From Leucobacter coleopterorum (lineage in GTDB: Bacteria > Actinomycetota > Actinomycetes > Actinomycetales > Microbacteriaceae), in the NCBI RefSeq assembly GCF_011382985.1, contig NZ_CP049933.1, positions 2,914,001 to 2,978,000 on the forward strand: a stretch of DNA of 64,000 nt, in the 5' to 3' direction. The notes beneath the pieces are model-generated. The model worked only from the letters and a program-made list of their open reading frames with translations, searched no databases and was not told where the DNA came from. Shown piece by piece: positions 1 to 64,000 of this stretch (position 1 is its first letter; every line of letters begins with the position of its first letter). A program made the translations under genes and the position numbers.

Positions 1-704
1 GATGTGCTGTCAGACATCGGGTCCCGCCCGAGCCGAAGCGCCGCACGACGCGCCATGCCCGAAGACCAGGCTACCCAGATCGCTCCAACGCAGAACACTC
101 CGAGCCACAGTGCGAGCTCTCTCGGTGCCGCCACTTCGAGCGAACCAAGCGTCACAGAATCACTCACATTGGACGCCCCAAAAATGGTGCCAAACAGCAC
201 CGGCAACATCATTGGGATCGCCGCGAACGGTGCCCAGCGTCCCCCACGCAGAGCGAGCGCCCCCATGGAGGCCACCGTGACCAGCATCACCACAAACAGC
301 GGTACAAGAACGGTCTGATACGAACCGACCGGCAAAGTCAGCGTGAGCAGTTGTTTCCATCCGAGAGCGACGGACGCAAGCCCATCCCCAACCCCGCGCA
401 GAGTAGCGAGTGCACCGCCGTTCAACGCGCTTGGCACCGCCAGCGGCACCACAAGAACAACAAACAGCACGATCAGGGCGGCGATCGTCAGGCTTCCCCA
501 GCGCCACCGCCATCCTGCCAACACGGTGGCAAAAGCGCCGGCTCCAGCAGCACCCACAACCCACCACAGCTGCCCGGTCATGTAAATGGGTTCGGCGGCG
601 AGACCGCCCAGCACAACCGCCGCAAGAGTGAGTAGCGCTGCCCCGGCAACCAGCGACACGGGAATCACCCGCGGTCGCCTCCGCCTGCGCACTACAGCGC
701 TCAC
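1..704 (-). CDS. Transglutaminase-type membrane protein (TgpA/Tgm-like), N-terminal part only
   Basis: The minus frame from a GTG at 702-704 reads an Arg-rich N-terminus followed by several hydrophobic segments in 230 codons, and then runs off the window edge. Multi-spanning N-termini of this kind belong to TgpA-like proteins, whose extracytoplasmic transglutaminase-like domain comes later and is not visible here. The GTG overlaps the corrected DUF58 stop (GTGA). It is the last visible member of a kinase-FN3-MoxR-DUF58-Tgm gene set. The identification rests on position and membrane topology, not on a catalytic Cys-His-Asp triad. Confidence 0.7.
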   Translation of the reverse strand, partial: MSAVVRRRRRPRVIPVSLVAGAALLTLAAVVLGGLAAEPIYMTGQLWWVVGAAGAGAFATVLAGWRWRWGSLTIAALIVLFVVLVVPLAVPSALNGGALATLRGVGDGLASVALGWKQLLTLTLPVGSYQTVLVPLFVVMLVTVASMGALALRGGRWAPFAAIPMMLPVLFGTIFGASNVSDSVTLGSLEVAAPRELALWLGVFCVGAIWVAWSSGMARRAALRLGRDPMSDST

Positions 705-2068
705 GCAGACACCCCCGCAGCATCAGCTGTGGCAGGTCACTCAGTTCACCAACGGTAAACAGCGTGCAGACATCAAGCAGGGTCGAACCGGGGTCGGCGA
801 GCATCGCGCACCGCACCGCCAGCACCGTCACGTCTTCCGGAAAGGCCACCGCCGCCCGACGCAGCCGGGTGGGGCCTGGCACCGACCCCGTCACAGCGAT
901 CACGATCGACAGCGGCCGTCTCGACTCGGCCAGCCCCCTCGCCAACCACTCGATCGGTCGCGCTTCATCGTCTGCGGGTTCCAGTTCGGCCCAGGCGTCA
1001 AGCATTTGGGAGAGCGTCTGCGAGGGCAGCTCCTCGAGTCCATCAACGCTCGGGCGCAGCCTCCCGGGCGCCCACTGCGAAGCTATAAAGCGCTCACGCC
1101 CCTCACGAACTGACTGCATCGACAGCGAGGCTGCAACGCTCACTCCAAGCTCAAATTCTTCGTCGCTGGTGTACTCTGCCCGGTTTGCATCGAACAGAAT
1201 CGCCGAGCGCGCTGTCTGGGATTCCTCATACTGACGCACCATCAGAGTGCCTGTCTTTGCCGTTGAACGCCAGTGAACGTGACGCATGGCGTCACCCTGC
1301 ACATACTCCCGCACCGCGTGAAACGACAGGTCGGAGTCCGTCAAGCGCCTGCTCGCGGCACCGTCAAGGTCTCGCACGAGCCCCGCAGAACCCAGAGGTA
1401 AATACACCGTACGCGGGTGCACATGGATGAGGTGCCGGTCCCGCCAGGTCACTTTTCGCTGCACAAGACCCAGCGGATCTCGCCGCGAAAGGGTCACCGG
1501 GCCAACCTCAATAACACCGCGCTTTGAGGTTGGGACTGCAGCTGGAACCACCGCAGTGGCGTGCGGACCAATAAACGGAATCGGGATCCGCCTCAGCGCT
1601 TCGCCCACCGGCATCTCGGCGGTTGTGGGTAATGCCGGGCGCGCACTCGAGTTCTCAACCTCAATGGCAACATCAACCGCCCCACCGACAACGACGCGCA
1701 TGCGATCCACAACTATTTTGATCAGGTACGCGCGGCTGCCAAGCAAAAATGGCAGACCGAGCAGAATCAACACCGCCCAACCACCGAAACAAACCAGGCC
1801 TCGACCCAGTGAAGTGTCGCCCCCAACACCGTAGCGAGCGCGGTGGCAAAAAGCACAAACCAGCCCGTGGGTGTGATGGTGCGTGAGATTCGACTCCAAA
1901 CTCGCAAAATCTGCCGCCGGTTGCGGCGCCACAAGCGCTTCAGGCGGCGACGCATCAAATACGCAGCGCTATTGCCCCGAGCGCCGTGTCTTGCAGTTGC
2001 GTCGTGCCGAGAGTGCGGCTCTGGGTGCCCGTGCGCCGGAGCGGTGCACGCGACGTGTCTTTGTTCAC
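701..2068 (-). CDS. DUF58 domain protein of the PFNA-like cluster (frameshifted in this sequence)
   Basis: The start is a GTG at 2066-2068 overlapping the MoxR stop (GTGA). The N-terminus reads [12 protein letters not shown], then a basic stretch, then two hydrophobic segments around 1900-1740. The DUF58 core follows, including a GDAMRHVHWRSTAKTG motif near 1300 that is typical of the family. Three single-base losses in G runs (near 1960, 1790 and 705) split the frame; restoring them gives a protein of about 456 residues ending RGGVSA. DUF58 proteins are von Willebrand A-like and nearly always sit next to a MoxR ATPase. The role is probably assembly or activation of surface proteins, which is inference. 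Confidence 0.82.
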
Positions 2069-3081
2069 GCGACGCCGTTCTCCTGCGGAGGAGCGATGTC
2101 AAGCAAGATCTGGCCAATAACCTGCTGTGCGGTCACACCGTCGAACTCGGCCTCGGGTTCGAGCACAAGACGGTGAGCGAGAACAGGCATGGCAAGATCT
2201 CGAATATCGTCTGGCGTAATGTAGTGGCGACCGTTGGCCACAGCCCAAGCCGACGCGAGGCGGACGAGTGCGAGCGTGCCGCGAACACTCGCTCCCAGAC
2301 GCACCTCGCTCGCCCTGCGTGTCGCCTCCACCAGTCGCACTGCGTAATCGGCGACAAGCGGACTGACATGTGCTTTCAGAACAAAACTCTGCGCCTGGGT
2401 AATCGAGTTCGTCGTAACAACTGGCTTCAGCGGTTCCTGTGTGGATCGCTCCCCCCGCAGAATGCGAATCATCGCGGCCTCGTCGGGGTATCCAATTGAG
2501 GTCTTGATCATGAAGCGGTCGAGCTGGGCCTCGGGCAATCGATAGGTACCCGCCTGCTCAACCGGGTTTTGGGTGGCGATGACCAGGAACGGTTTACCCG
2601 CCTCGTGTGACTTGCCGTCAATGGTGACCTGACCCTCCTCCATCACTTCGAGCAGGGCCGACTGCGTTTTGGGGCTCGCCCGGTTAATCTCGTCTGCAAG
2701 CACAACGTTCGCGAAGATCGGTCCGGCGTGAAACTCAAACAGGCCCGCCTTCTGATCAAACACAGAAACACCGGTCACGTCACCGGGCAGCAGGTCGGGT
2801 GTGAACTGGATGCGGGACGACGTACCCTGAATGACCTGGCCCAGTGCACGAGCCAGGGCGGTTTTACCCGTTCCGGGAACGTCTTCAAGAAGCACGTGAC
2901 CGCCCGCGAACACACTCGCCAGCACCAGCTCAATCACTCGACGCTTGCCGTGAATGCGCTGCTCAATCGCCCCAGCACACGCGCGAAACACCTGCGCCAC
3001 CCACTGGGTTTGGTCAGCGGTCAGCGTCTCCAGCTGCCCGGGAGCATCGGTCTGGGTTGCCGCTGATGCTTGAAGGTTCAT
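2065..3081 (-). CDS. MoxR-family AAA+ ATPase
   Basis: An intact protein of 338 residues. The Walker A motif DVPGTGKT lies at about residues 67-74, Walker [11 protein letters not shown] at about 126-135, and the sensor region IATQNPVEQ further on; the C-terminal lid ends ENGVA. MoxR ATPases act as chaperone-like partners of adjacent DUF58 or VWA proteins. The gene lies 45 bp after the giant Ig/FN3 gene, and its stop overlaps the DUF58 start, so cotranscription is likely. A second MoxR is encoded at 53072-54087 in a different operon. Confidence 0.93.
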
Positions 3082-3126
3082 GGGTTCCTCTGGGGTGGTT
3101 GGGAGTTGGATCGGGGCGCCGGTTAG

Positions 3127-6100
3127 CTACGGACCGGTTGGTGGCGGCGTGTAACAGAGCTTGACCGTAGCATCATCAAGCATCTGGAAGTCATCTTTCC
3201 AGGTCACCGTGATCGGGATAGTAGTTGCGTCAGGCGTGCCTGCCGTGATGGTGGCGGAGTTCCTCATAAAGCTGGGTATGGTGATCAAGCTCTCCCAATC
3301 GGCCTGGGTCAAGGGTTTGTTGGCATCGTTGTAGCAGTTCGTGTCAGATGCAATCAACGACACGGTCGTTTTTGGCCCCGCTGTAGTTATCGGCGCCCAT
3401 TCGGAGCAGGTTGCCTCAATTGCCGGGTTGATGCACTGGCGAACTTCGATGTTCTGCTCCCAGACACCTGGGTCGAGGGCAAAACTCGGTATGTTGACAC
3501 CATTTCGTCGGTATTGAAGTACCGTGGCGGAGTCAGTCAGCTCGGGGGCAGGCTCCCTCTTCACCTTGTACTCTGCCTTCTTCGGGTCAGCGCTTTGGTC
3601 AGAAACCGCAGTATTGATTTCATACGTGAGGTTTCCACCGGGCTTCGCCACCGGATCACCGATAGTCTCATCATTGCTCAGCTTCGACGACCGGCCCCAA
3701 TCGCTCGAAACACACACGATCGCCTGATACTTAAGCTGTCGTGCCAGGTTCGCGAAGTCCGGACTCGTAGATTTTGCATCCGCGCACGTGGGGGCACCAT
3801 CTGCCTTAAGCTTAATCCCGTAGGTGGGTTCGCTTCCCTGAACGTCGCCGGCAAAAACGAGTTTTGCGGTGTGTGGGCCGGTGCTCTGCAGGGTCACAGT
3901 ATCAAGCCTCGGTGCACCCATAACTGTCACATTGTCCTGCCGCGAATCAACAGTCGTTACGCCGCTACCTGCACCGGGAAGCGGCACGTTGCTCTTCGGT
4001 GTTGCCGTAAAGGTGATGTCTCCGACTTCAACGCCGTCGAGTTTCTGAGAGCCTTTCTTTCCGCTCAGCTCTAACTCGTGCCCCTTGTTAGAAACAACGG
4101 CAACGGACACCACGTCATCAGATCCCGAATAGCTCAGTGTAACCGAGCCGTGTTGTGGGTCTTCATTCGCTGCGTTACGAACCGCAACTGCTGTAAAGCT
4201 CGACAGACTCGGAGCCTTGTAAGCCCAGGCTTCCACCGAGGTAGACGCGGCCGATGAGCCAACTTGATTTACAGCGCTCGCAGAAAAGCTATGTTTTTCT
4301 CCGCTCACCAGCCCCGAGGCAACACACTGGTACGAGGAGGGCCCCTTTTCCGTGCAGGTCTTTGAACCCGGACCAGAGAGTGCAGCCCCAGTTACTTCAG
4401 GATGGGCCTGGCCGCCGAGGGTTACAGAGAACGTGACACTCGTGGCATCGAACGCGGTCTGCGTGATGCTCGTGGGCGCCTCAGGAACCCCTGCGGCGTC
4501 AAACTCGATTGATCCTGTGCCTGTGCGGCCCTGCGCATCGATCACGGTGAACCCAACCGTGCAGGTACCACCCACGACACGGTCGGCTGGCCAGGCAACT
4601 GCAACGCCCGCCTCGCCAACCCGCGAGAAGTTACCGACCTTGCATGATCTGGTGCTGACCGACTCGAGCTTGAGCCCGCCACCGCTCTTTCCTGCGAACG
4701 GGTCGTGCTCTCCAGCTGTGCCGATAACGCTGGCACCACACTCGGAACCGACTTTGCAGCGCAGCGCAAAGCTACCACCTCGCGGAAGGTCTTTGGGCGC
4801 GTCACCAACACGAACGGTCAACGGTGCCCGCGACTCTCCCGCACCACTCACCGAGACAGAGAACACATGCTGTGAGCCAGGGGCCGCGTCGGCTCGAGCG
4901 GCAACCTTGAGCCTTGATCCCTCTTTTGTCACCTCAAAAACGGAACCGTTACCCTCCGTCTCAAAACGCAACTTTGACGGGTCGCCCTCACGCCCTCCCG
5001 GCCACGTCACCATGTCTGTGAGTTGGATGGTCTCGCTTGCACCCGGCATGACCGTACGAACGAGAGCGTTCAACTGTGCCTCGGGCACACGCGGCGCAAT
5101 GTTGATCGCAACGGGCAAATTGGTCCAGGCCTTTTGACCAACCAGCCGAACCGAAATGAGACAGGTATCACTCCACGGTGCTTCTTTACCCGCCACATAA
5201 CGCACGGTGTCACTCGACACCGCCGAGCAAGTTGCCTGCCCGCGCCCACACTGAACCCTGTCTGCCGCAGCTCGGCGCGATCCCCCGGACCCAAATCGAC
5301 CAGATCTTGCACGCGCTCTTCGACCGACTTGTCTTCATCGACGTTGAGGGGCTTCAGCCCGGCTTTCAAGGTCAATCGCAGCTCATCGAGCGGCGGCACC
5401 ATCAAAAACCCGTAGCTCGAAACCTCTTGCCCGGTAATGTCGCTCCCGGTGAGTTTAAAGACAACAAGATCACCATCCGGGTTGTACTGCCCAATGATCT
5501 TGTTGCCATCGGCCCGATAGTTCTTGGCGTTTGAGCCCACAGCGACAGCTTCAGAGACGACAGGTCTCCGGTAGACCAGCGCACTTTATCGGTGACCACA
5601 TCAACGCCGCCGCCAGAGAGCGCAGCGCGATCCCGCACGTTCAACACGGTGTCGTCAACCCTGGGGGCCTGCGCCCCAACTCGCTCGGAGGTCTGCACCA
5701 CAATCAAACCGTCTGCCGTGCTCGAACTGACCGATGATTTAATCGTGTATCGGTACGAAACCGTGCCGATGTCCTTATCGGGAGCGATTGACACATTGCC
5801 CTTTTTCAGGTCAGCAAGATCAACTCGAGCGGCGAGCTTTTTGTACTCAGCACTGTCTTTTGATCCGGGCACGTTGGGCACAACTGACACAATGCTGAGC
5901 TTGCCGTGGGCAGGATCAATATCGTTATCGAGCGGGCGGACCGCCGCGGGCTGAGCACTACTTGGCACCATCCTCACGTAATCGGTTGAGGCGACAGGGG
6001 CGCTACTCTTTTCGTCTGAGGCGATCACAAGAATGCGCAGTTTGCCGACCGCAACACTGTCGAAGTCGTCGCGCACCGTGTAGTCAACGCTGTACTCACC

Positions 6101-9100
6101 GGGCTTGGCAGCCGACGATGCAGACACCATAATGCTCGTGCCAGAGGCTGAAAGGCTCGCGTTAACCTGCGGATCCTTAGGCGAGTCAACATCGACGAGA
6201 CGAACACGGTCGCCATCGGGGTCGACCCCCGAAAGCGGCACTCGTGTTTCCGCCTGTTCACCAGGGGCGACCCTCGCTGTGACTGCGCGCGGCTGCGGGT
6301 CTCGGTTCGAGCCCTTCGCCACCACCGTGACGTACACCATGCCCACGTCGCTCTTCTCAGGCGAACTCGCACCGTAGGTCGTGTAGCTCAGACGGTAGAC
6401 CCCCGGCTTATTCGGGGCAAGATAGCGCAGCACGTTACCCGAGGCGAAAGCAAGCTCACCCTTCGCTCCTGAGCCGGTGACCTCGGGGTGCAGCAGTAGT
6501 CGGTCCCCGGCGGTGCAACGTCGTTGTCAAGCACTCGAATGTCTGTGATTGATCCGGCCCGCACCGTGGCAACATCAGCGACCGCGATGGCCCCGTCTCC
6601 TCCGGTCTCTGGCACCTGGAACACCGTGAGTCTTCCCTGCGCGTTCGCAACCCCCTCGGCCACAGTTACGTCCACCGCGCCAATACGGCCGGGCGCTCCG
6701 TCTGCAGTGCTCCCGGCAACACGCACCTGCGCGTGCTCGATCACATCAGCGCGAAGCTCACCCTCTACGACGTTCGCGGCGGTCACGGATAGTGACCGAT
6801 CACTCGCACCAGAAATGGCATCAAGCACATTCACTGTTGAATCAGAGAGAGGACGCACAAAAGCGCGCAGCGGCGGCAGTGCGAGCGAGGCACCCTCCGG
6901 TGTCGCCGTGACCCGCAACATGCCCGTAATCTCGCCACCGGTCACGGTATCCCGAATATTCAGCGCGACCATCGCGCTGCCTGTCTCAGTAGCCTCCACC
7001 TCAATAGTTCCCGATGCAAGCTGCTGGTTCAGCTGCAGCACGTTACTGCCGCTCTGCACCGTGGCGTTTGTCAGGGCGTACGATCCGGATCCGCCAGCAA
7101 CTCTCTGCAGCGGTTGCAGTGTGACGGGTTCGCCAACTCGCACGGTCGCGGCCGTATCAATAAACTCGGCCGGAGCATTCGGCTGCACTGACAGCTGCAG
7201 GTTTCTCTGCTGTTGCTGACCGCGGTCATCAGCCACCGTGATCCTCAGCATCACCTCTGATGCACCGGCGTTGGGGTCGGTGTGACGAACGGCGAGTTTA
7301 CCGTCGTTTGTAACGATGGCACGAACCGGGTCATCTGGGTTCACGACCTCGGCCCCAGACAACATGAGCACGTCACCCTCGGGATCAACCCAGCCCTCAA
7401 GAATCGGGTAGACAAGAGTACCTCCCGGTGTGATCGCTGGCACTCGCCACTCCCGTTGGCAGCCTTCAACCGGGCACCAGGCAGGAGCGGTGTTCGCTTC
7501 GTCGCCCATGACCGTCAGCGTGACTGTGGCGGTCTCAGACGAAAGTCCGCCATCAGTAATGCGATATGAGAACGTTGCCGTTCCGGTGGCCTCCGGTACC
7601 ATTTGCACGGTCAGTGATTGACCGTCTGGCATAAGCTGAACTGTTCCGAAGGCTTCCGGCAACGGCGACTCAGTCAGCGACTCAGGAATGATTGTCAGCA
7701 CGTCGCGTTTGTTTGGATCGTAATCATTGAGCATCACAGGCAGTGGTGCCTGCTGCCCAGCTCTCACCCCAAACGAGTCATCGACCGCAACCGGCGGCAG
7801 TTGCTCGGTCACCTCGTCGACAACCACCGTTCCGCGGTCCTCTTTTGGGGGATCCGAAATGTTCCACTGAGCGAGCGGGATCAACGTGCCCTCAGGCAGC
7901 GTCCACAGCATGCCGGTTCGCATTTCGCTGAGAACGGCACGCTCTCCGTTCGTTCGGAAGGTCGGGTTCAGGTCTCCCTTTTGCCGAATCGAGTTATCGA
8001 ACTGCAGTGGCTTCAGTTCACCGTCTTGCCACAGCGATCCACCGCTCTGGCCTAGCCACGCGGCGTACATCTTGCCCGCAACCTCAACCGGCTGCGCTGG
8101 TGTTCCTTTCGCTTCAGCCTCGCGAGATGCTTTGCCACCCTTTCCCACACGCCACAGGCCACCAGCATCGGCTACGAGTACATCGCCGTTGGACTGAGCT
8201 GCGCTACTCGTCTGCAGTAGGGCCTCACCCTCGAAGCTCAGCTTTGTCTCGCTCGAATCTTTGCGCCACAGACGCCCCCGCTCAGCGTCAACCAGAACCC
8301 AGTCACTACCCACAAGAGTGAGCTGAGGATCGACCAGACCCTTTGCAGCATCTGGCAATGAGTCTGTAGTGCCTCTAAACTCGCCTGTGGCACCATCAAA
8401 TCGGCGCACGGCATTTTCTTCAGACGAATAAAGAGCAACCTCACCGGTTGCCGAGACCGCAATTGCGTCTGCGTGATAATCCTTTTCGTTCGCTTCGGCC
8501 TCGCCGTTACCCGCCTTGTTCTTCGTCTTCGAGGTTGACTTGTTCTCAACTTTGTCGCTTTTCGCTTGCTCTTCAGCGAACGGGTTCATCTGTCGCAGTG
8601 AAGCCAGGCGGCTGCTCAGATCTGCGGTGTAAAACTTTGCATCTGCGCTAGATCCTTCGTTTGAGTCAGGATCACCCGAAAGCTCTCCAAAGTAAGCCGA
8701 TCCTGGCTCGGTCAACACACCCACAAACCTGCCGGACGCCACGACAGCCCTAGTGCCTTCGGGCATTCGAACAGCAGAGGCCCCATCTTTCTCTGAGCTT
8801 TGTTCGTTCGATTCATTCCCGACGGTTTGCACACCGTCCTTCGGCTTTGCCGCATCCCCCAGATCAACCGGGTTTGAAGCCTCAATAGGCCATGCCCGCC
8901 CATTTCCATTCGAGAGCACAACCCCGCGCCCACCAAACTGCAGCAATCCGCTTACGTCACTGGCCTTACGCACAATGTCGAGCTCTCCGGTATCGGTGTT
9001 CACACGAGCGTACTGCCCGGCGTCGCGCGCCACCCACACACTTGCGTCTTCGCGCGGTGTCTCGCGGGCATCATAGCCACTCGCGATAACTGCGATGGTT

Positions 9101-9213
9101 GTTACCAGCGCGAACGCGATCCCACCCGCAATCCACATGCGCAAACCTCTGGTGCGCTCTGCTGCAGCGTCTTGGGACCGCCCGCGACGATCAACCAGCC
9201 CCGGGTGACTCAT
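3127..9213 (-). CDS. Giant Ig-like/fibronectin type III repeat protein, single-pass membrane anchored (frameshifted in this sequence)
   Basis: The ATG at 9211-9213 overlaps the kinase stop (ATGA) and starts MSHPGLVDRRGRSQ. A hydrophobic segment near residues 27-47 is followed by an acidic extracellular region. Many beta-sandwich repeats follow: cadherin/Ig-like units with DNDVAPPG-type motifs, then FN3-like units near 4500-4000 (VPEAPTSITQ). Frameshifts at about 6500, 5525 and 5240 are each repaired by one extra G, giving about 2030 residues. The bifidobacterial PFNA cluster has an FN3 protein in the same position. It is probably a surface protein whose activity depends on the neighbouring kinase, MoxR and DUF58; its ligand is unknown. 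Confidence 0.85.
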
Positions 9214-10367
9214 CTGCCACTCCAAACTGCCAGCACAATTGCGGCTATTCCGGCCACCCCGGCCAGCGCGACGCCCGCCCCGATAAGCCCGGCCCGCAAC
9301 GGCGATGTCGGCCGATCCAACACAACGCCGTCGGAATCCATGCCACGCTTTTCGGCCAGCGCCGCAGCTCGCACTTCAGCTCGAGTCTGCCGACCTGCAA
9401 CGGCACTCACCACTGGGCCACGCGTACCCGCTTGTACACTTTCGGAGCGCGGCAACCAGGACTCCGCCACCACCTCAAGCGGTGTCACGTCAAAGTGGTA
9501 AAAACGCTGCAGCTCTTGAATTGCCTCACCGAACTGCGCCATAGAGCTGAATCGCTCATGCGGATTCTTGCGCAGCGCGCGCGAAATGAGTTCGTCGAAC
9601 TGCTCGTAGCCCTGCGCGCCCGGCACAGAGGGGTACACGGCCTTAACGATTCGCTCACTGAGCTTCGACCTCGTGTTCAGCCGTTTGTCCGCGAGCTCAA
9701 ACGGCGAACGGCCAGCAGCGAAGGAATACAGCGTCGCACCCAGCGCCCACACCTCGCTCGTCACATCACCACTCGTTTGCAACTGCACAACCTCGGGAGC
9801 AGACCAGGGAATGGACATCGCAACGTCACCATCGCCGGGTTCTTGCTGACCAATCATCTGGGAAATACCGAAGTCGGAAAGCACGGGTCGACCGAGCGTC
9901 GTGAGAAGCACGTTTGAGGGTTTAATGTCACGATGCAGCACACCGGCTTTGTGCGCTGTCTCGAGTGCACCCGCGATCCTGACCCCAGCGTCGAGCACGT
10001 CCTTGAGCGGAACAGGGTTGCCCTTTGTGCGCGCGCCCATAGATTCAGGGCAGTACTCCATCGCGAGGTACGGCAGGCCATCGAGTGAAATGCTGGCCTG
10101 ATAGATCGACACAACGGAGGGGTGGCTGCTCAGGCGCGCCATCACGTCAGCTTCGCTTTCAAACACCTCGCGCAGCTGAGCCACCGCCGCGGCTGTGTTG
10201 CTTGAGGGATTGAGCACCTTTACGGCAACAACACGGCGCGGCATGTCTTGCTCGTACAGGTGAACCTGGGCGAACCCGCCAGAGCCCAAAGGTCGAACGT
10301 AACTAAAGCCAGGGATCGCGGGAACGCTGGCCTGCGCGCGCTCAGCCAAGGCAAGTGGGCGACGCAC
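9210..10367 (-). CDS. Membrane-anchored Ser/Thr protein kinase of the PFNA-like cluster
   Basis: An Hanks-type kinase of about 385 residues. It has the glycine loop GSGGFA (residues 28-33), AVK with Lys50, the catalytic loop HRDIKPSN (145-152), DFG (165-167) and the APE motif. After a linker of about 100 residues there is one C-terminal transmembrane helix (about 360-382) with almost nothing outside. There are no PASTA repeats, unlike PknB. The GTG start at 10367 is uncertain: an ATG at about 10398 with an SD-like AGGA is out of frame and could be the real start if two bases are missing. It is the first gene of the cluster and overlaps the next by ATGA. Confidence 0.9.
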   Translation of the reverse strand: MRRPLALAERAQASVPAIPGFSYVRPLGSGGFAQVHLYEQDMPRRVVAVKVLNPSSNTAAAVAQLREVFESEADVMARLSSHPSVVSIYQASISLDGLPYLAMEYCPESMGARTKGNPVPLKDVLDAGVRIAGALETAHKAGVLHRDIKPSNVLLTTLGRPVLSDFGISQMIGQQEPGDGDVAMSIPWSAPEVVQLQTSGDVTSEVWALGATLYSFAAGRSPFELADKRLNTRSKLSERIVKAVYPSVPGAQGYEQFDELISRALRKNPHERFSSMAQFGEAIQELQRFYHFDVTPLEVVAESWLPRSESVQAGTRGPVVSAVAGRQTRAEVRAAALAEKRGMDSDGVVLDRPTSPLRAGLIGAGVALAGVAGIAAIVLAVWSGR

Positions 10368-10471
10368 CGCGTCTTGAGGGAATGTGTTGTACCGACATGA
10401 TCCTACTCATCCTAAACTGAACCGCTGACAAGTGCATATTCGATACACAGGGTCGCTGCTCTCGCCAATGT

Positions 10472-10508
10472 AAAAAACGGCCCCCTGCCGAAGCAGGAGG
10501 CCGTTTTT
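10472..10508 (-). terminator. Rho-independent terminator after rplA
   Basis: Inverted repeat with arms AAAACGGCC and GGCCGTTTT around a CTGC-CGAA-GCAG core. A T-run follows when read on the minus strand. It lies just past the rplA stop and, because both ends are A/T rich, could work in both directions. Confidence 0.85.
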
Positions 10509-10516
10509 GGCTCTAA

Positions 10517-11206
10517 CTAGAGTCCGCTCACATCCAGGGGGATGCCGGGGCCGAAGGTCGTCGAAACGGCGCCCTTCTGCACGTACTTGCCCTTTGCCGA
10601 AGACGGCTTGAGGCGTGAGATCTCGTCGAGCACCGAGTTGATGTTGTCGGTGAGCTGCTCAGCGGTGAAGGATGCCTTGCCCACGATGAAGTGAACGTTG
10701 GCGTGCTTGTCAACGCGGAACTCGATCTTGCCACCCTTGATGTCGGTCACGGCCTTGGCCGGATCCGGGGTAACGGTGCCGGTCTTGGGGTTCGGCATGA
10801 GGCCGCGGGGGCCAAGTACCTTACCGAGACGGCCAACCTTGCCCATGAGCTCGGGGGTCGAAACAGCCGAGTCGAAATCGGTGTAGCCAGCGCCAACCTT
10901 CTCGATCAGCTCGTCACCACCAACCTCGTCAGCACCGGCAGCGATTGCTGCCTCAGCTGCAGCGCCGGTCGCGAACACGATAACGCGTGCGGTCTTACCA
11001 GTGCCGTGGGGCAGGCTCACGGTGCCACGCACCATCTGGTCTGCCTTGCGGGGATCAACACCAAGCTTGACGGCGACCTCAACGGTCGAGTCTGTCTTAG
11101 TTGAACCAGTCTCCTTCGCCAGGGCGACAGCCTCAGCGGGAGTGTAGAACTTTCCTTCGCCGATCTTCTCGGCGGCGGCGCGGTATGCCTTTGACTTCTG
11201 TGCCAT
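10517..11206 (-). CDS. rplA: 50S ribosomal protein L1
   Basis: 229 residues, the normal length for bacterial L1. Recognisable family segments include the [12 protein letters not shown] region and the HFIVGKASF region. L1 binds 23S rRNA at the L1 stalk and in many bacteria represses its own operon by binding the leader mRNA. The gene follows rplK by 11 bp and ends in a strong terminator. The frame is clean, with none of the indels seen in nearby genes. Confidence 0.98.
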
Positions 11207-11217
11207 GTCCGTTGCCC

Positions 11218-11646
11218 TTACTCGACCGTGATGCCCATGGAGCGAGCGGTGCCCGCGATGATCTTCGACGCTGCGTCGATGTCGTTCGCGTTCAGATCAG
11301 CCTGCTTCTGCTCGGCGATCTGGCGAACCTGCTCAGCGGTAACCTTCGCCACCTTGACGGTGTGCGGGGTGCCGGAGCCCTTCTGCACGCCAGCTGCCTT
11401 CTTGAGAAGCTCAGCTGCCGGAGGAGTCTTGAGAACGAAGGTGAACGAGCGATCCTCGTAGACCGTGATCTCGACGGGCACAACGTTGCCGCGCTGGGAT
11501 TCTGTGGCCGCATTATAGGCCTTGCAGAACTCCATGATGTTGACGCCGTGCTGACCCAGCGCAGGACCCACGGGGGGTGCAGGGTTGGCGGCGCCGGCTG
11601 CGATCTGAAGCTTAATCAGACCGGTAACCTTCTTGGCTTTTGCCAT
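11218..11646 (-). CDS. rplK: 50S ribosomal protein L11
   Basis: 142 residues, full length. The N-terminus [15 protein letters not shown], the [19 protein letters not shown] segment and the C-terminal RNA-binding domain ending [11 protein letters not shown] are diagnostic. L11 forms the GTPase-associated centre with 23S rRNA. An SD (GGAAA) precedes the ATG. Unusually, the segment upstream does not run straight from nusG: a plus-strand AbiEi-like gene and its repeats intervene, so rplKA must have its own promoter in 11647-11990. Confidence 0.98.
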
Positions 11647-11831
11647 GATAGTTTCCTTTCAATTCGAAGCCGCACCTTGCGGTGCAGTTCTCCCGCCTCT
11701 CCGGCCGTTCCGAAGCGCGGTGTGGTTTGCGTGATTCTCGAAAGAAGCCGCAAACCAGACAAGCATACCTGAGTTGCTTGAATCTCGCACTTGTGGTGCC
11801 ACCACACCCTTGGGCACCGATCACGCGAAGA

Positions 11832-11889
11832 ACACCTCTTTCAACAGAGATGAGGTGCCCGTGCGGTTTTCGGTGCCGAACCGGCTCAC
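11832..11889. repeat. Upstream copy of a degenerate direct repeat bracketing the AbiEi/DUF559 gene
   Basis: The segment begins ACACCTCTTT (11832-11841), reads AGGTG in the middle and holds TCGGTGCCGAAC at 11870-11881. The same two words occur in the same order and one base further apart at 12932-12990, beyond the 3' end of the gene. Identity over the copy is about 70 percent by hand alignment. A third TCGGTGCCGA lies at 11925-11934. The gap 11647-11993 otherwise holds only the rplK leader and promoter region. Confidence 0.6.
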
Positions 11890-11993
11890 CCATACTTCGC
11901 TCACATGATCAGCCAGCGCCCGAATCGGTGCCGACTTATTCACAACCGCGACTTTCTCCTCCCGCCGCCACAATACTTCGACAGAATCTCAAC

Positions 11994-12944
11994 ATGGGCA
12001 TTACACAAGACCTACGGGATCGCGGCGGGGTCACGCTAACTGCACATATTGCCGCGCTCGGTTACTCGCCCAACGCGATTAGGAAGGCTGTGGACCTTGG
12101 CTTGGTCGTTCGTCCAAGAAAACGGTGGCTCGCTCTCACCGATGCAGATCCGGCCCTGGTCTTTGCCGCTCAACACGGCGTGATTTTGTCGTGCATCACT
12201 CAGGCAAAGAGGTTGGGACTCTGGGTACTAAATCACAATGAGGCTCACTTTGCGGCTAGATCACGCGGACGCAGGCTACAGGTTCACTCCGGCATTGTTC
12301 ACTGGCAACTCCCCCTGATCATTCGGGCACCAGAAACACTGGTCGATCCAATCGAAAACGTGCTTCACTGCGTCGCTCACTGTCAACCACACGACGTAGC
12401 ACTTGCCATCTGGGATTCAGCGCTAAATAAGGGCCTCACGGACTACGCGTCTCTGGACTCACTTCCGCTTAGATCTCGCGCAAGACAACTGCTCGAAGAA
12501 ACCACACCCTTCGCCGATTCAGGGTTAGAAACTTTCTTTCGGACCCGCTTGAGTTGGTTACAGATCTCAATTCGATTCCAGACATGGATCCACGGGCACC
12601 GCGTCGACTTCCTTATCGGCGACAGGCTTGTGGTTCAGATTGATGACAAGCAGCACTCTGGAACGCAGCGCACCGAGGACATGCAGCACGATGCAGACCT
12701 CACACGAAGCGGCCACCACGTGATCAGAGTAAACTACGAACTTGTTACGCATCGCTGGCACGTCGTGCAGCAGATGATCCTCGAGGCGATCTCACGCGGA
12801 CTACATCTGGTTCGTTGGACTGCGGGCGAGCGGGTGCAGGATCAGCCCGACGCCATTTGTGACTCCAAACCACCGCGTCTCAGGTCTCGTCACGAGCACA
12901 ATCACCAACAGGACACCGAAAAACCACTGGGACACCTCTTTTGA
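11994..12944 (+). CDS. Solitary AbiEi-like protein with C-terminal DUF559/VSR-type nuclease-like domain
   Basis: 316 residues from an ATG at 11994 (MGITQDLRDRGG). The N-terminal 80 residues form the winged-helix region of type IV antitoxins (AbiEi). The C-terminus has a PD-(D/E)XK-like pattern: Glu near residue 177, RVDFLIGDRLVVQID near 203-217 and the end VIRVNYELV. In DUF559 proteins the second motif is usually E-x-D; here it is Q-x-D, so catalysis is doubtful. No AbiEii toxin gene is adjacent. It interrupts the nusG-rplK junction on the opposite strand, and its stop codon lies inside the downstream repeat copy. The codons after residue 270 resemble no family I know. Confidence 0.75.
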   Translation: MGITQDLRDRGGVTLTAHIAALGYSPNAIRKAVDLGLVVRPRKRWLALTDADPALVFAAQHGVILSCITQAKRLGLWVLNHNEAHFAARSRGRRLQVHSGIVHWQLPLIIRAPETLVDPIENVLHCVAHCQPHDVALAIWDSALNKGLTDYASLDSLPLRSRARQLLEETTPFADSGLETFFRTRLSWLQISIRFQTWIHGHRVDFLIGDRLVVQIDDKQHSGTQRTEDMQHDADLTRSGHHVIRVNYELVTHRWHVVQQMILEAISRGLHLVRWTAGERVQDQPDAICDSKPPRLRSRHEHNHQQDTEKPLGHLF

Positions 12945-12990
12945 GCCCAGAAGCGGTGTCATACGCGGAATCGGTGCCGAACTGGCGGAT
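12932..12990. repeat. Downstream copy of the direct repeat bracketing the AbiEi/DUF559 gene
   Basis: ACACCTCTTT at 12932-12941 and TCGGTGCCGAAC at 12971-12982, spaced as in the copy at 11832-11889. The last codons and the stop of the AbiEi-like gene (12944) fall inside it. Confidence 0.6.
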
Positions 12991-13051
12991 AGTGACCTCC
13001 GGTTCCCGGAGCTGAGACCAAGACCCCAACGTTTAAGAATCACCCAAACGC

Positions 13052-13079
13052 AAAAAGCCCCGCCGAAGCGGGGCCTTTT
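13052..13079 (-). terminator. Rho-independent terminator after nusG
   Basis: Read on the minus strand: GGCCCCGC-TTCG-GCGGGGC followed by TTTTTG. It lies 10 bp past the nusG stop, so secE-nusG is closed off from rplKA. Confidence 0.9.
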
Positions 13080-13089
13080 GCAAAAACTA

Positions 13090-13911
13090 CTAGATCATCT
13101 TGGCGACCTGGTCGAAGCTGAGTTCGACCGGGGTCTCGCGCTCGAAGAGCGACACCAGAACCGTGAGCTTGCCAGCCGCGGGGTTGATCTCGCTGATCGT
13201 GCCGGGCAGACCCTCGAAGGAGCCGGACTTGATGGTGATGGTTTCGCCGATCTCGAAGTCGATCTCGACATTGCCGGCAGCAGCGGCAGTGGCAGCCGCA
13301 TTACCTTTGGCGGTCGCTGCAGGCTCAAGCTCGACGGTGCTCTTCAGCATTTCGAAGGCCTCATTAATGCGAAGCGGCACGGGATTGTGAGCATTACCAA
13401 CGAAGCCAGTCACGCCGGGAGTGTGACGCACAACAGACCACGTGCTCTCGGTGAGGTTCATACGAACGAGCACGTAGCCGGGGATCCGCACGCGGGTCAC
13501 CATCTTGCGCTGGCCGTTCTTGACCTCCATGACGTCTTCCATGGGAACCTGGATTTCATAGATGTCGTCTACAGCACCCATGGTCTCGCGTCGGTTCCAA
13601 AGGTTGGACTTCACCTTACGCTCGTAACCAGCGTAAGTGTGGATCACAAACCACTTGCCAGGACGGCGACGCAGGTCCTTCTTGAACGCCTTATAGGGGT
13701 CCTCCGCGGAGGCAGCTTCTGCATCCATCTCAGCCTCATCTTCGGCTTCCTCGTCAACAATCGCGTTGGCCGCAGCTTCAGCCTCTTCGGCGTTATCGAT
13801 ATCGAGGGCGTCTTCGACAGCAGCATCGGCAACGGGATCGGTGCCGTGTGCCAGTGCATCAAGCGCGGCGTCGAGGTCAGCCTCGGGATTCATGCTGTTA
13901 TCGCTCGTCAT
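13090..13911 (-). CDS. nusG: Transcription termination/antitermination protein NusG
   Basis: 273 residues. The NGN domain (about 85-185) contains WFVIHTYAGYERKVK and VPMEDVMEV; the C-terminal KOW domain contains GSFEGLPGTISEINPAAGKL. NusG binds RNA polymerase and links it to Rho or ribosomes. The N-terminal 75 residues are an acidic Ala/Glu/Asp extension absent from E. coli NusG but common in actinobacteria, and an Ala/Thr-rich linker (AATAAAA) separates NGN from KOW. It follows secE by 80 bp. Confidence 0.97.
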   Translation of the reverse strand: MTSDNSMNPEADLDAALDALAHGTDPVADAAVEDALDIDNAEEAEAAANAIVDEEAEDEAEMDAEAASAEDPYKAFKKDLRRRPGKWFVIHTYAGYERKVKSNLWNRRETMGAVDDIYEIQVPMEDVMEVKNGQRKMVTRVRIPGYVLVRMNLTESTWSVVRHTPGVTGFVGNAHNPVPLRINEAFEMLKSTVELEPAATAKGNAAATAAAAGNVEIDFEIGETITIKSGSFEGLPGTISEINPAAGKLTVLVSLFERETPVELSFDQVAKMI

Positions 13912-13991
13912 CTGATTTTCTTGCCTTTGCTTTGCTTAAGATTCGAAACTCGTGAAATTCGGGATCCGAGCTGTTCAGACCCGGGGAACAT

Positions 13992-14267
13992 CTAACCGAG
14001 TGGCGACCCGAAGAGGAACAGTGTGAACCAACCGAAGGCCTGATCCAACACCCAAACAAGCGCCATCATGACAACAACGAATGCGAGCACAACGAGTGTG
14101 TAGTTGATGAGCTCTTTGCGGGTCGGAGTAACGACCTTCTTCAGCTCAGCAATAACCTGCTGAATGAACAGGATGATGCGTCCAAACCAGCTCCGCTTTG
14201 CGGCACTGTCCGCTTTGGCGCGCTCGACAAGCCCGCCGCCGCTCTCGTCGACCTCGCTGCTGCTCAC
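13992..14267 (-). CDS. secE: Preprotein translocase subunit SecE
   Basis: 91 residues. The conserved amphipathic segment WFGRIILFIQQVIAELKKV is followed by TPTRKEL and one transmembrane helix (about 55-78), the single-helix form usual in Gram-positive bacteria. SecE clamps SecY in the plasma membrane. The order tRNA-Trp, secE, nusG is standard for actinobacteria. Confidence 0.97.
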   Translation of the reverse strand: MSSSEVDESGGGLVERAKADSAAKRSWFGRIILFIQQVIAELKKVVTPTRKELINYTLVVLAFVVVMMALVWVLDQAFGWFTLFLFGSPLG

Positions 14268-14319
14268 TAGATTGTCCTTTCACATTGTCCCGGATGGCGC
14301 TGAACACACCATCCGGGAG

Positions 14320-14395
14320 TGGCAGGGCGGACAGGACTCGAACCTGCAACCTGCGGTTTTGGAGACCGCTGCTCTACCAATTGAGCCACCGCCCT
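14320..14395 (-). tRNA. tRNA-Trp (anticodon CCA)
   Basis: 76 nt on the minus strand. The acceptor AGGGCGG pairs with CCGCCCT, with G as discriminator and an encoded 3' CCA. The D arm contains GGCTCAATTGGTAGAGC, the anticodon loop reads CTCCAAA with anticodon CCA, and the T arm contains GGTTCGAGTCC. It lies 52 bp upstream of secE. Confidence 0.97.
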
Positions 14396-14573
14396 TCAGA
14401 ACTTGACCCCTGAATCTCCGTAGCCTTTAGGCACAGGAAATTCTGGCAGAAGTCAACTACCTCGCAATACTCTACGTGATCCTCGTCGGCTTGTCTAACC
14501 CGGTCACCGCTCGCAACAAACTTTCAGCGCCCCCAAATCCCGCCACAACCCTGTTGTGCCGTAGGCTTGAGGG

Positions 14574-15776
14574 GTGAGCAACATTTCCCGTCTTTCGAAG
14601 AAGATCGCAGCTATCGCCGAGTCCGCAACACTCAAGGTTGACGCCAAAGCGAAAGCCCTCCAGGCAGAGGGGCGCCCCGTCATTAGCTACGCTGCCGGCG
14701 AACCAGATTTCGCCACTCCAGCACACATCGTTGACGCGGCTCGCAGGGCGCTCGACGAACCCAAGAACTTTCGCTACACAGCGGCAGCCGGGCTACCCGA
14801 GCTCAAGAAGGCGGTCGCCGAAAAGACCGCTCGCGATTCTGGCTGGGCCATTGATCCCTCGCAGGTGATCGTGACCAACGGTGGTAAGCAGGCGGTTTAC
14901 GAGGCATTCCAGTCGCTGCTTGATCCGGGTGACGAGGTTCTCCTCCCCGCCCCTTACTGGACCACCTACCCCGAGGCAGTCCAGCTCGCAGACGGCGTCG
15001 CCGTTGAAGTGTTCGCCGGCGCGGATCAGGGCTACAAGGTAACTGTGGAGCAGCTCGAGGCGGCCCGCACCGAGCGCACCAAAGTACTACTCTTTGTCTC
15101 CCCCTCTAACCCAACCGGCGCCGTGTACTCGGCAGAGGAGACCCGCGCCATCGGCGAGTGGGCTGTCGAAAAGGGCCTGTGGGTTGTTGCTGACGAGATC
15201 TATCAGAACCTCACTTACGACGGCGTGCGCGCTGTCTCGATCGTTGAGGCAGCGCCCGCGATTCAGGATCGTGCGGTGCTTGTCAACGGTGTCGCCAAGA
15301 CCTATGCGATGACCGGCTGGCGTCTCGGCTGGATGGTCGGCCCCGCCGACATCATCAAGGGTGCGTCGAACCTGCAGTCACACCTCACCTCAAACATCAA
15401 CAACATTGCGCAGCGCGCCGCAATTGAGGCACTCACGGGTCCGCAGCAGCCCATCGAAGACATGCGCCTCGCCTTCGATCGCCGCCGCAAGGTGATCATC
15501 GAAGAACTCAACAAGGTCGAGGGCTTCAACTGTCCCACCCCAGAGGGCGCGTTCTACGCCTACGTTGACGTAACCGAAGCGCTCGGCAAGACTTACGGCG
15601 GGGTCACCCCAACGACCTCGCTTGAACTCGCAGACCTGATCCTCTCCGAGGCGGAGGTTGCAGCGGTTCCCGGTGAGGCGTTCGGCCCGAGCGGTTACCT
15701 GCGCTTTAGCTATGCGCTCGGCGATGAGGCGCTACTTGAGGGCATCAAGCGCATCCAGAAGCTACTCGGGGCTTAG
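14574..15776 (+). CDS. Class I PLP-dependent aminotransferase (aspartate aminotransferase type)
   Basis: 400 residues from a GTG ([20 protein letters not shown]). Subgroup Ib features are visible: [11 protein letters not shown] near the N-terminus, [11 protein letters not shown], the DEIYQNL segment, [16 protein letters not shown] carrying the PLP-binding Lys, and FSYALGD near the end with the carboxylate-binding Arg in YLRFS. It transfers the amino group of aspartate (and possibly related acids) to 2-oxoglutarate in the cytosol. No clear SD precedes the GTG. A very long hairpin follows the stop codon. Confidence 0.93.
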
Positions 15777-15803
15777 GCAGCGCCACCCTCTGCAGAGCTG
15801 CAT

Positions 15804-15868
15804 CCCTGTCCGGGTCGCTTGGGCACAGTCTTACGCATAAACACTGTGCCCAAGTGACCCGGACAGGG
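15804..15868. repeat. Long hairpin after the aminotransferase gene (26-nt arms)
   Basis: Arms 15804-15829 and 15843-15868 are complementary over 26 nt with one G:T-type mismatch; the loop is 13 nt. There is no T-run on either side. It starts 28 bp after the stop codon and could act as a terminator or 3' mRNA stabiliser. Confidence 0.8.
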
Positions 15869-15921
15869 TGTACAACATAAATTCAGGACAGCTGGGAATA
15901 GATTCAGCCAGGTCGCGTTGA

Positions 15922-15945
15922 ATCTATATGCACACGCATATAGAT
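15922..15945. promoter_or_regulatory. Perfect palindrome, probable MarR operator of the flavin monooxygenase operon
   Basis: ATCTATATG, a 6-nt spacer, then CATATAGAT: perfect 9-bp arms just upstream of the ribosome binding site of the 15956 gene. The AT-rich 9-6-9 form suits a winged-helix dimer, and the second gene of the operon encodes a MarR protein. Confidence 0.6.
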
Positions 15946-15955
15946 GAGGGGCATT

Positions 15956-17146
15956 ATGGAATTCGGAATCTTCTCCGTCAGCGACATCACCCGCGATCCG
16001 GTCAGCAGTGAAACACCAAGCGAAGCGGAACGCATCAAAGCCACCGTGCAGATCGCACGCAAAGCCGAAGAGGTCGGCCTCGACGTGTTCGCAGTCGGTG
16101 AGCACCACAACCCACCTTTCTTCTCTTCAACACCAACGACCCTGCTCGCTTACATCGCGGCGCAGACGAGCACGCTGAAACTCTCAACGAGCACCACACT
16201 GATCACCACAAACGACCCGGTCAGGATCGCCGAAGAGTATGCAATGCTGCAGCACCTGGCAGACGGGCGTATGGACCTAATGCTCGGCCGCGGCAACACC
16301 GCCCCGGTCTACCCCTGGTTCGGCAAAGACATTCGGAGCGCGCTGCCGCTCGCCCTCGAAAACTACAACCTGCTGCACCGGCTGTGGCGCGAAGACGTGA
16401 TCGACTGGGAGGGCAACTTCCGCACGCCGCTGCAGGGCTTCACAAGCACACCTCGCCCACTCGATGACGTACCCCCGTTCGTGTGGCACGGTTCGATCCG
16501 CACCCCCGAAATTGCCGAGCAGGCCGCCTTTTACGGCGACGGGTTCTTTGCCAACCACCTCTTTGCACCCTCCGAGCACTTCCTGCGACTCGTGCGTTTC
16601 TACCGCGAGCGCTACGAGTTTCACGGGCACGGCACGCAGAAACAGGCGATCGTCGGACTTGGCGGGCAGGCGTTCATTGCGAAGAAGTCGCAGGACGCGA
16701 CGGAGCAATTCCGGCCCTACTTCAATGAAGCACCCGTCTACGGTCACGGCCCGCGGCTCGAGGACTTCACACAGCAGACCCCGCTCAGCGTCGGCAGCCC
16801 GCAAGAGGTGATCGACAAGACTCTGAGCTTCCGCGAGACGTTCGGTGACTACCAGCGCCAGATGTTTTTGATCGACCATGCCGGCTTGCCACTGAAGATC
16901 GTGCTCGAGCAGCTGGACCTGCTGGGCGAAGAGGTGGTGCCCGTGCTGCGCCGCGAGCTTGAGGCAGTTCGGGATCCCGAAACGCCCGACACCCCGTCGC
17001 ACGAGGCGAGGGTGCGCGCCAAGTACGGTGACGCTGCCCCGCGCCAGCCGCGACCAAACGCGAACCGCGGTGACAACGTGACCGGTGGATCGCCCTACCA
17101 GGATTCGCCGGCCAAGGCGGGCGCCGCCTTTGGCCTCGGCGAGTAA
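15956..17146 (+). CDS. LLM-class flavin-dependent oxidoreductase, CE1758 family
   Basis: 396 residues with a TIM-barrel luciferase-like fold: MEFGIFSVSDITRDP at the N-terminus, VGEHHNPPFFSS, LSTSTTLITTNDP and GRGNTAPVYPW. These match the CE1758-type FMN-dependent monooxygenases, which travel with a CE1759-type FMN reductase, as here. An ATG 12 bp upstream (15944) is less likely because it lies in the palindrome, while GAGGGG fits the 15956 ATG. The substrate is unknown. A MarR gene follows after 10 bp. Confidence 0.88.
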   Translation: MEFGIFSVSDITRDPVSSETPSEAERIKATVQIARKAEEVGLDVFAVGEHHNPPFFSSTPTTLLAYIAAQTSTLKLSTSTTLITTNDPVRIAEEYAMLQHLADGRMDLMLGRGNTAPVYPWFGKDIRSALPLALENYNLLHRLWREDVIDWEGNFRTPLQGFTSTPRPLDDVPPFVWHGSIRTPEIAEQAAFYGDGFFANHLFAPSEHFLRLVRFYRERYEFHGHGTQKQAIVGLGGQAFIAKKSQDATEQFRPYFNEAPVYGHGPRLEDFTQQTPLSVGSPQEVIDKTLSFRETFGDYQRQMFLIDHAGLPLKIVLEQLDLLGEEVVPVLRRELEAVRDPETPDTPSHEARVRAKYGDAAPRQPRPNANRGDNVTGGSPYQDSPAKAGAAFGLGE

Positions 17147-17156
17147 GCTGCCGACC

Positions 17157-17600
17157 ATGGGAAACAGCACTCGCATCGACGTTCGCCTCGCTAACGAAGC
17201 GTGGGAGGCGTTAATGACGGCGCACGCCACGCTCATGGGGCGCTACGCCTCCGAGGACATCTGGAGCGAGGCCACGGTGTCAGAGTACGACGTGCTGTAC
17301 ACCCTCGCGAAGGGTGATGGGCCGATGCGGATCAGCGAGATCCAGCAGGGGGTGCTACTCAGCCAGCCCGCACTCTCGCGGGCCGTGGATCGGCTCGTCA
17401 CTCGTGGTTTGCTGTCCCGCTGCCCCGATGCGACCGACGGGCGGGCCGTGCAGGTCGCACTCACCGAGGATGGCCGTCGCGTGCAGCGCGAGGTCGGGCG
17501 GGCCCACGCGAAGAGTGTGGCCCGCGATGTGGGCGGCGCACTCACCCCCGACGAGATGCGCGATCTACAGAGACTGTGCGAGAAGCTCATCGCTCAGTAG
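17157..17600 (+). CDS. MarR-family transcriptional regulator
   Basis: 147 residues. The winged helix-turn-helix covers about 55-110 (SEIQQGVLLSQPALSRAVDRLVTRGLL, then the wing DATDGRAVQVALTEDG). It is the second gene of the flavin monooxygenase operon and most likely represses it through the palindrome at 15922-15945. The start ATG at 17157 lies 10 bp after the upstream stop. Confidence 0.9.
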   Translation: MGNSTRIDVRLANEAWEALMTAHATLMGRYASEDIWSEATVSEYDVLYTLAKGDGPMRISEIQQGVLLSQPALSRAVDRLVTRGLLSRCPDATDGRAVQVALTEDGRRVQREVGRAHAKSVARDVGGALTPDEMRDLQRLCEKLIAQ

Positions 17601-17635
17601 GCTTCGGCGGTTGAGTGGGCAAGGCGAAACCCCCG

Positions 17636-17705
17636 GTCATTCTGCGCGAGGAACGAGTCGCAGAGTGACCGTGACCATAAATAGCTCACGCTCGCGCAGA
17701 ATGAC
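17636..17705. repeat. Inverted repeat between MarR and FMN reductase genes
   Basis: Perfect 15-nt arms (17636-17650 and 17691-17705; core ATTCTGCGCGAG) are separated by 40 nt that hold a smaller CGTGA/TCACG repeat. It lies after the MarR stop and before the FMN reductase SD, so termination, attenuation or regulator binding are all possible. Confidence 0.65.
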
Positions 17706-17729
17706 ACTAAACGTTGAAAGGACCACAAA

Positions 17730-18392
17730 ATGACCACAACGAAAACACTCGCCGTGGTGACCGCAGGCACGAGCGATCCATCCACCACGACCATGCTCGC
17801 GAATCGCGCGGCCGCTCGTGTGACCGCACTCGCGGCCGATCAGGGCGTCGAAGTTCTGACCCGCGTGATAGACCTGCGCGCACTCGCAAACGACATAACT
17901 GCCGCCCTCGTAGCACAGCACGTCTCTCCCGATCTGCAGAGAGCCATTGATGTGCTCCGCGACGCGGACGCCGTTATCGCGTCGACCCCTGTCTACAAGG
18001 CAGGCGCGAGCGGGCTGTTCACCTCGTTCTTTCAGGTGCTCGACAACGACCTGCTGATTGGCACTCCCGTGCTGCTCGCGGCGACCGCGGGCAGCGATCG
18101 TCACGCCCTCGTGATTGACGACCAACTGCGTGGACTCTTCGCCTATCTGCGCACGATCACCGTGCCGACCTCGCTGTTCGCGTCACCCGACGACTGGAAC
18201 GGGAACGGCCTCAGCGCCCGCGTGGATCGCACGGCGACCGAACTGGTGGCGCTGCTCGTGGCGGGTTTTCGCTCCGTCGTTCGAGGCGATGCATGGGAGG
18301 CGTATCAGCACTCCTACGGCAGCGCGGGCGGCACGGAGCTCGGCATCGACCTCGACAGCGAGCTGATGCGCATGGCGACCGGGGGTCGTTAG
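17730..18392 (+). CDS. NADPH-dependent FMN reductase, CE1759 family
   Basis: 220 residues with a flavodoxin-like fold: LAVVTAGTSDPSTTTMLANR at the N-terminus, then DAVIASTPVYKAGASGLFTSFFQVLD, the flavin-binding region of the MsuE/SsuE group. It supplies reduced FMN to the monooxygenase encoded at 15956. The SD GAAAGGA stands 7 bp before the ATG. A hairpin separates it from the MarR gene, so it may have its own promoter. Confidence 0.88.
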   Translation: MTTTKTLAVVTAGTSDPSTTTMLANRAAARVTALAADQGVEVLTRVIDLRALANDITAALVAQHVSPDLQRAIDVLRDADAVIASTPVYKAGASGLFTSFFQVLDNDLLIGTPVLLAATAGSDRHALVIDDQLRGLFAYLRTITVPTSLFASPDDWNGNGLSARVDRTATELVALLVAGFRSVVRGDAWEAYQHSYGSAGGTELGIDLDSELMRMATGGR

Positions 18393-18418
18393 TAATGGAT
18401 TACCGGTAACCTGCAGCT

Positions 18419-18781
18419 ATGACCGGTTCTCCTTCTTCTACGCCTTCACCTGACCATAAAAAGAACCCACTCGCATGGAGCGAGGAGCAGACGAGGCAAC
18501 TTGAATCTGAGCGGTTTAGGTGGCGGTTTCCTAAACTCGCCGTGTTGGCTCTGCTCGCGGGGATCATCGCCCTCGTAGTTCCGTTGGTCGGGCTACTAGG
18601 GATCGTCCTCGGCGTCATCTCTCTTGTCATGATGTCGGCGACTGCGAAACAAGGGTCACAACCCACTCCAGGGCTCAATGCCATGGCAATCATCGGTATA
18701 TGTCTCGGGGCATTTCCGCTTTGGGTCTGGGTCTGGGTGACTCTGGTCTTCGACGGCTTCAGCTACTCGTTTTGGAACTAG
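18419..18781 (+). CDS. Small DUF4190-type membrane protein
   Basis: 120 residues. A Pro/Ser-rich cytoplasmic N-terminus is followed by two hydrophobic hairpins: AVLALLAGIIALVVPLVG to GIVLGVISLVMM, and AMAIIGICLGAFPLWVWVWV. The repeated Gly-rich helices fit DUF4190. Function unknown. It starts 27 bp after the FMN reductase gene and precedes an ECF sigma gene by 45 bp; a functional link is not shown. Confidence 0.7.
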   Translation: MTGSPSSTPSPDHKKNPLAWSEEQTRQLESERFRWRFPKLAVLALLAGIIALVVPLVGLLGIVLGVISLVMMSATAKQGSQPTPGLNAMAIIGICLGAFPLWVWVWVTLVFDGFSYSFWN

Positions 18782-18826
18782 CCTGACGAATAATGAACTT
18801 TTCCGACGCCGCGAGGAATACCTAGT

Positions 18827-19420
18827 GTGAGCACAGACAGCAGCGTCATTACACGGTCCTTGCAGGAGCCCTCGGCCTTCGGCGAGATTTTTCATCGCCA
18901 TGCCCCGAGGCTCTATCGGTACGTTTCGCGACGCGCCGGGCCGAGCGTCGCCGACGACGTCATCAGCGAGACATTTATGGTGGCGTTCGAACGGCGGGCC
19001 TCTTTCGATCTCAGCCGCGACGACGCAACACCCTGGCTGTTCGGGATCGCCACCAACCTGATGCACAGGCACCGCGTGGCCGAGGCGCGAACACTGCGCA
19101 TGCTGGAGGAATCAGCGGGTGACACTGACGCTGACGCTGAGGACTCAAGCGAGCGCGGCGATCCTGCCCTCATCTTGGCGGAGCGAGAGGAGTTTCGAGA
19201 AACGGCTCGAAACATTCGACTGCTTTCGGTCAAAGATCGCGACACACTGCTGCTGTACGCGTGGGAGGGACTCTCCTACGACGAGATCGCACTGGCACTT
19301 GAGGTGCCGGTGGGCACGGTCCGCTCACGACTCAATAGAGCGAGGCGCGCACTGCGCGTTACGCCCGCACCTGAGGAGGGATCACATGAACGACTTCAGT
19401 ACACTCAAAACCTTGCGTAG
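18827..19420 (+). CDS. ECF-family RNA polymerase sigma factor
   Basis: 197 residues from a GTG. Region 2 spans about 15-80 (FGEIFHRHAPRLYRYVSRRAG, then DDVISETFMVAFERR), with an acidic linker around 95-115. Region 4 at about 135-180 contains YDEIALALEVPVGTVRSRLNRAR. It directs polymerase to promoters not identified here. Its last 35 bp overlap the start of the next gene, a membrane protein often paired with such sigma factors. Confidence 0.9.
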   Translation: MSTDSSVITRSLQEPSAFGEIFHRHAPRLYRYVSRRAGPSVADDVISETFMVAFERRASFDLSRDDATPWLFGIATNLMHRHRVAEARTLRMLEESAGDTDADAEDSSERGDPALILAEREEFRETARNIRLLSVKDRDTLLLYAWEGLSYDEIALALEVPVGTVRSRLNRARRALRVTPAPEEGSHERLQYTQNLA

Positions 19421-20434
19421 CGAGGTACCCACCCCCGGCCCGGATGACCTGGCACCAGCGTTTGCGCGGCTCGAGCAGGCTATGGCGGCTGAGGTAGTTG
19501 GCAGTGCGGCTGCTGGTTCGGGATCGCGCAGCGCCAAGCCGCGTCGTAGGCCTTGGAAGCGGCGGCTTGCGTGGATCGCGGGATCGTCGGTCGGGGCTGT
19601 CGCGCTTGCTTTCGGGGTGGGGCCTGCCGCCACCGCCTTTACGAACTATCAGACCAACGTAAGGCTGCACGAGATCGCTGGAGTTACCGTTGAGTTCAAC
19701 GAGGTTATGCCGGGTCCGGGGCAGTATTTATTGTCCACAGTACGATCTGACTCGCGCAACTGCATGTCTGACGATGGGAGTGGAGATGTAACCTTTGATT
19801 GCCCACAAAACATCGAGCAGTCCGACGTGTATGTGCCGCATGACCTCGGCGCGGAGTGGGTATTGGTGGCTGAGTCGGGATTCATGAACACTGAAGGCGC
19901 TGGCGGCCCAGAACGAATCACCGCTCGTAACGGAGACTTCCACGGAGCTGTGAGCGATGATCCCAATCGCCCGGAAGCGCCCGGTGAGATAATCGCCGAG
20001 ATTCCCTCGGAAGGTGGGGAGGCTGCCCTGCGATGGATCGATGAGCAGTATTATGGTGGCTCGAACTCCCGGATGAAGACAACTTCTTCCGTATTCAAGG
20101 ACTGCTGTCGACAGGAATCCTGCCTGCGAAACAGCGCGCGTCGCTCATCGAGGCCATGGCGATGATTCCCGGTGTGACCGGCACACCCAACGTCGCGAAT
20201 CTTGATGGAGTCAAAGGAACGGCGTTCGGCAGATCAGAGCCAAACCGCGCTGGTGAGTACAACGAGATTATTATCGATCCCACGACGGGTCTGGTGATCG
20301 GCGGGCGAACGCTCGCGGGAGAGGGCTACAAAGGAGTAAAAGCGGGTGACCCAGTATTCACATACGCGGTAACCACTCGCGTGGTCGATGCAGCACCAAG
20401 TGATGCGGTCTTGAGTCCAATTACGAATCACTGA
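19386..20434 (+). CDS. CU044_5270-type membrane protein paired with the ECF sigma factor (one frameshift in this sequence)
   Basis: The ATG at 19386 follows an SD (GAGGAGG) inside the sigma gene. A cytoplasmic N-terminus of about 55 residues is followed by one transmembrane helix (RLAWIAGSSVGAVALAFGVG) and a long extracytoplasmic domain. The frame breaks near 20062; adding one G in GGTGGCTC joins it to the frame reading PDEDNFFRIQGLLSTG and ending SPITNH at 20434. Proteins with this layout often lie next to sigma-70-like genes and may act as anti-sigma factors or sensors, which is inference. Confidence 0.75.
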
Positions 20435-20473
20435 AATGCTCTGACCCCGTCTTCCCGGCCCCACAACCGTCTC

Positions 20474-20526
20474 CGGTGTGCAGTTTTCTAACGTATGTTC
20501 GTCATGCGGCAGAAAGCTGCACACCG
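20474..20526. repeat. Hairpin after the sigma-factor operon
   Basis: 16-nt arms CGGTGTGCAGTTTTCT and AGAAAGCTGCACACCG with one wobble pair and a 21-nt loop, 40 bp past the stop codon at 20434. The surrounding gap 20435-20798 holds only this and a weak minus-strand remnant. Confidence 0.65.
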
Positions 20527-20688
20527 AAGGTGTACTCGCACTGTACCGAGGGCCGCTGTAGAGCGCACCCCCGAGTAGGTCGACGAGGCCACGTTGCACG
20601 GTAGGTCAATCGCCTCGATGACGGCCTCGGTGAGGTCGGTGTTGAGCATCCCGAGCAGAACCAGGCACACGGTCAGCGCACCCAGCAT
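20488..20688 (-). pseudogene. Possible remnant of a membrane protein gene downstream of marR
   Basis: The minus frame reads one clear hydrophobic helix (GALTVCLVLLGML) followed by NTDLTEAVIEAIDLP. It then continues through the hairpin with no recognisable fold. Upstream in the same frame is a Pro-rich stretch and an AAGGAG, but no good start codon. It could be the stump of a transporter once regulated by the adjacent MarR gene. Weak evidence. Confidence 0.25.
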
Positions 20689-20798
20689 CCTGAAGAGCAG
20701 GGGTCGCCGCAGTGGTCGGTCTGGGTTCGGTGGTGGTGCTCGTGATGACTCCTTGGTCGTAGTGTGTACGCGTGTGGTTCGGGATCAGCGTGGCGCTG

Positions 20799-21251
20799 CT
20801 ACACCTGCTCGCTGAGCTGCAGCATGATTGTGGTCGCGCGCTCAAGCGCCTCGCGATCCTTACCGGAGAACTCCACGAGCAGCGGCGCGATCCTCTCGGC
20901 CATTGACTGCCGGTAGTTCTGTAGTGCCGTCTCGCCACCGCTCGTGATGAGCACCAGGGTCGCGCGCCCGTCTTCGGGGTCGCGCTGGCGCTCCAGCCAT
21001 CCCTCAGCGGTGAGCCGCTGCACGAGCACGGTGATGGTCGGCTGCGCAACTCGCTGCTGTGCCGCCAGATCACTGACGCGTGTTGGCCCCTGCTCGCTCA
21101 GGTCGGCGAGCACGCGCCAGGCGACGGAGGAGTAGGCGATGCCGGGCACACGCGCGACCATCCGAGTGAAGCGCGCGGCTGAGCGGATGAGCTCAAGCGC
21201 GGTGTCGCCGAGTGCTGTTGCGTCGTCGCTCTGATTGTGTGGATCCTGCAC
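20799..21251 (-). CDS. MarR-family transcriptional regulator
   Basis: 150 residues from a GTG with a strong SD (GGGAGG, 4 bp spacing). The winged HTH is visible at about 55-105 (VSDLAAQQRVAQPTITVLVQRLTAEGWL, wing DPEDGRATLVLI). A near-perfect inverted repeat 38 bp upstream suits autoregulation. The expected partner gene downstream is reduced to a fragment, so its current target is unclear. Confidence 0.88.
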   Translation of the reverse strand: MQDPHNQSDDATALGDTALELIRSAARFTRMVARVPGIAYSSVAWRVLADLSEQGPTRVSDLAAQQRVAQPTITVLVQRLTAEGWLERQRDPEDGRATLVLITSGGETALQNYRQSMAERIAPLLVEFSGKDREALERATTIMLQLSEQV

Positions 21252-21288
21252 GATACCTCCCGAGGTTTGCGCAAGCAACACTACCGCA

Positions 21289-21313
21289 ATTTACATAGCA
21301 CTACTATGCAAAT
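21289..21313. promoter_or_regulatory. Probable MarR operator
   Basis: ATTTACATAG, a 5-nt spacer and CTATGCAAAT: 10-nt arms with one mismatch, just upstream of the MarR start at 21251. The arrangement suits an autorepressed winged-helix regulator. Confidence 0.55.
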
Positions 21314-21403
21314 GAGTTTCAGCTCTCTCCGACTGATGCACCATCGGCCCAGGTGCTTTCTGATAACCAACGCCACCAGGTGCTGCACAACAGAAATGCC
21401 TCA

Positions 21404-21460
21404 CGAGAGGGCAGTTTTACATGATCCGCCACGGACAAAACCTGTAAAATCGCTCTCTCG
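21404..21460. repeat. Imperfect inverted repeat between marR and the transaminase gene
   Basis: 18-nt arms beginning CGAGAG and ending CTCTCG with three mismatches and a 21-nt loop. The gap 21252-21621 contains this, the MarR operator and the hairpin at 21545; I see no gene in it. Confidence 0.5.
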
Positions 21461-21544
21461 CGCAGGTTCGCGCCACACACTCGTGCAGATTCTTGCCGCA
21501 ATACACAACTTTAAGAAGCCCCCGTCATCACCCCAAAGCAGTGC

Positions 21545-21590
21545 GAGCACAGATGCACCGTATGGGTTTCCATACGGTGCATCTGTGCTC
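21545..21590. repeat. Perfect 21-bp hairpin after the transaminase gene
   Basis: Arms 21545-21565 (GAGCACAG...CCGTATGG) and 21570-21590 are perfectly complementary with a GTTT loop. It lies 31 bp past the stop codon of the minus-strand transaminase. There is no T-run. Confidence 0.8.
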
Positions 21591-21621
21591 ACACCAGGGG
21601 TGGAGGGTTACTAAGCCCGAC

Positions 21622-23007
21622 CTACTTTACGTACCCATCAGCCACGTCGAGCGCCGCATCGATGATGTCGAGACCCTTCACCAGATCCTCTTCCGAGATG
21701 ATCAGCGGGGGCGCGATCTGCAGGCGGTTGCCAGCGGCGAACGGCCACAGGCCAGCGGCCTTGCACGCGGCCACAACTGCGTTGAACGGGGCCGCAGCCT
21801 CGCCCGCCGCGTTGAACGGCACGAGCGGTTCGCGGGTCTCGCGATCCAGCACCAGCTCAAGCGCCCAGAACAGGCCCTTGCCGCGGTACTCGCCTACCGA
21901 GGGGTGCTTCGCGGCCATCTCGCGCAGACGGGGTTCGACCACCCGCGAACCGAGATCCCGAACGCGCTCGATGATGCGCTCCTCTTCGAAGATGTCGAAG
22001 GTCGCAACACCGGCGGCGCACGCGAGGGGGTGGCCCGAATAGGTCAGTCCACCCGGGAACACGCGGTTCTCGAACGCCTGGTGGATCGCTTCGGAGATAA
22101 CAACGCCACCGAGCGGCACGTAACCTGAGTTGACGCCCTTCGCGAAGGTCACGAGGTCAGGCGCAACGTCAAAGCCCTGGTAAGCGAACCACTCACCGGT
22201 GCGGCCAAAGCCGACCATGACCTCGTCACAGATCATGAGGATGCCGTACTTATCGCACAGCGCGCGCACGCCGGGCAGGTAGCCGGGCGGCGGTACGAGC
22301 ACACCGTTGGTGCCGGTGACCGTCTCGAGCACGATCGCAGCGATGGTGCTGGCACCCTCAAGCTGGATCTGCTCTTCGAGGTGCTTCAGTGCTCGTTCGG
22401 CTTCCTCTTCAGGAGTCGAGGCCCAGAACGCACTGCGGTAGGCGTACGGTCCGAAGAAGTGCACAACCTCGCCGTCGATGACGTCATTCGCCCAGCGACG
22501 CGGTTCACCGGTCATGGTGATCGCGGTCGCCGTCGAGCCGTGGTACGAGCGGTAACGCGACATGATCTTGCGCTTGCCGCTCGACTGGCGGGCGAGGCGC
22601 ACCGCGTACTCAATCGCCTCGGCGCCGCCGTTTGTGAAAAACACCGAGCGGGCACCCTCGAAGGAGTGCTCGACGATGCGCTTGGCGAGTTCACCGCGCA
22701 CGTCGTTTGCCATGGCGGGCTGGATGGTCGCCATGCGCGCGGCCTGATCCTGAATCGCCTTCACGAGCCCCGGGTGCTGGTGACCCAGGTTCAGATTGAC
22801 GAGCTGCGACGAGAAGTCGAGGTACTCGGTGCCGTCGTAGTCCCAGAACCGTACGCCTTCACCGCGAGCGATGGGCAGCGGATTGATCTGACCCTGCGCC
22901 GACCACGAGTGGAAGACGTACTGGCGGTCGTTTGCGCGCACCTCGCGCTGGGCGTCGGTGTCGCCGAAGGACTGCTCGGCACCATTGAGATCTGTGTAAT
23001 CAGCCAT
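21622..23007 (-). CDS. Class III omega-amino acid (beta-alanine/polyamine-type) transaminase
   Basis: 461 residues. Family marks: FTNGGAEAIEYAVRLAR, YRSYHGST, LMICDEVMVGFGRTG and LVTFAKGVNSGYVPLGGVV with the PLP Lys. It moves the terminal amino group of an omega-amino acid or diamine to a keto acid. The gene lies 14 bp after a methylmalonate-semialdehyde-type dehydrogenase on the same strand, and the aldehyde made by the first would feed the second. A divergent PucR regulator suggests induction by an amine, beta-alanine or nucleobase breakdown product; the exact substrate cannot be read from sequence. Confidence 0.88.
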   Translation of the reverse strand: MADYTDLNGAEQSFGDTDAQREVRANDRQYVFHSWSAQGQINPLPIARGEGVRFWDYDGTEYLDFSSQLVNLNLGHQHPGLVKAIQDQAARMATIQPAMANDVRGELAKRIVEHSFEGARSVFFTNGGAEAIEYAVRLARQSSGKRKIMSRYRSYHGSTATAITMTGEPRRWANDVIDGEVVHFFGPYAYRSAFWASTPEEEAERALKHLEEQIQLEGASTIAAIVLETVTGTNGVLVPPPGYLPGVRALCDKYGILMICDEVMVGFGRTGEWFAYQGFDVAPDLVTFAKGVNSGYVPLGGVVISEAIHQAFENRVFPGGLTYSGHPLACAAGVATFDIFEEERIIERVRDLGSRVVEPRLREMAAKHPSVGEYRGKGLFWALELVLDRETREPLVPFNAAGEAAAPFNAVVAACKAAGLWPFAAGNRLQIAPPLIISEEDLVKGLDIIDAALDVADGYVK

Positions 23008-23021
23008 TGAATACTCCTCGC

Positions 23022-24506
<1,485 letters not shown>

Positions 24507-24609
24507 TCGGTTCGCCCTCTTTCTGCTTTCGGTCAATGTGTTTGGGATCACTGGATCCCAGCGTTATAAGTGTGCCATTGCCGTTGGGGATCGCCTGCCG
24601 CCAAATCAT

Positions 24610-24630
24610 CGGCACTTTTGCAAAGTGCCG
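24610..24630. promoter_or_regulatory. Palindrome in the mmsA-pucR divergent promoter region
   Basis: CGGCACTTT-TGC-AAAGTGCCG, perfect 9-bp arms, centred between the divergent starts at 24506 and 24694. It is followed on the plus strand by TACAAT, a possible -10. It is a likely operator for the PucR protein encoded next to it. Confidence 0.55.
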
Positions 24631-24693
24631 TACAATCTGTATGAATTCTGAAGTTCACGGCCCGCGTGGTCGCGTTGACCAGACGGGGGATCC

Positions 24694-26463
24694 ATGCCAG
24701 ACCACACGACAGAGTCCGCGGGGCTCAGCGTTGCCGCCGTGCTCGAACTGCCGGAGGTACTCGCGGGGCAGCCCGAATTGATCACGGGGTCTGCCGCTTT
24801 GGATCGCCTCGTGCGGTGGGCGCACGTGGTCGCTGGCACCGGGGCTGCGGCTTTTCTTGACGGTGGCGAACTGCTCCTGACAACGGGGGCAGGCTGGCCA
24901 ACCGATTCCGAGTTGCTTGCCGCGGTTACAGATACACTGACGGGAACCGAGCCAGCGGCTGTGATGCTCGAACTCGGCACCCACCTAGCCGAGGTGCCCC
25001 CAGAACTCGTGCGCAGCTGCGAGGCGAGTGGTGTGCCCCTCATTGCACTTCACCACGAGGTTCGTTTCGTGCAGATCACGCAGCGCATTCATCAGCGTAT
25101 TCTCGCGACCCAGACCGAGGCACTGCAGGCGCGCGCCGGAGTGCACGCCATGCTCACTGAGCTCGGCCTCAATCGCAGCCCCGTTGACTACGTGATCGAG
25201 CGGCTCGCGGCGACGCTCGAAGCTCCCGTGGTGCTCGAGGATTCCGCGCAGCGCGTCGTCGCCTGGGCCGCGGGTGGTTCGCAGCCGCCAGACCCCGAGC
25301 GAATTCTGGATCGTTGGTCGTCAGCGGCGAGCCTCGCGGCAACCTTGCCCGCCGGATGGGCGCGAGTACCGGTCGAGGCCCGGGGCACCCGCTGGGGACA
25401 CCTCACTGCGCTACCTGGATCACCGCACCCCGCGGGACGGCAGACAGTTCTCGAACTGGGAGCCTTCGCGCTCGCCCTCGGTAGGCTCGCAGACACGGGC
25501 GAGGATCAATGGCTTCAACTCAGCTCAAAACAGCTCTTTGGCCAGTTGCTCGGTGGGCGCTTCCGCAGCGATACCGAACTCGCGGTGCAGCTCGTGGCCG
25601 GTGGGCTTCCCGTTGCCGGGCGACGCCTACTCGGAGCCACCCTTCGAGGCTCTGGTGACTTCGGAGCGCACGAGAGCCTCGAGCGAGCGATTCTTGAGAC
25701 AGCGCTCAGGCGAGCGGTATCTCCAGAGGGATCTGCGATCCTTACCCCGGATATTGACGCACCCCGCGAGGGAACACTGCTCGCGCTCCTTTCTTTTCCT
25801 GTGAACGATCCGCGAAGCACCTCGTCCGAGCGCGCCGAGCGCGTACCCGCTCTCGCCGAGCGATTCTCGCACGAACTCGGGATGCTGCTGCCTGACACGA
25901 CACCTTCCGTTTGGAGAGCACAGCTCAGTCTTGGGCTGTCCGGCAAACGGATCGGGGAACTGATTGCGTCTCTGGAGCGTGTGCGGGCAGCAGGGTCTTT
26001 ACCCACGACTGCCACAATCGGGCGAGTTATCGTGCAGCAGGCTGAGCGGCAACCGCTCGCGTACCTGGTGCGCGGACTCGCGGCGACCCCAGCGGTGCAG
26101 GAATTTGCGGCGGACATACTTGGCCCCCTCGTTGCCCACGACCGCGAGAGCGGACCCGGGCACAGCGGTGATCTGCTGAGGGTTCTCGACGCCTACCTCG
26201 CGCACCCCACAAATCGCTCGCTCGCCGCCCAACAGGCGCGACTGTCGCGGTCCGTGTTCTACCAGCGCATCGCCCTCATCGAGGACTTACTTGGTGTGGA
26301 TCTCGCCAGCGGCGAGACAATCGCCACGCTCACCGTGGCGTTGCTGGCGCGGGGTGACCAGGGGCCCAGAATCACACGGACCACAGCGCCGGATAGTCAT
26401 GACCCAGCTCCCGCACAAGCTGACGCAGTTTCGGCAGTGAAAGCCCAATCACGCAGCTCGTAG
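24694..26463 (+). CDS. PucR-family transcriptional regulator
   Basis: 589 residues. The N-terminal PucR domain (about 10-130; VVAGTGAAAFLDGGELLLTTG) is followed by a GGDEF-like middle and a C-terminal PucR HTH (LLRVLDAYLAHPTNRSLAAQQARLSRSVFYQRIALIEDLLGVDL). PucR proteins are activators of purine, amine or amino acid catabolism genes. It is divergent from the transaminase-mmsA pair. The tail after residue 555 looks unnatural: one extra G in CAGGGGCCC at about 26360 would end it at 26396 and reduce the 3' overlap with maf. Confidence 0.9.
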   Translation: MPDHTTESAGLSVAAVLELPEVLAGQPELITGSAALDRLVRWAHVVAGTGAAAFLDGGELLLTTGAGWPTDSELLAAVTDTLTGTEPAAVMLELGTHLAEVPPELVRSCEASGVPLIALHHEVRFVQITQRIHQRILATQTEALQARAGVHAMLTELGLNRSPVDYVIERLAATLEAPVVLEDSAQRVVAWAAGGSQPPDPERILDRWSSAASLAATLPAGWARVPVEARGTRWGHLTALPGSPHPAGRQTVLELGAFALALGRLADTGEDQWLQLSSKQLFGQLLGGRFRSDTELAVQLVAGGLPVAGRRLLGATLRGSGDFGAHESLERAILETALRRAVSPEGSAILTPDIDAPREGTLLALLSFPVNDPRSTSSERAERVPALAERFSHELGMLLPDTTPSVWRAQLSLGLSGKRIGELIASLERVRAAGSLPTTATIGRVIVQQAERQPLAYLVRGLAATPAVQEFAADILGPLVAHDRESGPGHSGDLLRVLDAYLAHPTNRSLAAQQARLSRSVFYQRIALIEDLLGVDLASGETIATLTVALLARGDQGPRITRTTAPDSHDPAPAQADAVSAVKAQSRSS

Positions 26464-27006
26464 AGCCCTCAATGCGCTCAATGAAGGCTCCGGCCAGGCC
26501 ATCGATCGCGAAGCCTCCGGCCAGCTCAAGCGGCTCGCCCGTCGCCACGTACGCCTCAAGCTCGGTGTCTTGCAGGTCGGCAGACAACGTCACCTTCGCG
26601 GTGTCGACGCCACCAACGGCGCCGCGCACCTCGCCACGCGTATGGTCGATCAGCCAGTGACCCGAGTGCAGCACCCCCGTATTACCGCGGTGCCGTTTCG
26701 AGCGTTCGAGCGCCACTTCGGGCAGGTGCGGCTTGCCGAGAATCTCACCCCGAGCAGAAACATCGAGTCGCCACCCAGCACAAGCCCGTCAATCTCGCCG
26801 CCGTGCCTGCGCACCACGTCTTCGGCCTTGAGCCGCCCCAGATACTCCGTCAACTCTGGCGCAGAGAGGGCCCGCCCTAACTCGGCCTCGCGCGCTGCCA
26901 AAGCTGCGTCCTCATCTACCTCAGGCGAGAAACAGATCGGTTCGATTCCAGCCCCGCGCAATACAGAGAGTCGAGCGGGCGAGGTCGAGGCGAGGTACAG
27001 ACGCAT
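26372..27006 (-). CDS. maf: Maf-type nucleoside triphosphate pyrophosphatase (one frameshift in this sequence)
   Basis: The N-terminus MRLYLASTSPARLSVLRGAG carries the Maf S-x-S-x-x-R motif. After GGDSMFLLG the frame breaks at a G4 run near 26743. One more G continues it as EILGKPHLPEVALER and through to DYPALWSV, about 211 residues in all. Maf proteins hydrolyse non-canonical or modified NTPs. The 3' end overlaps that of pucR convergently. Confidence 0.87.
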
Positions 27007-27028
27007 GCGCCGATTCTATGGCAGAAAT

Positions 27029-27763
27029 CTAGGGCGACCGTCGCCGCAGGGTTGCCGCAGCGAGTACCATTGCGACCACCGTCACTGAAGCAATAATAAT
27101 CAGCGGGCGCCCGAGGTCCCACCCCTCAGTACCATCGGTCACGGCTGTCACCGCGTCAATTACATAACTCAACGGCAGCCAGTTTGAGATGGCGTGCAGC
27201 ACGTCGGGCATCTGGTCGCGCGGCATAAACAGTCCGCCCAGAATAATTTGGGGGAACACAACGATCGGCATAAACTGCACAGCCTGAAACTCGGTCCGCG
27301 CGAACGCGCTCGCAAGCAGCCCCAGCGCGGTGCCAAGAAGTGCGTCGAGCACGGCGACCGCACCCAATTGCCATACTGGGCCGGTTACCTGAAGCCCACA
27401 CACAACCACCGCGAACGTCACGGTAATAATCGCCTGCACTGTCGCCGCCAGCCCGAACGCGATCCCGTATCCCACAATGAAATCGCCCTTGCCAAGTGGC
27501 GTCGACATCAACCGTTCGAGTGTGCCAGACCGCCGCTCACGCAGCGTCGTGACCGAGGTAATGATGAACATCAAAATGAAGGGGAAGAGAGCAAGGATCG
27601 GCCCGCCAAACTGATCAAAGGTGCCTTCTTGATCGCTAAACAGCCACGCAAACAGACCCACTAACAAACTCGGCGCAAGTAGCAAAAGCGCAATGGAGCG
27701 AGGATCATGCGAAAGTTGCCTCAGCACACGTCCAGCGACAGCAAGAGTGCGTTTCGGGCTCAC
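27029..27763 (-). CDS. ABC-2 type transporter permease
   Basis: 244 residues with six hydrophobic segments; the motif TTLRERRSGTLERLMSTPLGKGDFI is typical of ABC-2 exporters. It overlaps the ATPase gene by 4 bp and forms one exporter with it. The substrate is unknown; multidrug or lipid export is usual for the type. Confidence 0.9.
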   Translation of the reverse strand: MSPKRTLAVAGRVLRQLSHDPRSIALLLLAPSLLVGLFAWLFSDQEGTFDQFGGPILALFPFILMFIITSVTTLRERRSGTLERLMSTPLGKGDFIVGYGIAFGLAATVQAIITVTFAVVVCGLQVTGPVWQLGAVAVLDALLGTALGLLASAFARTEFQAVQFMPIVVFPQIILGGLFMPRDQMPDVLHAISNWLPLSYVIDAVTAVTDGTEGWDLGRPLIIIASVTVVAMVLAAATLRRRSP

Positions 27764-28524
27764 TGTGCCACCTCCCCTGCATGGCGTGGGCGACCCGAGG
27801 GTGAATGGCCCGTTCCTGCCCCGGCGATCACGGCAAGAAAGGCCGCCTCGGGATCGCGCTCGCCGGTCGACTCCAGCAGATCCGTCGGCGTAGTGTCGGC
27901 GACAATCTGGCCCTCGCGCAGCAGGAGCAAGCGATCGCAGCGCAGCGCTTCTTCCATCACATGACTACTCACGATCAAAGTCGCCCCCACGCTCGCGAGC
28001 TTTCGAAACAGCGCCCAGAGTTCGGCCCGGAGCACCGGGTCCAACCCCACAGTCGGCTCGTCAAGCACGATGAGTTCCGGTGATCCCAATAGAGCAGCCG
28101 CCAGCGACACCCGGTTGCGCTGTCCACCGCTCAGAGCCTCAACGCGCTGTTTGGCTTGATCGCGCAGCCCAACGAGATCGATCACGCGATCCTCGTCGCC
28201 CTTTGGTGCACCGAGTGCCCGCGCGAAGAACGCGAGGTTCTGCCGCACCGAGAGATCGTCGTAGACGGAGGCCGCCTGCGTCGCGTAGGCGACCCGGGTG
28301 CGCAGCGAGCGTGATCCCGCGACCTCACCCAGCACGCGCAGCTCACCCTGCGCTCCGGACTGCACACCAACGATCGCGCGAAGCAGCGTGGTTTTGCCAC
28401 AGCCAGAGGGCCCCAGCATTCCTGTCACCTCACCACGCGGGATCTCAAACCCGATGCCATCAAACACAGTCTTGCGCCCGCGCCGCACCTTGAGATCTCG
28501 CACGAGAACCGCTGCTTGTTCCAT
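27760..28524 (-). CDS. ABC transporter ATP-binding protein
   Basis: 254 residues. Walker A GPSGCGKTT at about 38-46, signature LSGGQRNR, Walker B LIVLDEPTVGLDP and the switch His in IVSSHVMEE. It powers the permease encoded by the next gene. The start ATG is 43 bp from the divergent methyltransferase gene, so both promoters lie in a very short region. Confidence 0.93.
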   Translation of the reverse strand: MEQAAVLVRDLKVRRGRKTVFDGIGFEIPRGEVTGMLGPSGCGKTTLLRAIVGVQSGAQGELRVLGEVAGSRSLRTRVAYATQAASVYDDLSVRQNLAFFARALGAPKGDEDRVIDLVGLRDQAKQRVEALSGGQRNRVSLAAALLGSPELIVLDEPTVGLDPVLRAELWALFRKLASVGATLIVSSHVMEEALRCDRLLLLREGQIVADTTPTDLLESTGERDPEAAFLAVIAGAGTGHSPSGRPRHAGEVAQ

Positions 28525-28567
28525 GTTCTGATCCTAGACCCGCAAAAGCAATGGGAGAATGGTCAGC

Positions 28568-29890
28568 ATGTCTGAAACCCGCACCACCGCGCCCCTTACC
28601 ATCGGTGACGAAATTGAACTCGAAGTCACCGGAATCGCCCACGGCGGCGTGTGCGTCGCGCGGCACGACGGGCGCGTGGTGTTCGTGGCAGATGCCATCC
28701 CCGGCGAACGCGTGCTTGCACGCGTGACTGAGGCCCGCAAGAAGTCGTTTGCGCGGGCCGCCGTGGTCGAAGTGCTTGATGCGTCTCCGGATCGTCGCCC
28801 ACACGTGTGGACCGAGGCAGCTGTTGAGCGCACGCCCGAGGAACGCGCGGGCGGTGCAGAGTTCGGGCACATCGCTCTTGAACGCCAGCGCTCGCTCAAG
28901 GCCGAGGTGCTTGCCGAAGCCATGAAGCGCTTCGGCGGGGTTGAACTCGCGAGCGAAGAGGGCGAGGATCTTGCGGATGCGCTCGCAGACCTCGTCGAAC
29001 CGGCACCCGGTGACGATGAGACCAACGGGCTCGGCTACCGCACCCGTGTGCGCCTGCACGTCGATGCAGAGACCGGCGCGGTCGGCCCCTACGCCGCTCG
29101 CAGCCGTCGCGTTGTGCCAGTTGCGTCGCTGCCACTCGCGAGCGAGGGCATCAATCAGATCGCTCCACTCACAGACAGCATCATCGACGTTGCAACCGTC
29201 GACCTCATCGATCCTGCTGCCGATGATCCCCGCATGCTCCTCGGGCTCCCCGGCGAAAAGAAACGCGCTGGTGCCGACGACGTAGTGCGTGAGCTGGTCG
29301 AGGATCGTGGCTTCCTCGTGCGCGCAGGCGGATTCTGGCAGGTGCACCGCGAGGCTCCCACAGTGCTCTTCACCGCCGTGCGCGACGCTGTTCAAGATCT
29401 CATCGACGCAGAACGCTTCGATGCAACGGCGAGCAATCTCGACCTCTATGGTGGTGTCGGGCTTCTTGCTGCAGCGATGGCCGAGGCCGCTGGCCCCACG
29501 ATTCGCGTTACGACCGTCGAGTCAGATGCCGGTGCCACCGATGACGCTGCCGAGAACCTCGCCGAGCTCGTGGGCGCACTCGCCGTCACCGCACGAGTGG
29601 ATCGCCACCTGGCAGACTTGTTGAAGGCGACAGCACCTGTTCGAGATCGCATGCGCCGTGGCACCGTGGTGCTCGATCCGCCACGATCCGGTGCTGGCGG
29701 CGACGTCACTGCCCAACTGATCGAGCTGTCACCGGCGAACATCGTCTACGTGGCCTGCGATCCTGTGGCTCTCGCCCGCGACACGCGCACCCTGCGCGAC
29801 GCTGGTTACGAACTCACGGGACTGCGCGCCTTCGATATCTTCCCGCACACCCACCACTTTGAGACTGTGGCGGTGTTTGAGCGGGGGTAA
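28568..29890 (+). CDS. TrmA/RlmD-family RNA methyltransferase
   Basis: 440 residues; the ATG at 28568 is preferred over 28559 because GGGAGA fits its spacing. A TRAM-like N-terminus (GDEIELEVTGIAHGGVCVARHDGRVVFVADAIPGE) is followed by a SAM fold with YGGVGLLAAAMAE, VVLDPPRSGAGG and the catalytic ACDPVALARDTRTL. It likely makes 5-methyluridine in tRNA or rRNA. The iron-sulfur Cys cluster of RlmD is not apparent. Confidence 0.87.
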   Translation: MSETRTTAPLTIGDEIELEVTGIAHGGVCVARHDGRVVFVADAIPGERVLARVTEARKKSFARAAVVEVLDASPDRRPHVWTEAAVERTPEERAGGAEFGHIALERQRSLKAEVLAEAMKRFGGVELASEEGEDLADALADLVEPAPGDDETNGLGYRTRVRLHVDAETGAVGPYAARSRRVVPVASLPLASEGINQIAPLTDSIIDVATVDLIDPAADDPRMLLGLPGEKKRAGADDVVRELVEDRGFLVRAGGFWQVHREAPTVLFTAVRDAVQDLIDAERFDATASNLDLYGGVGLLAAAMAEAAGPTIRVTTVESDAGATDDAAENLAELVGALAVTARVDRHLADLLKATAPVRDRMRRGTVVLDPPRSGAGGDVTAQLIELSPANIVYVACDPVALARDTRTLRDAGYELTGLRAFDIFPHTHHFETVAVFERG

Positions 29891-29955
29891 GCCGTCCCGC
29901 TGCTCGACGGCCTTGCTCGATCCGGCCCGGCCAGACCCGCGGTACAGATCACACC

Positions 29956-30020
29956 AAACCTACGAGTGGGCCACTTTCCCGATGCCATACAGTCCAGGAA
30001 CGTGGCCCATTCGCAGGTTT
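29956..30020. repeat. Long hairpin after the methyltransferase gene
   Basis: 19-nt arms (29956-29974 and 30002-30020, core GAGTGGGCCAC) with two mismatches and a 27-nt loop holding TTCC/GGAA. It lies between convergent genes. Confidence 0.6.
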
Positions 30021-30056
30021 CATGTGCTCTGCTCAGAGATTCAAACCGCTAAGCCC

Positions 30057-31225
30057 CTACGACGACGGCGACTTCGAAGACTCGGTCCCGTCAGCTTGCA
30101 CGGCCTGCTTCTCGAGTGGTGCCAGCGGGTAGACGGTGATCCTTCCTCGGTGGCGCGGTCGGCTTCGCCTTCGAAAAATCCACGACCCCGTTGGGCCCAT
30201 TCGATTGATCAATAGCATCAGCTGGAAGCGTTCTGAGGGGAAACACGTTCCATGCATACTGGCCACCGTTAGTTGGTCGTGGTGCCAGCAGCAATTGGTC
30301 ACCTACATAACTGGGCACGTTGTCTGCGGTCGAGTTCTTTGTAGGATCCATCACCGTCACAACTGGTCGCCCATCCTGGTCAAACAACTGAACGTCCTGC
30401 AGCAAATTCCCGTCTGCATCAAATGCGAATAGGTTGCTCGCAAGTTGACCGTTCACCCACATCCCGGGAACACCATTCCCCGGGGCTTCTGCGTTTGTAT
30501 TCCAGCCACCATTATCCTCTATGGCGTTTTGGTACCCCTGGTCATAACTGCCACCACCCAGCTGAGGGATCACGGTGGGGCGATGACGAGCGCGATCACA
30601 AACAGGACCGCACTACCAATCGAGCGCAGCTGGGGTAACCACCGCCACGGCATCCACTTGCCGCGCCCCCACTGCACACTCACCAAGGTGATAGTTATCA
30701 GAGCAACCCAGTCGAGAGGACCGTCTGGAAAGATGTCATAGAAATCGACGGAGTAAGGGCCGGGAACGAAGGTCCCCAGTATCTTAAACGTCAACCACGC
30801 ACGCACCACCCACCAGATGGGCTGCAGCGCAAGCACAACATCCAACAACCCTGACAGCTTTGGCTTCGATCGGATTGCTCCAACGGCCGCGTCGCGCGTC
30901 GCACTCAGACGGCCTGCCAACACATCAAGCACTGAAGGCTGCTTCTCACCAGATTTGCCAATAACCGTCCCAGCTGCCGGCAACCCTGCGGCCTCACGAA
31001 GCTCTGCGGCGTAGGCGTCCGCATCGCCTTCGTGGGGCAGCGTCGCCCCTGGGTTTGAGTCCGCTGCCTGTTCAGCGAGCGAAGCTTCCAGCCCTCAGTG
31101 AGCTCAACGACATCACTCTCAGGGAGATCCCGCAGCGCGGCACGCACGCGATCGGCGAAGGCTTGAATTGATTCTTCAGTTGCACCGGCGGCAGTGCTGG
31201 TGCTGTTCTGGGTTTTGGTTGTCAT
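30057..31225 (-). CDS. HAAS-type membrane protein controlled by a PadR regulator (several frameshifts in this sequence)
   Basis: The ATG at 31225 overlaps the padR stop (ATGA). The N-terminal 90 residues (AFADRVRAALRDLPESDVVEL...AAELREAAGLP) look like the HAAS/DUF1700 signalling domain. At least three helices follow (ILGTFVPGP region, DWVALITITLVSVQWG, GSAVLFVIALVIA), then a C-terminal extracytoplasmic domain. Breaks near 31085, 30575 and 30155 are all repaired by extra G/C bases, ending in EKQAVQADGTESSKSPSS at 30057. If the last repair is wrong the gene ends at 30091. PadR-HAAS pairs regulate membrane or envelope functions. Confidence 0.7.
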
Positions 31226-31638
31226 TTTGTGGCTCCGGTCAGACTGGGGTTGGCTGAGTGGTCGGTTGCTGGAATGGGATCGAATTGCAGTTCAGTATCC
31301 GCGAGAGTTTTGGGGCGATCCACTCCGTTGAGCAACGATGAGAGCGAGCGACTAAACGCAGCCCAATCGAGGCGCTGTGCAGCGAGCACCTCGTGTCCTT
31401 GCGGGGTAATCGCGTAGTACTTGCGGTTTGGTCCGCCGTCGGAGGCAACAACATAGGTCGAGAGTGACCCTGCCGAGAAGAGCCGCCGGAGCGTTCCATA
31501 CACCGAGGCGTCACCGACATGATCGAGACCGGCGGCGCGCAAACGGCGCACAACGTCATAGCCGTAACCGTCTTCCTGACTGATCACCGCGAGAACTGCG
31601 GCATCAAGCACTCCCTTAAGAAGTTGCGTGGTATCCAA
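31222..31638 (-). CDS. PadR-family transcriptional regulator
   Basis: 138 residues. The likely start is a TTG at 31636-31638 behind AGGGG; upstream codons have no other SD. The winged HTH contains AVLAVISQEDGYGYDVVRRLRAAGL and VYGTLRRLFSAGSL, and PNRKYYAITPQGHEVL is the wing of PadR. It is cotranscribed with the HAAS protein gene. An inverted repeat 22 bp upstream is its probable operator. Confidence 0.85.
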   Translation of the reverse strand: MDTTQLLKGVLDAAVLAVISQEDGYGYDVVRRLRAAGLDHVGDASVYGTLRRLFSAGSLSTYVVASDGGPNRKYYAITPQGHEVLAAQRLDWAAFSRSLSSLLNGVDRPKTLADTELQFDPIPATDHSANPSLTGATK

Positions 31639-31659
31639 ATTAACCCCTGTTCCGCACAC

Positions 31660-31688
31660 CACACTACTACGGATTGCGCAGTAGTGTG
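31660..31688. promoter_or_regulatory. Probable PadR operator
   Basis: CACACTACT, 11-nt spacer, AGTAGTGTG: perfect 9-bp arms immediately upstream of the padR ribosome binding site, so autoregulation is likely. Confidence 0.5.
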
Positions 31689-31732
31689 CAATCTGCAAGA
31701 TTGTCTTCCGCCTCAGCTATCTTCGGAAAGCA

Positions 31733-31793
31733 GAATCCGCCCGACTTTGTGCACTTAAGACCGGGTTTTAAGCGCACAAAGTCGGGCGGATTC
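31733..31793. repeat. Long hairpin after the cupredoxin gene (26-nt arms)
   Basis: Arms 31733-31758 and 31768-31793 (GAATCCGCCCGACTTTG...) are complementary over 26 nt with one mismatch and a 9-nt loop, 47 bp past the stop of the minus-strand cupredoxin gene. Confidence 0.8.
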
Positions 31794-31839
31794 GGAGGGG
31801 TGGGTGGGAGTTGAGTAAGGGCGTTCAGGAACCGCCCGG

Positions 31840-32232
31840 CTACTTCACCTTCACGTTGCCGACCATCTCGGGGTGAATCGAGCAGATGTAGCGAAAATCA
31901 CCCTCGTCCTTGAACACGTGCGTGTAGCTGCCGTCATAGACGAGCTCACTCACAAAACTGCCGTCGTCAGAGACCACGTCGTGCTGATTCGTGCCCTCGA
32001 AGACCCAGCGAACGGCCTGGCCTTTTTCGATCTCCACGTCAGCCGGCTCAAACTTGTTGTCGATCGCGCGCACCGTAACGACGGGCTTTGCACTGTCGTC
32101 AGACGGCACAGGTTCGGGCTTGCCCGAGGCGCACCCTGATAGGCCCAGAACCAAGCCCAGCACCATGACTCCTGCGATCCCGCCGCGGATCCCGCGCTTT
32201 GAAGCCGTGCGCACTCGTTCGCTCAACATCAT
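31840..32232 (-). CDS. Cupredoxin (plastocyanin-like) lipoprotein
   Basis: 130 residues from an ATG at 32232 with SD GAGGAA. A signal peptide ends in the lipobox LSGC, so the protein is lipid-anchored outside the membrane. The blue-copper ligands are visible: His in NQHDVV, and Cys, His and Met in YICSIHPEM. It probably carries electrons in the envelope or respiratory chain. The gene lies 91 bp after an LpdA-like quinone reductase gene on the same strand, but its redox partner is not identified. Confidence 0.9.
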   Translation of the reverse strand: MMLSERVRTASKRGIRGGIAGVMVLGLVLGLSGCASGKPEPVPSDDSAKPVVTVRAIDNKFEPADVEIEKGQAVRWVFEGTNQHDVVSDDGSFVSELVYDGSYTHVFKDEGDFRYICSIHPEMVGNVKVK

Positions 32233-32323
32233 TTGTTCCTCTTCTCTCGCGGCCAACATACCCTTGGGGCACACCAGTTTCACTCGACCGCTTGAGACGG
32301 TCGACCCCACCCGTTCCCACGCT

Positions 32324-33762
32324 CTAGTGCTGGTGCAGCGCTCGCGCCGCATCAGTAATCGCGCCAGTCATTGACGGGTAGACCGCAAACGCCGACGCAA
32401 CCTGGTCGACGGTCAGCCGGTGCTCAACGGCGAGCGCTAGCGGAAAAATGAGTTCACTCGCGCGGTGCGCAACAATCACGCCGCCGATCACGGTGCCGGA
32501 GGCCTTCCAAGCAAACAGTTTCACGAAACCATCGGTGAACCCGATCATCTTCGCGCGCGGGTTCAAGCTGAGCGGGATCGTGTGCTCGATCGCCTGCGCC
32601 ACGTCGCGAGCCTCTGCAAGACTGCGGGCGTTCCACCCGACCGTCGCGATCTCGGGGTACGTAAAGACGTTAGCTGCAACGTTGCGCAGGTCGATCGGTC
32701 GCACGAAATCGCCCAGCGCGTGCATTATCGCGGTACGCCCCTGCATCGCAGCAACCGAAGCGAGCGGATAGAAGTCCGTGCAGTCACCTGCCGCATAAAT
32801 CGAGGGGATCGCCGTGCGGGCCACCTTATTCACGCGAATGTGGCCGCTTTCGGTGAGCTGCACACCGGCTTCTTCAAGCCCAAGGTTGGCCGTGTTCGGG
32901 ATCGACCCCACCGCCATGAGACAGTGCGAACCTTCGACGGTTCGGCCATCTTCAAGTGCAACAATGACCCCATTCTCCGTGCGGGTGACCGACTCGGCGC
33001 GGGACTTCGACATCACGTTCATGCCGAGCCGCGCAAATTCACGCTCAATAACAGCGGCGGCGTCGGGATCCTCGCCCGGCAGCACCTGATCACGACTCGA
33101 CACGAGTGTCACCTCTGCACCGAGGGTGCGGTAGGCATTGGCGAATTCCGCCCCGGTCACTCCCGAGCCCACCACAACGAGATGCTCTGGAATTGCGGGC
33201 AGATCGTATAGCTGTTTCCAGTTCAGGATCCGCTCACCATCGGGTTTTGCCGAGTCGAGTTCGCGAGGGCTCGCGCCCACAGCCAGCACTATCGTGTCGG
33301 CCTCGATGCGATCGAAGTCGGTGCCACCGGATCCGGCGGAGGTCGAAACGAGCACGGCACCGACACCGTCAAGCCGCCCCTCGCCTTGTACAACGTGCAC
33401 ACCGGCAGCTTCGAGGCTCTGCAGCATGTCGTGCGACTGCGCACCGGCCATCGCGAGCAGACGCTTATTGACCGCTGCAAGGTTGACCGCAATCTCGGGG
33501 CGCACGGGCTTTCCGTCTCCCCGGGAACAAAGGCTTGCACGCCGAGCCGTCCGGAATCACGGACCGCCTGCACGGCGCCCGCCGTGCCAATCAGGCTCTT
33601 CGAGGGCACCACATCGGTGAGCACCGCTGCTCCGCCAACACCGGCCCGCTCGATCAGCGTGACATCTGCTCCTTGCTGTGCACCAGCGAGAGCCGCCTCG
33701 TAGCCACCAGGGCCACCTCCGAGCACAACGATCCGATGCTTGCGTTCATACGACTTGGCCAT
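32324..33762 (-). CDS. NAD(P)H-quinone dehydrogenase, LpdA-like flavoprotein (one frameshift in this sequence)
   Basis: N-terminus VVLGGGPGGYEAALAGAQQGADVTLIER binds FAD; the NAD motif VVVGSGVTGAEFANAY and the second FAD motif YAAGDCTDFYPLAS follow. The break near 33510 is repaired by one G in the CCCGGGG run, giving about 479 residues. The disulfide of true dihydrolipoamide dehydrogenases is missing (GGAAVLTDVVPSKSLI), as in the actinobacterial LpdA/Rv3303c group of quinone reductases. That group protects against oxidative stress. Confidence 0.85.
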
Positions 33763-33803
33763 GACTACAAGCTTACGCTGGCCACGACTCAGCTAGCGTC
33801 CGC

Positions 33804-34259
33804 TTAATCAGAAGAACCGAAGCAGTCCCGCACACAGTTCGGGTCACAGAATCGGGGCAGCCGCTTCTTCAACCGACGGTCGAAACTATGCCAATAGCCC
33901 TGCATGACAGCATTTTCGCGAGCCCCCGTCCAGAGGTGGAAGTTGCGGTCCACACCGCTGTCAGGCCATAACCACTCGTCGAACCAGGCGTCGACGGCTG
34001 TTTCCAGCGCAACACCAGGGTCCCCGCCTCCTACAAACAACCACGTTGCAGCGACGTTTACAGGTAGCGGCAGTGGCTCAATCTGGGCGCGATCACTGAC
34101 CTCAACAAAAACCTGCCCATAGGCGGTGTCGGGCAACAGCTGCAACCACTCACGAATCTCGTCGAGATCGGCCGCGTCTCCGGCGGCCAGCACGCAATCA
34201 ATCCCGTCGGGGTCGACGACCGAGGTGATCTCTGAGCCGTCTGATTCGAATGCCTGCAC
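33804..34259 (-). CDS. Stand-alone SIP (siderophore-interacting) domain protein
   Basis: 151 residues from a GTG. The central part (VLAAGDAADLDEIREWLQLLPDTAYGQVFVEVSD, then LPLPVNVAATWLFVGG) matches the NAD(P)H-binding C-terminal half of siderophore-interacting ferric reductases; the FAD half is absent. The C-terminus ends with several Cys. An iron-box-like palindrome covers its promoter. It probably works in iron release, possibly with a separate flavin protein. Confidence 0.75.
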   Translation of the reverse strand: MQAFESDGSEITSVVDPDGIDCVLAAGDAADLDEIREWLQLLPDTAYGQVFVEVSDRAQIEPLPLPVNVAATWLFVGGGDPGVALETAVDAWFDEWLWPDSGVDRNFHLWTGARENAVMQGYWHSFDRRLKKRLPRFCDPNCVRDCFGSSD

Positions 34260-34268
34260 GCCACTATT

Positions 34269-34282
34269 TTAGGGCATCCTAA
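34269..34282. promoter_or_regulatory. Possible DtxR/IdeR-type iron box upstream of the SIP gene
   Basis: TTAGG-GCAT-CCTAA overlaps a TAAAAT -10-like sequence 10 bp before the GTG at 34259. The arms match the outer parts of the DtxR consensus, but the spacer is 5 bp shorter. Confidence 0.35.
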
Positions 34283-34445
34283 GTTACATCGGGTGAACTC
34301 TCGGCGTTCGATCAGTATCGCAGGGTCACGCGGGGAATACCCCGCACCCTCAGGCGTTCGTTCATGATGCAGGTAGCACCCGCGAGGACCAGCGGGCCAT
34401 ACGACACGAGCCGCCGATCCCGCTTCAAAACCCATAGGACCAACC

Positions 34446-34679
34446 GTGAACAAATCTGTGTACCAACTTCTGCACGCCCTGATCGTGTCGATCATCATCT
34501 CTGTGCCGCTGACCCTCGTCATGCTCGCCGTGAATGTGGGCTTCGATAATCCCGAGTTCGGCACGATCTACCTTCGCAGTTTCTTGATCGCCGTCGCCGT
34601 TGCCACCCCTGTGTCGCTGTTCGCGGGCCCGCTTGGAGCGAAGATACTCACGAAAGCAGCCCCTCCGACTCAGTCGTAA
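34446..34679 (+). CDS. Small DUF2798 membrane protein
   Basis: 77 residues with two transmembrane helices: LLHALIVSIIISVPLTLVMLAV and FLIAVAVATPVSLFAGPLGA. Length and pattern fit DUF2798, whose function is unknown. It has its own start region between the SIP gene (opposite strand) and the decarboxylase. Confidence 0.8.
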   Translation: MNKSVYQLLHALIVSIIISVPLTLVMLAVNVGFDNPEFGTIYLRSFLIAVAVATPVSLFAGPLGAKILTKAAPPTQS

Positions 34680-34778
34680 ATCGCAACGTACCCGACCCGG
34701 CATTTGAAACGACGTATGATCGACAATCAGAACTCAACGCAACACCAATAAACGCCGATGTTGGAAGGACTGTCGTCA

Positions 34779-37571
34779 ATGACGAGGATCGACTCCGCTC
34801 ACGAAACACTTACAGAGGAATTTCGGGGCACCGGTTCGATTTCCGACAGCATCCCGGAACCTCGCGCGACGCAAGCCGACTCAGGCAGTGTACTTGAGCG
34901 CGATCCCGGCATGCCATCGAGCACCTGGCGTCTCCGCAGCGATGCTTGGGAGTACCTGCGATTCGGCGTGAAGCGTCTCGCACTCGGCAACGACGACACC
35001 GACACGCTCACCCCAGATAGCGAGATCTACCGCTCACTGCGCTCGCTTGAGACCATCGAGATGTACTGGGCAGGCTTCGGCCAGCGATACGTGACTGGGA
35101 TTACAGACCTGCTCGAAGCAGGCGACTACGTCACCGCGCTCGACCGCATTGGACGGGTCGTCAACCGGCTGCGCGGCGACACGGTGCCCGAGGAGCCTCG
35201 CGAAGAATTCATCGATGAACTCGATCGTCTCGAGACCAGCGGCGACGGCGATCCCCGCACCCGCTTCGAGGTGCTCGTCATCGACGAGACCACCGCTGCT
35301 GACCGCGACACGATGCGCGCGGAAGCGCTGCGCCTGCGCAATCCGGCCGATGACTTTATCTACGAGTACGTCATCGTGCCCTCTGCCGACGACGCCGTTG
35401 CCGCCGTTCTCACCAATCCCAACATTCTCGCCTGCGTCGTGCGCCCGGGCTTCAGCGACCGCACCCGACAGAGCCTCAGCAAAGACCTCAAAGAGGCCAT
35501 CGGTCTCGCCCGCACAGATTCAGAGAACACCAACACGATTGCACCGGCTCGCAGTTCGCTCGCCTCCGTGCAGCGGGTGCTCGGGATCGCCGATACACTC
35601 GCCGCGATCCGCCCCGAACTCGACCTGTATCTCATGGCAGGCGCACACATCGAAGAGCTTGCCGGGGCACTGACCCGCCGCTTCCGTCGTGTGTTCAGGC
35701 GCGAGGATCAACTGGAGCTTCACCTCACGCTGCTTCGACGCGTCTCGCACCTCTACGACACCCCGTTTTTCAGCGCGATTCAGGATCACGCGCGGCGCCC
35801 CGTCGGGGTCTTCCATGCACTGCCAGTGGCGCGTGGTGGATCAGTCGTATCGTCCAAGTGGATCAAGGATCTTGAGACGTTCTACGGTTTGAACCTGCTG
35901 CTCGCCGAAACCTCGGCGACCTCGGGCGGTCTCGATTCGCTACTCGCGCCGGTCGGCACCATCAAGAAGGCTCAGGATCTTGCCGCGCGTGCATACGGTG
36001 CGAAACACACGTTCTTCGTAACGAACGGCACCTCAACAGCCAACAAGATCGTGCACCAGGCGCTCGTCGCCCCGAACGATGTGGTGATGGTGGATCGTAA
36101 CTGCCACAAATCACACCACCACGCCGTCATGTTGACAGGCGCAAGGCCTGCCTACCTCGAGGCATACCCGCTGAACGATTTTGCGTTCTACGGTGCCGTG
36201 CCGATCAGTCGGATCAAGCAGATGCTGCTCGACTACCGCGCTGCGGGCCGCCTCGATGAGGTACGCATGATCACGCTGACCAACTGCACGTTTGACGGCA
36301 TAGTTTACGATCCCGAGCGTGTGATGGCCGAGTGCCTCGCGATCAAGCCCGACCTTGTCTTTCTCTGGGACGAAGCCTGGTTTGCGTTTGCCGCGTTCCA
36401 CCCGGTCACTCGCCGCCGCACCGCGATGTCGGCAGCAAAGCGCCTGGAAGAGCGCCTCAAGTCCGGGACCCACGCGGCGGCCTACCGCGCTCAGCAGTCA
36501 CGGCTCTTCGGAGCGGACGGCGATCCCGCCCCCGACGCAGCCTGGTTGAACGAGCGACTGATCCCCTCGCCTGATGCTCGGATTCGTGTGTATGCAACGC
36601 AGTCGACGCACAAGACGCTGACGGCATTGCGTCAGGGATCAATGATCCACGTCTACGACCAAGATTGGGTGCGCGAGGCGGAAGAGTCCTTCCACGAGGC
36701 GTACATGACACACACCTCGACCTCACCGAACTACCAGATCCTCTCGTCCCTCGACATTGGCCGCCGCCAGGTGGAGCTTGAGGGCTTCGAACTCGTGCAA
36801 AGGCAGCTCGATCTCGCCACGAGCCTTGCCCAGGCGATCGCGCGCCACCCGCTGCTGCGTCGCACGTTTAGGGTTTTGACCGCGCACGACCTCGTGCCCG
36901 CCGAGCACCGCGGGGTCGGCCGCCCCATGCCGTTGCGTGACGGCCTCACGAGCATGTGGCAGGCGTGGGCACACGACGAGTTCGTGGTGGACCCCTCGCG
37001 TATCACCATCGAGATCAGTCGCACTGGCGTCGACGGCGACACCTTCAAGCACGAGCACCTGATGGATCGCTATGGCATCCAGGTCAACAAAACGAGCCGC
37101 AACACGGTGCTGTTTATGACCAATATCGGCACCTCGCGCAGTGCGGTCGCGTACCTCATCGAGGTGCTCGTCAAGCTCGCCGATCGTTTTGAAGAGGAGC
37201 AGGCGCAGCGTGATCCCGAGCTGCCGTTTGAGTCTTCTGTGGAGTCTCCACCCCTACCCGATTTCAGCGCGTTTGCGCCCGGCTACGCGACCGATGCCTC
37301 CCTGCCCGACGGGGATCTGCGGGCGGCGTTCTTCAATGGACAGCGTCGCGGCACCGTCGAGCATGTCTCACCCGAGGTGCTGCGCGAGCGCGTGCGGGCT
37401 GGCGAGAAGCCTATCTCTGCCGGATTCGTGACCCCCTACCCACCCGGATTCCCGGTGCTGGTTCCTGGCCAGGTCATTACATCCGAGGTGCTCGACTTTA
37501 TGGCTGTGCTCGACACGAGAGAGATCCACGGCTTCGATGCCCGCCGCGGGTACCGGGTGCTGCGGGGTTAG
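34779..37571 (+). CDS. Large Orn/Lys/Arg decarboxylase-family PLP enzyme
   Basis: 930 residues. The ATG at 34779 is chosen because GGAAGGA stands 9 bp upstream; an ATG at 34758 has none. A wing-like N-terminal region of about 330 residues is followed by the fold-type I core: TSATSGGLDSL, GAKHTFFVTNGTSTANKI, LVFLWDEAWFAF and YATQSTHKTL with the PLP Lys near residue 611. The C-terminal Orn/Arg decarboxylase domain ends PYPPGFPVLVPGQV. It probably converts a basic amino acid to a diamine in the cytosol. Actinobacterial members of this size are poorly characterised, so the substrate is open. Confidence 0.85.
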   Translation: MTRIDSAHETLTEEFRGTGSISDSIPEPRATQADSGSVLERDPGMPSSTWRLRSDAWEYLRFGVKRLALGNDDTDTLTPDSEIYRSLRSLETIEMYWAGFGQRYVTGITDLLEAGDYVTALDRIGRVVNRLRGDTVPEEPREEFIDELDRLETSGDGDPRTRFEVLVIDETTAADRDTMRAEALRLRNPADDFIYEYVIVPSADDAVAAVLTNPNILACVVRPGFSDRTRQSLSKDLKEAIGLARTDSENTNTIAPARSSLASVQRVLGIADTLAAIRPELDLYLMAGAHIEELAGALTRRFRRVFRREDQLELHLTLLRRVSHLYDTPFFSAIQDHARRPVGVFHALPVARGGSVVSSKWIKDLETFYGLNLLLAETSATSGGLDSLLAPVGTIKKAQDLAARAYGAKHTFFVTNGTSTANKIVHQALVAPNDVVMVDRNCHKSHHHAVMLTGARPAYLEAYPLNDFAFYGAVPISRIKQMLLDYRAAGRLDEVRMITLTNCTFDGIVYDPERVMAECLAIKPDLVFLWDEAWFAFAAFHPVTRRRTAMSAAKRLEERLKSGTHAAAYRAQQSRLFGADGDPAPDAAWLNERLIPSPDARIRVYATQSTHKTLTALRQGSMIHVYDQDWVREAEESFHEAYMTHTSTSPNYQILSSLDIGRRQVELEGFELVQRQLDLATSLAQAIARHPLLRRTFRVLTAHDLVPAEHRGVGRPMPLRDGLTSMWQAWAHDEFVVDPSRITIEISRTGVDGDTFKHEHLMDRYGIQVNKTSRNTVLFMTNIGTSRSAVAYLIEVLVKLADRFEEEQAQRDPELPFESSVESPPLPDFSAFAPGYATDASLPDGDLRAAFFNGQRRGTVEHVSPEVLRERVRAGEKPISAGFVTPYPPGFPVLVPGQVITSEVLDFMAVLDTREIHGFDARRGYRVLRG

Positions 37572-37635
37572 TTGGGAGGGGTGCCGGCACCGGCCTTGCC
37601 CTTGCCGCTTCGGCGCACTCGCACTCGCACTCGCC

Positions 37636-37711
37636 CCACGCACCCGGTATTGCCGAATGCACCCCTAGGTACCGCGATCTTTGGGTGCACTGGGCAACGA
37701 GGGGTGCGTGG
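37636..37711. repeat. 76-bp palindromic repeat, copy 1, at the 3' end of the AbiEi-like gene
   Basis: 29-nt outer arms 37636-37664 and 37683-37711, ends CCACGCACCC and GGGTGCGTGG, with inner TGCACCC/GGGTGCA. It is about 68 percent identical to the element at 38826-38902 on the other side of the gene. The AbiEi-like stop codon (37665) lies inside it. A GCACTC triple lies just before it at 37614-37631. Confidence 0.7.
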
Positions 37712-38702
37712 ATAGGCTGGAGACGGGTCTACGGCGAACAGGGATCGCGATCCCAAACGAGATAAGTCTGTCGCGAAACACACCCCGCGTGCGTAAGTGG
37801 GGCATGCCCCAACGGATCATTCGATAGCTCGTCACACCTCGGATCCAGTCTTCCCGCTGTTTCTCTTCGATAACGAGTTGGTTCGCGGTTTTCCCGCGTG
37901 TCATTTCGGGGTCCGTGTACTTCACAACCCCGTCAACCTCACCGAAGACACCAAGACCAAACAACTCAAAATCGACCCTGTAGGGCCGCCCACCGTATGG
38001 TGAGCGCACAGCCACCTGTGTCGCCACATCAAACCCGAAGTCTTCCAAGTACAGTCTGCTCACGCTTTCAGCCACCGACTCTGCGCTGCCATTGGCCCGC
38101 GCGAGAACTGTTCGGGCCGCCGCGTTCCCGCGCATACCTTTCACTTTTGAGACATGCTGCTGCGCCGCTCGGAGCCAGTCACGTTGTCGTTGCATACTCT
38201 TGCCGTCCCGACGCAGCGCCGCATCCATACTTCCAAGGCCAACTTCCAGTGAAGCAACCCTGGCAACATCCACTGCCGTCCGCATCAGTGAGGTACACAG
38301 GAACGGGCCGATTTGAATCAGGTCATCCGCTTCGAGCCGCCCTATATGGCGAACAATTTTGCCTTTGCTGTTCACCCGCGGCCCCTGCAATGCCGTCATG
38401 TGCAGTGGTTCATCTCGAAATTGGAACAGTGGAAGACGATGCAGAATCGCTGCTGAGTGATGGGAAAACACTGGCGGTTTTTCGGCTCGGGCAAGCGCCG
38501 CAAGCATTTGTATCAGGTGACGAATTTCGGAGGTCGTTTGGCGCCAGTATTCTGCGTCGACATAGCTGTCGCGCGACACTCTTCGCAGAAGGCCATCGGC
38601 CAGTGCACGTTCAACGCCTCGCCGGTTCAGGCCGGACGCCCGCAGCTGGCCGTAAGTTCGCAGTTGCGCCTGGGCCTCGGAGATCACTCGGGTTGAAAGC
38701 AT
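37665..38702 (-). CDS. Solitary AbiEi-like type IV antitoxin-family protein with nuclease-like C-terminus
   Basis: 345 residues. A winged-helix N-terminus (LRTYGQLRASGLNRRGVERALADGLLRRVSRDSYV) is followed by the AbiEi-type middle region. The C-terminal part has a PD-(D/E)XK-like layout: Glu in ESVSRLYLEDFGF, Asp in RPYRVDFELFG and GEVDG about 10 residues later. No toxin gene of the AbiEii type is near. Both ends are bracketed by copies of one palindromic repeat. The last 15 residues are encoded by the repeat and are Ser/Pro rich. Confidence 0.75.
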   Translation of the reverse strand: MLSTRVISEAQAQLRTYGQLRASGLNRRGVERALADGLLRRVSRDSYVDAEYWRQTTSEIRHLIQMLAALARAEKPPVFSHHSAAILHRLPLFQFRDEPLHMTALQGPRVNSKGKIVRHIGRLEADDLIQIGPFLCTSLMRTAVDVARVASLEVGLGSMDAALRRDGKSMQRQRDWLRAAQQHVSKVKGMRGNAAARTVLARANGSAESVAESVSRLYLEDFGFDVATQVAVRSPYGGRPYRVDFELFGLGVFGEVDGVVKYTDPEMTRGKTANQLVIEEKQREDWIRGVTSYRMIRWGMPHLRTRGVFRDRLISFGIAIPVRRRPVSSLSTHPSLPSAPKDRGT

Positions 38703-38825
38703 CTACCCATCGTCTCTGAGAAGCATCCGTCTGGGGCCGATATATGGGCATTGTGAATAACTCGGTGACTTTGCCGTTAACTCTCCGTCTGTGAACGAAG
38801 GATCGGACCGCCGGCAGGCAGGAGT

Positions 38826-38902
38826 CCGTGCACCCAATACCGCCGTGAGCACCCCTTGTGCACCCTGAATATCGGGTGCACTCGACAGCAAAGGGTGCAC
38901 GG
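38826..38902. repeat. 77-bp palindromic repeat, copy 2, upstream of the AbiEi-like gene
   Basis: Outer arms 38826-38854 and 38874-38902, ends CCGTGCACCC and GGGTGCACGG, with an extra GTGCACCC/GGGTGCAC stem inside. Compared with copy 1, the two changed bases near each end (AC to GT and GT to AC) preserve pairing. It lies between the AbiEi-like start (38702) and the end of the PIN gene (38966). Confidence 0.7.
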
Positions 38903-38965
38903 CTACATAGCTGCCCTGGAAAAATTAGGTCAGGGCAGCACAGGGCAGGTGGGAGCGAAGAGCGC

Positions 38966-39358
38966 TCACACCGCAGACAGCAGCAGTGACAGGCCAAAAC
39001 GCGCTGCAGCGTTACTGAGCGCGTCGTCGAAGGTCACAAGTTGCGAGCCCGTGGCGATCGCGGCATCAAGCACGCAACAGTCGGGCATTTTCAGACCGGT
39101 TGCCGCTCGAATCTCCGCGAGACGAAGCCCCGACCCCTCCGTCGGTACCCACTCTTCGATGCCCATCGCGGCAAGCTCGCGCGCCTTGAAATCTGCTAAC
39201 CCACGTCGCGCGGGCCCCAACAGCACCTCGGCTTTCGTGAGAGGGTGCAATAGTAGATCGTCACTTAAATGGGCCATGAAAAACTCACGCGCACGCAGGT
39301 GGTGTACATCATTCGTGTTTCCGAGCGCAATCAGCACACTCGCGTCGAGCACGATCAC
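38966..39358 (-). CDS. PIN-domain ribonuclease, VapC-type toxin
   Basis: 130 residues. The PIN acidic residues are visible: Asp5 in MIVLDASVLIA, Glu in KAEVLLGP, and the Asp pair in MPDCCVLDAAI and LVTFDDAL. VapC proteins cut tRNA or rRNA and are held inactive by their antitoxin. The start overlaps the antitoxin stop by 4 bp (ATGA). Confidence 0.9.
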   Translation of the reverse strand: MIVLDASVLIALGNTNDVHHLRAREFFMAHLSDDLLLHPLTKAEVLLGPARRGLADFKARELAAMGIEEWVPTEGSGLRLAEIRAATGLKMPDCCVLDAAIATGSQLVTFDDALSNAAARFGLSLLLSAV

Positions 39359-39630
39359 TCAGGCCAATCCTCTCGAAGCTGCTCAAGGTAGTCCGCCCCG
39401 TAGGTGTCGCTCAGGCTCCCAGCGAAGGCCTCCAGGGCCGCCTCGCGACGCTTCGCTGCACCGCTCTGCCTCTGCTGACGCTCCTCTTCGATCGAGTGCG
39501 CGCCCCTCAGTAGCAGCTGCCTCACACGCTCAGAGTTTCGCAGATCGGGCCAGGTCATTCGAGCAACCTCAAGCGCCCGAGCGACCTCGGGCGTCTCGGT
39601 CACTTGAAATCTCGGCAACGTGGTGGGCAT
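39355..39630 (-). CDS. Probable VapB-type antitoxin
   Basis: 91 residues from an ATG at 39630 (MPTTLPRFQVTETPEVARALEV). The N-terminus could form a ribbon-helix-helix; the helical C-terminus (EEERQQRQSGAAKRREAALEAF, YLEQLREDWPE) would wrap the toxin. It is identified mainly from its position upstream of, and 4-bp overlap with, the PIN gene. Confidence 0.75.
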   Translation of the reverse strand: MPTTLPRFQVTETPEVARALEVARMTWPDLRNSERVRQLLLRGAHSIEEERQQRQSGAAKRREAALEAFAGSLSDTYGADYLEQLREDWPE

Positions 39631-39691
39631 GTGGAAAGTGTACCACCAAGAGATCAGGTGCAACACCCCGCAAGCACCCTAAACTATCCGC

Positions 39692-40495
39692 ATGACTGAA
39701 ACGCAGGATCCGCACGCCCTCGCCCAGCAGGCCGCCGACACGATCGCAGAGTTGACCGGGGTGGAGCGGCACGACATCGCACTGACCCTCGGAAGCGGTT
39801 GGGGTAAAGCTGCCGACATGATCGGCGAGACCGTCGCCGTCGTGCCCGCCGAGCAGGTGCCCGGGTTTCACACGTCCGGGGTGCCCGGTCACTCGGGAAC
39901 CTTGCGTTCGATCCGCCTTGAGAGCGGCAAACACGCCCTCATTATCGGGGCGCGCACCCACCTCTACGAGGGCAAGGGTGTGCGGGCCGTGGTGCACGGC
40001 GTGCGCACGGCGGCCGCGGCAGGGGCAAGCATCATGATCCTCACCAACGGCGCGGGCGGTGTGGATCCCGCTTTCCGCGCTGGCGAGGCCGTACTCATCA
40101 GTGATCACCTCAACCTCACCGCGACGTCGCCACTAGAGGGTGCCAACTTCACCGATCTCACCGATCTGTACACACCGCGCCTGCGCGACATTGCACGCAC
40201 CACCGAGCCCGCACTGCAGGAGGGTATCTACGTGCAGTTGCCGGGTCCGCACTACGAAACTCCGGCAGAGATCCACTACCTGCGAACCATTGGTGGTCAG
40301 ATCGTCGGCATGTCGACCACCCTTGAGGCCATCGCCGCACGCGAGGCCGGGATGGAGATTCTGGGATTCTCCCTCATCACCAACCCCGCCGCGGGCATGG
40401 GCGACCCGCTCAGCCACGAGGAGGTGCTCGCAGAGGGCCGCGCCGCGGAGCCGCGTCTTGCGGATTTGCTGAGCCGGGTAGTCCGACGCCTCTAA
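39692..40495 (+). CDS. Purine nucleoside phosphorylase (type II, trimeric)
   Basis: 267 residues. Family motifs: LTLGSGWGKAAD, GVPGHSGTLRS, the GRTHLYEGKG-type phosphate site (here GARTHLYEGKG), LTNGAGGVDPAF, YVQLPGPHYETPAEI and GMSTTLEAIAAR. It splits purine nucleosides with phosphate to base and ribose-1-phosphate in the cytosol. It is divergent from the VapBC pair and appears to stand alone. Confidence 0.95.
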   Translation: MTETQDPHALAQQAADTIAELTGVERHDIALTLGSGWGKAADMIGETVAVVPAEQVPGFHTSGVPGHSGTLRSIRLESGKHALIIGARTHLYEGKGVRAVVHGVRTAAAAGASIMILTNGAGGVDPAFRAGEAVLISDHLNLTATSPLEGANFTDLTDLYTPRLRDIARTTEPALQEGIYVQLPGPHYETPAEIHYLRTIGGQIVGMSTTLEAIAAREAGMEILGFSLITNPAAGMGDPLSHEEVLAEGRAAEPRLADLLSRVVRRL

Positions 40496-40680
40496 TACCT
40501 CCGGTTCCCATGTCACGAATGTGCACGATCGGCAGCTTCAATACACGGGCACGGGAGGCCCAGCAGCCTCATACGGAAATATGACGATGATCCCTTAAGT
40601 ACCGACGTTTCGCGATATTTTTGGAGCCGCCGAGCCGTTACGCTCGGGAACACACCCACCCGCATTCCCAAAGGAGAGAA

Positions 40681-41990
40681 ATGCAGTCTGTTGATGTCGT
40701 CGTCATCGGTGCCGGATTCGCCGGGCTCATTGCCGCCCGTGAACTCGGTCAGGCCGGACTGAACGTGCTCACGCTGGAAGCGCGGGATCGCGTTGGCGGT
40801 CGCACCTGGACCGACCACCGCCTCGGGCACGACCTCGAAATGGGCGCGAACTGGGTGCACTGGGTGCAGCCGCACGTCTGGGCCGAGATGACACGGTATC
40901 AGCGCGAGATCGTGCGCAGTCCGCAGACTGAAGAGGTGTACTGGCGCGGATCCGACGGCGCGCAGAAGAGCGGCACGCTAGAAGCATTCATGGCGCTCAT
41001 CGACGAGGGGCAGCAGTTGCTCATCGACGATGTGCGCTCGGCTATTCCGCGCGGCTCCGATCCGACGCAGGGGGAGATCCAGCAGCTTGACCGGCTCAGC
41101 GTGCAGGATCGCTTCGACACCCTGGGTCTCAGCCAGGAGGCCCGCAATGCCAACGAGTCCGTGTGGGTCGGTCACTTGAATGCGCCCCTCGATCAGGTCG
41201 GAATCTCGAGCGCGCTCCGCTGGGTTGCCGCGACGGGCGGGCACTGGCAGCTGATGCATGAGGCCTCCGCAACCTACCGCATCGTCGATGGCATGGGCGG
41301 GCTCACGGCGCTGATTGCGGCGGATGTGCCCGGCGAAATTCGTCTGAGCACCACCGTCGTGTCGGTGGCTCAGAACGATGATGGTGCGCTCGTGGAAACC
41401 GCTGACGGCGAGCAGATTCAGGCTCGCAAGGTGGTGAACACACTCCCGGTGAACGCGTCGGCGGGGATCAGTTTCACCCCCGAGCTGCCCGAGGTGTGGC
41501 GGCGACAGCGTGCCGAAACCGTGGCGTCCCAGGGCACAAAGGTGTGGCTGCGGGCCGAGGGGCACGTGACCCGCTTCTCCGCCTACGGCAGCCAGCAGGA
41601 TCCCTTCTCCGTTCTCAAGGCCGAGTTCCACTGCACCGACGAAGACGGCAACGACTACACGATTCTCGTTGGCTTTGGTGGTGACCACACACGGGTTGAT
41701 CTCGAAGACCTCACGGGCATTCAGGCCGCGGTGGATCGCGTGCGCCCCGGACTCACCATCACCGAGGTCGCGGCCCACGACTGGATGACGGACCCCTCGC
41801 CCGCACCACCTGGATGACGCACCGCCCTGGCCAACTCACCCGAGACCTGGCCGAACTACAGCAGCCACAGGGAGCCGTGCACTTCTCGACCACCGACAAT
41901 GCCAACCTTTGGGGTGGCTTCATCGACGGCGCGATCGAGAGTGGTCTGCGCGAGGCGTGCAGGGTTATCGAAGAACTCCGCCAGCGTTAA
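40681..41990 (+). CDS. Flavin monoamine oxidase family protein (one frameshift in this sequence)
   Basis: The ATG at 40681 follows AAAGGAGAG. VVVIGAGFAGLIAARELGQ and the LEARDRVGGRTWTD motif bind FAD. The frame breaks in a CCCC run near 41797; one more C gives DPLARTTWMTH and continues through VHFSTTDNANLWGGFIDGAIESG, the C-terminal FAD motif, to a stop at 41990, about 436 residues. It oxidises an amine to an aldehyde with release of H2O2 and ammonia. It is convergent with an amidohydrolase 4 bp away, at the edge of an amine catabolism cluster. Confidence 0.87.
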
Positions 41991-41994
41991 TCGA

Positions 41995-43605
41995 TCAACC
42001 CTCGAAAACTACCCGCCCATCAACCACGGTGAGGCGAATCGGCACCTCGGGCAACTCGTCGGCGCTTGCCACGACAGGATCGGCACCCCACACGGTCAGA
42101 TCCGCAACCGCACCAACAGCAAGCACCCCGCGATCGGAATGCCCACGAGCCTGTGCTGGCCACAGCGTGTAGGCGAGCAGAGCTTCTTCGCCCGTGAGCC
42201 GCTGCTCGGGTTCGAACACGTGCGCCTCTGCATCACCGGGGGTGTGCCGTCCGCGCGCCCACGCCATGCCGAGCCGAGGATCGTATTGCGCCACGGGCCA
42301 GTCAGATCCGAGCGTTACCCGCACACCAGCATCAATCACACTCCGCACGCGGTAACCGGTTGCATCGCGCCCTTCGCCGAGCCGCACGGCCCAGTTATCG
42401 CTGTTGTCGGCAGCTCGCCACTGCATGTGCAGGGGCTGCATCGATGCGGTGATGCCTGATCCTCGTAGCGCCTCAACGTCTTGATCAGCGAGCACTTCGA
42501 GGTGCTCGATCGAGTGGAACGGCAGTCCGTCTCGCGCAGGCAACCCGGCATACACCTCAAGCACGCGGCTCACCGCGTAGTCGCCAACCGCGTGCGTCGC
42601 GATCAGCATGCCAGCGTCGTGGTAGGCGCGAACGACCTCACCGTAACGATTCCAGTCGGGCCAAAAGGCCGCCCTGCCGTCTCCGCAGGCGTCAGCCGTG
42701 TGCAGCCAAGCGGTACCGGTGTCGATCACTCCGTCGCTGAACAGCTTGATCGCGCCGGTCTGCCACAGACGACCGCGGCGATCCTTGTTCGCTATGACGC
42801 GGGCGACCGCGGCGTCATCATCGCCAACGGCGTGCCAGTGGTGCACGGTGACGCGGTGGTCAAGCTCGCCACGCTCTTCGAGTTCAGCAAGCAGTTCGAC
42901 CGTGCGGTCCTTACCGTCCATGATTGCACCGCCGGTGAGTCCGGTCGCTGCGAGAGTGCGGAACATATCGCGCAGCAGTTCGCGCTCTTCTTCGGAGCCC
43001 GGGGCTGGTGCCGCGTCGAACACCAGTTGATAGGCGCTGGGTTCGCGCAGTTCACCTGTGGGCATGCCTGCAGCATCGACAACAATCTCGCTGGCGTCGG
43101 CGAAGTCGCGCACCCCGGTGATACCCGCTGCGGCGAGCGCGGGGGCGGTCGCGAGACCCGTGTGCAGGTCGTAGCAGATGAGCGCGACCGGACGCCCTGG
43201 CGCAGCGTCTTCGAGCAGCGATCCCAACAGACCGGTCTCTTCGAAGGGTTCGTACTCGAGGTTCCAACCGCGCACCCAGGCGCCCTCGGGCAGGCGTGTG
43301 TGCTCAGCGGCAATCGCGTCTCGAATCTGGCCGAGGGTCTCCAGCCCGCCCAAGTCAATACCACGGGTAATCTCTGAGGCCCAGTGCGGGTGGGTGTGCG
43401 AATCAAACAGGCCCGGGGTCACGGTTGCACCGGCTGCATCGCGGCTCGGGATCCCCGCAGTCTCAGCAGCTGCACCCACCTCGGCATCACTGCCGATCAA
43501 CACAATCTTGCCGTCACGGACGAGGATCGCTGTTGCCCCCGCGTGGTCAGTGGTGTTGGTGCGCAGGTTCGCGCCGACAAGCGCGATGTTTCCGCCGTGA
43601 ACCAT
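41995..43605 (-). CDS. YtcJ-type metal-dependent amidohydrolase
   Basis: 536 residues from an ATG at 43605 with SD AGGGGA. Amidohydrolase metal ligands: TPGLFDSHTHPHW, IATHAVGDYAV, FHSIEHLEV and LGSDWPVAQYDPR. YtcJ-like enzymes hydrolyse N-acyl or amide bonds. The cupin gene lies 13 bp upstream, so both probably belong to one operon with the PuuB-like oxidase, and the substrate may be an acylated amine or amide. This is inferred from context. Confidence 0.85.
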   Translation of the reverse strand: MVHGGNIALVGANLRTNTTDHAGATAILVRDGKIVLIGSDAEVGAAAETAGIPSRDAAGATVTPGLFDSHTHPHWASEITRGIDLGGLETLGQIRDAIAAEHTRLPEGAWVRGWNLEYEPFEETGLLGSLLEDAAPGRPVALICYDLHTGLATAPALAAAGITGVRDFADASEIVVDAAGMPTGELREPSAYQLVFDAAPAPGSEEERELLRDMFRTLAATGLTGGAIMDGKDRTVELLAELEERGELDHRVTVHHWHAVGDDDAAVARVIANKDRRGRLWQTGAIKLFSDGVIDTGTAWLHTADACGDGRAAFWPDWNRYGEVVRAYHDAGMLIATHAVGDYAVSRVLEVYAGLPARDGLPFHSIEHLEVLADQDVEALRGSGITASMQPLHMQWRAADNSDNWAVRLGEGRDATGYRVRSVIDAGVRVTLGSDWPVAQYDPRLGMAWARGRHTPGDAEAHVFEPEQRLTGEEALLAYTLWPAQARGHSDRGVLAVGAVADLTVWGADPVVASADELPEVPIRLTVVDGRVVFEG

Positions 43606-43618
43606 GTTGTGTGTTCCC

Positions 43619-43971
43619 CTAGTCGTTGATGATTGTGTAGTGCTTGCGCAGTGGCTCGTGGACCCGCCACACACCCTTCCACCCCGAGGGTGTCACGAAG
43701 ACGTCGCCGGGACCAAACTCCTCGGGGTCTTGCCCCTCCACCTCAAGCGTGACTCGACCCGAGAGGATCGTGCAGACCTCGGAATAGCCGATGCGCTCGG
43801 CACCGAAAGACCCTGGGCTGCACTCCCACAGGCCGGTGTTGATGCGGTCGTTCCCCACAATGGCAGACTGGCCTCGGTGAGATTGCCTTCAATGGAGGTC
43901 GCCTTCGGAGAGTGTTCGCCGAGGTCGACCGCCGCGGTGTTATGGATGGCGTGGGTGAGGATCGTGCTCAT
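43619..43971 (-). CDS. Small cupin-domain protein (DUF861 type; one frameshift in this sequence)
   Basis: About 117 residues after restoring one C near 43865: MSTILTHAIHNTAAVDLGEH..., then NDRINTGLWECSPGSF and the cupin core GYSEVCTILSGRVTLEVEGQ...GDVFVTPSGWKGVWRV. The GDVFVTPSGWKGVW form is typical of the EutQ/DUF861-like cupins found with amine catabolism enzymes. Function unknown. Confidence 0.78.
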
Positions 43972-44002
43972 TGTGAACTCCTTCGTTCTGTTGTTGTGAG
44001 AT

Positions 44003-45373
44003 CTAGCCCCGGCCCGTCACCACGTCAGCGATGTGGGCGATGGGTGAGGTCTTTGCACGGCCAGCAAGCTCCGAGTGGTCGGCGATGCCGTAGGCAGCGT
44101 AGAGTCCTTTTGTGGCGATCCAGCGCAGGGGCTCGGGCTCCCATTTGCGCACGCGGTGGTTGACCCACGGCAGCGAAGCGATCTCACTCTTGTTTCCAAG
44201 AATCAAGTCGGTGATCGTGCGACCAGCGAGGTTGGTCGAGGTCACACCGGTTCCCACGTAGCCGCCACCCCAGGCGAGTCCCGTCGAGCGGTCAAGCCCA
44301 ACGGTCGCCGCCCAGTCGCGCGGAACACCGAGCACACCCGACCAAACGTGGTCGACAGCCGCGCCCCGGGTTGCCGGGAAAAAGCGGTGCAGAATCTCGC
44401 CCAAGATATCAACGGTGACCTCGGGGGTCTGCCCGTCGGTGTCGGTGCGAGACCCGTACTTGTATGGCACTCCACGCCCACCGATGGCGATGCGGTCGTC
44501 TGCCGTGCGCTGCGCGTACATATACACGTGAGCGAAGTCGCCCAGCACCTCACCTTTGTTCCAGTTCAGTTCGTCCCAGACGGAAGTGGGCAGCGGTTCG
44601 GTCGCGATCAGCGACGAGTTCATCGGCAGCCACAGCCGGTGCAAACCCTTGAGATTTGCGGTGAAACCCTCGGTGGCACGCACGATGTACTCGGCCGAGA
44701 CAGCACCGTGGGTGGTGCGCACACGATGCGGTTCGATCTCGACGGCGCGAGTGCGCTCGTAAATTTCGACACCGAGGCGCTCACAGGCTTCAGCTAGCCC
44801 GCGAGCGAGCTTTGCGGGCTGAATTCTGGCGGAGTGCGGGTGCCACACGGCCGCCCGCGTGTTCGCCACGTTAATCTTTGCCTGCGCTTCGGGCGCTTCA
44901 AACAGTTCGAGGTCGGTGTATTGCCAGCTCTGCTCGCTCGCGGCAAAGGCCCGGATCCTCGCCTCCTGAGCGGGCGTGTAAGCGACGTTGAACTCACCGC
45001 CCTTTTTGATGTCGGCGTCGATCCCCTCGGCATTCGCAACCCGAATGACCTCGTCGACGGTCTCGTTCATCGCACGCTGAAAACGCTCGGCGGCGTCCCG
45101 CCCGTGGGTTTTGACGTACTGCTCTCGCCCGCCGGTAATCGCATTGGTCAGCCAACCGCCGTTGCGGCCGGAGGCCCCGTAGCCGACGTGACGCTGCTCG
45201 ATCACCACAACTCGCAGCTCAGGCTTCGCCTGCTTGAGGTAGTAAGCGGCCCACAGCCCTGTGTACCCCGCTCCCACAATCGCGACGTCTGCGGTCAGGT
45301 TTCCCGGCAGCTCTGGGCGAGGATCGGGCGCACCGATCTGCTCCCACCAGTGCGACACGTTGCCGTTAATCAT
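44003..45373 (-). CDS. FAD-dependent oxidoreductase, gamma-glutamylputrescine oxidase-like
   Basis: 456 residues. DVAIVGAGYTGLWAAYYLKQ and VVVIEQRHVGYGASGRNGGW are the N-terminal FAD motifs of the DAO/PuuB group. GGYVGTGVTSTNLAGRTITDLILG is the C-terminal flavin motif. PuuB oxidises gamma-glutamylputrescine in the glutamylated putrescine pathway. PuuA, PuuC and PuuD homologues are not visible here, so another amine substrate is possible. An XRE-cupin regulator resembling PuuR lies directly upstream. Confidence 0.83.
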   Translation of the reverse strand: MINGNVSHWWEQIGAPDPRPELPGNLTADVAIVGAGYTGLWAAYYLKQAKPELRVVVIEQRHVGYGASGRNGGWLTNAITGGREQYVKTHGRDAAERFQRAMNETVDEVIRVANAEGIDADIKKGGEFNVAYTPAQEARIRAFAASEQSWQYTDLELFEAPEAQAKINVANTRAAVWHPHSARIQPAKLARGLAEACERLGVEIYERTRAVEIEPHRVRTTHGAVSAEYIVRATEGFTANLKGLHRLWLPMNSSLIATEPLPTSVWDELNWNKGEVLGDFAHVYMYAQRTADDRIAIGGRGVPYKYGSRTDTDGQTPEVTVDILGEILHRFFPATRGAAVDHVWSGVLGVPRDWAATVGLDRSTGLAWGGGYVGTGVTSTNLAGRTITDLILGNKSEIASLPWVNHRVRKWEPEPLRWIATKGLYAAYGIADHSELAGRAKTSPIAHIADVVTGRG

Positions 45374-45413
45374 GTTGCTTCTTTCTCTCTACGGTCTTGG
45401 ATCGAGTCAGGAT

Positions 45414-45999
45414 CACGCCGGAGCGTGCGGACTCTCATGTGGAGTCGGCGGGCTGTTGATCCACACCACCGAAGCGGGCGCTGCGGAGGCATTCAGCACT
45501 CGATGTGGTACCGAGCTCAAAAACTCGATCGAGTCATCAGCACGCATCGTGTAGCAATCCTCCCCAGTTCAAACACGACCTCACCACTGGTTACAAGAAA
45601 CAGCTCTTGCGAGTTACCGTGCACGTATGCATCGCTGCCGGTAGAACCACCCGGCTCGAAGCGACCGGCGTACACCTCAAGATTGCGCAGCGGAGGTAGC
45701 GAGAGCACGTACTTCTCAGCGCCCTCGAGCGGCAGGCTAGGGCGATCCGCCGCCCGAAGCACACCCCTTGTGTGCACCGTTGTGTCATCGAGTAACTGGG
45801 CTGGCGCTACGCCGAGGGCATCAGCAATCTTACGAAGTGACGCGACGCTCGCGTTGGTGCGTCCGTTTTCGAGTTGGCTGAGAAAGCTTGAACTCACCCC
45901 TGCTGCCGCGGCGAGCGCACGCAGACTCAGGCCGCTCAGCTCTCGGAACGAAGCGACACGTCGACCAAGTTCCGTCTCGGCAGACTCTTGCAAGTTCAC
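45414..45999 (-). CDS. XRE-family regulator with cupin sensor domain, PuuR-like (one frameshift in this sequence)
   Basis: The GTG at 45999 follows GAGGG. HTH at about 15-65 (LGRRVASFRELSGLSLRALAAAAGVSSSFLSQLENGRTNASVASL), cupin at about 95-190. The break at CTGGGGAGG near 45570 is repaired by one G, giving GEDCYTMRADDSIEF and the end SPPTPHESPHAPA at 45414 (about 195 residues). It probably senses an amine and controls the oxidase gene and the divergent transporter gene. Confidence 0.85.
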
Positions 46000-46011
46000 G
46001 GCACCCTCACC

Positions 46012-46030
46012 ACTGAACACCTTGTTCAGT
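46012..46030. promoter_or_regulatory. Probable XRE-cupin operator
   Basis: ACTGAACA-CCT-TGTTCAGT, perfect 8-bp arms, 12 bp before the regulator start at 45999, in the divergent region facing the MFS gene. Confidence 0.55.
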
Positions 46031-46207
46031 ACACGCTTCCTCACTGTACAGCGACTTCGGCGACAAGGCAATGGAACTCAACTGCGCCTCAAGCAATTGC
46101 CGCGTAGACTTGTTTCGTTCTGCCACAAGCGGATAGGCCCAACGTCGAGCGCACAGCCCGATCTCGGCTTCGCGCGAGACATATTCAATCGACCTTGAAA
46201 GCTCCAC

Positions 46208-47561
46208 GTGTCAGCCAAACCCTCTGCCCAGGCAACAGCCGCACCGCGCAACACTCGATCCCGCGTGATTCTCGCGAGCCTCATCGGAACCACCATCGAG
46301 TTCTACGATTTTTACGTCTACGCCACCGCGGCCGTGCTGGTCTTCCCACACCTCTTTTTCCCATCCGAAAACGAAACCACCGCTTTGCTCGCGTCCTTCG
46401 CCACTTTCGGTGCAGCGATGCTCGCGAGACCAATCGGGCGGTGTTCTTTGGCCACCTCGGCGACCGGCTCGGTCGCAAGACCACCCTGGTCGCCTCACTT
46501 CTCACGATGGGGATCGCGACGTTCCTCATCGGCGTACTGCCGACTCACGCCATGGTGGGTGCCTGGGCCGCTGCCCTACTGCTGCTCATGCGCCTGACGC
46601 AGGGTTTTGCGATCGGCGGCGAGTGGTCGGGCGCTGCTCTCGTCGCAACCGAGAATGCTCCCGAGGGCAAGCGCGCATGGTACGGCACGTTCCCGCAGCT
46701 GGGTGCGCCCCTCGGCTTCATCATCGCCAACATGCTGTTCTTTGTGATCAACCACCTGCTGGCCGACCCCGCAGCACCGGGACAGCCCTCGGCGACCTTC
46801 CTCGAGTGGGGCTGGCGGATCCCGTTCCTGTTCTCGGCGGTCATGGTGATTGTCGGGCTGTGGGTGCGCCTGAAGCTGGTTGAGTCGAAGGCCTTCGAGC
46901 AGACCAAGGAGCGCGGCACCGTCAAGCGTGTGCCCATCGCAGAGGCGTTCAAGAACCACTGGCGCGCGCTGATCCTCGGCACACTGGCCATGCTCGCTAC
47001 GTACGTGCTCTTCTACCTGATGACCTCATTTACGCTCACCTACGGCACCCGCCCGGTGATGCCCCTGTTCCCGGCGCAGGCTACACCTACAACGACTTCA
47101 TTCTGATGCTCGTGTTTGGAGTGGTGTTCTTTGGCATCTTCACGCTCGTATCGGGGCCTCTCGCTGACCGTTTCGGCCGCCGTCGTACACTTCTCGTGGT
47201 GACAGCGGGTATCGCGCTCTTCGGACTGTTGTTTGTGCCGATGCTGGCCAGCGGCAGCACGCCGATCGTCATGTTCTTCCTGGCACTCGGTTTCACGCTC
47301 ATGGGTCTCACGTTCGGCCCGATGGGCGCGTTTTTGCCCGAGATGTTCCCGACCAACATTCGTTACACGGGATCGGCCGTCTCGTACAACGTGTCGTCAA
47401 TTCTGGGCGCCGCCCTGGCGCCGATCATCGCCGTGTGGCTGTGGGGCCTCGCAGACGGCAGCCCGCTGTACGTTGGCCTTTACCTGACCGGAGCAGCGCT
47501 CGTTACTTTCGTGGCGTTGCTACTCACGAAGGAAACGAAGGGCGTCGACTTCGAGGAGTAA
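46208..47561 (+). CDS. MHS-type MFS transporter (two frameshifts in this sequence)
   Basis: GTG start; SRVILASLIGTTIEFYDFYVY is the first helix of metabolite:H+ symporters. The loop motif GHLGDRLGRKTTL and its C-half counterpart GPLADRFGRRRTLL are clear. Breaks at 46438 (GGG) and about 47075 (CCC) are each repaired by one base, giving about 451 residues and 12 helices. It probably imports the substrate of the adjacent amine catabolism operon. Confidence 0.88.
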
Positions 47562-47572
47562 AGAGACTCTTT

Positions 47573-47596
47573 GAGTTTGGGAGTTTGGGAGTTTGG
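47573..47596. repeat. 8-bp tandem repeat (three units)
   Basis: GAGTTTGG three times in a row, 11 bp after the MFS stop codon. No other structure is visible. Confidence 0.85.
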
Positions 47597-47605
47597 ATCC
47601 CTCCA

Positions 47606-47662
47606 CGAGTGTCCAGGCACCTGACGAGTGCCCAGGCACCCGACGAGTGCCCAGAATCCTGA
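47606..47662. repeat. 19-bp tandem repeat (three units)
   Basis: Units 47606-47624, 47625-47643 and 47644-47662 each begin CGAGTG, share CCAG and end in GA. The unit word TGTCCAGG recurs in the right arm of the hairpin at 47684-47721. Confidence 0.8.
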
Positions 47663-47683
47663 CGCGTGACTACGGGGGCCGCT

Positions 47684-47721
47684 CGTTAGTTACCTGGGCG
47701 CTCGTGTCCAGGTAACTAACG
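47684..47721. repeat. Hairpin between convergent genes
   Basis: Perfect 14-nt arms CGTTAGTTACCTGG and CCAGGTAACTAACG with a 10-nt loop, 6 bp beyond the end of the minus-strand gene at 47728. Likely a bidirectional terminator without T-run. Confidence 0.75.
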
Positions 47722-47727
47722 ATCGCA

Positions 47728-48827
47728 CTAGTACCCGCGCATGCGCTCCTTGAACTCATTGACGTCACCCTCCGCGAGCAGCGGAGTGGAGTAGGCATCC
47801 AGCGTGAACCCGTCAACCGGGTCATCTGGATTCGTTCGTCGCGCTTCCGCGGCCGCACGAAAGTCTCCGGTGGGATCACGCGAGAGATCGGTGATGCCCG
47901 CGTACATGCGCGTTGGCTGCCACCCATCCCAGCTCAGGTATTCCCAAATGGCCTGCTCTTCAGGTTTTACGCTGCCGTAGAGGTCTTTCATGCGGGCATC
48001 GGGCAGACCAGTTTCGTACTCGTTCATCGAGATGAGACCGGCGGCATTGTTCGCCATAAACACCTCGTTGGCGGTGGCCAACATGTCGCTCTTCTGCTTG
48101 AGGTCGTGCACCGGCTCATTGGTGGTCCAGCCTTCGAACGTTAACTGTTTAAGCATCGACTCACCACCCTGGCCGTTGCGTTCCGGCTTCACCTGTTCGT
48201 CGCTGGTCTTCGTCCAGCTGACCCCGTAGTCGCGGCTGAGCCGATCCCGAACCTGCGCAAATATCTTTGCGACACGGTCCCGCTCTGCCTCGAGCGACGG
48301 CTGGGCGAGAATCTCCTGCTCTGAGTGGTCCTTAACCCGGGAAAGGCCTCGCGATGAAGCTGACCGGTCGATTTTGAAACTGCGTAGCTGCCCGCCGACG
48401 CCGTCTGTAGTACACCGAGGCTGCCGACTGTCGCCACGTTACACAGCAGCACAACCGCGAGAGACACGATCCCGAGTCGCCGCGCGCGCTTGGTAATGAG
48501 CGCCGCAACAACTGCGGCGATAACCGCCAACTGCACCGCAAACACCGTCACACTGAACAGAGCGTCGGCGGCCCCTGAAAAAGCCATCACCACCAGTACG
48601 AGCGCAAACACAATCGCAACGCTCAGAGCAACCCAGCCGAGCCAGTGACCCCGCACACGTGTGCGCTGTAGCGTTGCGGTTTCAAGCTTGGGCGATGCCA
48701 CCCCCCGAGTCTGCACGGTCGCCCGACTCGCTCCGCGATACCCACCCTTCGGCGGCAGCGGAGGTGCACCCTCCGTGTTCGACACGTAAGACCGAACACT
48801 CCCGGTGTTCTGATCCTGACTCACCAT
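47728..48827 (-). CDS. Membrane protein at the end of the Bat-like operon (one frameshift in this sequence)
   Basis: The ATG at 48827 overlaps the TPR gene stop. A cytoplasmic N-terminus of about 60 residues is followed by three hydrophobic segments (WVALSVAIVFALVLVVMAF, FAVQLAVIAAVVAALI, IVSLAVVLLCNVATVGS) and an extracytoplasmic part. One G added at CCCGGGTT near 48345 joins it to the frame ending EFKERMRGY, about 367 residues. I do not recognise the family; operon position suggests a link to MoxR-VWA function. Confidence 0.72.
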
Positions 48828-49662
48828 GGTCTGTCCGTCCCTCCGCCAAAGCCGCCGTCAGACTTTCCTTGATCACGGTCTTGGCGCTGCTGAGCACCAT
48901 CTTTTAGCTTCTTCTCGATCTCGTCCAACTGCGAGTCGTTCGGTTCTTGGTCTTGCGGGTTGGGTTTGGGTTCTTGCTCGCCTTGCTGCGGCTCTTGAGG
49001 CTCCTGCGGTTGCTGCTGGTCTTGATCTTGGCTCTGACCATCCTGCGGCTCTTGAATCAGTTTCTCCATGATGCGGCGCACGAGCTCTTCAAGGCTTTCC
49101 TTCATCGGGCGTTGGTGGTCGGGTGATGCAGCATCGGCTTCGGCCGTGCCACACTCCTTGGGCGCGGCACTGAGAATCTCAAGCGCCTTACGATACAGCT
49201 CCTGCCCCTTCTGCAGGTCACCGGCACCGGTCGCACGGTCACCCTGGCGCTCAACCACGGTTGCCAGGTTGTAACGCACGGCGCACACCTCAAGTCCCGA
49301 GACGAGCGGCAGAGCTTCTTCGAGAGCAGCCCTCGCCTTGTCGAGTTCGCCCAACTCGGCGAGACCCGTGCCGCGGTTGTAGGGCGCCTTGTACGGTTCA
49401 AACCAGTTGGCCACGCCCTGCCACTCGGCGGCAGACACTGTGCCTTCAAAGTCGGTCGCCACAAAAGAGCGGATCGACTGGTGAGCAAACGCGTACATGC
49501 TGAGTAGCTTCAGCACGAGCAGCGCGGCGATCAGCACAATCGGGATCGCGGAAATGCCAATCCACTTGCGCGCGCGTCGCCTGCGACGATTCTTTTGGAG
49601 CAACTCACCAAGAAGTTCTTCGCTTGGTGTTGGGGCGGGGTTGTTGTGTCGTTCTCGCTCAT
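48821..49662 (-). CDS. BatC-like TPR membrane protein
   Basis: The preferred start is the ATG at 49662 overlapping the BatB stop (ATGA), reading MSENDTTTPAPTPSEE; it needs one C restored in a C4 run near 49636. Without that, a GTG at 49669 is in frame. One transmembrane helix (WIGISAIPIVLIAALLVLKLL) is followed by a TPR-like region (YNRGTGLAELGELDKARAALEEAL). The tail is rich in Gln, Glu and Pro, as in BatC/BatE proteins. Confidence 0.77.
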
Positions 49663-50672
49663 CGTTCACCCCGCTCTTGTCGCTCTTGCCGCGTGAGCCT
49701 GCCCAGCCGCATTGCGGCCGCGGTTGCGTTCGCGACCTCAAACACCAGCAGCACAACCGCTATGCCCGCGGGAATCCAGTACAGCTCGATGACCGTGCCG
49801 ATCTCTCCGGAAGCATTGCGAGTTGTGGTTTTGGGGGTCTCAGGAAGCCGTAGAGCCTCGTCCGCCGTGCGGTGCACGTAAGAGACGTCGAGCTGACCCG
49901 CAATCCGCTCAAGGTTCGCGGTGTCGAGCACAGACATCGCGTCTTTGCCCTGGTACTGAATGTACGACTCGTTTTTCGCTTCGGGATCGGCATCGGTCAC
50001 CCGCATGGGGCCACCTTTTTTGGTGCCGTAGCCGAGCACAAGACCGCCGCCAACAAAGTCTGCGCTCGCGCGGAACGAACCCGGCTCCGTGTCCGAGGTC
50101 TGCTCACCATCGCCCAGGTAAAACACAAGCCTGGCGCGATCCTGCCCGCTGTTCGCCGCGGCCTGCAGCAGATCACGCAGCACCCCGTTGGCCTGGGTGA
50201 TCGAGCTGCCCTTCGAGCGGGTCGTCACCTCGGGGCTGAGCGTTGCCATTGCCGCACCGACGGCCGTTGTGTCGGTCGTTAGTGGCAGCCGCACGGATGT
50301 GGTCGAGTCGAAGGTAACGAGCGAGAACCGCGCGCCTGGATACTTATCGACGATGGTCTTCACGTCTTCGCGCACACCGTCGAGCCGCGGCTTGTCACCG
50401 TCCCAGTCCTCGGCCACAATGCTCGCCGAGGTGTCAACGAGAATGAAGACATCGGCGTTTGTCGCGTACGACTCGGATTGTCCGCCAGGGATCCCGGGCC
50501 GCAGCAGCATGGCCACGCACGCGAGCACAAACACCACCCGAACACCCCACACCGCGCGCGCCCGCAGGCCCGGTGCGCGCACGAGCGCCCACACGGCAAG
50601 GCCAATCGCGGCGATCGCGACCGGCAACAGTACTGCCGGATGAATGACTGGATTAAAAATCACTGAGTTCAC
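49659..50672 (-). CDS. VWA-domain membrane protein, BatB-like
   Basis: 337 residues from a GTG overlapping the upstream stop (GTGA). Two N-terminal helices, then a von Willebrand A domain with the MIDAS motif DTSAS (in ADVFILVDTSASIV) and DGEQTSD, then a C-terminal helix (IAVVLLVFEVANA). VWA domains bind metal and protein partners. It forms a set with the neighbouring VWA, TPR, DUF58 and MoxR proteins. Confidence 0.88.
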   Translation of the reverse strand: MNSVIFNPVIHPAVLLPVAIAAIGLAVWALVRAPGLRARAVWGVRVVFVLACVAMLLRPGIPGGQSESYATNADVFILVDTSASIVAEDWDGDKPRLDGVREDVKTIVDKYPGARFSLVTFDSTTSVRLPLTTDTTAVGAAMATLSPEVTTRSKGSSITQANGVLRDLLQAAANSGQDRARLVFYLGDGEQTSDTEPGSFRASADFVGGGLVLGYGTKKGGPMRVTDADPEAKNESYIQYQGKDAMSVLDTANLERIAGQLDVSYVHRTADEALRLPETPKTTTRNASGEIGTVIELYWIPAGIAVVLLVFEVANATAAAMRLGRLTRQERQERGER

Positions 50673-51693
50673 AGTCGGATCCTCCAAGCCACGAGAATCC
50701 AGGTAAACCCGAGCACCGCAAAGATGCCGATCCACAGGTCTGGGGAGTCGGTCTCAACGAGCTGCTGGCTACCCTTGAGCAGCGTCGCCTCCTGCTGCTG
50801 CACCTTCGCAATGATGTCTGGCACCGTCATGGACTCGCGTAGCGCGTAGGATCGCCCACCCGTCTCGACCATCGCCTTCGAGAGCTCTTCGCTCTCTTTT
50901 TTGGACACTCCGTCAGCAGGGTTGATCGCGTAAACGCGCACCTTCTGCTTCTTCGCGTAGGCCGCGGCCTGGTCGAGGGTCACGGTTGGTGCGCCCTGCA
51001 ACTCGTTGTCGGTTGCGAGAATGACGGTTCGGGATCGCTCCTCACCCTCGTGGTCAAAGCCCATCACACACGAGGTCAGCCCGTCACCGATCAGCGAGGC
51101 TCCGGCACCGGTCAGCGTGCCAGCCCAGTGCTCGGGGTACTCATCGACATAGTCAAAGCTCTTTTTCATGCGGGCGAGTTCACGCTGAATGAAGTCGTAA
51201 TCATCGGTCAGGGGAACACCTGCACGGGCGAACTGTTGAAGATTGTGAGGCCGATCCGCTCGCCCTTGAGATCGGGAAGAAGCTTCTCGAAGACCTCAAT
51301 CACCTCGGTAACAACCTCGCTCATCGAGCCCGAAACATCGAGACAGAGCACGACATCTCGGTTGGCGTTTTCGGGCTGAATGAGGTGGGTCGACATCGGC
51401 CGGGCGGTCACCACCCCGCCGACGGCAAGAGCGAGCGCGCCGATCCCGGCCAGCGTACTGAGCATGACCCGCCTGCGTCGTATCGCGTGCTGGTACCCCG
51501 GCAACGAGCGCACGCGCTCAGAACGCGAAAGGAGTGCGGGTGACTCCGGCGCCTCTTCTTTGGGGCCCCGCCCACGCACGCCCCACAGCACACCAATGCC
51601 AACCGCGAGCACCAGCAGTCCGAGGGAAACCCACAGCACCCAGAGCTGACCAAACAGCTGCCCGGCAAACTCGGTCGTTTCACTCAGTACCAC
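50669..51693 (-). CDS. VWA-domain membrane protein, BatA-like (one frameshift in this sequence)
   Basis: GTG start at 51693 overlapping the upstream gene. N-terminal helix, a second helix (VMLSTLAGIGALALAVGGVVTA), then VWA with MIDAS LDVSGSMSE. The frame breaks after NSSPVQVFP in a C4 run near 51215; one C continues it as LTDDYDFIQRELARM and on to a C-terminal helix (WIGIFAVLGFTWILVAW), about 341 residues. Same layout as BatA of aerotolerance operons. Confidence 0.87.
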
Positions 51694-52174
51694 GAGGTCA
51701 CCACCTGCTTGCCAGCGGCGACGCCGGCGACCGGATCGATCACCATGTCACTGCGGAAGATGCTCGGGTAGTAGTGGCGCTGCATAGCGTCGATGAGCGC
51801 GGGATGCACCCCGAGCTCGATCAGGTCGTTGAGCCCAGCACGGGGGCCTCAAACCCGCTGTAATCTTGCACAAACGCGCGCACTTCACGGCTCAGCCGCC
51901 GGTTCGCCTCACGGGCGTCGATCTCACCCGCGGTGTAGGCCTGTTCGACTCGCCCTAAGCGGTCAAGATACTCGGCACGCAAGGCAGCGGTGATGAGATC
52001 ACTATCACCAGAAGGGGCATCGGCGATGGTCTCCCTAGTGAGCTTGTAGCGTGGACGTGTCGCCCACAGCACCACGGCTCCCGCGAGAATAACCACTGCA
52101 ATGACACCAAACGCAAGCAGCAGCCAGCCCCAGCCGTACTGGGCCGGCGGGTAGAGCCCCTCGATGTCAGACAC
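51684..52174 (-). CDS. Small membrane protein between DUF58 and BatA (one frameshift in this sequence)
   Basis: The GTG at 52174 follows GGAGG and overlaps the DUF58 stop. One helix (WGWLLLAFGVIAVVILAGAVVLWA), then a cytoplasmic helical domain. One G restored at GGGCTC near 51836 gives NDLIELGVHPALIDAMQRHYYP and a stop at 51684, about 163 residues. The same place in Bat operons usually holds a DUF4381-like protein; I cannot confirm that family here. Confidence 0.75.
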
Positions 52175-53051
52175 GGGACCTCCGATCAAGCATGCGCAGC
52201 AGCTCTGACACGGCCGTTTCTGGCTCGCGCAGTTCGGCGTGGGTGATCCCGAGTTTGACCATCAACGCCGCCCGGTGTGTGGCGTTAGCACGGTCGAAAG
52301 CCGCCAGCTCTTCAAGCACCTCTTCGTCACCGTTCAAGAAGTCGGGGACGCGCCAGCCAGTATCAATGTCTACTCGCTGGGTGCCTGATCCGCGCCTCTC
52401 AAGAATTGGATCGGCATCGGCGATGGTCACCCACACCACATCGTGTTGAACCCGCAATCTGCGCATCAGCTTTTCCGTGCGCGCCGAGATCGGGGCCGCA
52501 TCCGCGATCACCACGAGGATGCACCGGCGCGACACCGTGCGCACAACCGTGTCGAGGAGCTTTTCAATGTCACTGCGGGCAGCGGTGGGTGTTGTGGCGG
52601 TCTGGATCTTGCGCAGGGCAACCTCTAGCGCACCCTCCGACCGGCGGATGTCGCTGCGCTGCACCTGCTCTGCGTCACCACTGAGCACCCCGAACTGATC
52701 GCCGTGACGCAGCGATAGGAACCCCAGCATGCCCATAGCGAGGATCGCAAGATCGCGCTTTGGCTCGCCGTCCGGGGCGAGGGCGGCCATACCGCGACCC
52801 GAGTCAACGGCAAACAGCACTGTCTGAGCGCGCTCTGCTTTGGAACGCTTCACAAGCGGCACTCCGAGCCGCGCGGTTGCCCGCCAGTCAATGTCGCGAA
52901 TGTCATCGCCGTGCTCGTAGCGGTGCAGGTCGTCAAAATCGAGGCTGCGACCGCGCAGCGCGGACTGGTATTCGCCATCTAGCGCGTTCGTTGAGAGGCG
53001 CGATGACGCGATGAAGAGTTTGCTCTTCACCTGTTCAATCAGTGTGGACAT
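52167..53051 (-). CDS. DUF58 domain protein of the Bat-like operon
   Basis: 294 residues, intact. The family signature GDDIRDIDWRATARLGVPLVKRSKAERAQ is near residues 48-76, followed by a VWA-like fold beginning VLFAVDSGRGM. It lacks the N-terminal helices of the DUF58 protein encoded at 701-2068. It lies 21 bp after the MoxR gene. Confidence 0.92.
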   Translation of the reverse strand: MSTLIEQVKSKLFIASSRLSTNALDGEYQSALRGRSLDFDDLHRYEHGDDIRDIDWRATARLGVPLVKRSKAERAQTVLFAVDSGRGMAALAPDGEPKRDLAILAMGMLGFLSLRHGDQFGVLSGDAEQVQRSDIRRSEGALEVALRKIQTATTPTAARSDIEKLLDTVVRTVSRRCILVVIADAAPISARTEKLMRRLRVQHDVVWVTIADADPILERRGSGTQRVDIDTGWRVPDFLNGDEEVLEELAAFDRANATHRAALMVKLGITHAELREPETAVSELLRMLDRRSRV

Positions 53052-53071
53052 GTCTCTTGGGGCCCAACGCC

Positions 53072-54087
53072 CTACGGAGTAGGAACTGCGCCGAAGATGG
53101 CATCGATAATCTGCTCGCTGCGCACACCATCGGCCTCAGCCTCGAAGTTCAGCAGCACACGATGGCGCAGCACGAGGTGGCGCAGGCCGCGCACGTCATC
53201 GGGGTCACGTAGCTACGGCCACTGAGCAGTGCGAGGGCACGGGCCGCCTGCAAGAAGGCGATACTCGCACGCGGGCTCGCGCCATACTTCACGTAGCGTG
53301 CGAGATCCTCGCCAATGTACTGTGCCGGTTCGCGCGTCACGTAGATCAACTGCACAATGTAGTTACGCACCACCGGATCAACATAGATGCGGCTGGCAAT
53401 GTCTTGCAGTTCGAGCAGCTCTTGGCGGGAAACCACCGCGTCAATTGAGCTGCCCGAAGCAAGTATGCCCGAGTCGATGCGGCTCAGAATCTCCGCCTCC
53501 TCGGCTGGGCTCGGGTACTCAACGATCTCTTTGAGCAGGAAGCGATCCATCTGAGCCTCGGGCAGCTCGTAGGTGCCCTCTTGTTCGATGGGGTTCTGCG
53601 TCGCGATCACCAGGAACGGCTCGGGGAGGCGGTGCACCTCACCGCCGATGGTGGTCTGGTGTTCCTGCATCGCCTCGAGCATGGCGCTCTGGGTTTTGGC
53701 GCTGGAGCGGTTGATCTCATCGAGCAACACGAAGTTCGCGTGTACCGGGCCGAGCACGGTGCGAAACTCTGCCGTCTGAGCATCGTAGATCTGGTTGCCC
53801 GTGATGTCGCTGGGCAGCAAGTCGGGCGTGCACTGAATGCGCTTGAACGAGGCCTGTACCGCCTCGGCGAGCGTGGTTGCCGCAGTAGTCTTTGCGAGGC
53901 CGGGCACACTCTCAAGCAGCACGTGCCCACCGGCGAGCAATCCGACAAGCAAGCTGACGCGAAGGCGCTCCTGCCCCACCACCTTCGAGGTGTAGGCGGC
54001 CGAAATGCGGCCCAGCTTATCTGCTGCTGACGCGATTTCTTGCTCGCTCGGCGTCGTTCTGGTTGCGGGTGCTGCGACTTGGCTCAT
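53072..54087 (-). CDS. MoxR-family AAA+ ATPase of the Bat-like operon (one frameshift in this sequence)
   Basis: Walker A ESVPGLAKTT (about 62-71), Walker B FVLLDEINRSSAKTQ, sensor IATQNPIEQEGTY. After SYVTP the frame breaks in a C4 run near 53205; one C restores DDVRGLRHLVLRHRVLLNFEAEADG and the end FGAVPTP at 53072, about 338 residues. It is the first gene of the operon. Confidence 0.92.
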
Positions 54088-54195
54088 GCTCTGCGGGTGA
54101 TCCTCACGTGACTCTTATTTCCCCGGGCAAGCATAGCCGTTGCCGATTGGAGAGATATGAGATTGCCGTGTGGATCGACCGAATCGGCCCCCGAA

Positions 54196-54255
54196 TCGGG
54201 TGTAGCCATATTGCTAGTTGAAGGTGACCTCAACTAGCAATATCGCTACACCCGA
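54196..54255. repeat. Long hairpin downstream of the polyamine ABC operon (26-nt arms)
   Basis: Arms 54196-54221 and 54230-54255 (TCGGGTGTAGCC...) pair over 26 nt with one mismatch; the loop is 8 nt. It lies between the moxR start region and the end of the ABC transporter operon. Confidence 0.8.
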
Positions 54256-54325
54256 TCGAGGTGGTGGCGCAGAGCGGGACCACGGGACCACGAGGCTGCC
54301 CCCGAGAAAGGTCCATGGCTGCGGG

Positions 54326-55515
54326 CTACGTCGCCGACTCGCCCGCCTCCCCGGTGTCAACCAATAGCACTCCCGAAGAGATATCCCACATCATCGCGAC
54401 ATTGTCGCCACGGTTGTGGATCCTCGCTTCCTGACCCAGTCGCACGGCCCCTCGCTGCCATCGGGCAACTGCACAGTGTAGCGGCGCGAGGCCCCCAGGT
54501 AGGTCACGTCGGTAATGGTCACCGGGATCGCGTTCTGCGATTCCGTTGGCACGCTCCCCGCAGGTTCGAGCCGCAGGTTTTCGGGCCGGATCAGGATCGC
54601 GAGATCTTCGTGCGCCGATTGCCCGTCGGCCACCACACGGTGCCCGGCAACATTAATCGCGGTGCGACGCTCTCCGTCAGCAGCCCCCTTGCCGAGCAGC
54701 ACCGTCGACTCCCCCAAAAAGCGGCCAACAAACAGCGTCTGCGGGGCCTCGTACAGGTCTTCCGCGGTGCCGACCTGCTCGATTCTGCCGTTGTTAAAGA
54801 CCGCAATACGATCCGACATCGACAGCGCCTCTTCTTGATCGTGAGTCACGTAGACGAACGTCGAGCCAACCTCGCGGTGAATGCGTTTGATCTCGTTCTG
54901 CAGCCACTCGCGTAGCTTCTTGTCGAGGGCACCCAGCGGCTCATCCATGAGCAGCACGCGAGGTTCGTAGACAAGAGCCCTGGCAAGCGCGACACGCTGC
55001 TGCTGTCCGCCGGAGAGCTCGGAGGGGTAACGATCCCCAAAGTCCCCCATGCGAACCATGCCGAGCGCGGTCGCGACCTTCTCCTTCTGCTCCGCCTTCG
55101 AAAGCTTCCGGCGCTGCAACGGATACGCGATGTTTTCGGCCACGGTCTTGTGCGGGAAGAGCGCGTAGTTCTGAAACACCATGCCGATGTCGCGCTTGTG
55201 GGGCGGCAGCTTCGCCACGGGTTTGCCGTAGATGTGCAGCAGCCCCTCGGTCACCGAGGTGAAGCCCGCGATCATGTTGAGGGTGGTGGTCTTGCCTGAT
55301 CCTGACGGGCCCAAAAACGTCATAAATTCACCCGGCTCAATCACGAGGTCGATCTCGTCGACCACCGTGCTCTCGCCGTAGCGCTTCGTGACCGAACTGA
55401 GGCTTATCCCTGCGTCGCCAATGGTGTGGATCGCGCGGGTGTTCAAGCCCTCGGCGCGCAACTCCTGCTCGTGCTCAACAGGCAAGGGAGTGTCGTTGTG
55501 AGTCATAGCGTTCAC
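54326..55515 (-). CDS. potA: Spermidine/putrescine-type ABC transporter ATPase (one frameshift in this sequence)
   Basis: Walker A GPSGSGKTT, signature LSGGQQQRVALARAL, Walker B LLMDEPLGALD, then a C-terminal TOBE domain. One G added in the GAGGGG run near 54445 restores GQEARIHNRGDNVAMMWD and a stop at 54326, about 396 residues. The start is a GTG overlapping the permease stop; an ATG at 55506 is an alternative. PotA-type importers take up spermidine or putrescine. Confidence 0.88.
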
Positions 55516-56297
55516 GCTACAGGTCGCTTTCTCTTGCGGGTGGCAAATTGCGCGACGAGCATCACGATCACCGAGGTGAACATCGTGACAACCGCGACCG
55601 CGGCCACCGTTGGGTCGTTAGTCTGTGTGACGCTGTTGAAGATCTTCACAGGGAGCGTCTGCAGGTTCGGGGACTGAATAAACAAGGACAGGATCACCTC
55701 GTCGAACGAAGTGACGAACGCAAAGAGCGCGCCAGCCGTGACTCCGGGGGCGATGAGCGGCAGAGTGATGCTAAAGAACGTGCGAACGCGCCCACCGCCT
55801 AGGCTGGCCGAGGCTTGCTCGAGGCGGGGATCAAGACCCTGCAGAGAAGCCATCACGTTGGTAATAACGAGCGGCATCGCCACAATCGTGTGCGCCAGCA
55901 CGAACCCTGGAAGGGTGCCCAGCAGGTTAAGCCGCAAAAACAGCGAGTAGAGGCCGACCGCGAGCACAATACCGGGCACGATGAGAGGCAATAGGAAGTA
56001 ACCCTCCATGAGCCCCTTGCCTCGAAACTTCACCTTTGAGAGCCCTAGCGATGCGAGCACCCCGACAGAGGTCGCGACGAGCATGGTCAGCACGGCAACC
56101 TGCAGCGATGCAAACAGTGACTTGAGCCAGTTCGGGTCGGTGAAGAAGTTTTCGTACCAGCGCGTCGAGAACCCCTTCGGTGGGAAGTTGAACGAGGGCG
56201 CCTCGTTGAACGACATGGGAATGATGACGAGTGTTGGCACAATCAGCCAGATCACAATGAGCACGGCGAAGATGCTGAGCAGGCGTTTTGAGGTCAT
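55512..56297 (-). CDS. potC: Spermidine/putrescine-type ABC transporter permease (PotC-like)
   Basis: 261 residues with six helices; the EAA loop reads ASLQGLDPRLEQASASLGGGRVRTFFSITLPLIAPG. The N-terminus MTSKRLLSIFAVLIVIWLIVPTLVIIPMSF is typical of PotC. It overlaps both neighbours (ATGA with PotB after correction, GTGA with PotA). Confidence 0.9.
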   Translation of the reverse strand: MTSKRLLSIFAVLIVIWLIVPTLVIIPMSFNEAPSFNFPPKGFSTRWYENFFTDPNWLKSLFASLQVAVLTMLVATSVGVLASLGLSKVKFRGKGLMEGYFLLPLIVPGIVLAVGLYSLFLRLNLLGTLPGFVLAHTIVAMPLVITNVMASLQGLDPRLEQASASLGGGRVRTFFSITLPLIAPGVTAGALFAFVTSFDEVILSLFIQSPNLQTLPVKIFNSVTQTNDPTVAAVAVVTMFTSVIVMLVAQFATRKRKRPVA

Positions 56298-57210
56298 CAG
56301 CGATCCACCCCGGAAACAGGCTGCCGTTTTTATTGAAGCGCGACACGATCACCAAAATGAGGATCGTGCACGCGAGCAAAAAGATGCCGAGCGCGGTGCC
56401 CTGGCCCCACATCAAAAAGACGCTGATCTGCTGCTGGATCATCGCCGAGATCATGATCTCCTTTGACGAACCGAGCAGGGCCGGGATGATGTAAAAACCG
56501 AGCCCCAGAATGAACACGGTCACTCCGCCCGAGAAGATGCCGGGTTTTGAGAGCGGCAGGTACACCGTAAAGAACGCGGTCACCGGGTTCGCCCCGAGAT
56601 TCGAGGCTGCCGGCAGCAGTCGTTTGTCAATCTTCGCCATCGACGAATAGAGCGGCAGCACCATAAACGGCAGCAGCACCTGGCTCATGCCGAGGGCAAC
56701 ACCGAAGGTGGTGCGGATCAGCGGAATCGGCCCGATGTCGAACCAGGCGGCAAGTATGCCGTTAATAGGGCCGGTGTCTTGCAAGAGCACCATCCAGGCC
56801 AGCGTGCGCACCAGAATCGAGGTCCACAGCGGCATCATGATGAACAACTGCATCATGTTGCGCGTGCGATCCGACACGATCGTCATGAGGTAGGCGTATG
56901 GATACGCGAGCAGCAGGCACACAACGGTGACCAGGATCGCGGTACCGAAGGTGCGCAGCACCACGTTGAGGTTGCCCGGTGTGCTGAACAGCCACTGGTA
57001 GTTCTGCAGCCCCGGTTGGGGGTCCGTAACCGAGCGCACAAACACGTCGATCAGCGGTGCCAAGAAAAACAGCGAAACAATAACGAACGCCGGTATGAGC
57101 AGGAGCAGGGGCCGCCAGTTTTTTGGCCCCCGCTTCTTCACCCCGGTGTCCGCACCGAGGGCGATCGCGCGTGTTGACACGTCGCCCTCGGTGACAGAAT
57201 CGATGGCCAT
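56297..57210 (-). CDS. potB: Spermidine/putrescine-type ABC transporter permease (PotB-like; one frameshift in this sequence)
   Basis: Six helices, EAA loop SSMAKIDKRLLPAASNLGANPVTAFFTVYLPLSKPG. The uncorrected frame runs on past the potC start to 55927 with no sense. One G in the CCGGGG run near 56312 ends it as FPGVDR with a stop overlapping the potC ATG, giving about 305 residues. Confidence 0.88.
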
Positions 57211-57215
57211 TGGTG

Positions 57216-58345
57216 TTAGTTACCCGTTGCCCAACCGGCCCACGCTGCGGCGAGCGCGTCGTAGTTCTTGACCCAAAAATCCACGTTGGGTGAGATGCCG
57301 GTGTCGAGGTGCTCGGTGGTCATCCACTCGGTGAGAGTGGCGTCCATCTTGGGCTTCGCATCGACGTTGACCCCACCGTAGGAGGTAAGCTCGGTCATCT
57401 TGGCCTGCTGCTCGGCACCGATGGAGTAGTTGACGGCTGCGAACGCCGCGTCCTTGTCTTTGACACCCTTCGGGATGCCGTTCGAGTCGACCATGATCAT
57501 CCACTGATCCCACATCGGTGCGACAGGAGCACCGGCACTCGCGGCACCGTAACCACGACCCGACCATACAAGACCCATGACGGCCTCACCCGCTTCAAGC
57601 TGCTGCTGCGCCTGCGCGCCGGTGGTCCAGCCAATCACGTTATCGCCGAGGTCCTTGTACATGTCGAAGGCACCGTTGATGTCTTCGGGCTTCAGGTTCT
57701 TGACGTCTTTGCCCTGCGCGGTGAGTGCAAACTCGACGGTCTGCGGATCAACGTAGGTTGACTGGCTGACGGTGCGCTTACCGGGGAACTTTTTGGTGTC
57801 GAAGAAGTCGGCGGCACTCTTCGGCGGGTTGTCACCGAACTTGTCAGTGTTGTATACAACGACCAGGCCGTAGAGAATCTGCGGCACCATGCACTTGTCG
57901 GTGATGGTGCCCTCGGGAATCTTCGAGGTATCAACCTTTGACATGTCGTATTCTTCGTAGAGCGTGCCACAGCCTCGGGCGGTGTCGAACTGCGTGGTGT
58001 TGACGATGTCCCAGCTCACGTTGCCGCTGTCGACCATTGCTTTGAGCTTGCCCGCGTCAAATGCGTCCTGGTTGACGGTCGCGCCCGAGGCGTTTGCAAA
58101 CGGATCCCAAAGCGCCTTCGTCTGGCCGTCCTGGAAGACCCCACCGGATCCCGCGAAGGTGAGGGTGACACCGTCGAGGGCACCCTCTTTGATCTCACCA
58201 GCGACGGGGGTGCCGAGGTCGTGCGTCGGTGCCGCCTTGGGCTCGGATCCGCTACCGCTGCACCCAGCCAGCGTCAGCGCAAGGGCCGCGGATGCCGCGG
58301 CGAGCGCAAGCATCCTTCGAGTTCTAGGGTCTTGAGTGTGGCCAT
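57216..58345 (-). CDS. potD: Polyamine-type ABC transporter substrate-binding lipoprotein (start affected by a frameshift)
   Basis: The lipobox LAGC lies in MLALAAASAALALTLAGCSGS, followed by a type II periplasmic binding fold typical of PotD-like proteins. An ATG at 58345 behind GAGGAAACAGG would read MATLKTPRTRRMLALA if one C is restored in CCC near 58328, a good signal peptide. Otherwise the start is a GTG at about 58358. It lies 5 bp before potB and is probably the most highly expressed gene of the operon. Confidence 0.85.
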
Positions 58346-58607
58346 CCTGTTTCCTCACTTCATTGTGTGTTGTGCCGTCCGCCGAGCGGATGCTTTCGAA
58401 GCTAACAGCGTGCACGGGCACCTACGGGCCTCCCGTTACCCCTTCGTTACCGCCTGGGGCGATATTTCATAGCTTCGTACACCGCCCACAAATCAAGTAG
58501 TACGAACATAAGGAATCCAGCCCGCAAGCCGCCTCTGCGCACCACGTAGGCGATTCTCGCTTCTACTATGAATCAGGACACAGCACCCAGTTCAAGGAGG
58601 AACAGGC

Positions 58608-59837
58608 ATGAACATTGTTGTCATCGGAGCCGGGCTCGCAGGGCTCACCGCGGCCTGGGAGTTGCACAAGTCCGGACACCAGTGCACTGTTCTTGAGGCT
58701 CGGGATCGGGTTGGCGGACGCACCTGGTCTGCGCGGCTGGGCAATGGGGAGGTCACGGAGCGCGGTGGTGAGTACGTGTTTCCGACCGAGTATCCGATTC
58801 GCAAGCTGGCCGCAGAAGTCGGTGTGCCGATCATGTCGCACAACGTGCGTTACGCCCGCCGCACGGTCAACGGTCGTATCATATCGTTCGCCGAACTCAG
58901 TGCGACCTCTGATCGCGTGCGCGCCACCCTGGCGGGCATGGTCGCTGACGGAGAAACCCGGGTGTCGCTTGAGCGTGCGTTCGCCGAAGCGCTCGGCCCT
59001 GACTACCGTCTAGATCCCGTCTACCGCCGCACCACCACCTCGGCAGCGGCCGATCCAACGCTCGTGAGTGCGGAGGCCGTGCTGCTGCACGAGTCATCGA
59101 CCGCGGGTGGATACATCGAAGACGGCGGCCGTTTTGTCGGCGGCAACCAGTCGCTCTCGCTGGAACTTGCCCGCAGGCTCGGAGATCGGGTCCGCCTTGA
59201 GCACCCAGTCACATCCTTGGATCAGTCACCAAACGGTGTGCAGCTTCAACTGAGTGACGGAACGAGGATCGACGCCGAAGCGGCGGTTATTTCGGTTCCG
59301 CTGCCGATCCTGTGCGAAATCGAACTCGGGTTTGCTCTGCCAGAAGTGCAGCAGCTCGCCCTCGATCACCGGTTCATGGGTGTCGCCGCGAAACTCGGCG
59401 TGCCGCTCAGTTTGGTTGATGATGACGTCGCCCTGCAGAACCCCGAGCACACCTGGTGGTCATGGCGATCCCTATCAATTGACGGTGAGAGTCGTGTGAA
59501 CGCTCTCTCCTCCTTCACGGGAGGTCCGTTTGCGTTTGAAGCGCTCGGGGTTTCGAACGGGCCGGAGGGCTGGGTGCGCGAACTACAAAGGATGCGACCC
59601 CAGCTCAAAATCGACGGGGAGGTGCTGCTTACCGACTGGTCGGTCGATCCCTGGACCAGGGGCGCCTACAGCGCACCGTCACTCGAATGGACAGCGGAGG
59701 ACGCCGGCGCCTTCTCACGGGCCGCCGGTCGTGTGGCCATTGCGGGAGAGCACACCGGACTCGCGCAGTCCCTCTCGGGTGCGGTCGCCTCGGGATATCG
59801 TGCAGCCACCGCACTGGATCGTGCGCTCAGTGCATGA
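58608..59837 (+). CDS. FAD-dependent amine oxidase
   Basis: 409 residues, intact. NIVVIGAGLAGLTAAWELHKSG and LEARDRVGGRTWSARL bind FAD; the C-terminus VAIAGEHTGLAQSLSGAVASGYRAA closes the flavin site. SD AAGGAGG stands 7 bp before the ATG. It is divergent from the polyamine importer genes and probably oxidises the imported amine. It differs from the amine oxidase encoded at 40681 in length and sequence. Confidence 0.9.
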   Translation: MNIVVIGAGLAGLTAAWELHKSGHQCTVLEARDRVGGRTWSARLGNGEVTERGGEYVFPTEYPIRKLAAEVGVPIMSHNVRYARRTVNGRIISFAELSATSDRVRATLAGMVADGETRVSLERAFAEALGPDYRLDPVYRRTTTSAAADPTLVSAEAVLLHESSTAGGYIEDGGRFVGGNQSLSLELARRLGDRVRLEHPVTSLDQSPNGVQLQLSDGTRIDAEAAVISVPLPILCEIELGFALPEVQQLALDHRFMGVAAKLGVPLSLVDDDVALQNPEHTWWSWRSLSIDGESRVNALSSFTGGPFAFEALGVSNGPEGWVRELQRMRPQLKIDGEVLLTDWSVDPWTRGAYSAPSLEWTAEDAGAFSRAAGRVAIAGEHTGLAQSLSGAVASGYRAATALDRALSA

Positions 59838-59870
59838 ACCGAAGCGTGAACATGCGGATACATTGAAGCC

Positions 59871-61340
59871 ATGACCTTCACAGTTAGGTCGTTACTCGAT
59901 CTCCCTGAGGCCCGGACCACATCACTCACCCCGGGAGTCGGCGAGGATCGCACAATCTCCTGGGCGCACGTCTGCGAGTTGGGCGACCCCTGGCAATGGC
60001 TGGGTCAGGGGGCACTGCTCATGACCACGGGGATTGGGATTCCTGAGTCGAGTGAGGATCAATGCGGTTACTTGCAAAAGGTGCACGCCGCCGGGATCGC
60101 GGCCGTCGCGATCGATGAGGTAGCCGCGCGCGTTCCGTTCACCGAGGTGGCACTGCTCTATGCAGCGCACATTGGGCTGCCGGTGCTACAAACCGCACAC
60201 GAGGTTCCCTTCGTTGTGCTCGCAAAAGCGGTGGCCTCGACGGGACGACAGGAGCGAGTCAACCGCTTGCACCTGACGGAGAGATTATACGCCGTGGCGG
60301 GGAAGCACACCGTCGAAGATGCCATCGAGACACTACTCGAGGCACTTGAAGAGGTGCTCAGCAGCCGACTTCAGCTGCGCCCGAGTCGCGGCGGCGATAT
60401 CGGTCTCCCCCAAGAGTTACCGGGCACGATCTCTCAGATCTCCTCACGAATATATTCCACCCAGCTCCTCGCACCGGGAACACCAGAGCTGCGCTTTGCG
60501 GTCGAGGGTCCCACCGATCACGCGCTTATGCTGCACGCCGCCGGTGTAATCAGCAGCGCGCTGTCGGTGAAAGCTGCAGCCAGGCGCAACGAGTGGATGC
60601 ACGGCTCACTCCTGCTGACCGATCTGTGCGACGAGTCCGTGCCGTCAAGCCCCGCCGAACACCTCGTTGCCGCGTACGACGTGCTCTCTCCCTATCTCTT
60701 CGCGGTGGTGCAGAGCGACAACGCACGCTCCGCGCTTGACGAGGTGCACGCCGTGTTTGCCGCGGACCGGGTTCCGGCCCTCGCCACGATCAAAGACGGG
60801 CACGTGCTGATCCTCGCCGAAACCGGGGATCGTGTCGAGCGATTGCTTGAGCTGCTCGCAACAAACGACACACGAATTGGCGTGAGCGCCCAGTTCTCGC
60901 AGCTGAACGATACTCCCGCGGCACTCAGGCAGGCGCGAAGCGCTCTGATACGAAACCGCCAGTCGGGCCGCGTACTACGCTTCGAAGAGAACGAGGCGAC
61001 GTCACTGTTTCTGCCGAGCAACATGGATCAGTTGCGAGGGATCGCGCGCCAGGTACTTGGACCTCTGCGCACTTACGACGAACAGCGAGGCACCTCACTC
61101 ACCCAAACACTGCGGGTGTTTCTTGAGGAGAACCGCAGTTGGGTGCGTGCGTCGGAGCGACTGTATGTGCACCGGCAAACACTGATTGCGCGCATCTCTC
61201 GCATCGAGAAGATCATCGACCGGGATCTATCTTCGATCGAAGACACGGCCGAGTGCTGGCTGGCGGTACAGGCCGCCATAGAGTGCGGCGATCTCGAGCC
61301 GGGCGAGTACGTGCCGGCGGACGTTGCCGATGAAGACTAG
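59871..61340 (+). CDS. PucR-family transcriptional regulator
   Basis: 489 residues. The PucR N-terminal domain (VGEDRTISWAHVCELGDPWQWLGQGALLMTTGIG) is followed by a GGDEF-like middle and the C-terminal HTH (LTQTLRVFLEENRSWVRASERLYVHRQTLIARISRIEKII). It lies 33 bp after the amine oxidase gene and likely controls it together with the divergent importer. Confidence 0.92.
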   Translation: MTFTVRSLLDLPEARTTSLTPGVGEDRTISWAHVCELGDPWQWLGQGALLMTTGIGIPESSEDQCGYLQKVHAAGIAAVAIDEVAARVPFTEVALLYAAHIGLPVLQTAHEVPFVVLAKAVASTGRQERVNRLHLTERLYAVAGKHTVEDAIETLLEALEEVLSSRLQLRPSRGGDIGLPQELPGTISQISSRIYSTQLLAPGTPELRFAVEGPTDHALMLHAAGVISSALSVKAAARRNEWMHGSLLLTDLCDESVPSSPAEHLVAAYDVLSPYLFAVVQSDNARSALDEVHAVFAADRVPALATIKDGHVLILAETGDRVERLLELLATNDTRIGVSAQFSQLNDTPAALRQARSALIRNRQSGRVLRFEENEATSLFLPSNMDQLRGIARQVLGPLRTYDEQRGTSLTQTLRVFLEENRSWVRASERLYVHRQTLIARISRIEKIIDRDLSSIEDTAECWLAVQAAIECGDLEPGEYVPADVADED

Positions 61341-61507
61341 GCGTCGACACGCTCGCAGGCGCAGCGGCGTTCCTCGGGCACACCGGCGAGTGCCTCCTCA
61401 ATGTGCTGGCCGCAACCCTGCCAGGTAGTCTTGCCACACGTTGCACAGGGGCTGGAGAACACATAGTGAATGCCTTTCGGTCGTTTGACTTGTGGACTAA
61501 GCCACAC
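61337..61507 (-). CDS. Small Cys-rich, probably zinc-binding protein
   Basis: 56 residues from a GTG at 61507 (SD GAGAGG about 8 bp upstream); a GTG at 61462 would give 41 residues. Cysteines form C-x2-C (FSSPCATCGK), C-x2-H (GCGQH) and C-x-C (RRCACER), a zinc-ribbon-like set. The stop overlaps the pucR stop tail to tail. Codon use matches the neighbours and the Cys pattern is too regular for chance. I do not know a named family. Confidence 0.6.
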   Translation of the reverse strand: MWLSPQVKRPKGIHYVFSSPCATCGKTTWQGCGQHIEEALAGVPEERRCACERVDA

Positions 61508-61624
61508 AGACTCATCGTACCTCTCTGCTTTGTATGCGAATCGAGACGGTTGGCAAGCGCGTCATGGCTCTCGGTGGTAGCTTAAAAGTCAGTGAATCGG
61601 CGGTAAGGGAAGAGGTGCCCGAGG

Positions 61625-63393
61625 ATGGCAGACCGCACTCAGCAACTCATCGAGGAGGCGATTGCCTGGGTCGACCACGACCTCGACGAGGTCACTCGGC
61701 AGCAAACTCAGGATCTGATCGAACTCGCTCGGGCTGAGAATACCGACGCGCTCGCCGAGCTCGAGGCTGCCTTTAGCGGGCGTCTCGCGTTCGGCACGGC
61801 CGGGCTGCGCGGCCCCATCGGAGCAGGCCCCTCCCGCATGAATCGCGTCGTAGTGTCCCAAACCAGCGCTGGCTTTGCGGCCTACCTGCATGACCGTGCC
61901 GCCCGCGGCGAAACCAGCAAGAGCCCCTCGATCGTGATCGGTTACGACGGTCGCGTCAACTCCGAGGTATTCGCGCACGATGTCGCAGAGATTATGGCTG
62001 GGGCGGGGATTCGCGTGACGCTATTGCCAGAGGCAGGACCAACGCCGCTGACCGCATTCGCCGTGCGCTATCTCGGCGCATCCGCTGGCGTCATGATCAC
62101 CGCCAGCCACAATCCGCCACAAGACAATGGGTACAAGGTGTATCTCGGCGATGCCGACGGCGGTTCCCAGATCGTACCCCCGGCCGACGGTGAAATCGCT
62201 GCCCACATCAATCGCGCAGCCAAGATCCCGGTCGCTGACCTTCCACGATCCCGAATCTATACCGTCGAGGGCCCCGCACTTCTTGAGGCCTATGTTTCTG
62301 AGACCGTCAATGCGCTGTGCTCGGGTTTTCCCCAGCACAACGGAATGACCGTCGGTTCACACACCCCCCTCGCCATCTCGTACACTGCAATGCACGGTGT
62401 CGGGTCAGCCATCGCGCAGCGAGTCTTCGCGGCCACGGGCCTCCCCGCGGTCACACCGGTGCCCGAGCAAGACGAACCAGACGGCGCGTTTCCCACTGTC
62501 TCCTTCCCAAACCCAGAAGAGCCCGGTGCACTCGACCTGGCTTTTCGCACCGCACGCGAAATTAACGCGGAGCTGGTGGTTGCGCACGATCCAGACGCTG
62601 ATCGCCTCGCCATCGCACTGCCGCACTCTGAATCCGCTGATGGATACAGGCGGTTGACCGGCAACGAGCTCGGTTTGCTGCTCGGTTGGCGCGCTGCGGA
62701 GCGTGAGCGCGTGCGCGCTGCTCTTGCGGGGCGGGCGCCAGCTGGTACCCTCGCCTGCACGATTGTGTCGTCTCCTGCACTGCGCGCGGTTGCCGAAGAC
62801 TACGGTCTCGATTACGCAGAGACCCTCTCCGGCTTTAAGTGGGTATCGCGCGTACCAGGGTTGATCTTCGGGTTTGAAGAGGCCCTCGGATACCTCACCC
62901 ACCCCGAAATCGTGCGAGACAAGGACGGCATTTCGGCAAGCGCCGACGCCATCGCGATGGCGCGAGAGTGCGCCGCAGCGGGCCGCACGATTTGGGATCT
63001 ATTGGATGACGCAAGCATGCGCTTTGGGCACTTCGCAAGCGGTCAGGTCACACTACGCCTGGCCTCGATGACCGCCGCGACCGCACTCTCGGAGCGGGTG
63101 CGGCAGCAGCCACCCCCGATTTTGCGGGGATAGCCGTGGCGCGGTCTCAGGATCTGCTGCTACCGGGTGCCGCGGAGGTACCGGCGAACGTGCTCCGCTA
63201 CGATCTGGCCGACGGGTCGCGGGTCATGATTCGGCCAAGCGGAACCGAACCAAAACTCAAGGTGTACATCGACACGTTCAGTGACGAGGGTGGCCTTGCC
63301 CAGCGCCGCGAGACCGCCGAGTCAACGCTCGTGCGCGTTGAGGCAGCGGTGCGGAAGTACCTGGCGGCTGCTCAGAGCAACGAGACACCGTGA
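61625..63393 (+). CDS. Phospho-sugar mutase (phosphomannomutase/phosphoglucomutase; one frameshift in this sequence)
   Basis: The active-site Ser is in MITASHNPPQDNGYKVY; the metal loop is AHDPDADRLA and the sugar loop GFEEALGY. After RVRQQPPP the frame breaks in a C5 run at 63113-63117. One C restores DFAGIAVARSQDLLLPGAAEV and the phosphate-binding RPSGTEPKLKVYID, to a stop at 63393, about 589 residues. It interconverts hexose 1- and 6-phosphates. Confidence 0.92.
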
Positions 63394-64000
63394 CCGAGCG
63401 CTGGTCCGTAACCGATGCAGCCAAGTGGTTGCGTGTGCCCGGACCGGCCGACGATAAGTACCGCCGCGGAGTGCTCGGCATGCGCACCGGCTCGACGCAG
63501 TATCCAGGGGCAGCGGTGCTGAGCGTCACGGCCGCCTGGCGGGCGGGCGCGGGCATGGTTCGTTACAGCCCACCTCTCGGCGACAGCACACCGTCTCTCG
63601 GGTTGCCTTCTCCCGCCGCCGCTGTTCTCGCGACTCACCCCGAAACGGTTTTTGACGGGGGTGATCTGCGTTCCTGCAGCGCATGGGTGATCGGTTCGGG
63701 CACCGACCCCCTTCTGCGCGCGGAACCCGAACACAAACGACTGTTGAAATTGCTGAATGGGGCGGATCCCGTCGTCGTCGACGCGGGAGCGCTCGAGCTG
63801 GTTGGAGCACGCAAGGGCGCAATCGCCGCGCCAACCATCATCACCCCGCACCATGGAGAGTTCACAAAGTTGTGGCGCAGCTGCGGTCTCGGTGAGCTTC
63901 CGCGGTGGTGGGGTGACCTCAGAGACAACGGTAGCTCAGACCGAGTTGGCACGAGTCACCTGGCAGAGGCTGCTCTCTGCCTAGCGGGTTGCCTCAGAGT
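63390..64000 (+). CDS. nnrD: ADP/ATP-dependent NAD(P)HX dehydratase, partial (frameshifted)
   Basis: The GTG at 63390 overlaps the mutase stop (GTGA). KYRRGVLGMRTGSTQYPGAAVLSV, AGAGMVRY and IITPHHGEFTKL match the C-terminal (NnrD/YjeF) kinase-like repair enzyme that dehydrates damaged NAD(P)HX. From about 63905 the frame needs two extra G/C bases to read GGGVTSETTVAQTELARVTWQRLLSALAG. The gene continues beyond the window. Confidence 0.85.
   Translation, partial: MTERWSVTDAAKWLRVPGPADDKYRRGVLGMRTGSTQYPGAAVLSVTAAWRAGAGMVRYSPPLGDSTPSLGLPSPAAAVLATHPETVFDGGDLRSCSAWVIGSGTDPLLRAEPEHKRLLKLLNGADPVVVDAGALELVGARKGAIAAPTIITPHHGEFTKLWRSCGLGELPRWWGDLRDNGSSDRVGTSHLAEAALCLAGCLR

Follow-up and report, generated by a model that had tools for sequence, protein, structure and literature searches.

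Matched palindromes around AbiEi-DUF559 fusion genes of Leucobacter and relatives, a probable REPtron-like unit built on an unrelated enzyme

A gene whose product combines an AbiEi-like reader with a DUF559/EDxHD nuclease was found between two copies of a long palindrome in a window of 64,000 nucleotides from Leucobacter coleopterorum (contig NZ_CP049933.1, positions 2,914,001 to 2,978,000). The association of genes of this family with matched palindromes is strong: left and right flanks resemble each other at many loci in Leucobacter and other genera, and further palindromes of their class lie scattered across the genomes that were examined. On balance, the gene and its two palindromes probably represent a REPtron/REPIN-like unit resting on an unrelated enzyme, with its own palindrome family. 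The enzyme may mobilise or copy the palindromes, as suggested by their distribution; movement of palindromes or gene was not observed in the genomes compared.

The gene and its palindromes in the window

The gene (11994..12944, plus strand, 316 aa) lies between rplK on the left (11218..11646) and nusG on the right (13090..13911), both on the minus strand. The fusion was assigned from Pfam and fold matches. DUF559 matched the protein over the cut-off (E 2.9e-7) and AbiEi_4 below it (E 0.014), while AbiEi_4 was found by Pfam in 19 of 24 family proteins. Neither NCBIfam nor PADLOC had a model matching the window protein, and no AbiEii nucleotidyltransferase toxin was present next to the gene in the window, the neighbours being rplK and nusG. 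The earlier note had described the plus-strand AbiEi/DUF559 gene as the only one between the repeats, which was borne out: three more open reading frames (ORFs) overlap the bracketed stretch, two of them antisense and one extending into nusG antisense, and none had a Pfam match over the cut-off. A terminator of nusG was likewise recovered, as a terminator-like hairpin read from the sequence at about 13050..13080 on the minus strand, outside the bracketed element.

The left palindrome (11813..11881) has half-sites at 11815, 11833, 11852 and 11870, the right palindrome (12912..12982) at 12914, 12933, 12953 and 12971. Each is imperfect and about 70 bp long. Its four half-sites share the core CACC, which reads GGTG on the opposite strand; a forward pair is followed by a reverse pair, and the two half-sites of an arm are spaced 18 or 19 bp. 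The repeat pair ACACCTCTTT and TCGGTGCCGAAC reported by the earlier note was confirmed in the same order on both sides (11832-11889 and 12932-12990), and its two words proved to be two of the four half-sites of each palindrome. The pattern ACACCTCTTN{20,40}TCGGTGCCGAAC matched twice in the genome of 3,215,551 bases, both times bracketing the gene, and its reversed control gave no match. As to whether the two copies match better than random pairs, the window taken by itself is modest, with a score of 13 that was reached by 1.45% of cross-locus pairs. The weight of the pair comes instead from the four-half-site anatomy of about 70 bp and from the family-wide pairing described below. Predicted folding energies, based on RNA parameters, were −36.0 and −31.7 kcal/mol, which places the window copies at the weak end of nine solo copies in genome G016 (−35.4 to −48.5 kcal/mol with RNA parameters).

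Of 71 loci measured in the genus, a set that includes the window locus, 54 encode proteins of 270–280 aa. The family profile match on the window protein stops at aa 273, and an extra C-terminal tail of low AlphaFold2 model confidence (aa 274–316; 12813..12941, plus strand), delimited by the profile end and the lengths of its relatives, runs into the right palindrome. The stop codon (12942-12944) sits within the right copy because the protein extends about 43 residues beyond the usual end; the usual stop codon seems to have been lost. The window protein is also alone among 59 proteins in having D in place of G218. The lost stop, this substitution and two comparatively weak palindromes suggest possible decay of the window copy, its catalytic residues being intact.

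Another AbiEi-type gene in the window (37671-38702, minus strand; AbiEi_4 E 0.021, below the cut-off), probably the other AbiEi-type gene of the earlier note, gave no match to the family profile of the gene described here. It is flanked by GCACCC half-sites 19 bp apart, at 37640/37659 with 37683/37702 on the left and at 38830/38849 with 38874/38893 on the right (region 37640-38898). A similar arm pair was located at genome position 362113/362156, with a pattern whose control also gave matches (7 vs 13).

Matched flanks and dispersed copies in relatives

Matches of the window protein were found in 44 of 54 Leucobacter genomes, its own included, with none to four matches to AbiEi-DUF559 fusion genes per genome. 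A scan of named genomes, restricted to the best 80 of 324 relatives, contributed further loci from Microbacterium, Agromyces and a few others. For each gene, the 300-base left flank was compared with the right flank. Within-locus scores averaged 18.1 at 68 Leucobacter loci (of 71 located) against 9.0 across loci, and 27.3 against 9.9 at 51 loci (of 53) from the other genera, 26 of which exceeded the 99th percentile of cross-locus pairs. A score of 17 or higher was reached at 49 of 119 loci and by none of 236 control pairs, which do not straddle the gene (222 at full spacing, the rest at no less than half of it); for a score of 14 or higher the counts were 58 of 119 and 1 of 236. The other 61 loci scored below 14 and have no clear pair. 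A site cluster of eight loci, L028 among them, has no matched pair at any member, and neither has L004, a paralogue in the window's own genome. At the matched loci that were read, most pairs were long near-perfect palindromes, the left one like the right one and differing from locus to locus, with the second copy at or past the stop codon.

A gap-free hairpin search across the 119 loci found palindromes with a score of at least 12 in the left flank at 53 and in the right flank at 48, with 27 loci having one on both sides, compared with one of 60 control stretches inside genes. The arms of the 67 better palindromes repeat themselves at a lag of 18 bp (z 14.3) and 19 bp (z 6.5), with a further elevation at 21 bp (z 4.7), these z values being too high because related loci are included among the 67. 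In an alignment of 16 copies drawn from G016 and G000, the outer CACCGA/TCGGTG never varies, and substitutions in the spacers compensate each other in pairs (23 cells versus a shuffled mean of 10.8, none of 500 shuffles being as high, a value inflated by the relatives among the copies).

At some loci the likeness between the left and the right copy greatly exceeds that seen between orthologues (L005 31, L012 38, L132 81 and L230 83, the cluster medians being near 11). Such an excess is absent at some other loci, and it hints at concerted change of the two copies without being proof of it. Palindromes differ between gene lineages, and over 51 loci protein similarity and palindrome similarity are correlated, at a low rho of 0.21 (Mantel p 0.001).

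Solo copies were found dispersed in several genomes. In G016 the palindrome of the junction type occurs at 12 places, two bracketing the gene and about ten solo, as counted by hand after removal of six single two-mismatch matches (the reversed control gave two); a full palindrome is present at nine of the ten places away from the gene. The palindrome type of a second gene in G016, at the ddl site, occurs at 13 places, two of which bracket that gene, and its reversed control gave none. Two palindrome types and two genes thus coexist in this chromosome. In the window genome the junction type is found as a solo palindrome at least three times, at 205782, 649634 and 1032859, and probably a fourth time near 3127813; the pattern used gave 18 matches, most without a palindrome, and its control four. 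Where read, for a few copies and by eye, solo palindromes are intergenic.

In G007 and G008 the window gene is absent from the junction between nusG and rplK, yet a palindrome is found there. Its arm occurs 27+27 times in G007 (30 places by hand, about 28 solo) and 34+35 times in G008, with no match to the reversed control in either genome. Of all G007 copies, a single pair is separated by less than 2 kb; between its members lies a divergent MTES_1575/DUF559-like gene, of which the longest ORF overlaps the upstream copy and the likelier start lies inside the bracket. The same bracketed arrangement was observed in homologous surroundings in G008, and both proteins fall below Pfam cut-offs. Four other palindrome pairs in G008, 1.0–1.6 kb apart, contain no such gene by motif scan; where palindromes are plentiful, pairs therefore arise around other genes too, and the pair arrangement alone is no marker of the gene in G008. 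At five solo sites of G007 the coding flanks could be aligned with G029, where the palindrome is missing from all five; in G008 four of the five sites could be resolved, and each of these four has the palindrome. At the divergence of G007, G008 and G029, no target-site duplication or clean junction was readable at these sites, and palindrome loss could explain the absence in G029. A palindrome search in G028 gave few copies.

Palindromes that are ordinary terminators, or that arise by chance in GC-rich intergenic DNA, would, like the copies seen here, lie between genes and fold stably. This explanation is nonetheless very unlikely, as it accounts neither for a likeness of left and right beyond all 236 controls, nor for the arm period of 18–19 bp, nor for dispersed families private to genomes.

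History at the nusG-rplK junction

The nusG gene was located in 50 of 54 genomes of the genus. The junction was resolved in 31 of these, window included, as rplK and nusG were both in the sequence retrieved around nusG; in the 19 others rplK fell outside it. By tblastn, a homologue is present at the junction in ten of the 31 genomes, in G050 within a longer insert, and 21 are without it. Carriage of the gene here by all relatives, which would have spoken against an insertion, was thus not observed. The earlier note had further taken the junction to be normally free of other genes, which did not hold: of seven longer junctions that were read (L072, L079, L080, L085, L087, L088 and L110), most contain unrelated genes. 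We take this cargo to be look-alikes of a molybdopterin oxidoreductase, malate synthase, carboxylesterase and IS256-like transposase.

An empty site with a single repeat copy was looked for in the 21 gene-less junctions and none was found, the best scores for the window palindromes (7–11) being within or one point above those of 20 shuffles. The junction of G051, which has the most similar NusG, was considered as a clean empty site and rejected; the gene is absent but a different palindrome-bearing insert is present. Other long palindromes were seen by eye at the gene-less junctions L064 (G051), L068 (G044) and L069 (G028), two of them in tandem in G028.

On a tree built from 120 proteins, the nine junction proteins included cluster in a single supported group (98/92), within which L115, from another site, is nested; L013 and L026 were excluded on account of their length, and L013 reads on through nusG antisense. 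Given this single group, one old insertion in Leucobacter with later losses fits the sequences best. Thirteen labelled sites require 15 changes on the tree, with a minimum of 12 and a shuffled mean of 55.4, and five of the 13 are not single groups. With so few site changes, the genes are mostly vertical at fixed sites, as has been reported for RAYT genes at the species level (PMC3116915). Two loci from an assembly titled Planococcus sp. APC 4015 (L178 and L209) carry genes that fall within the Microbacterium part of the tree, and this assembly may be mislabelled or mixed.

The proposal that the gene is an insertion thus stands in so far as a gene was added to the junction, and finds no support as to recency, one old origin fitting the tree best. 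A recent insertion with target-site duplication, the reading of the earlier note, would produce same-order repeats as in the window and a gene missing from 21 of 31 resolved junctions, but the single old origin, the lack of a one-copy empty site among the gene-less junctions and the fact that the repeats are palindromes that also occur solo leave it barely credible.

A free-standing homing endonuclease, with the palindrome as target and the gene spreading by cutting gene-less alleles, would agree with the patchy presence at the junction and with the nuclease domain, for which I-Bth0305I is the closest match by fold and the second by sequence. By this analogy, single target palindromes of the window type would be expected at gene-less junctions, and the 21 examined have none; a single origin at the junction fits, and the solo palindromes at many sites and the two copies per gene are left unexplained. 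Homing is therefore considered unlikely.

The enzyme and comparison with known systems

The AlphaFold2 model of the window protein (mean pLDDT 89) consists of two parts. Residues 1–171 of the model match the AbiEi antitoxin 6y8q (Z 9.7 over 170 residues, rmsd 4.3) and residues 176–270 match homing endonuclease I-Bth0305I, 3r3p (Z 12.4 over 94 residues, rmsd 2.6); the modelled nuclease part also matches Vsr, 1vsr (Z 9.6 over 95 residues, rmsd 2.3). The sequence profile of the nuclease part matches 3hrl and 3r3p (the latter at E 3.4e-4). An EDxHD catalytic domain is thus present by profile and by fold, and all 59 proteins compared have E179, D217 and H221, with D205 present in 58 of them. dN/dS was 0.05–0.20 in 13 of 14 pairs, the fourteenth, window–G016, being saturated.

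AbiEi is described as binding long inverted repeats, with arms of up to 23 bp, and as repressing its own promoter (PMC3985639). The family could accordingly be read as AbiEi-like DNA-binding regulators or antitoxins, with the upstream palindrome as operator and the dispersed palindromes as an operator regulon, and the commonest AbiEi model of PADLOC does match 22 of 24 family proteins. Against this stand the second copy at or beyond the stop codon of matched loci, the invariant nuclease core, and neighbours in the window that are rplK and nusG instead of a toxin. A regulator is possible but rather doubtful.

Y1_Tnp (PF01797), the Y1/RAYT transposase family, had no match in any of ten genomes searched, with a search that gave matches in 5 of 14 controls, and is absent from the Pfam matches of 24 family proteins. 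A Y1 transposase as owner of the palindromes was rejected on the result from the ten genomes, and the enzyme-plus-palindrome system was for the same reason filed as one built on an unrelated nuclease.

For the preferred REPtron-like unit, the AbiEi-like part would read the half-sites of the palindrome of about 60–70 bp, probably in dimeric form or as a dimer of dimers, and the EDxHD nuclease would cut the palindrome or the DNA next to it. As the cut is repaired or replicated, palindromes would be copied into new intergenic sites, and the two copies flanking a gene would tend to stay alike. Inheritance of the gene is mostly vertical, like that of RAYT genes. Dimers of I-Bth0305I are reported to form on a target that spans nearly 60 bp (PMC3943268); this target size and the arm size given for AbiEi both fit the palindromes.

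The chances seem about even that Actinobacteria possess a second, independently evolved class of REPIN-type palindromes, served by AbiEi-EDxHD nucleases of the Vsr fold in place of HuH enzymes, with private four-site palindromes that co-diversify with the enzyme. Two such systems might run in parallel in one chromosome, as G016 suggests with its two genes and two types of palindrome. If true, AbiEi-DUF559 fusion genes, now filed as unknown or as antitoxins, would gain a concrete role, enzyme-plus-palindrome systems would have arisen more than once, and the spread of REP-like palindromes would become testable with a nuclease of known fold. Scans for defence genes that label such proteins AbiEi antitoxins may mislabel them. 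No description of an AbiEi-DUF559 palindrome system was found in the titles and abstract openings of the open-licence papers that the literature searches listed.

In the RAYT/TnpA_REP REPtron, as described in the cited reports, the gene is flanked by its own palindromes, solo palindromes are dispersed and enzyme and palindrome are paired (PMC3116915, PMC8266576, PMC3733652). The system described here shares the flanking by an own palindrome class (at 49 of 119 loci; not seen at the others), the dispersed palindromes of that class in the genomes examined, the pairing of enzyme and palindrome and a mostly vertical gene. It differs in its enzyme, AbiEi plus Vsr/EDxHD as opposed to the HuH Y1 of the REPtron, and in palindromes of four half-sites with a period of 18–19 bp. 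The nuclease fold of the window protein is that of I-Bth0305I and Vsr, and the target of I-Bth0305I, nearly 60 bp (PMC3943268), fits the palindrome size; unlike I-Bth0305I, the window gene has an AbiEi-type reader and two palindromes, and no intron or intein was seen at it. With the AbiEi type IV antitoxin it has in common the N-terminal fold and a long palindrome, comparable to the palindromic operator reported for AbiEi (PMC3985639), and it is set apart by its fusion to a nuclease, by having no neighbouring toxin and by palindromes that lie on both sides of the gene and are dispersed as well.
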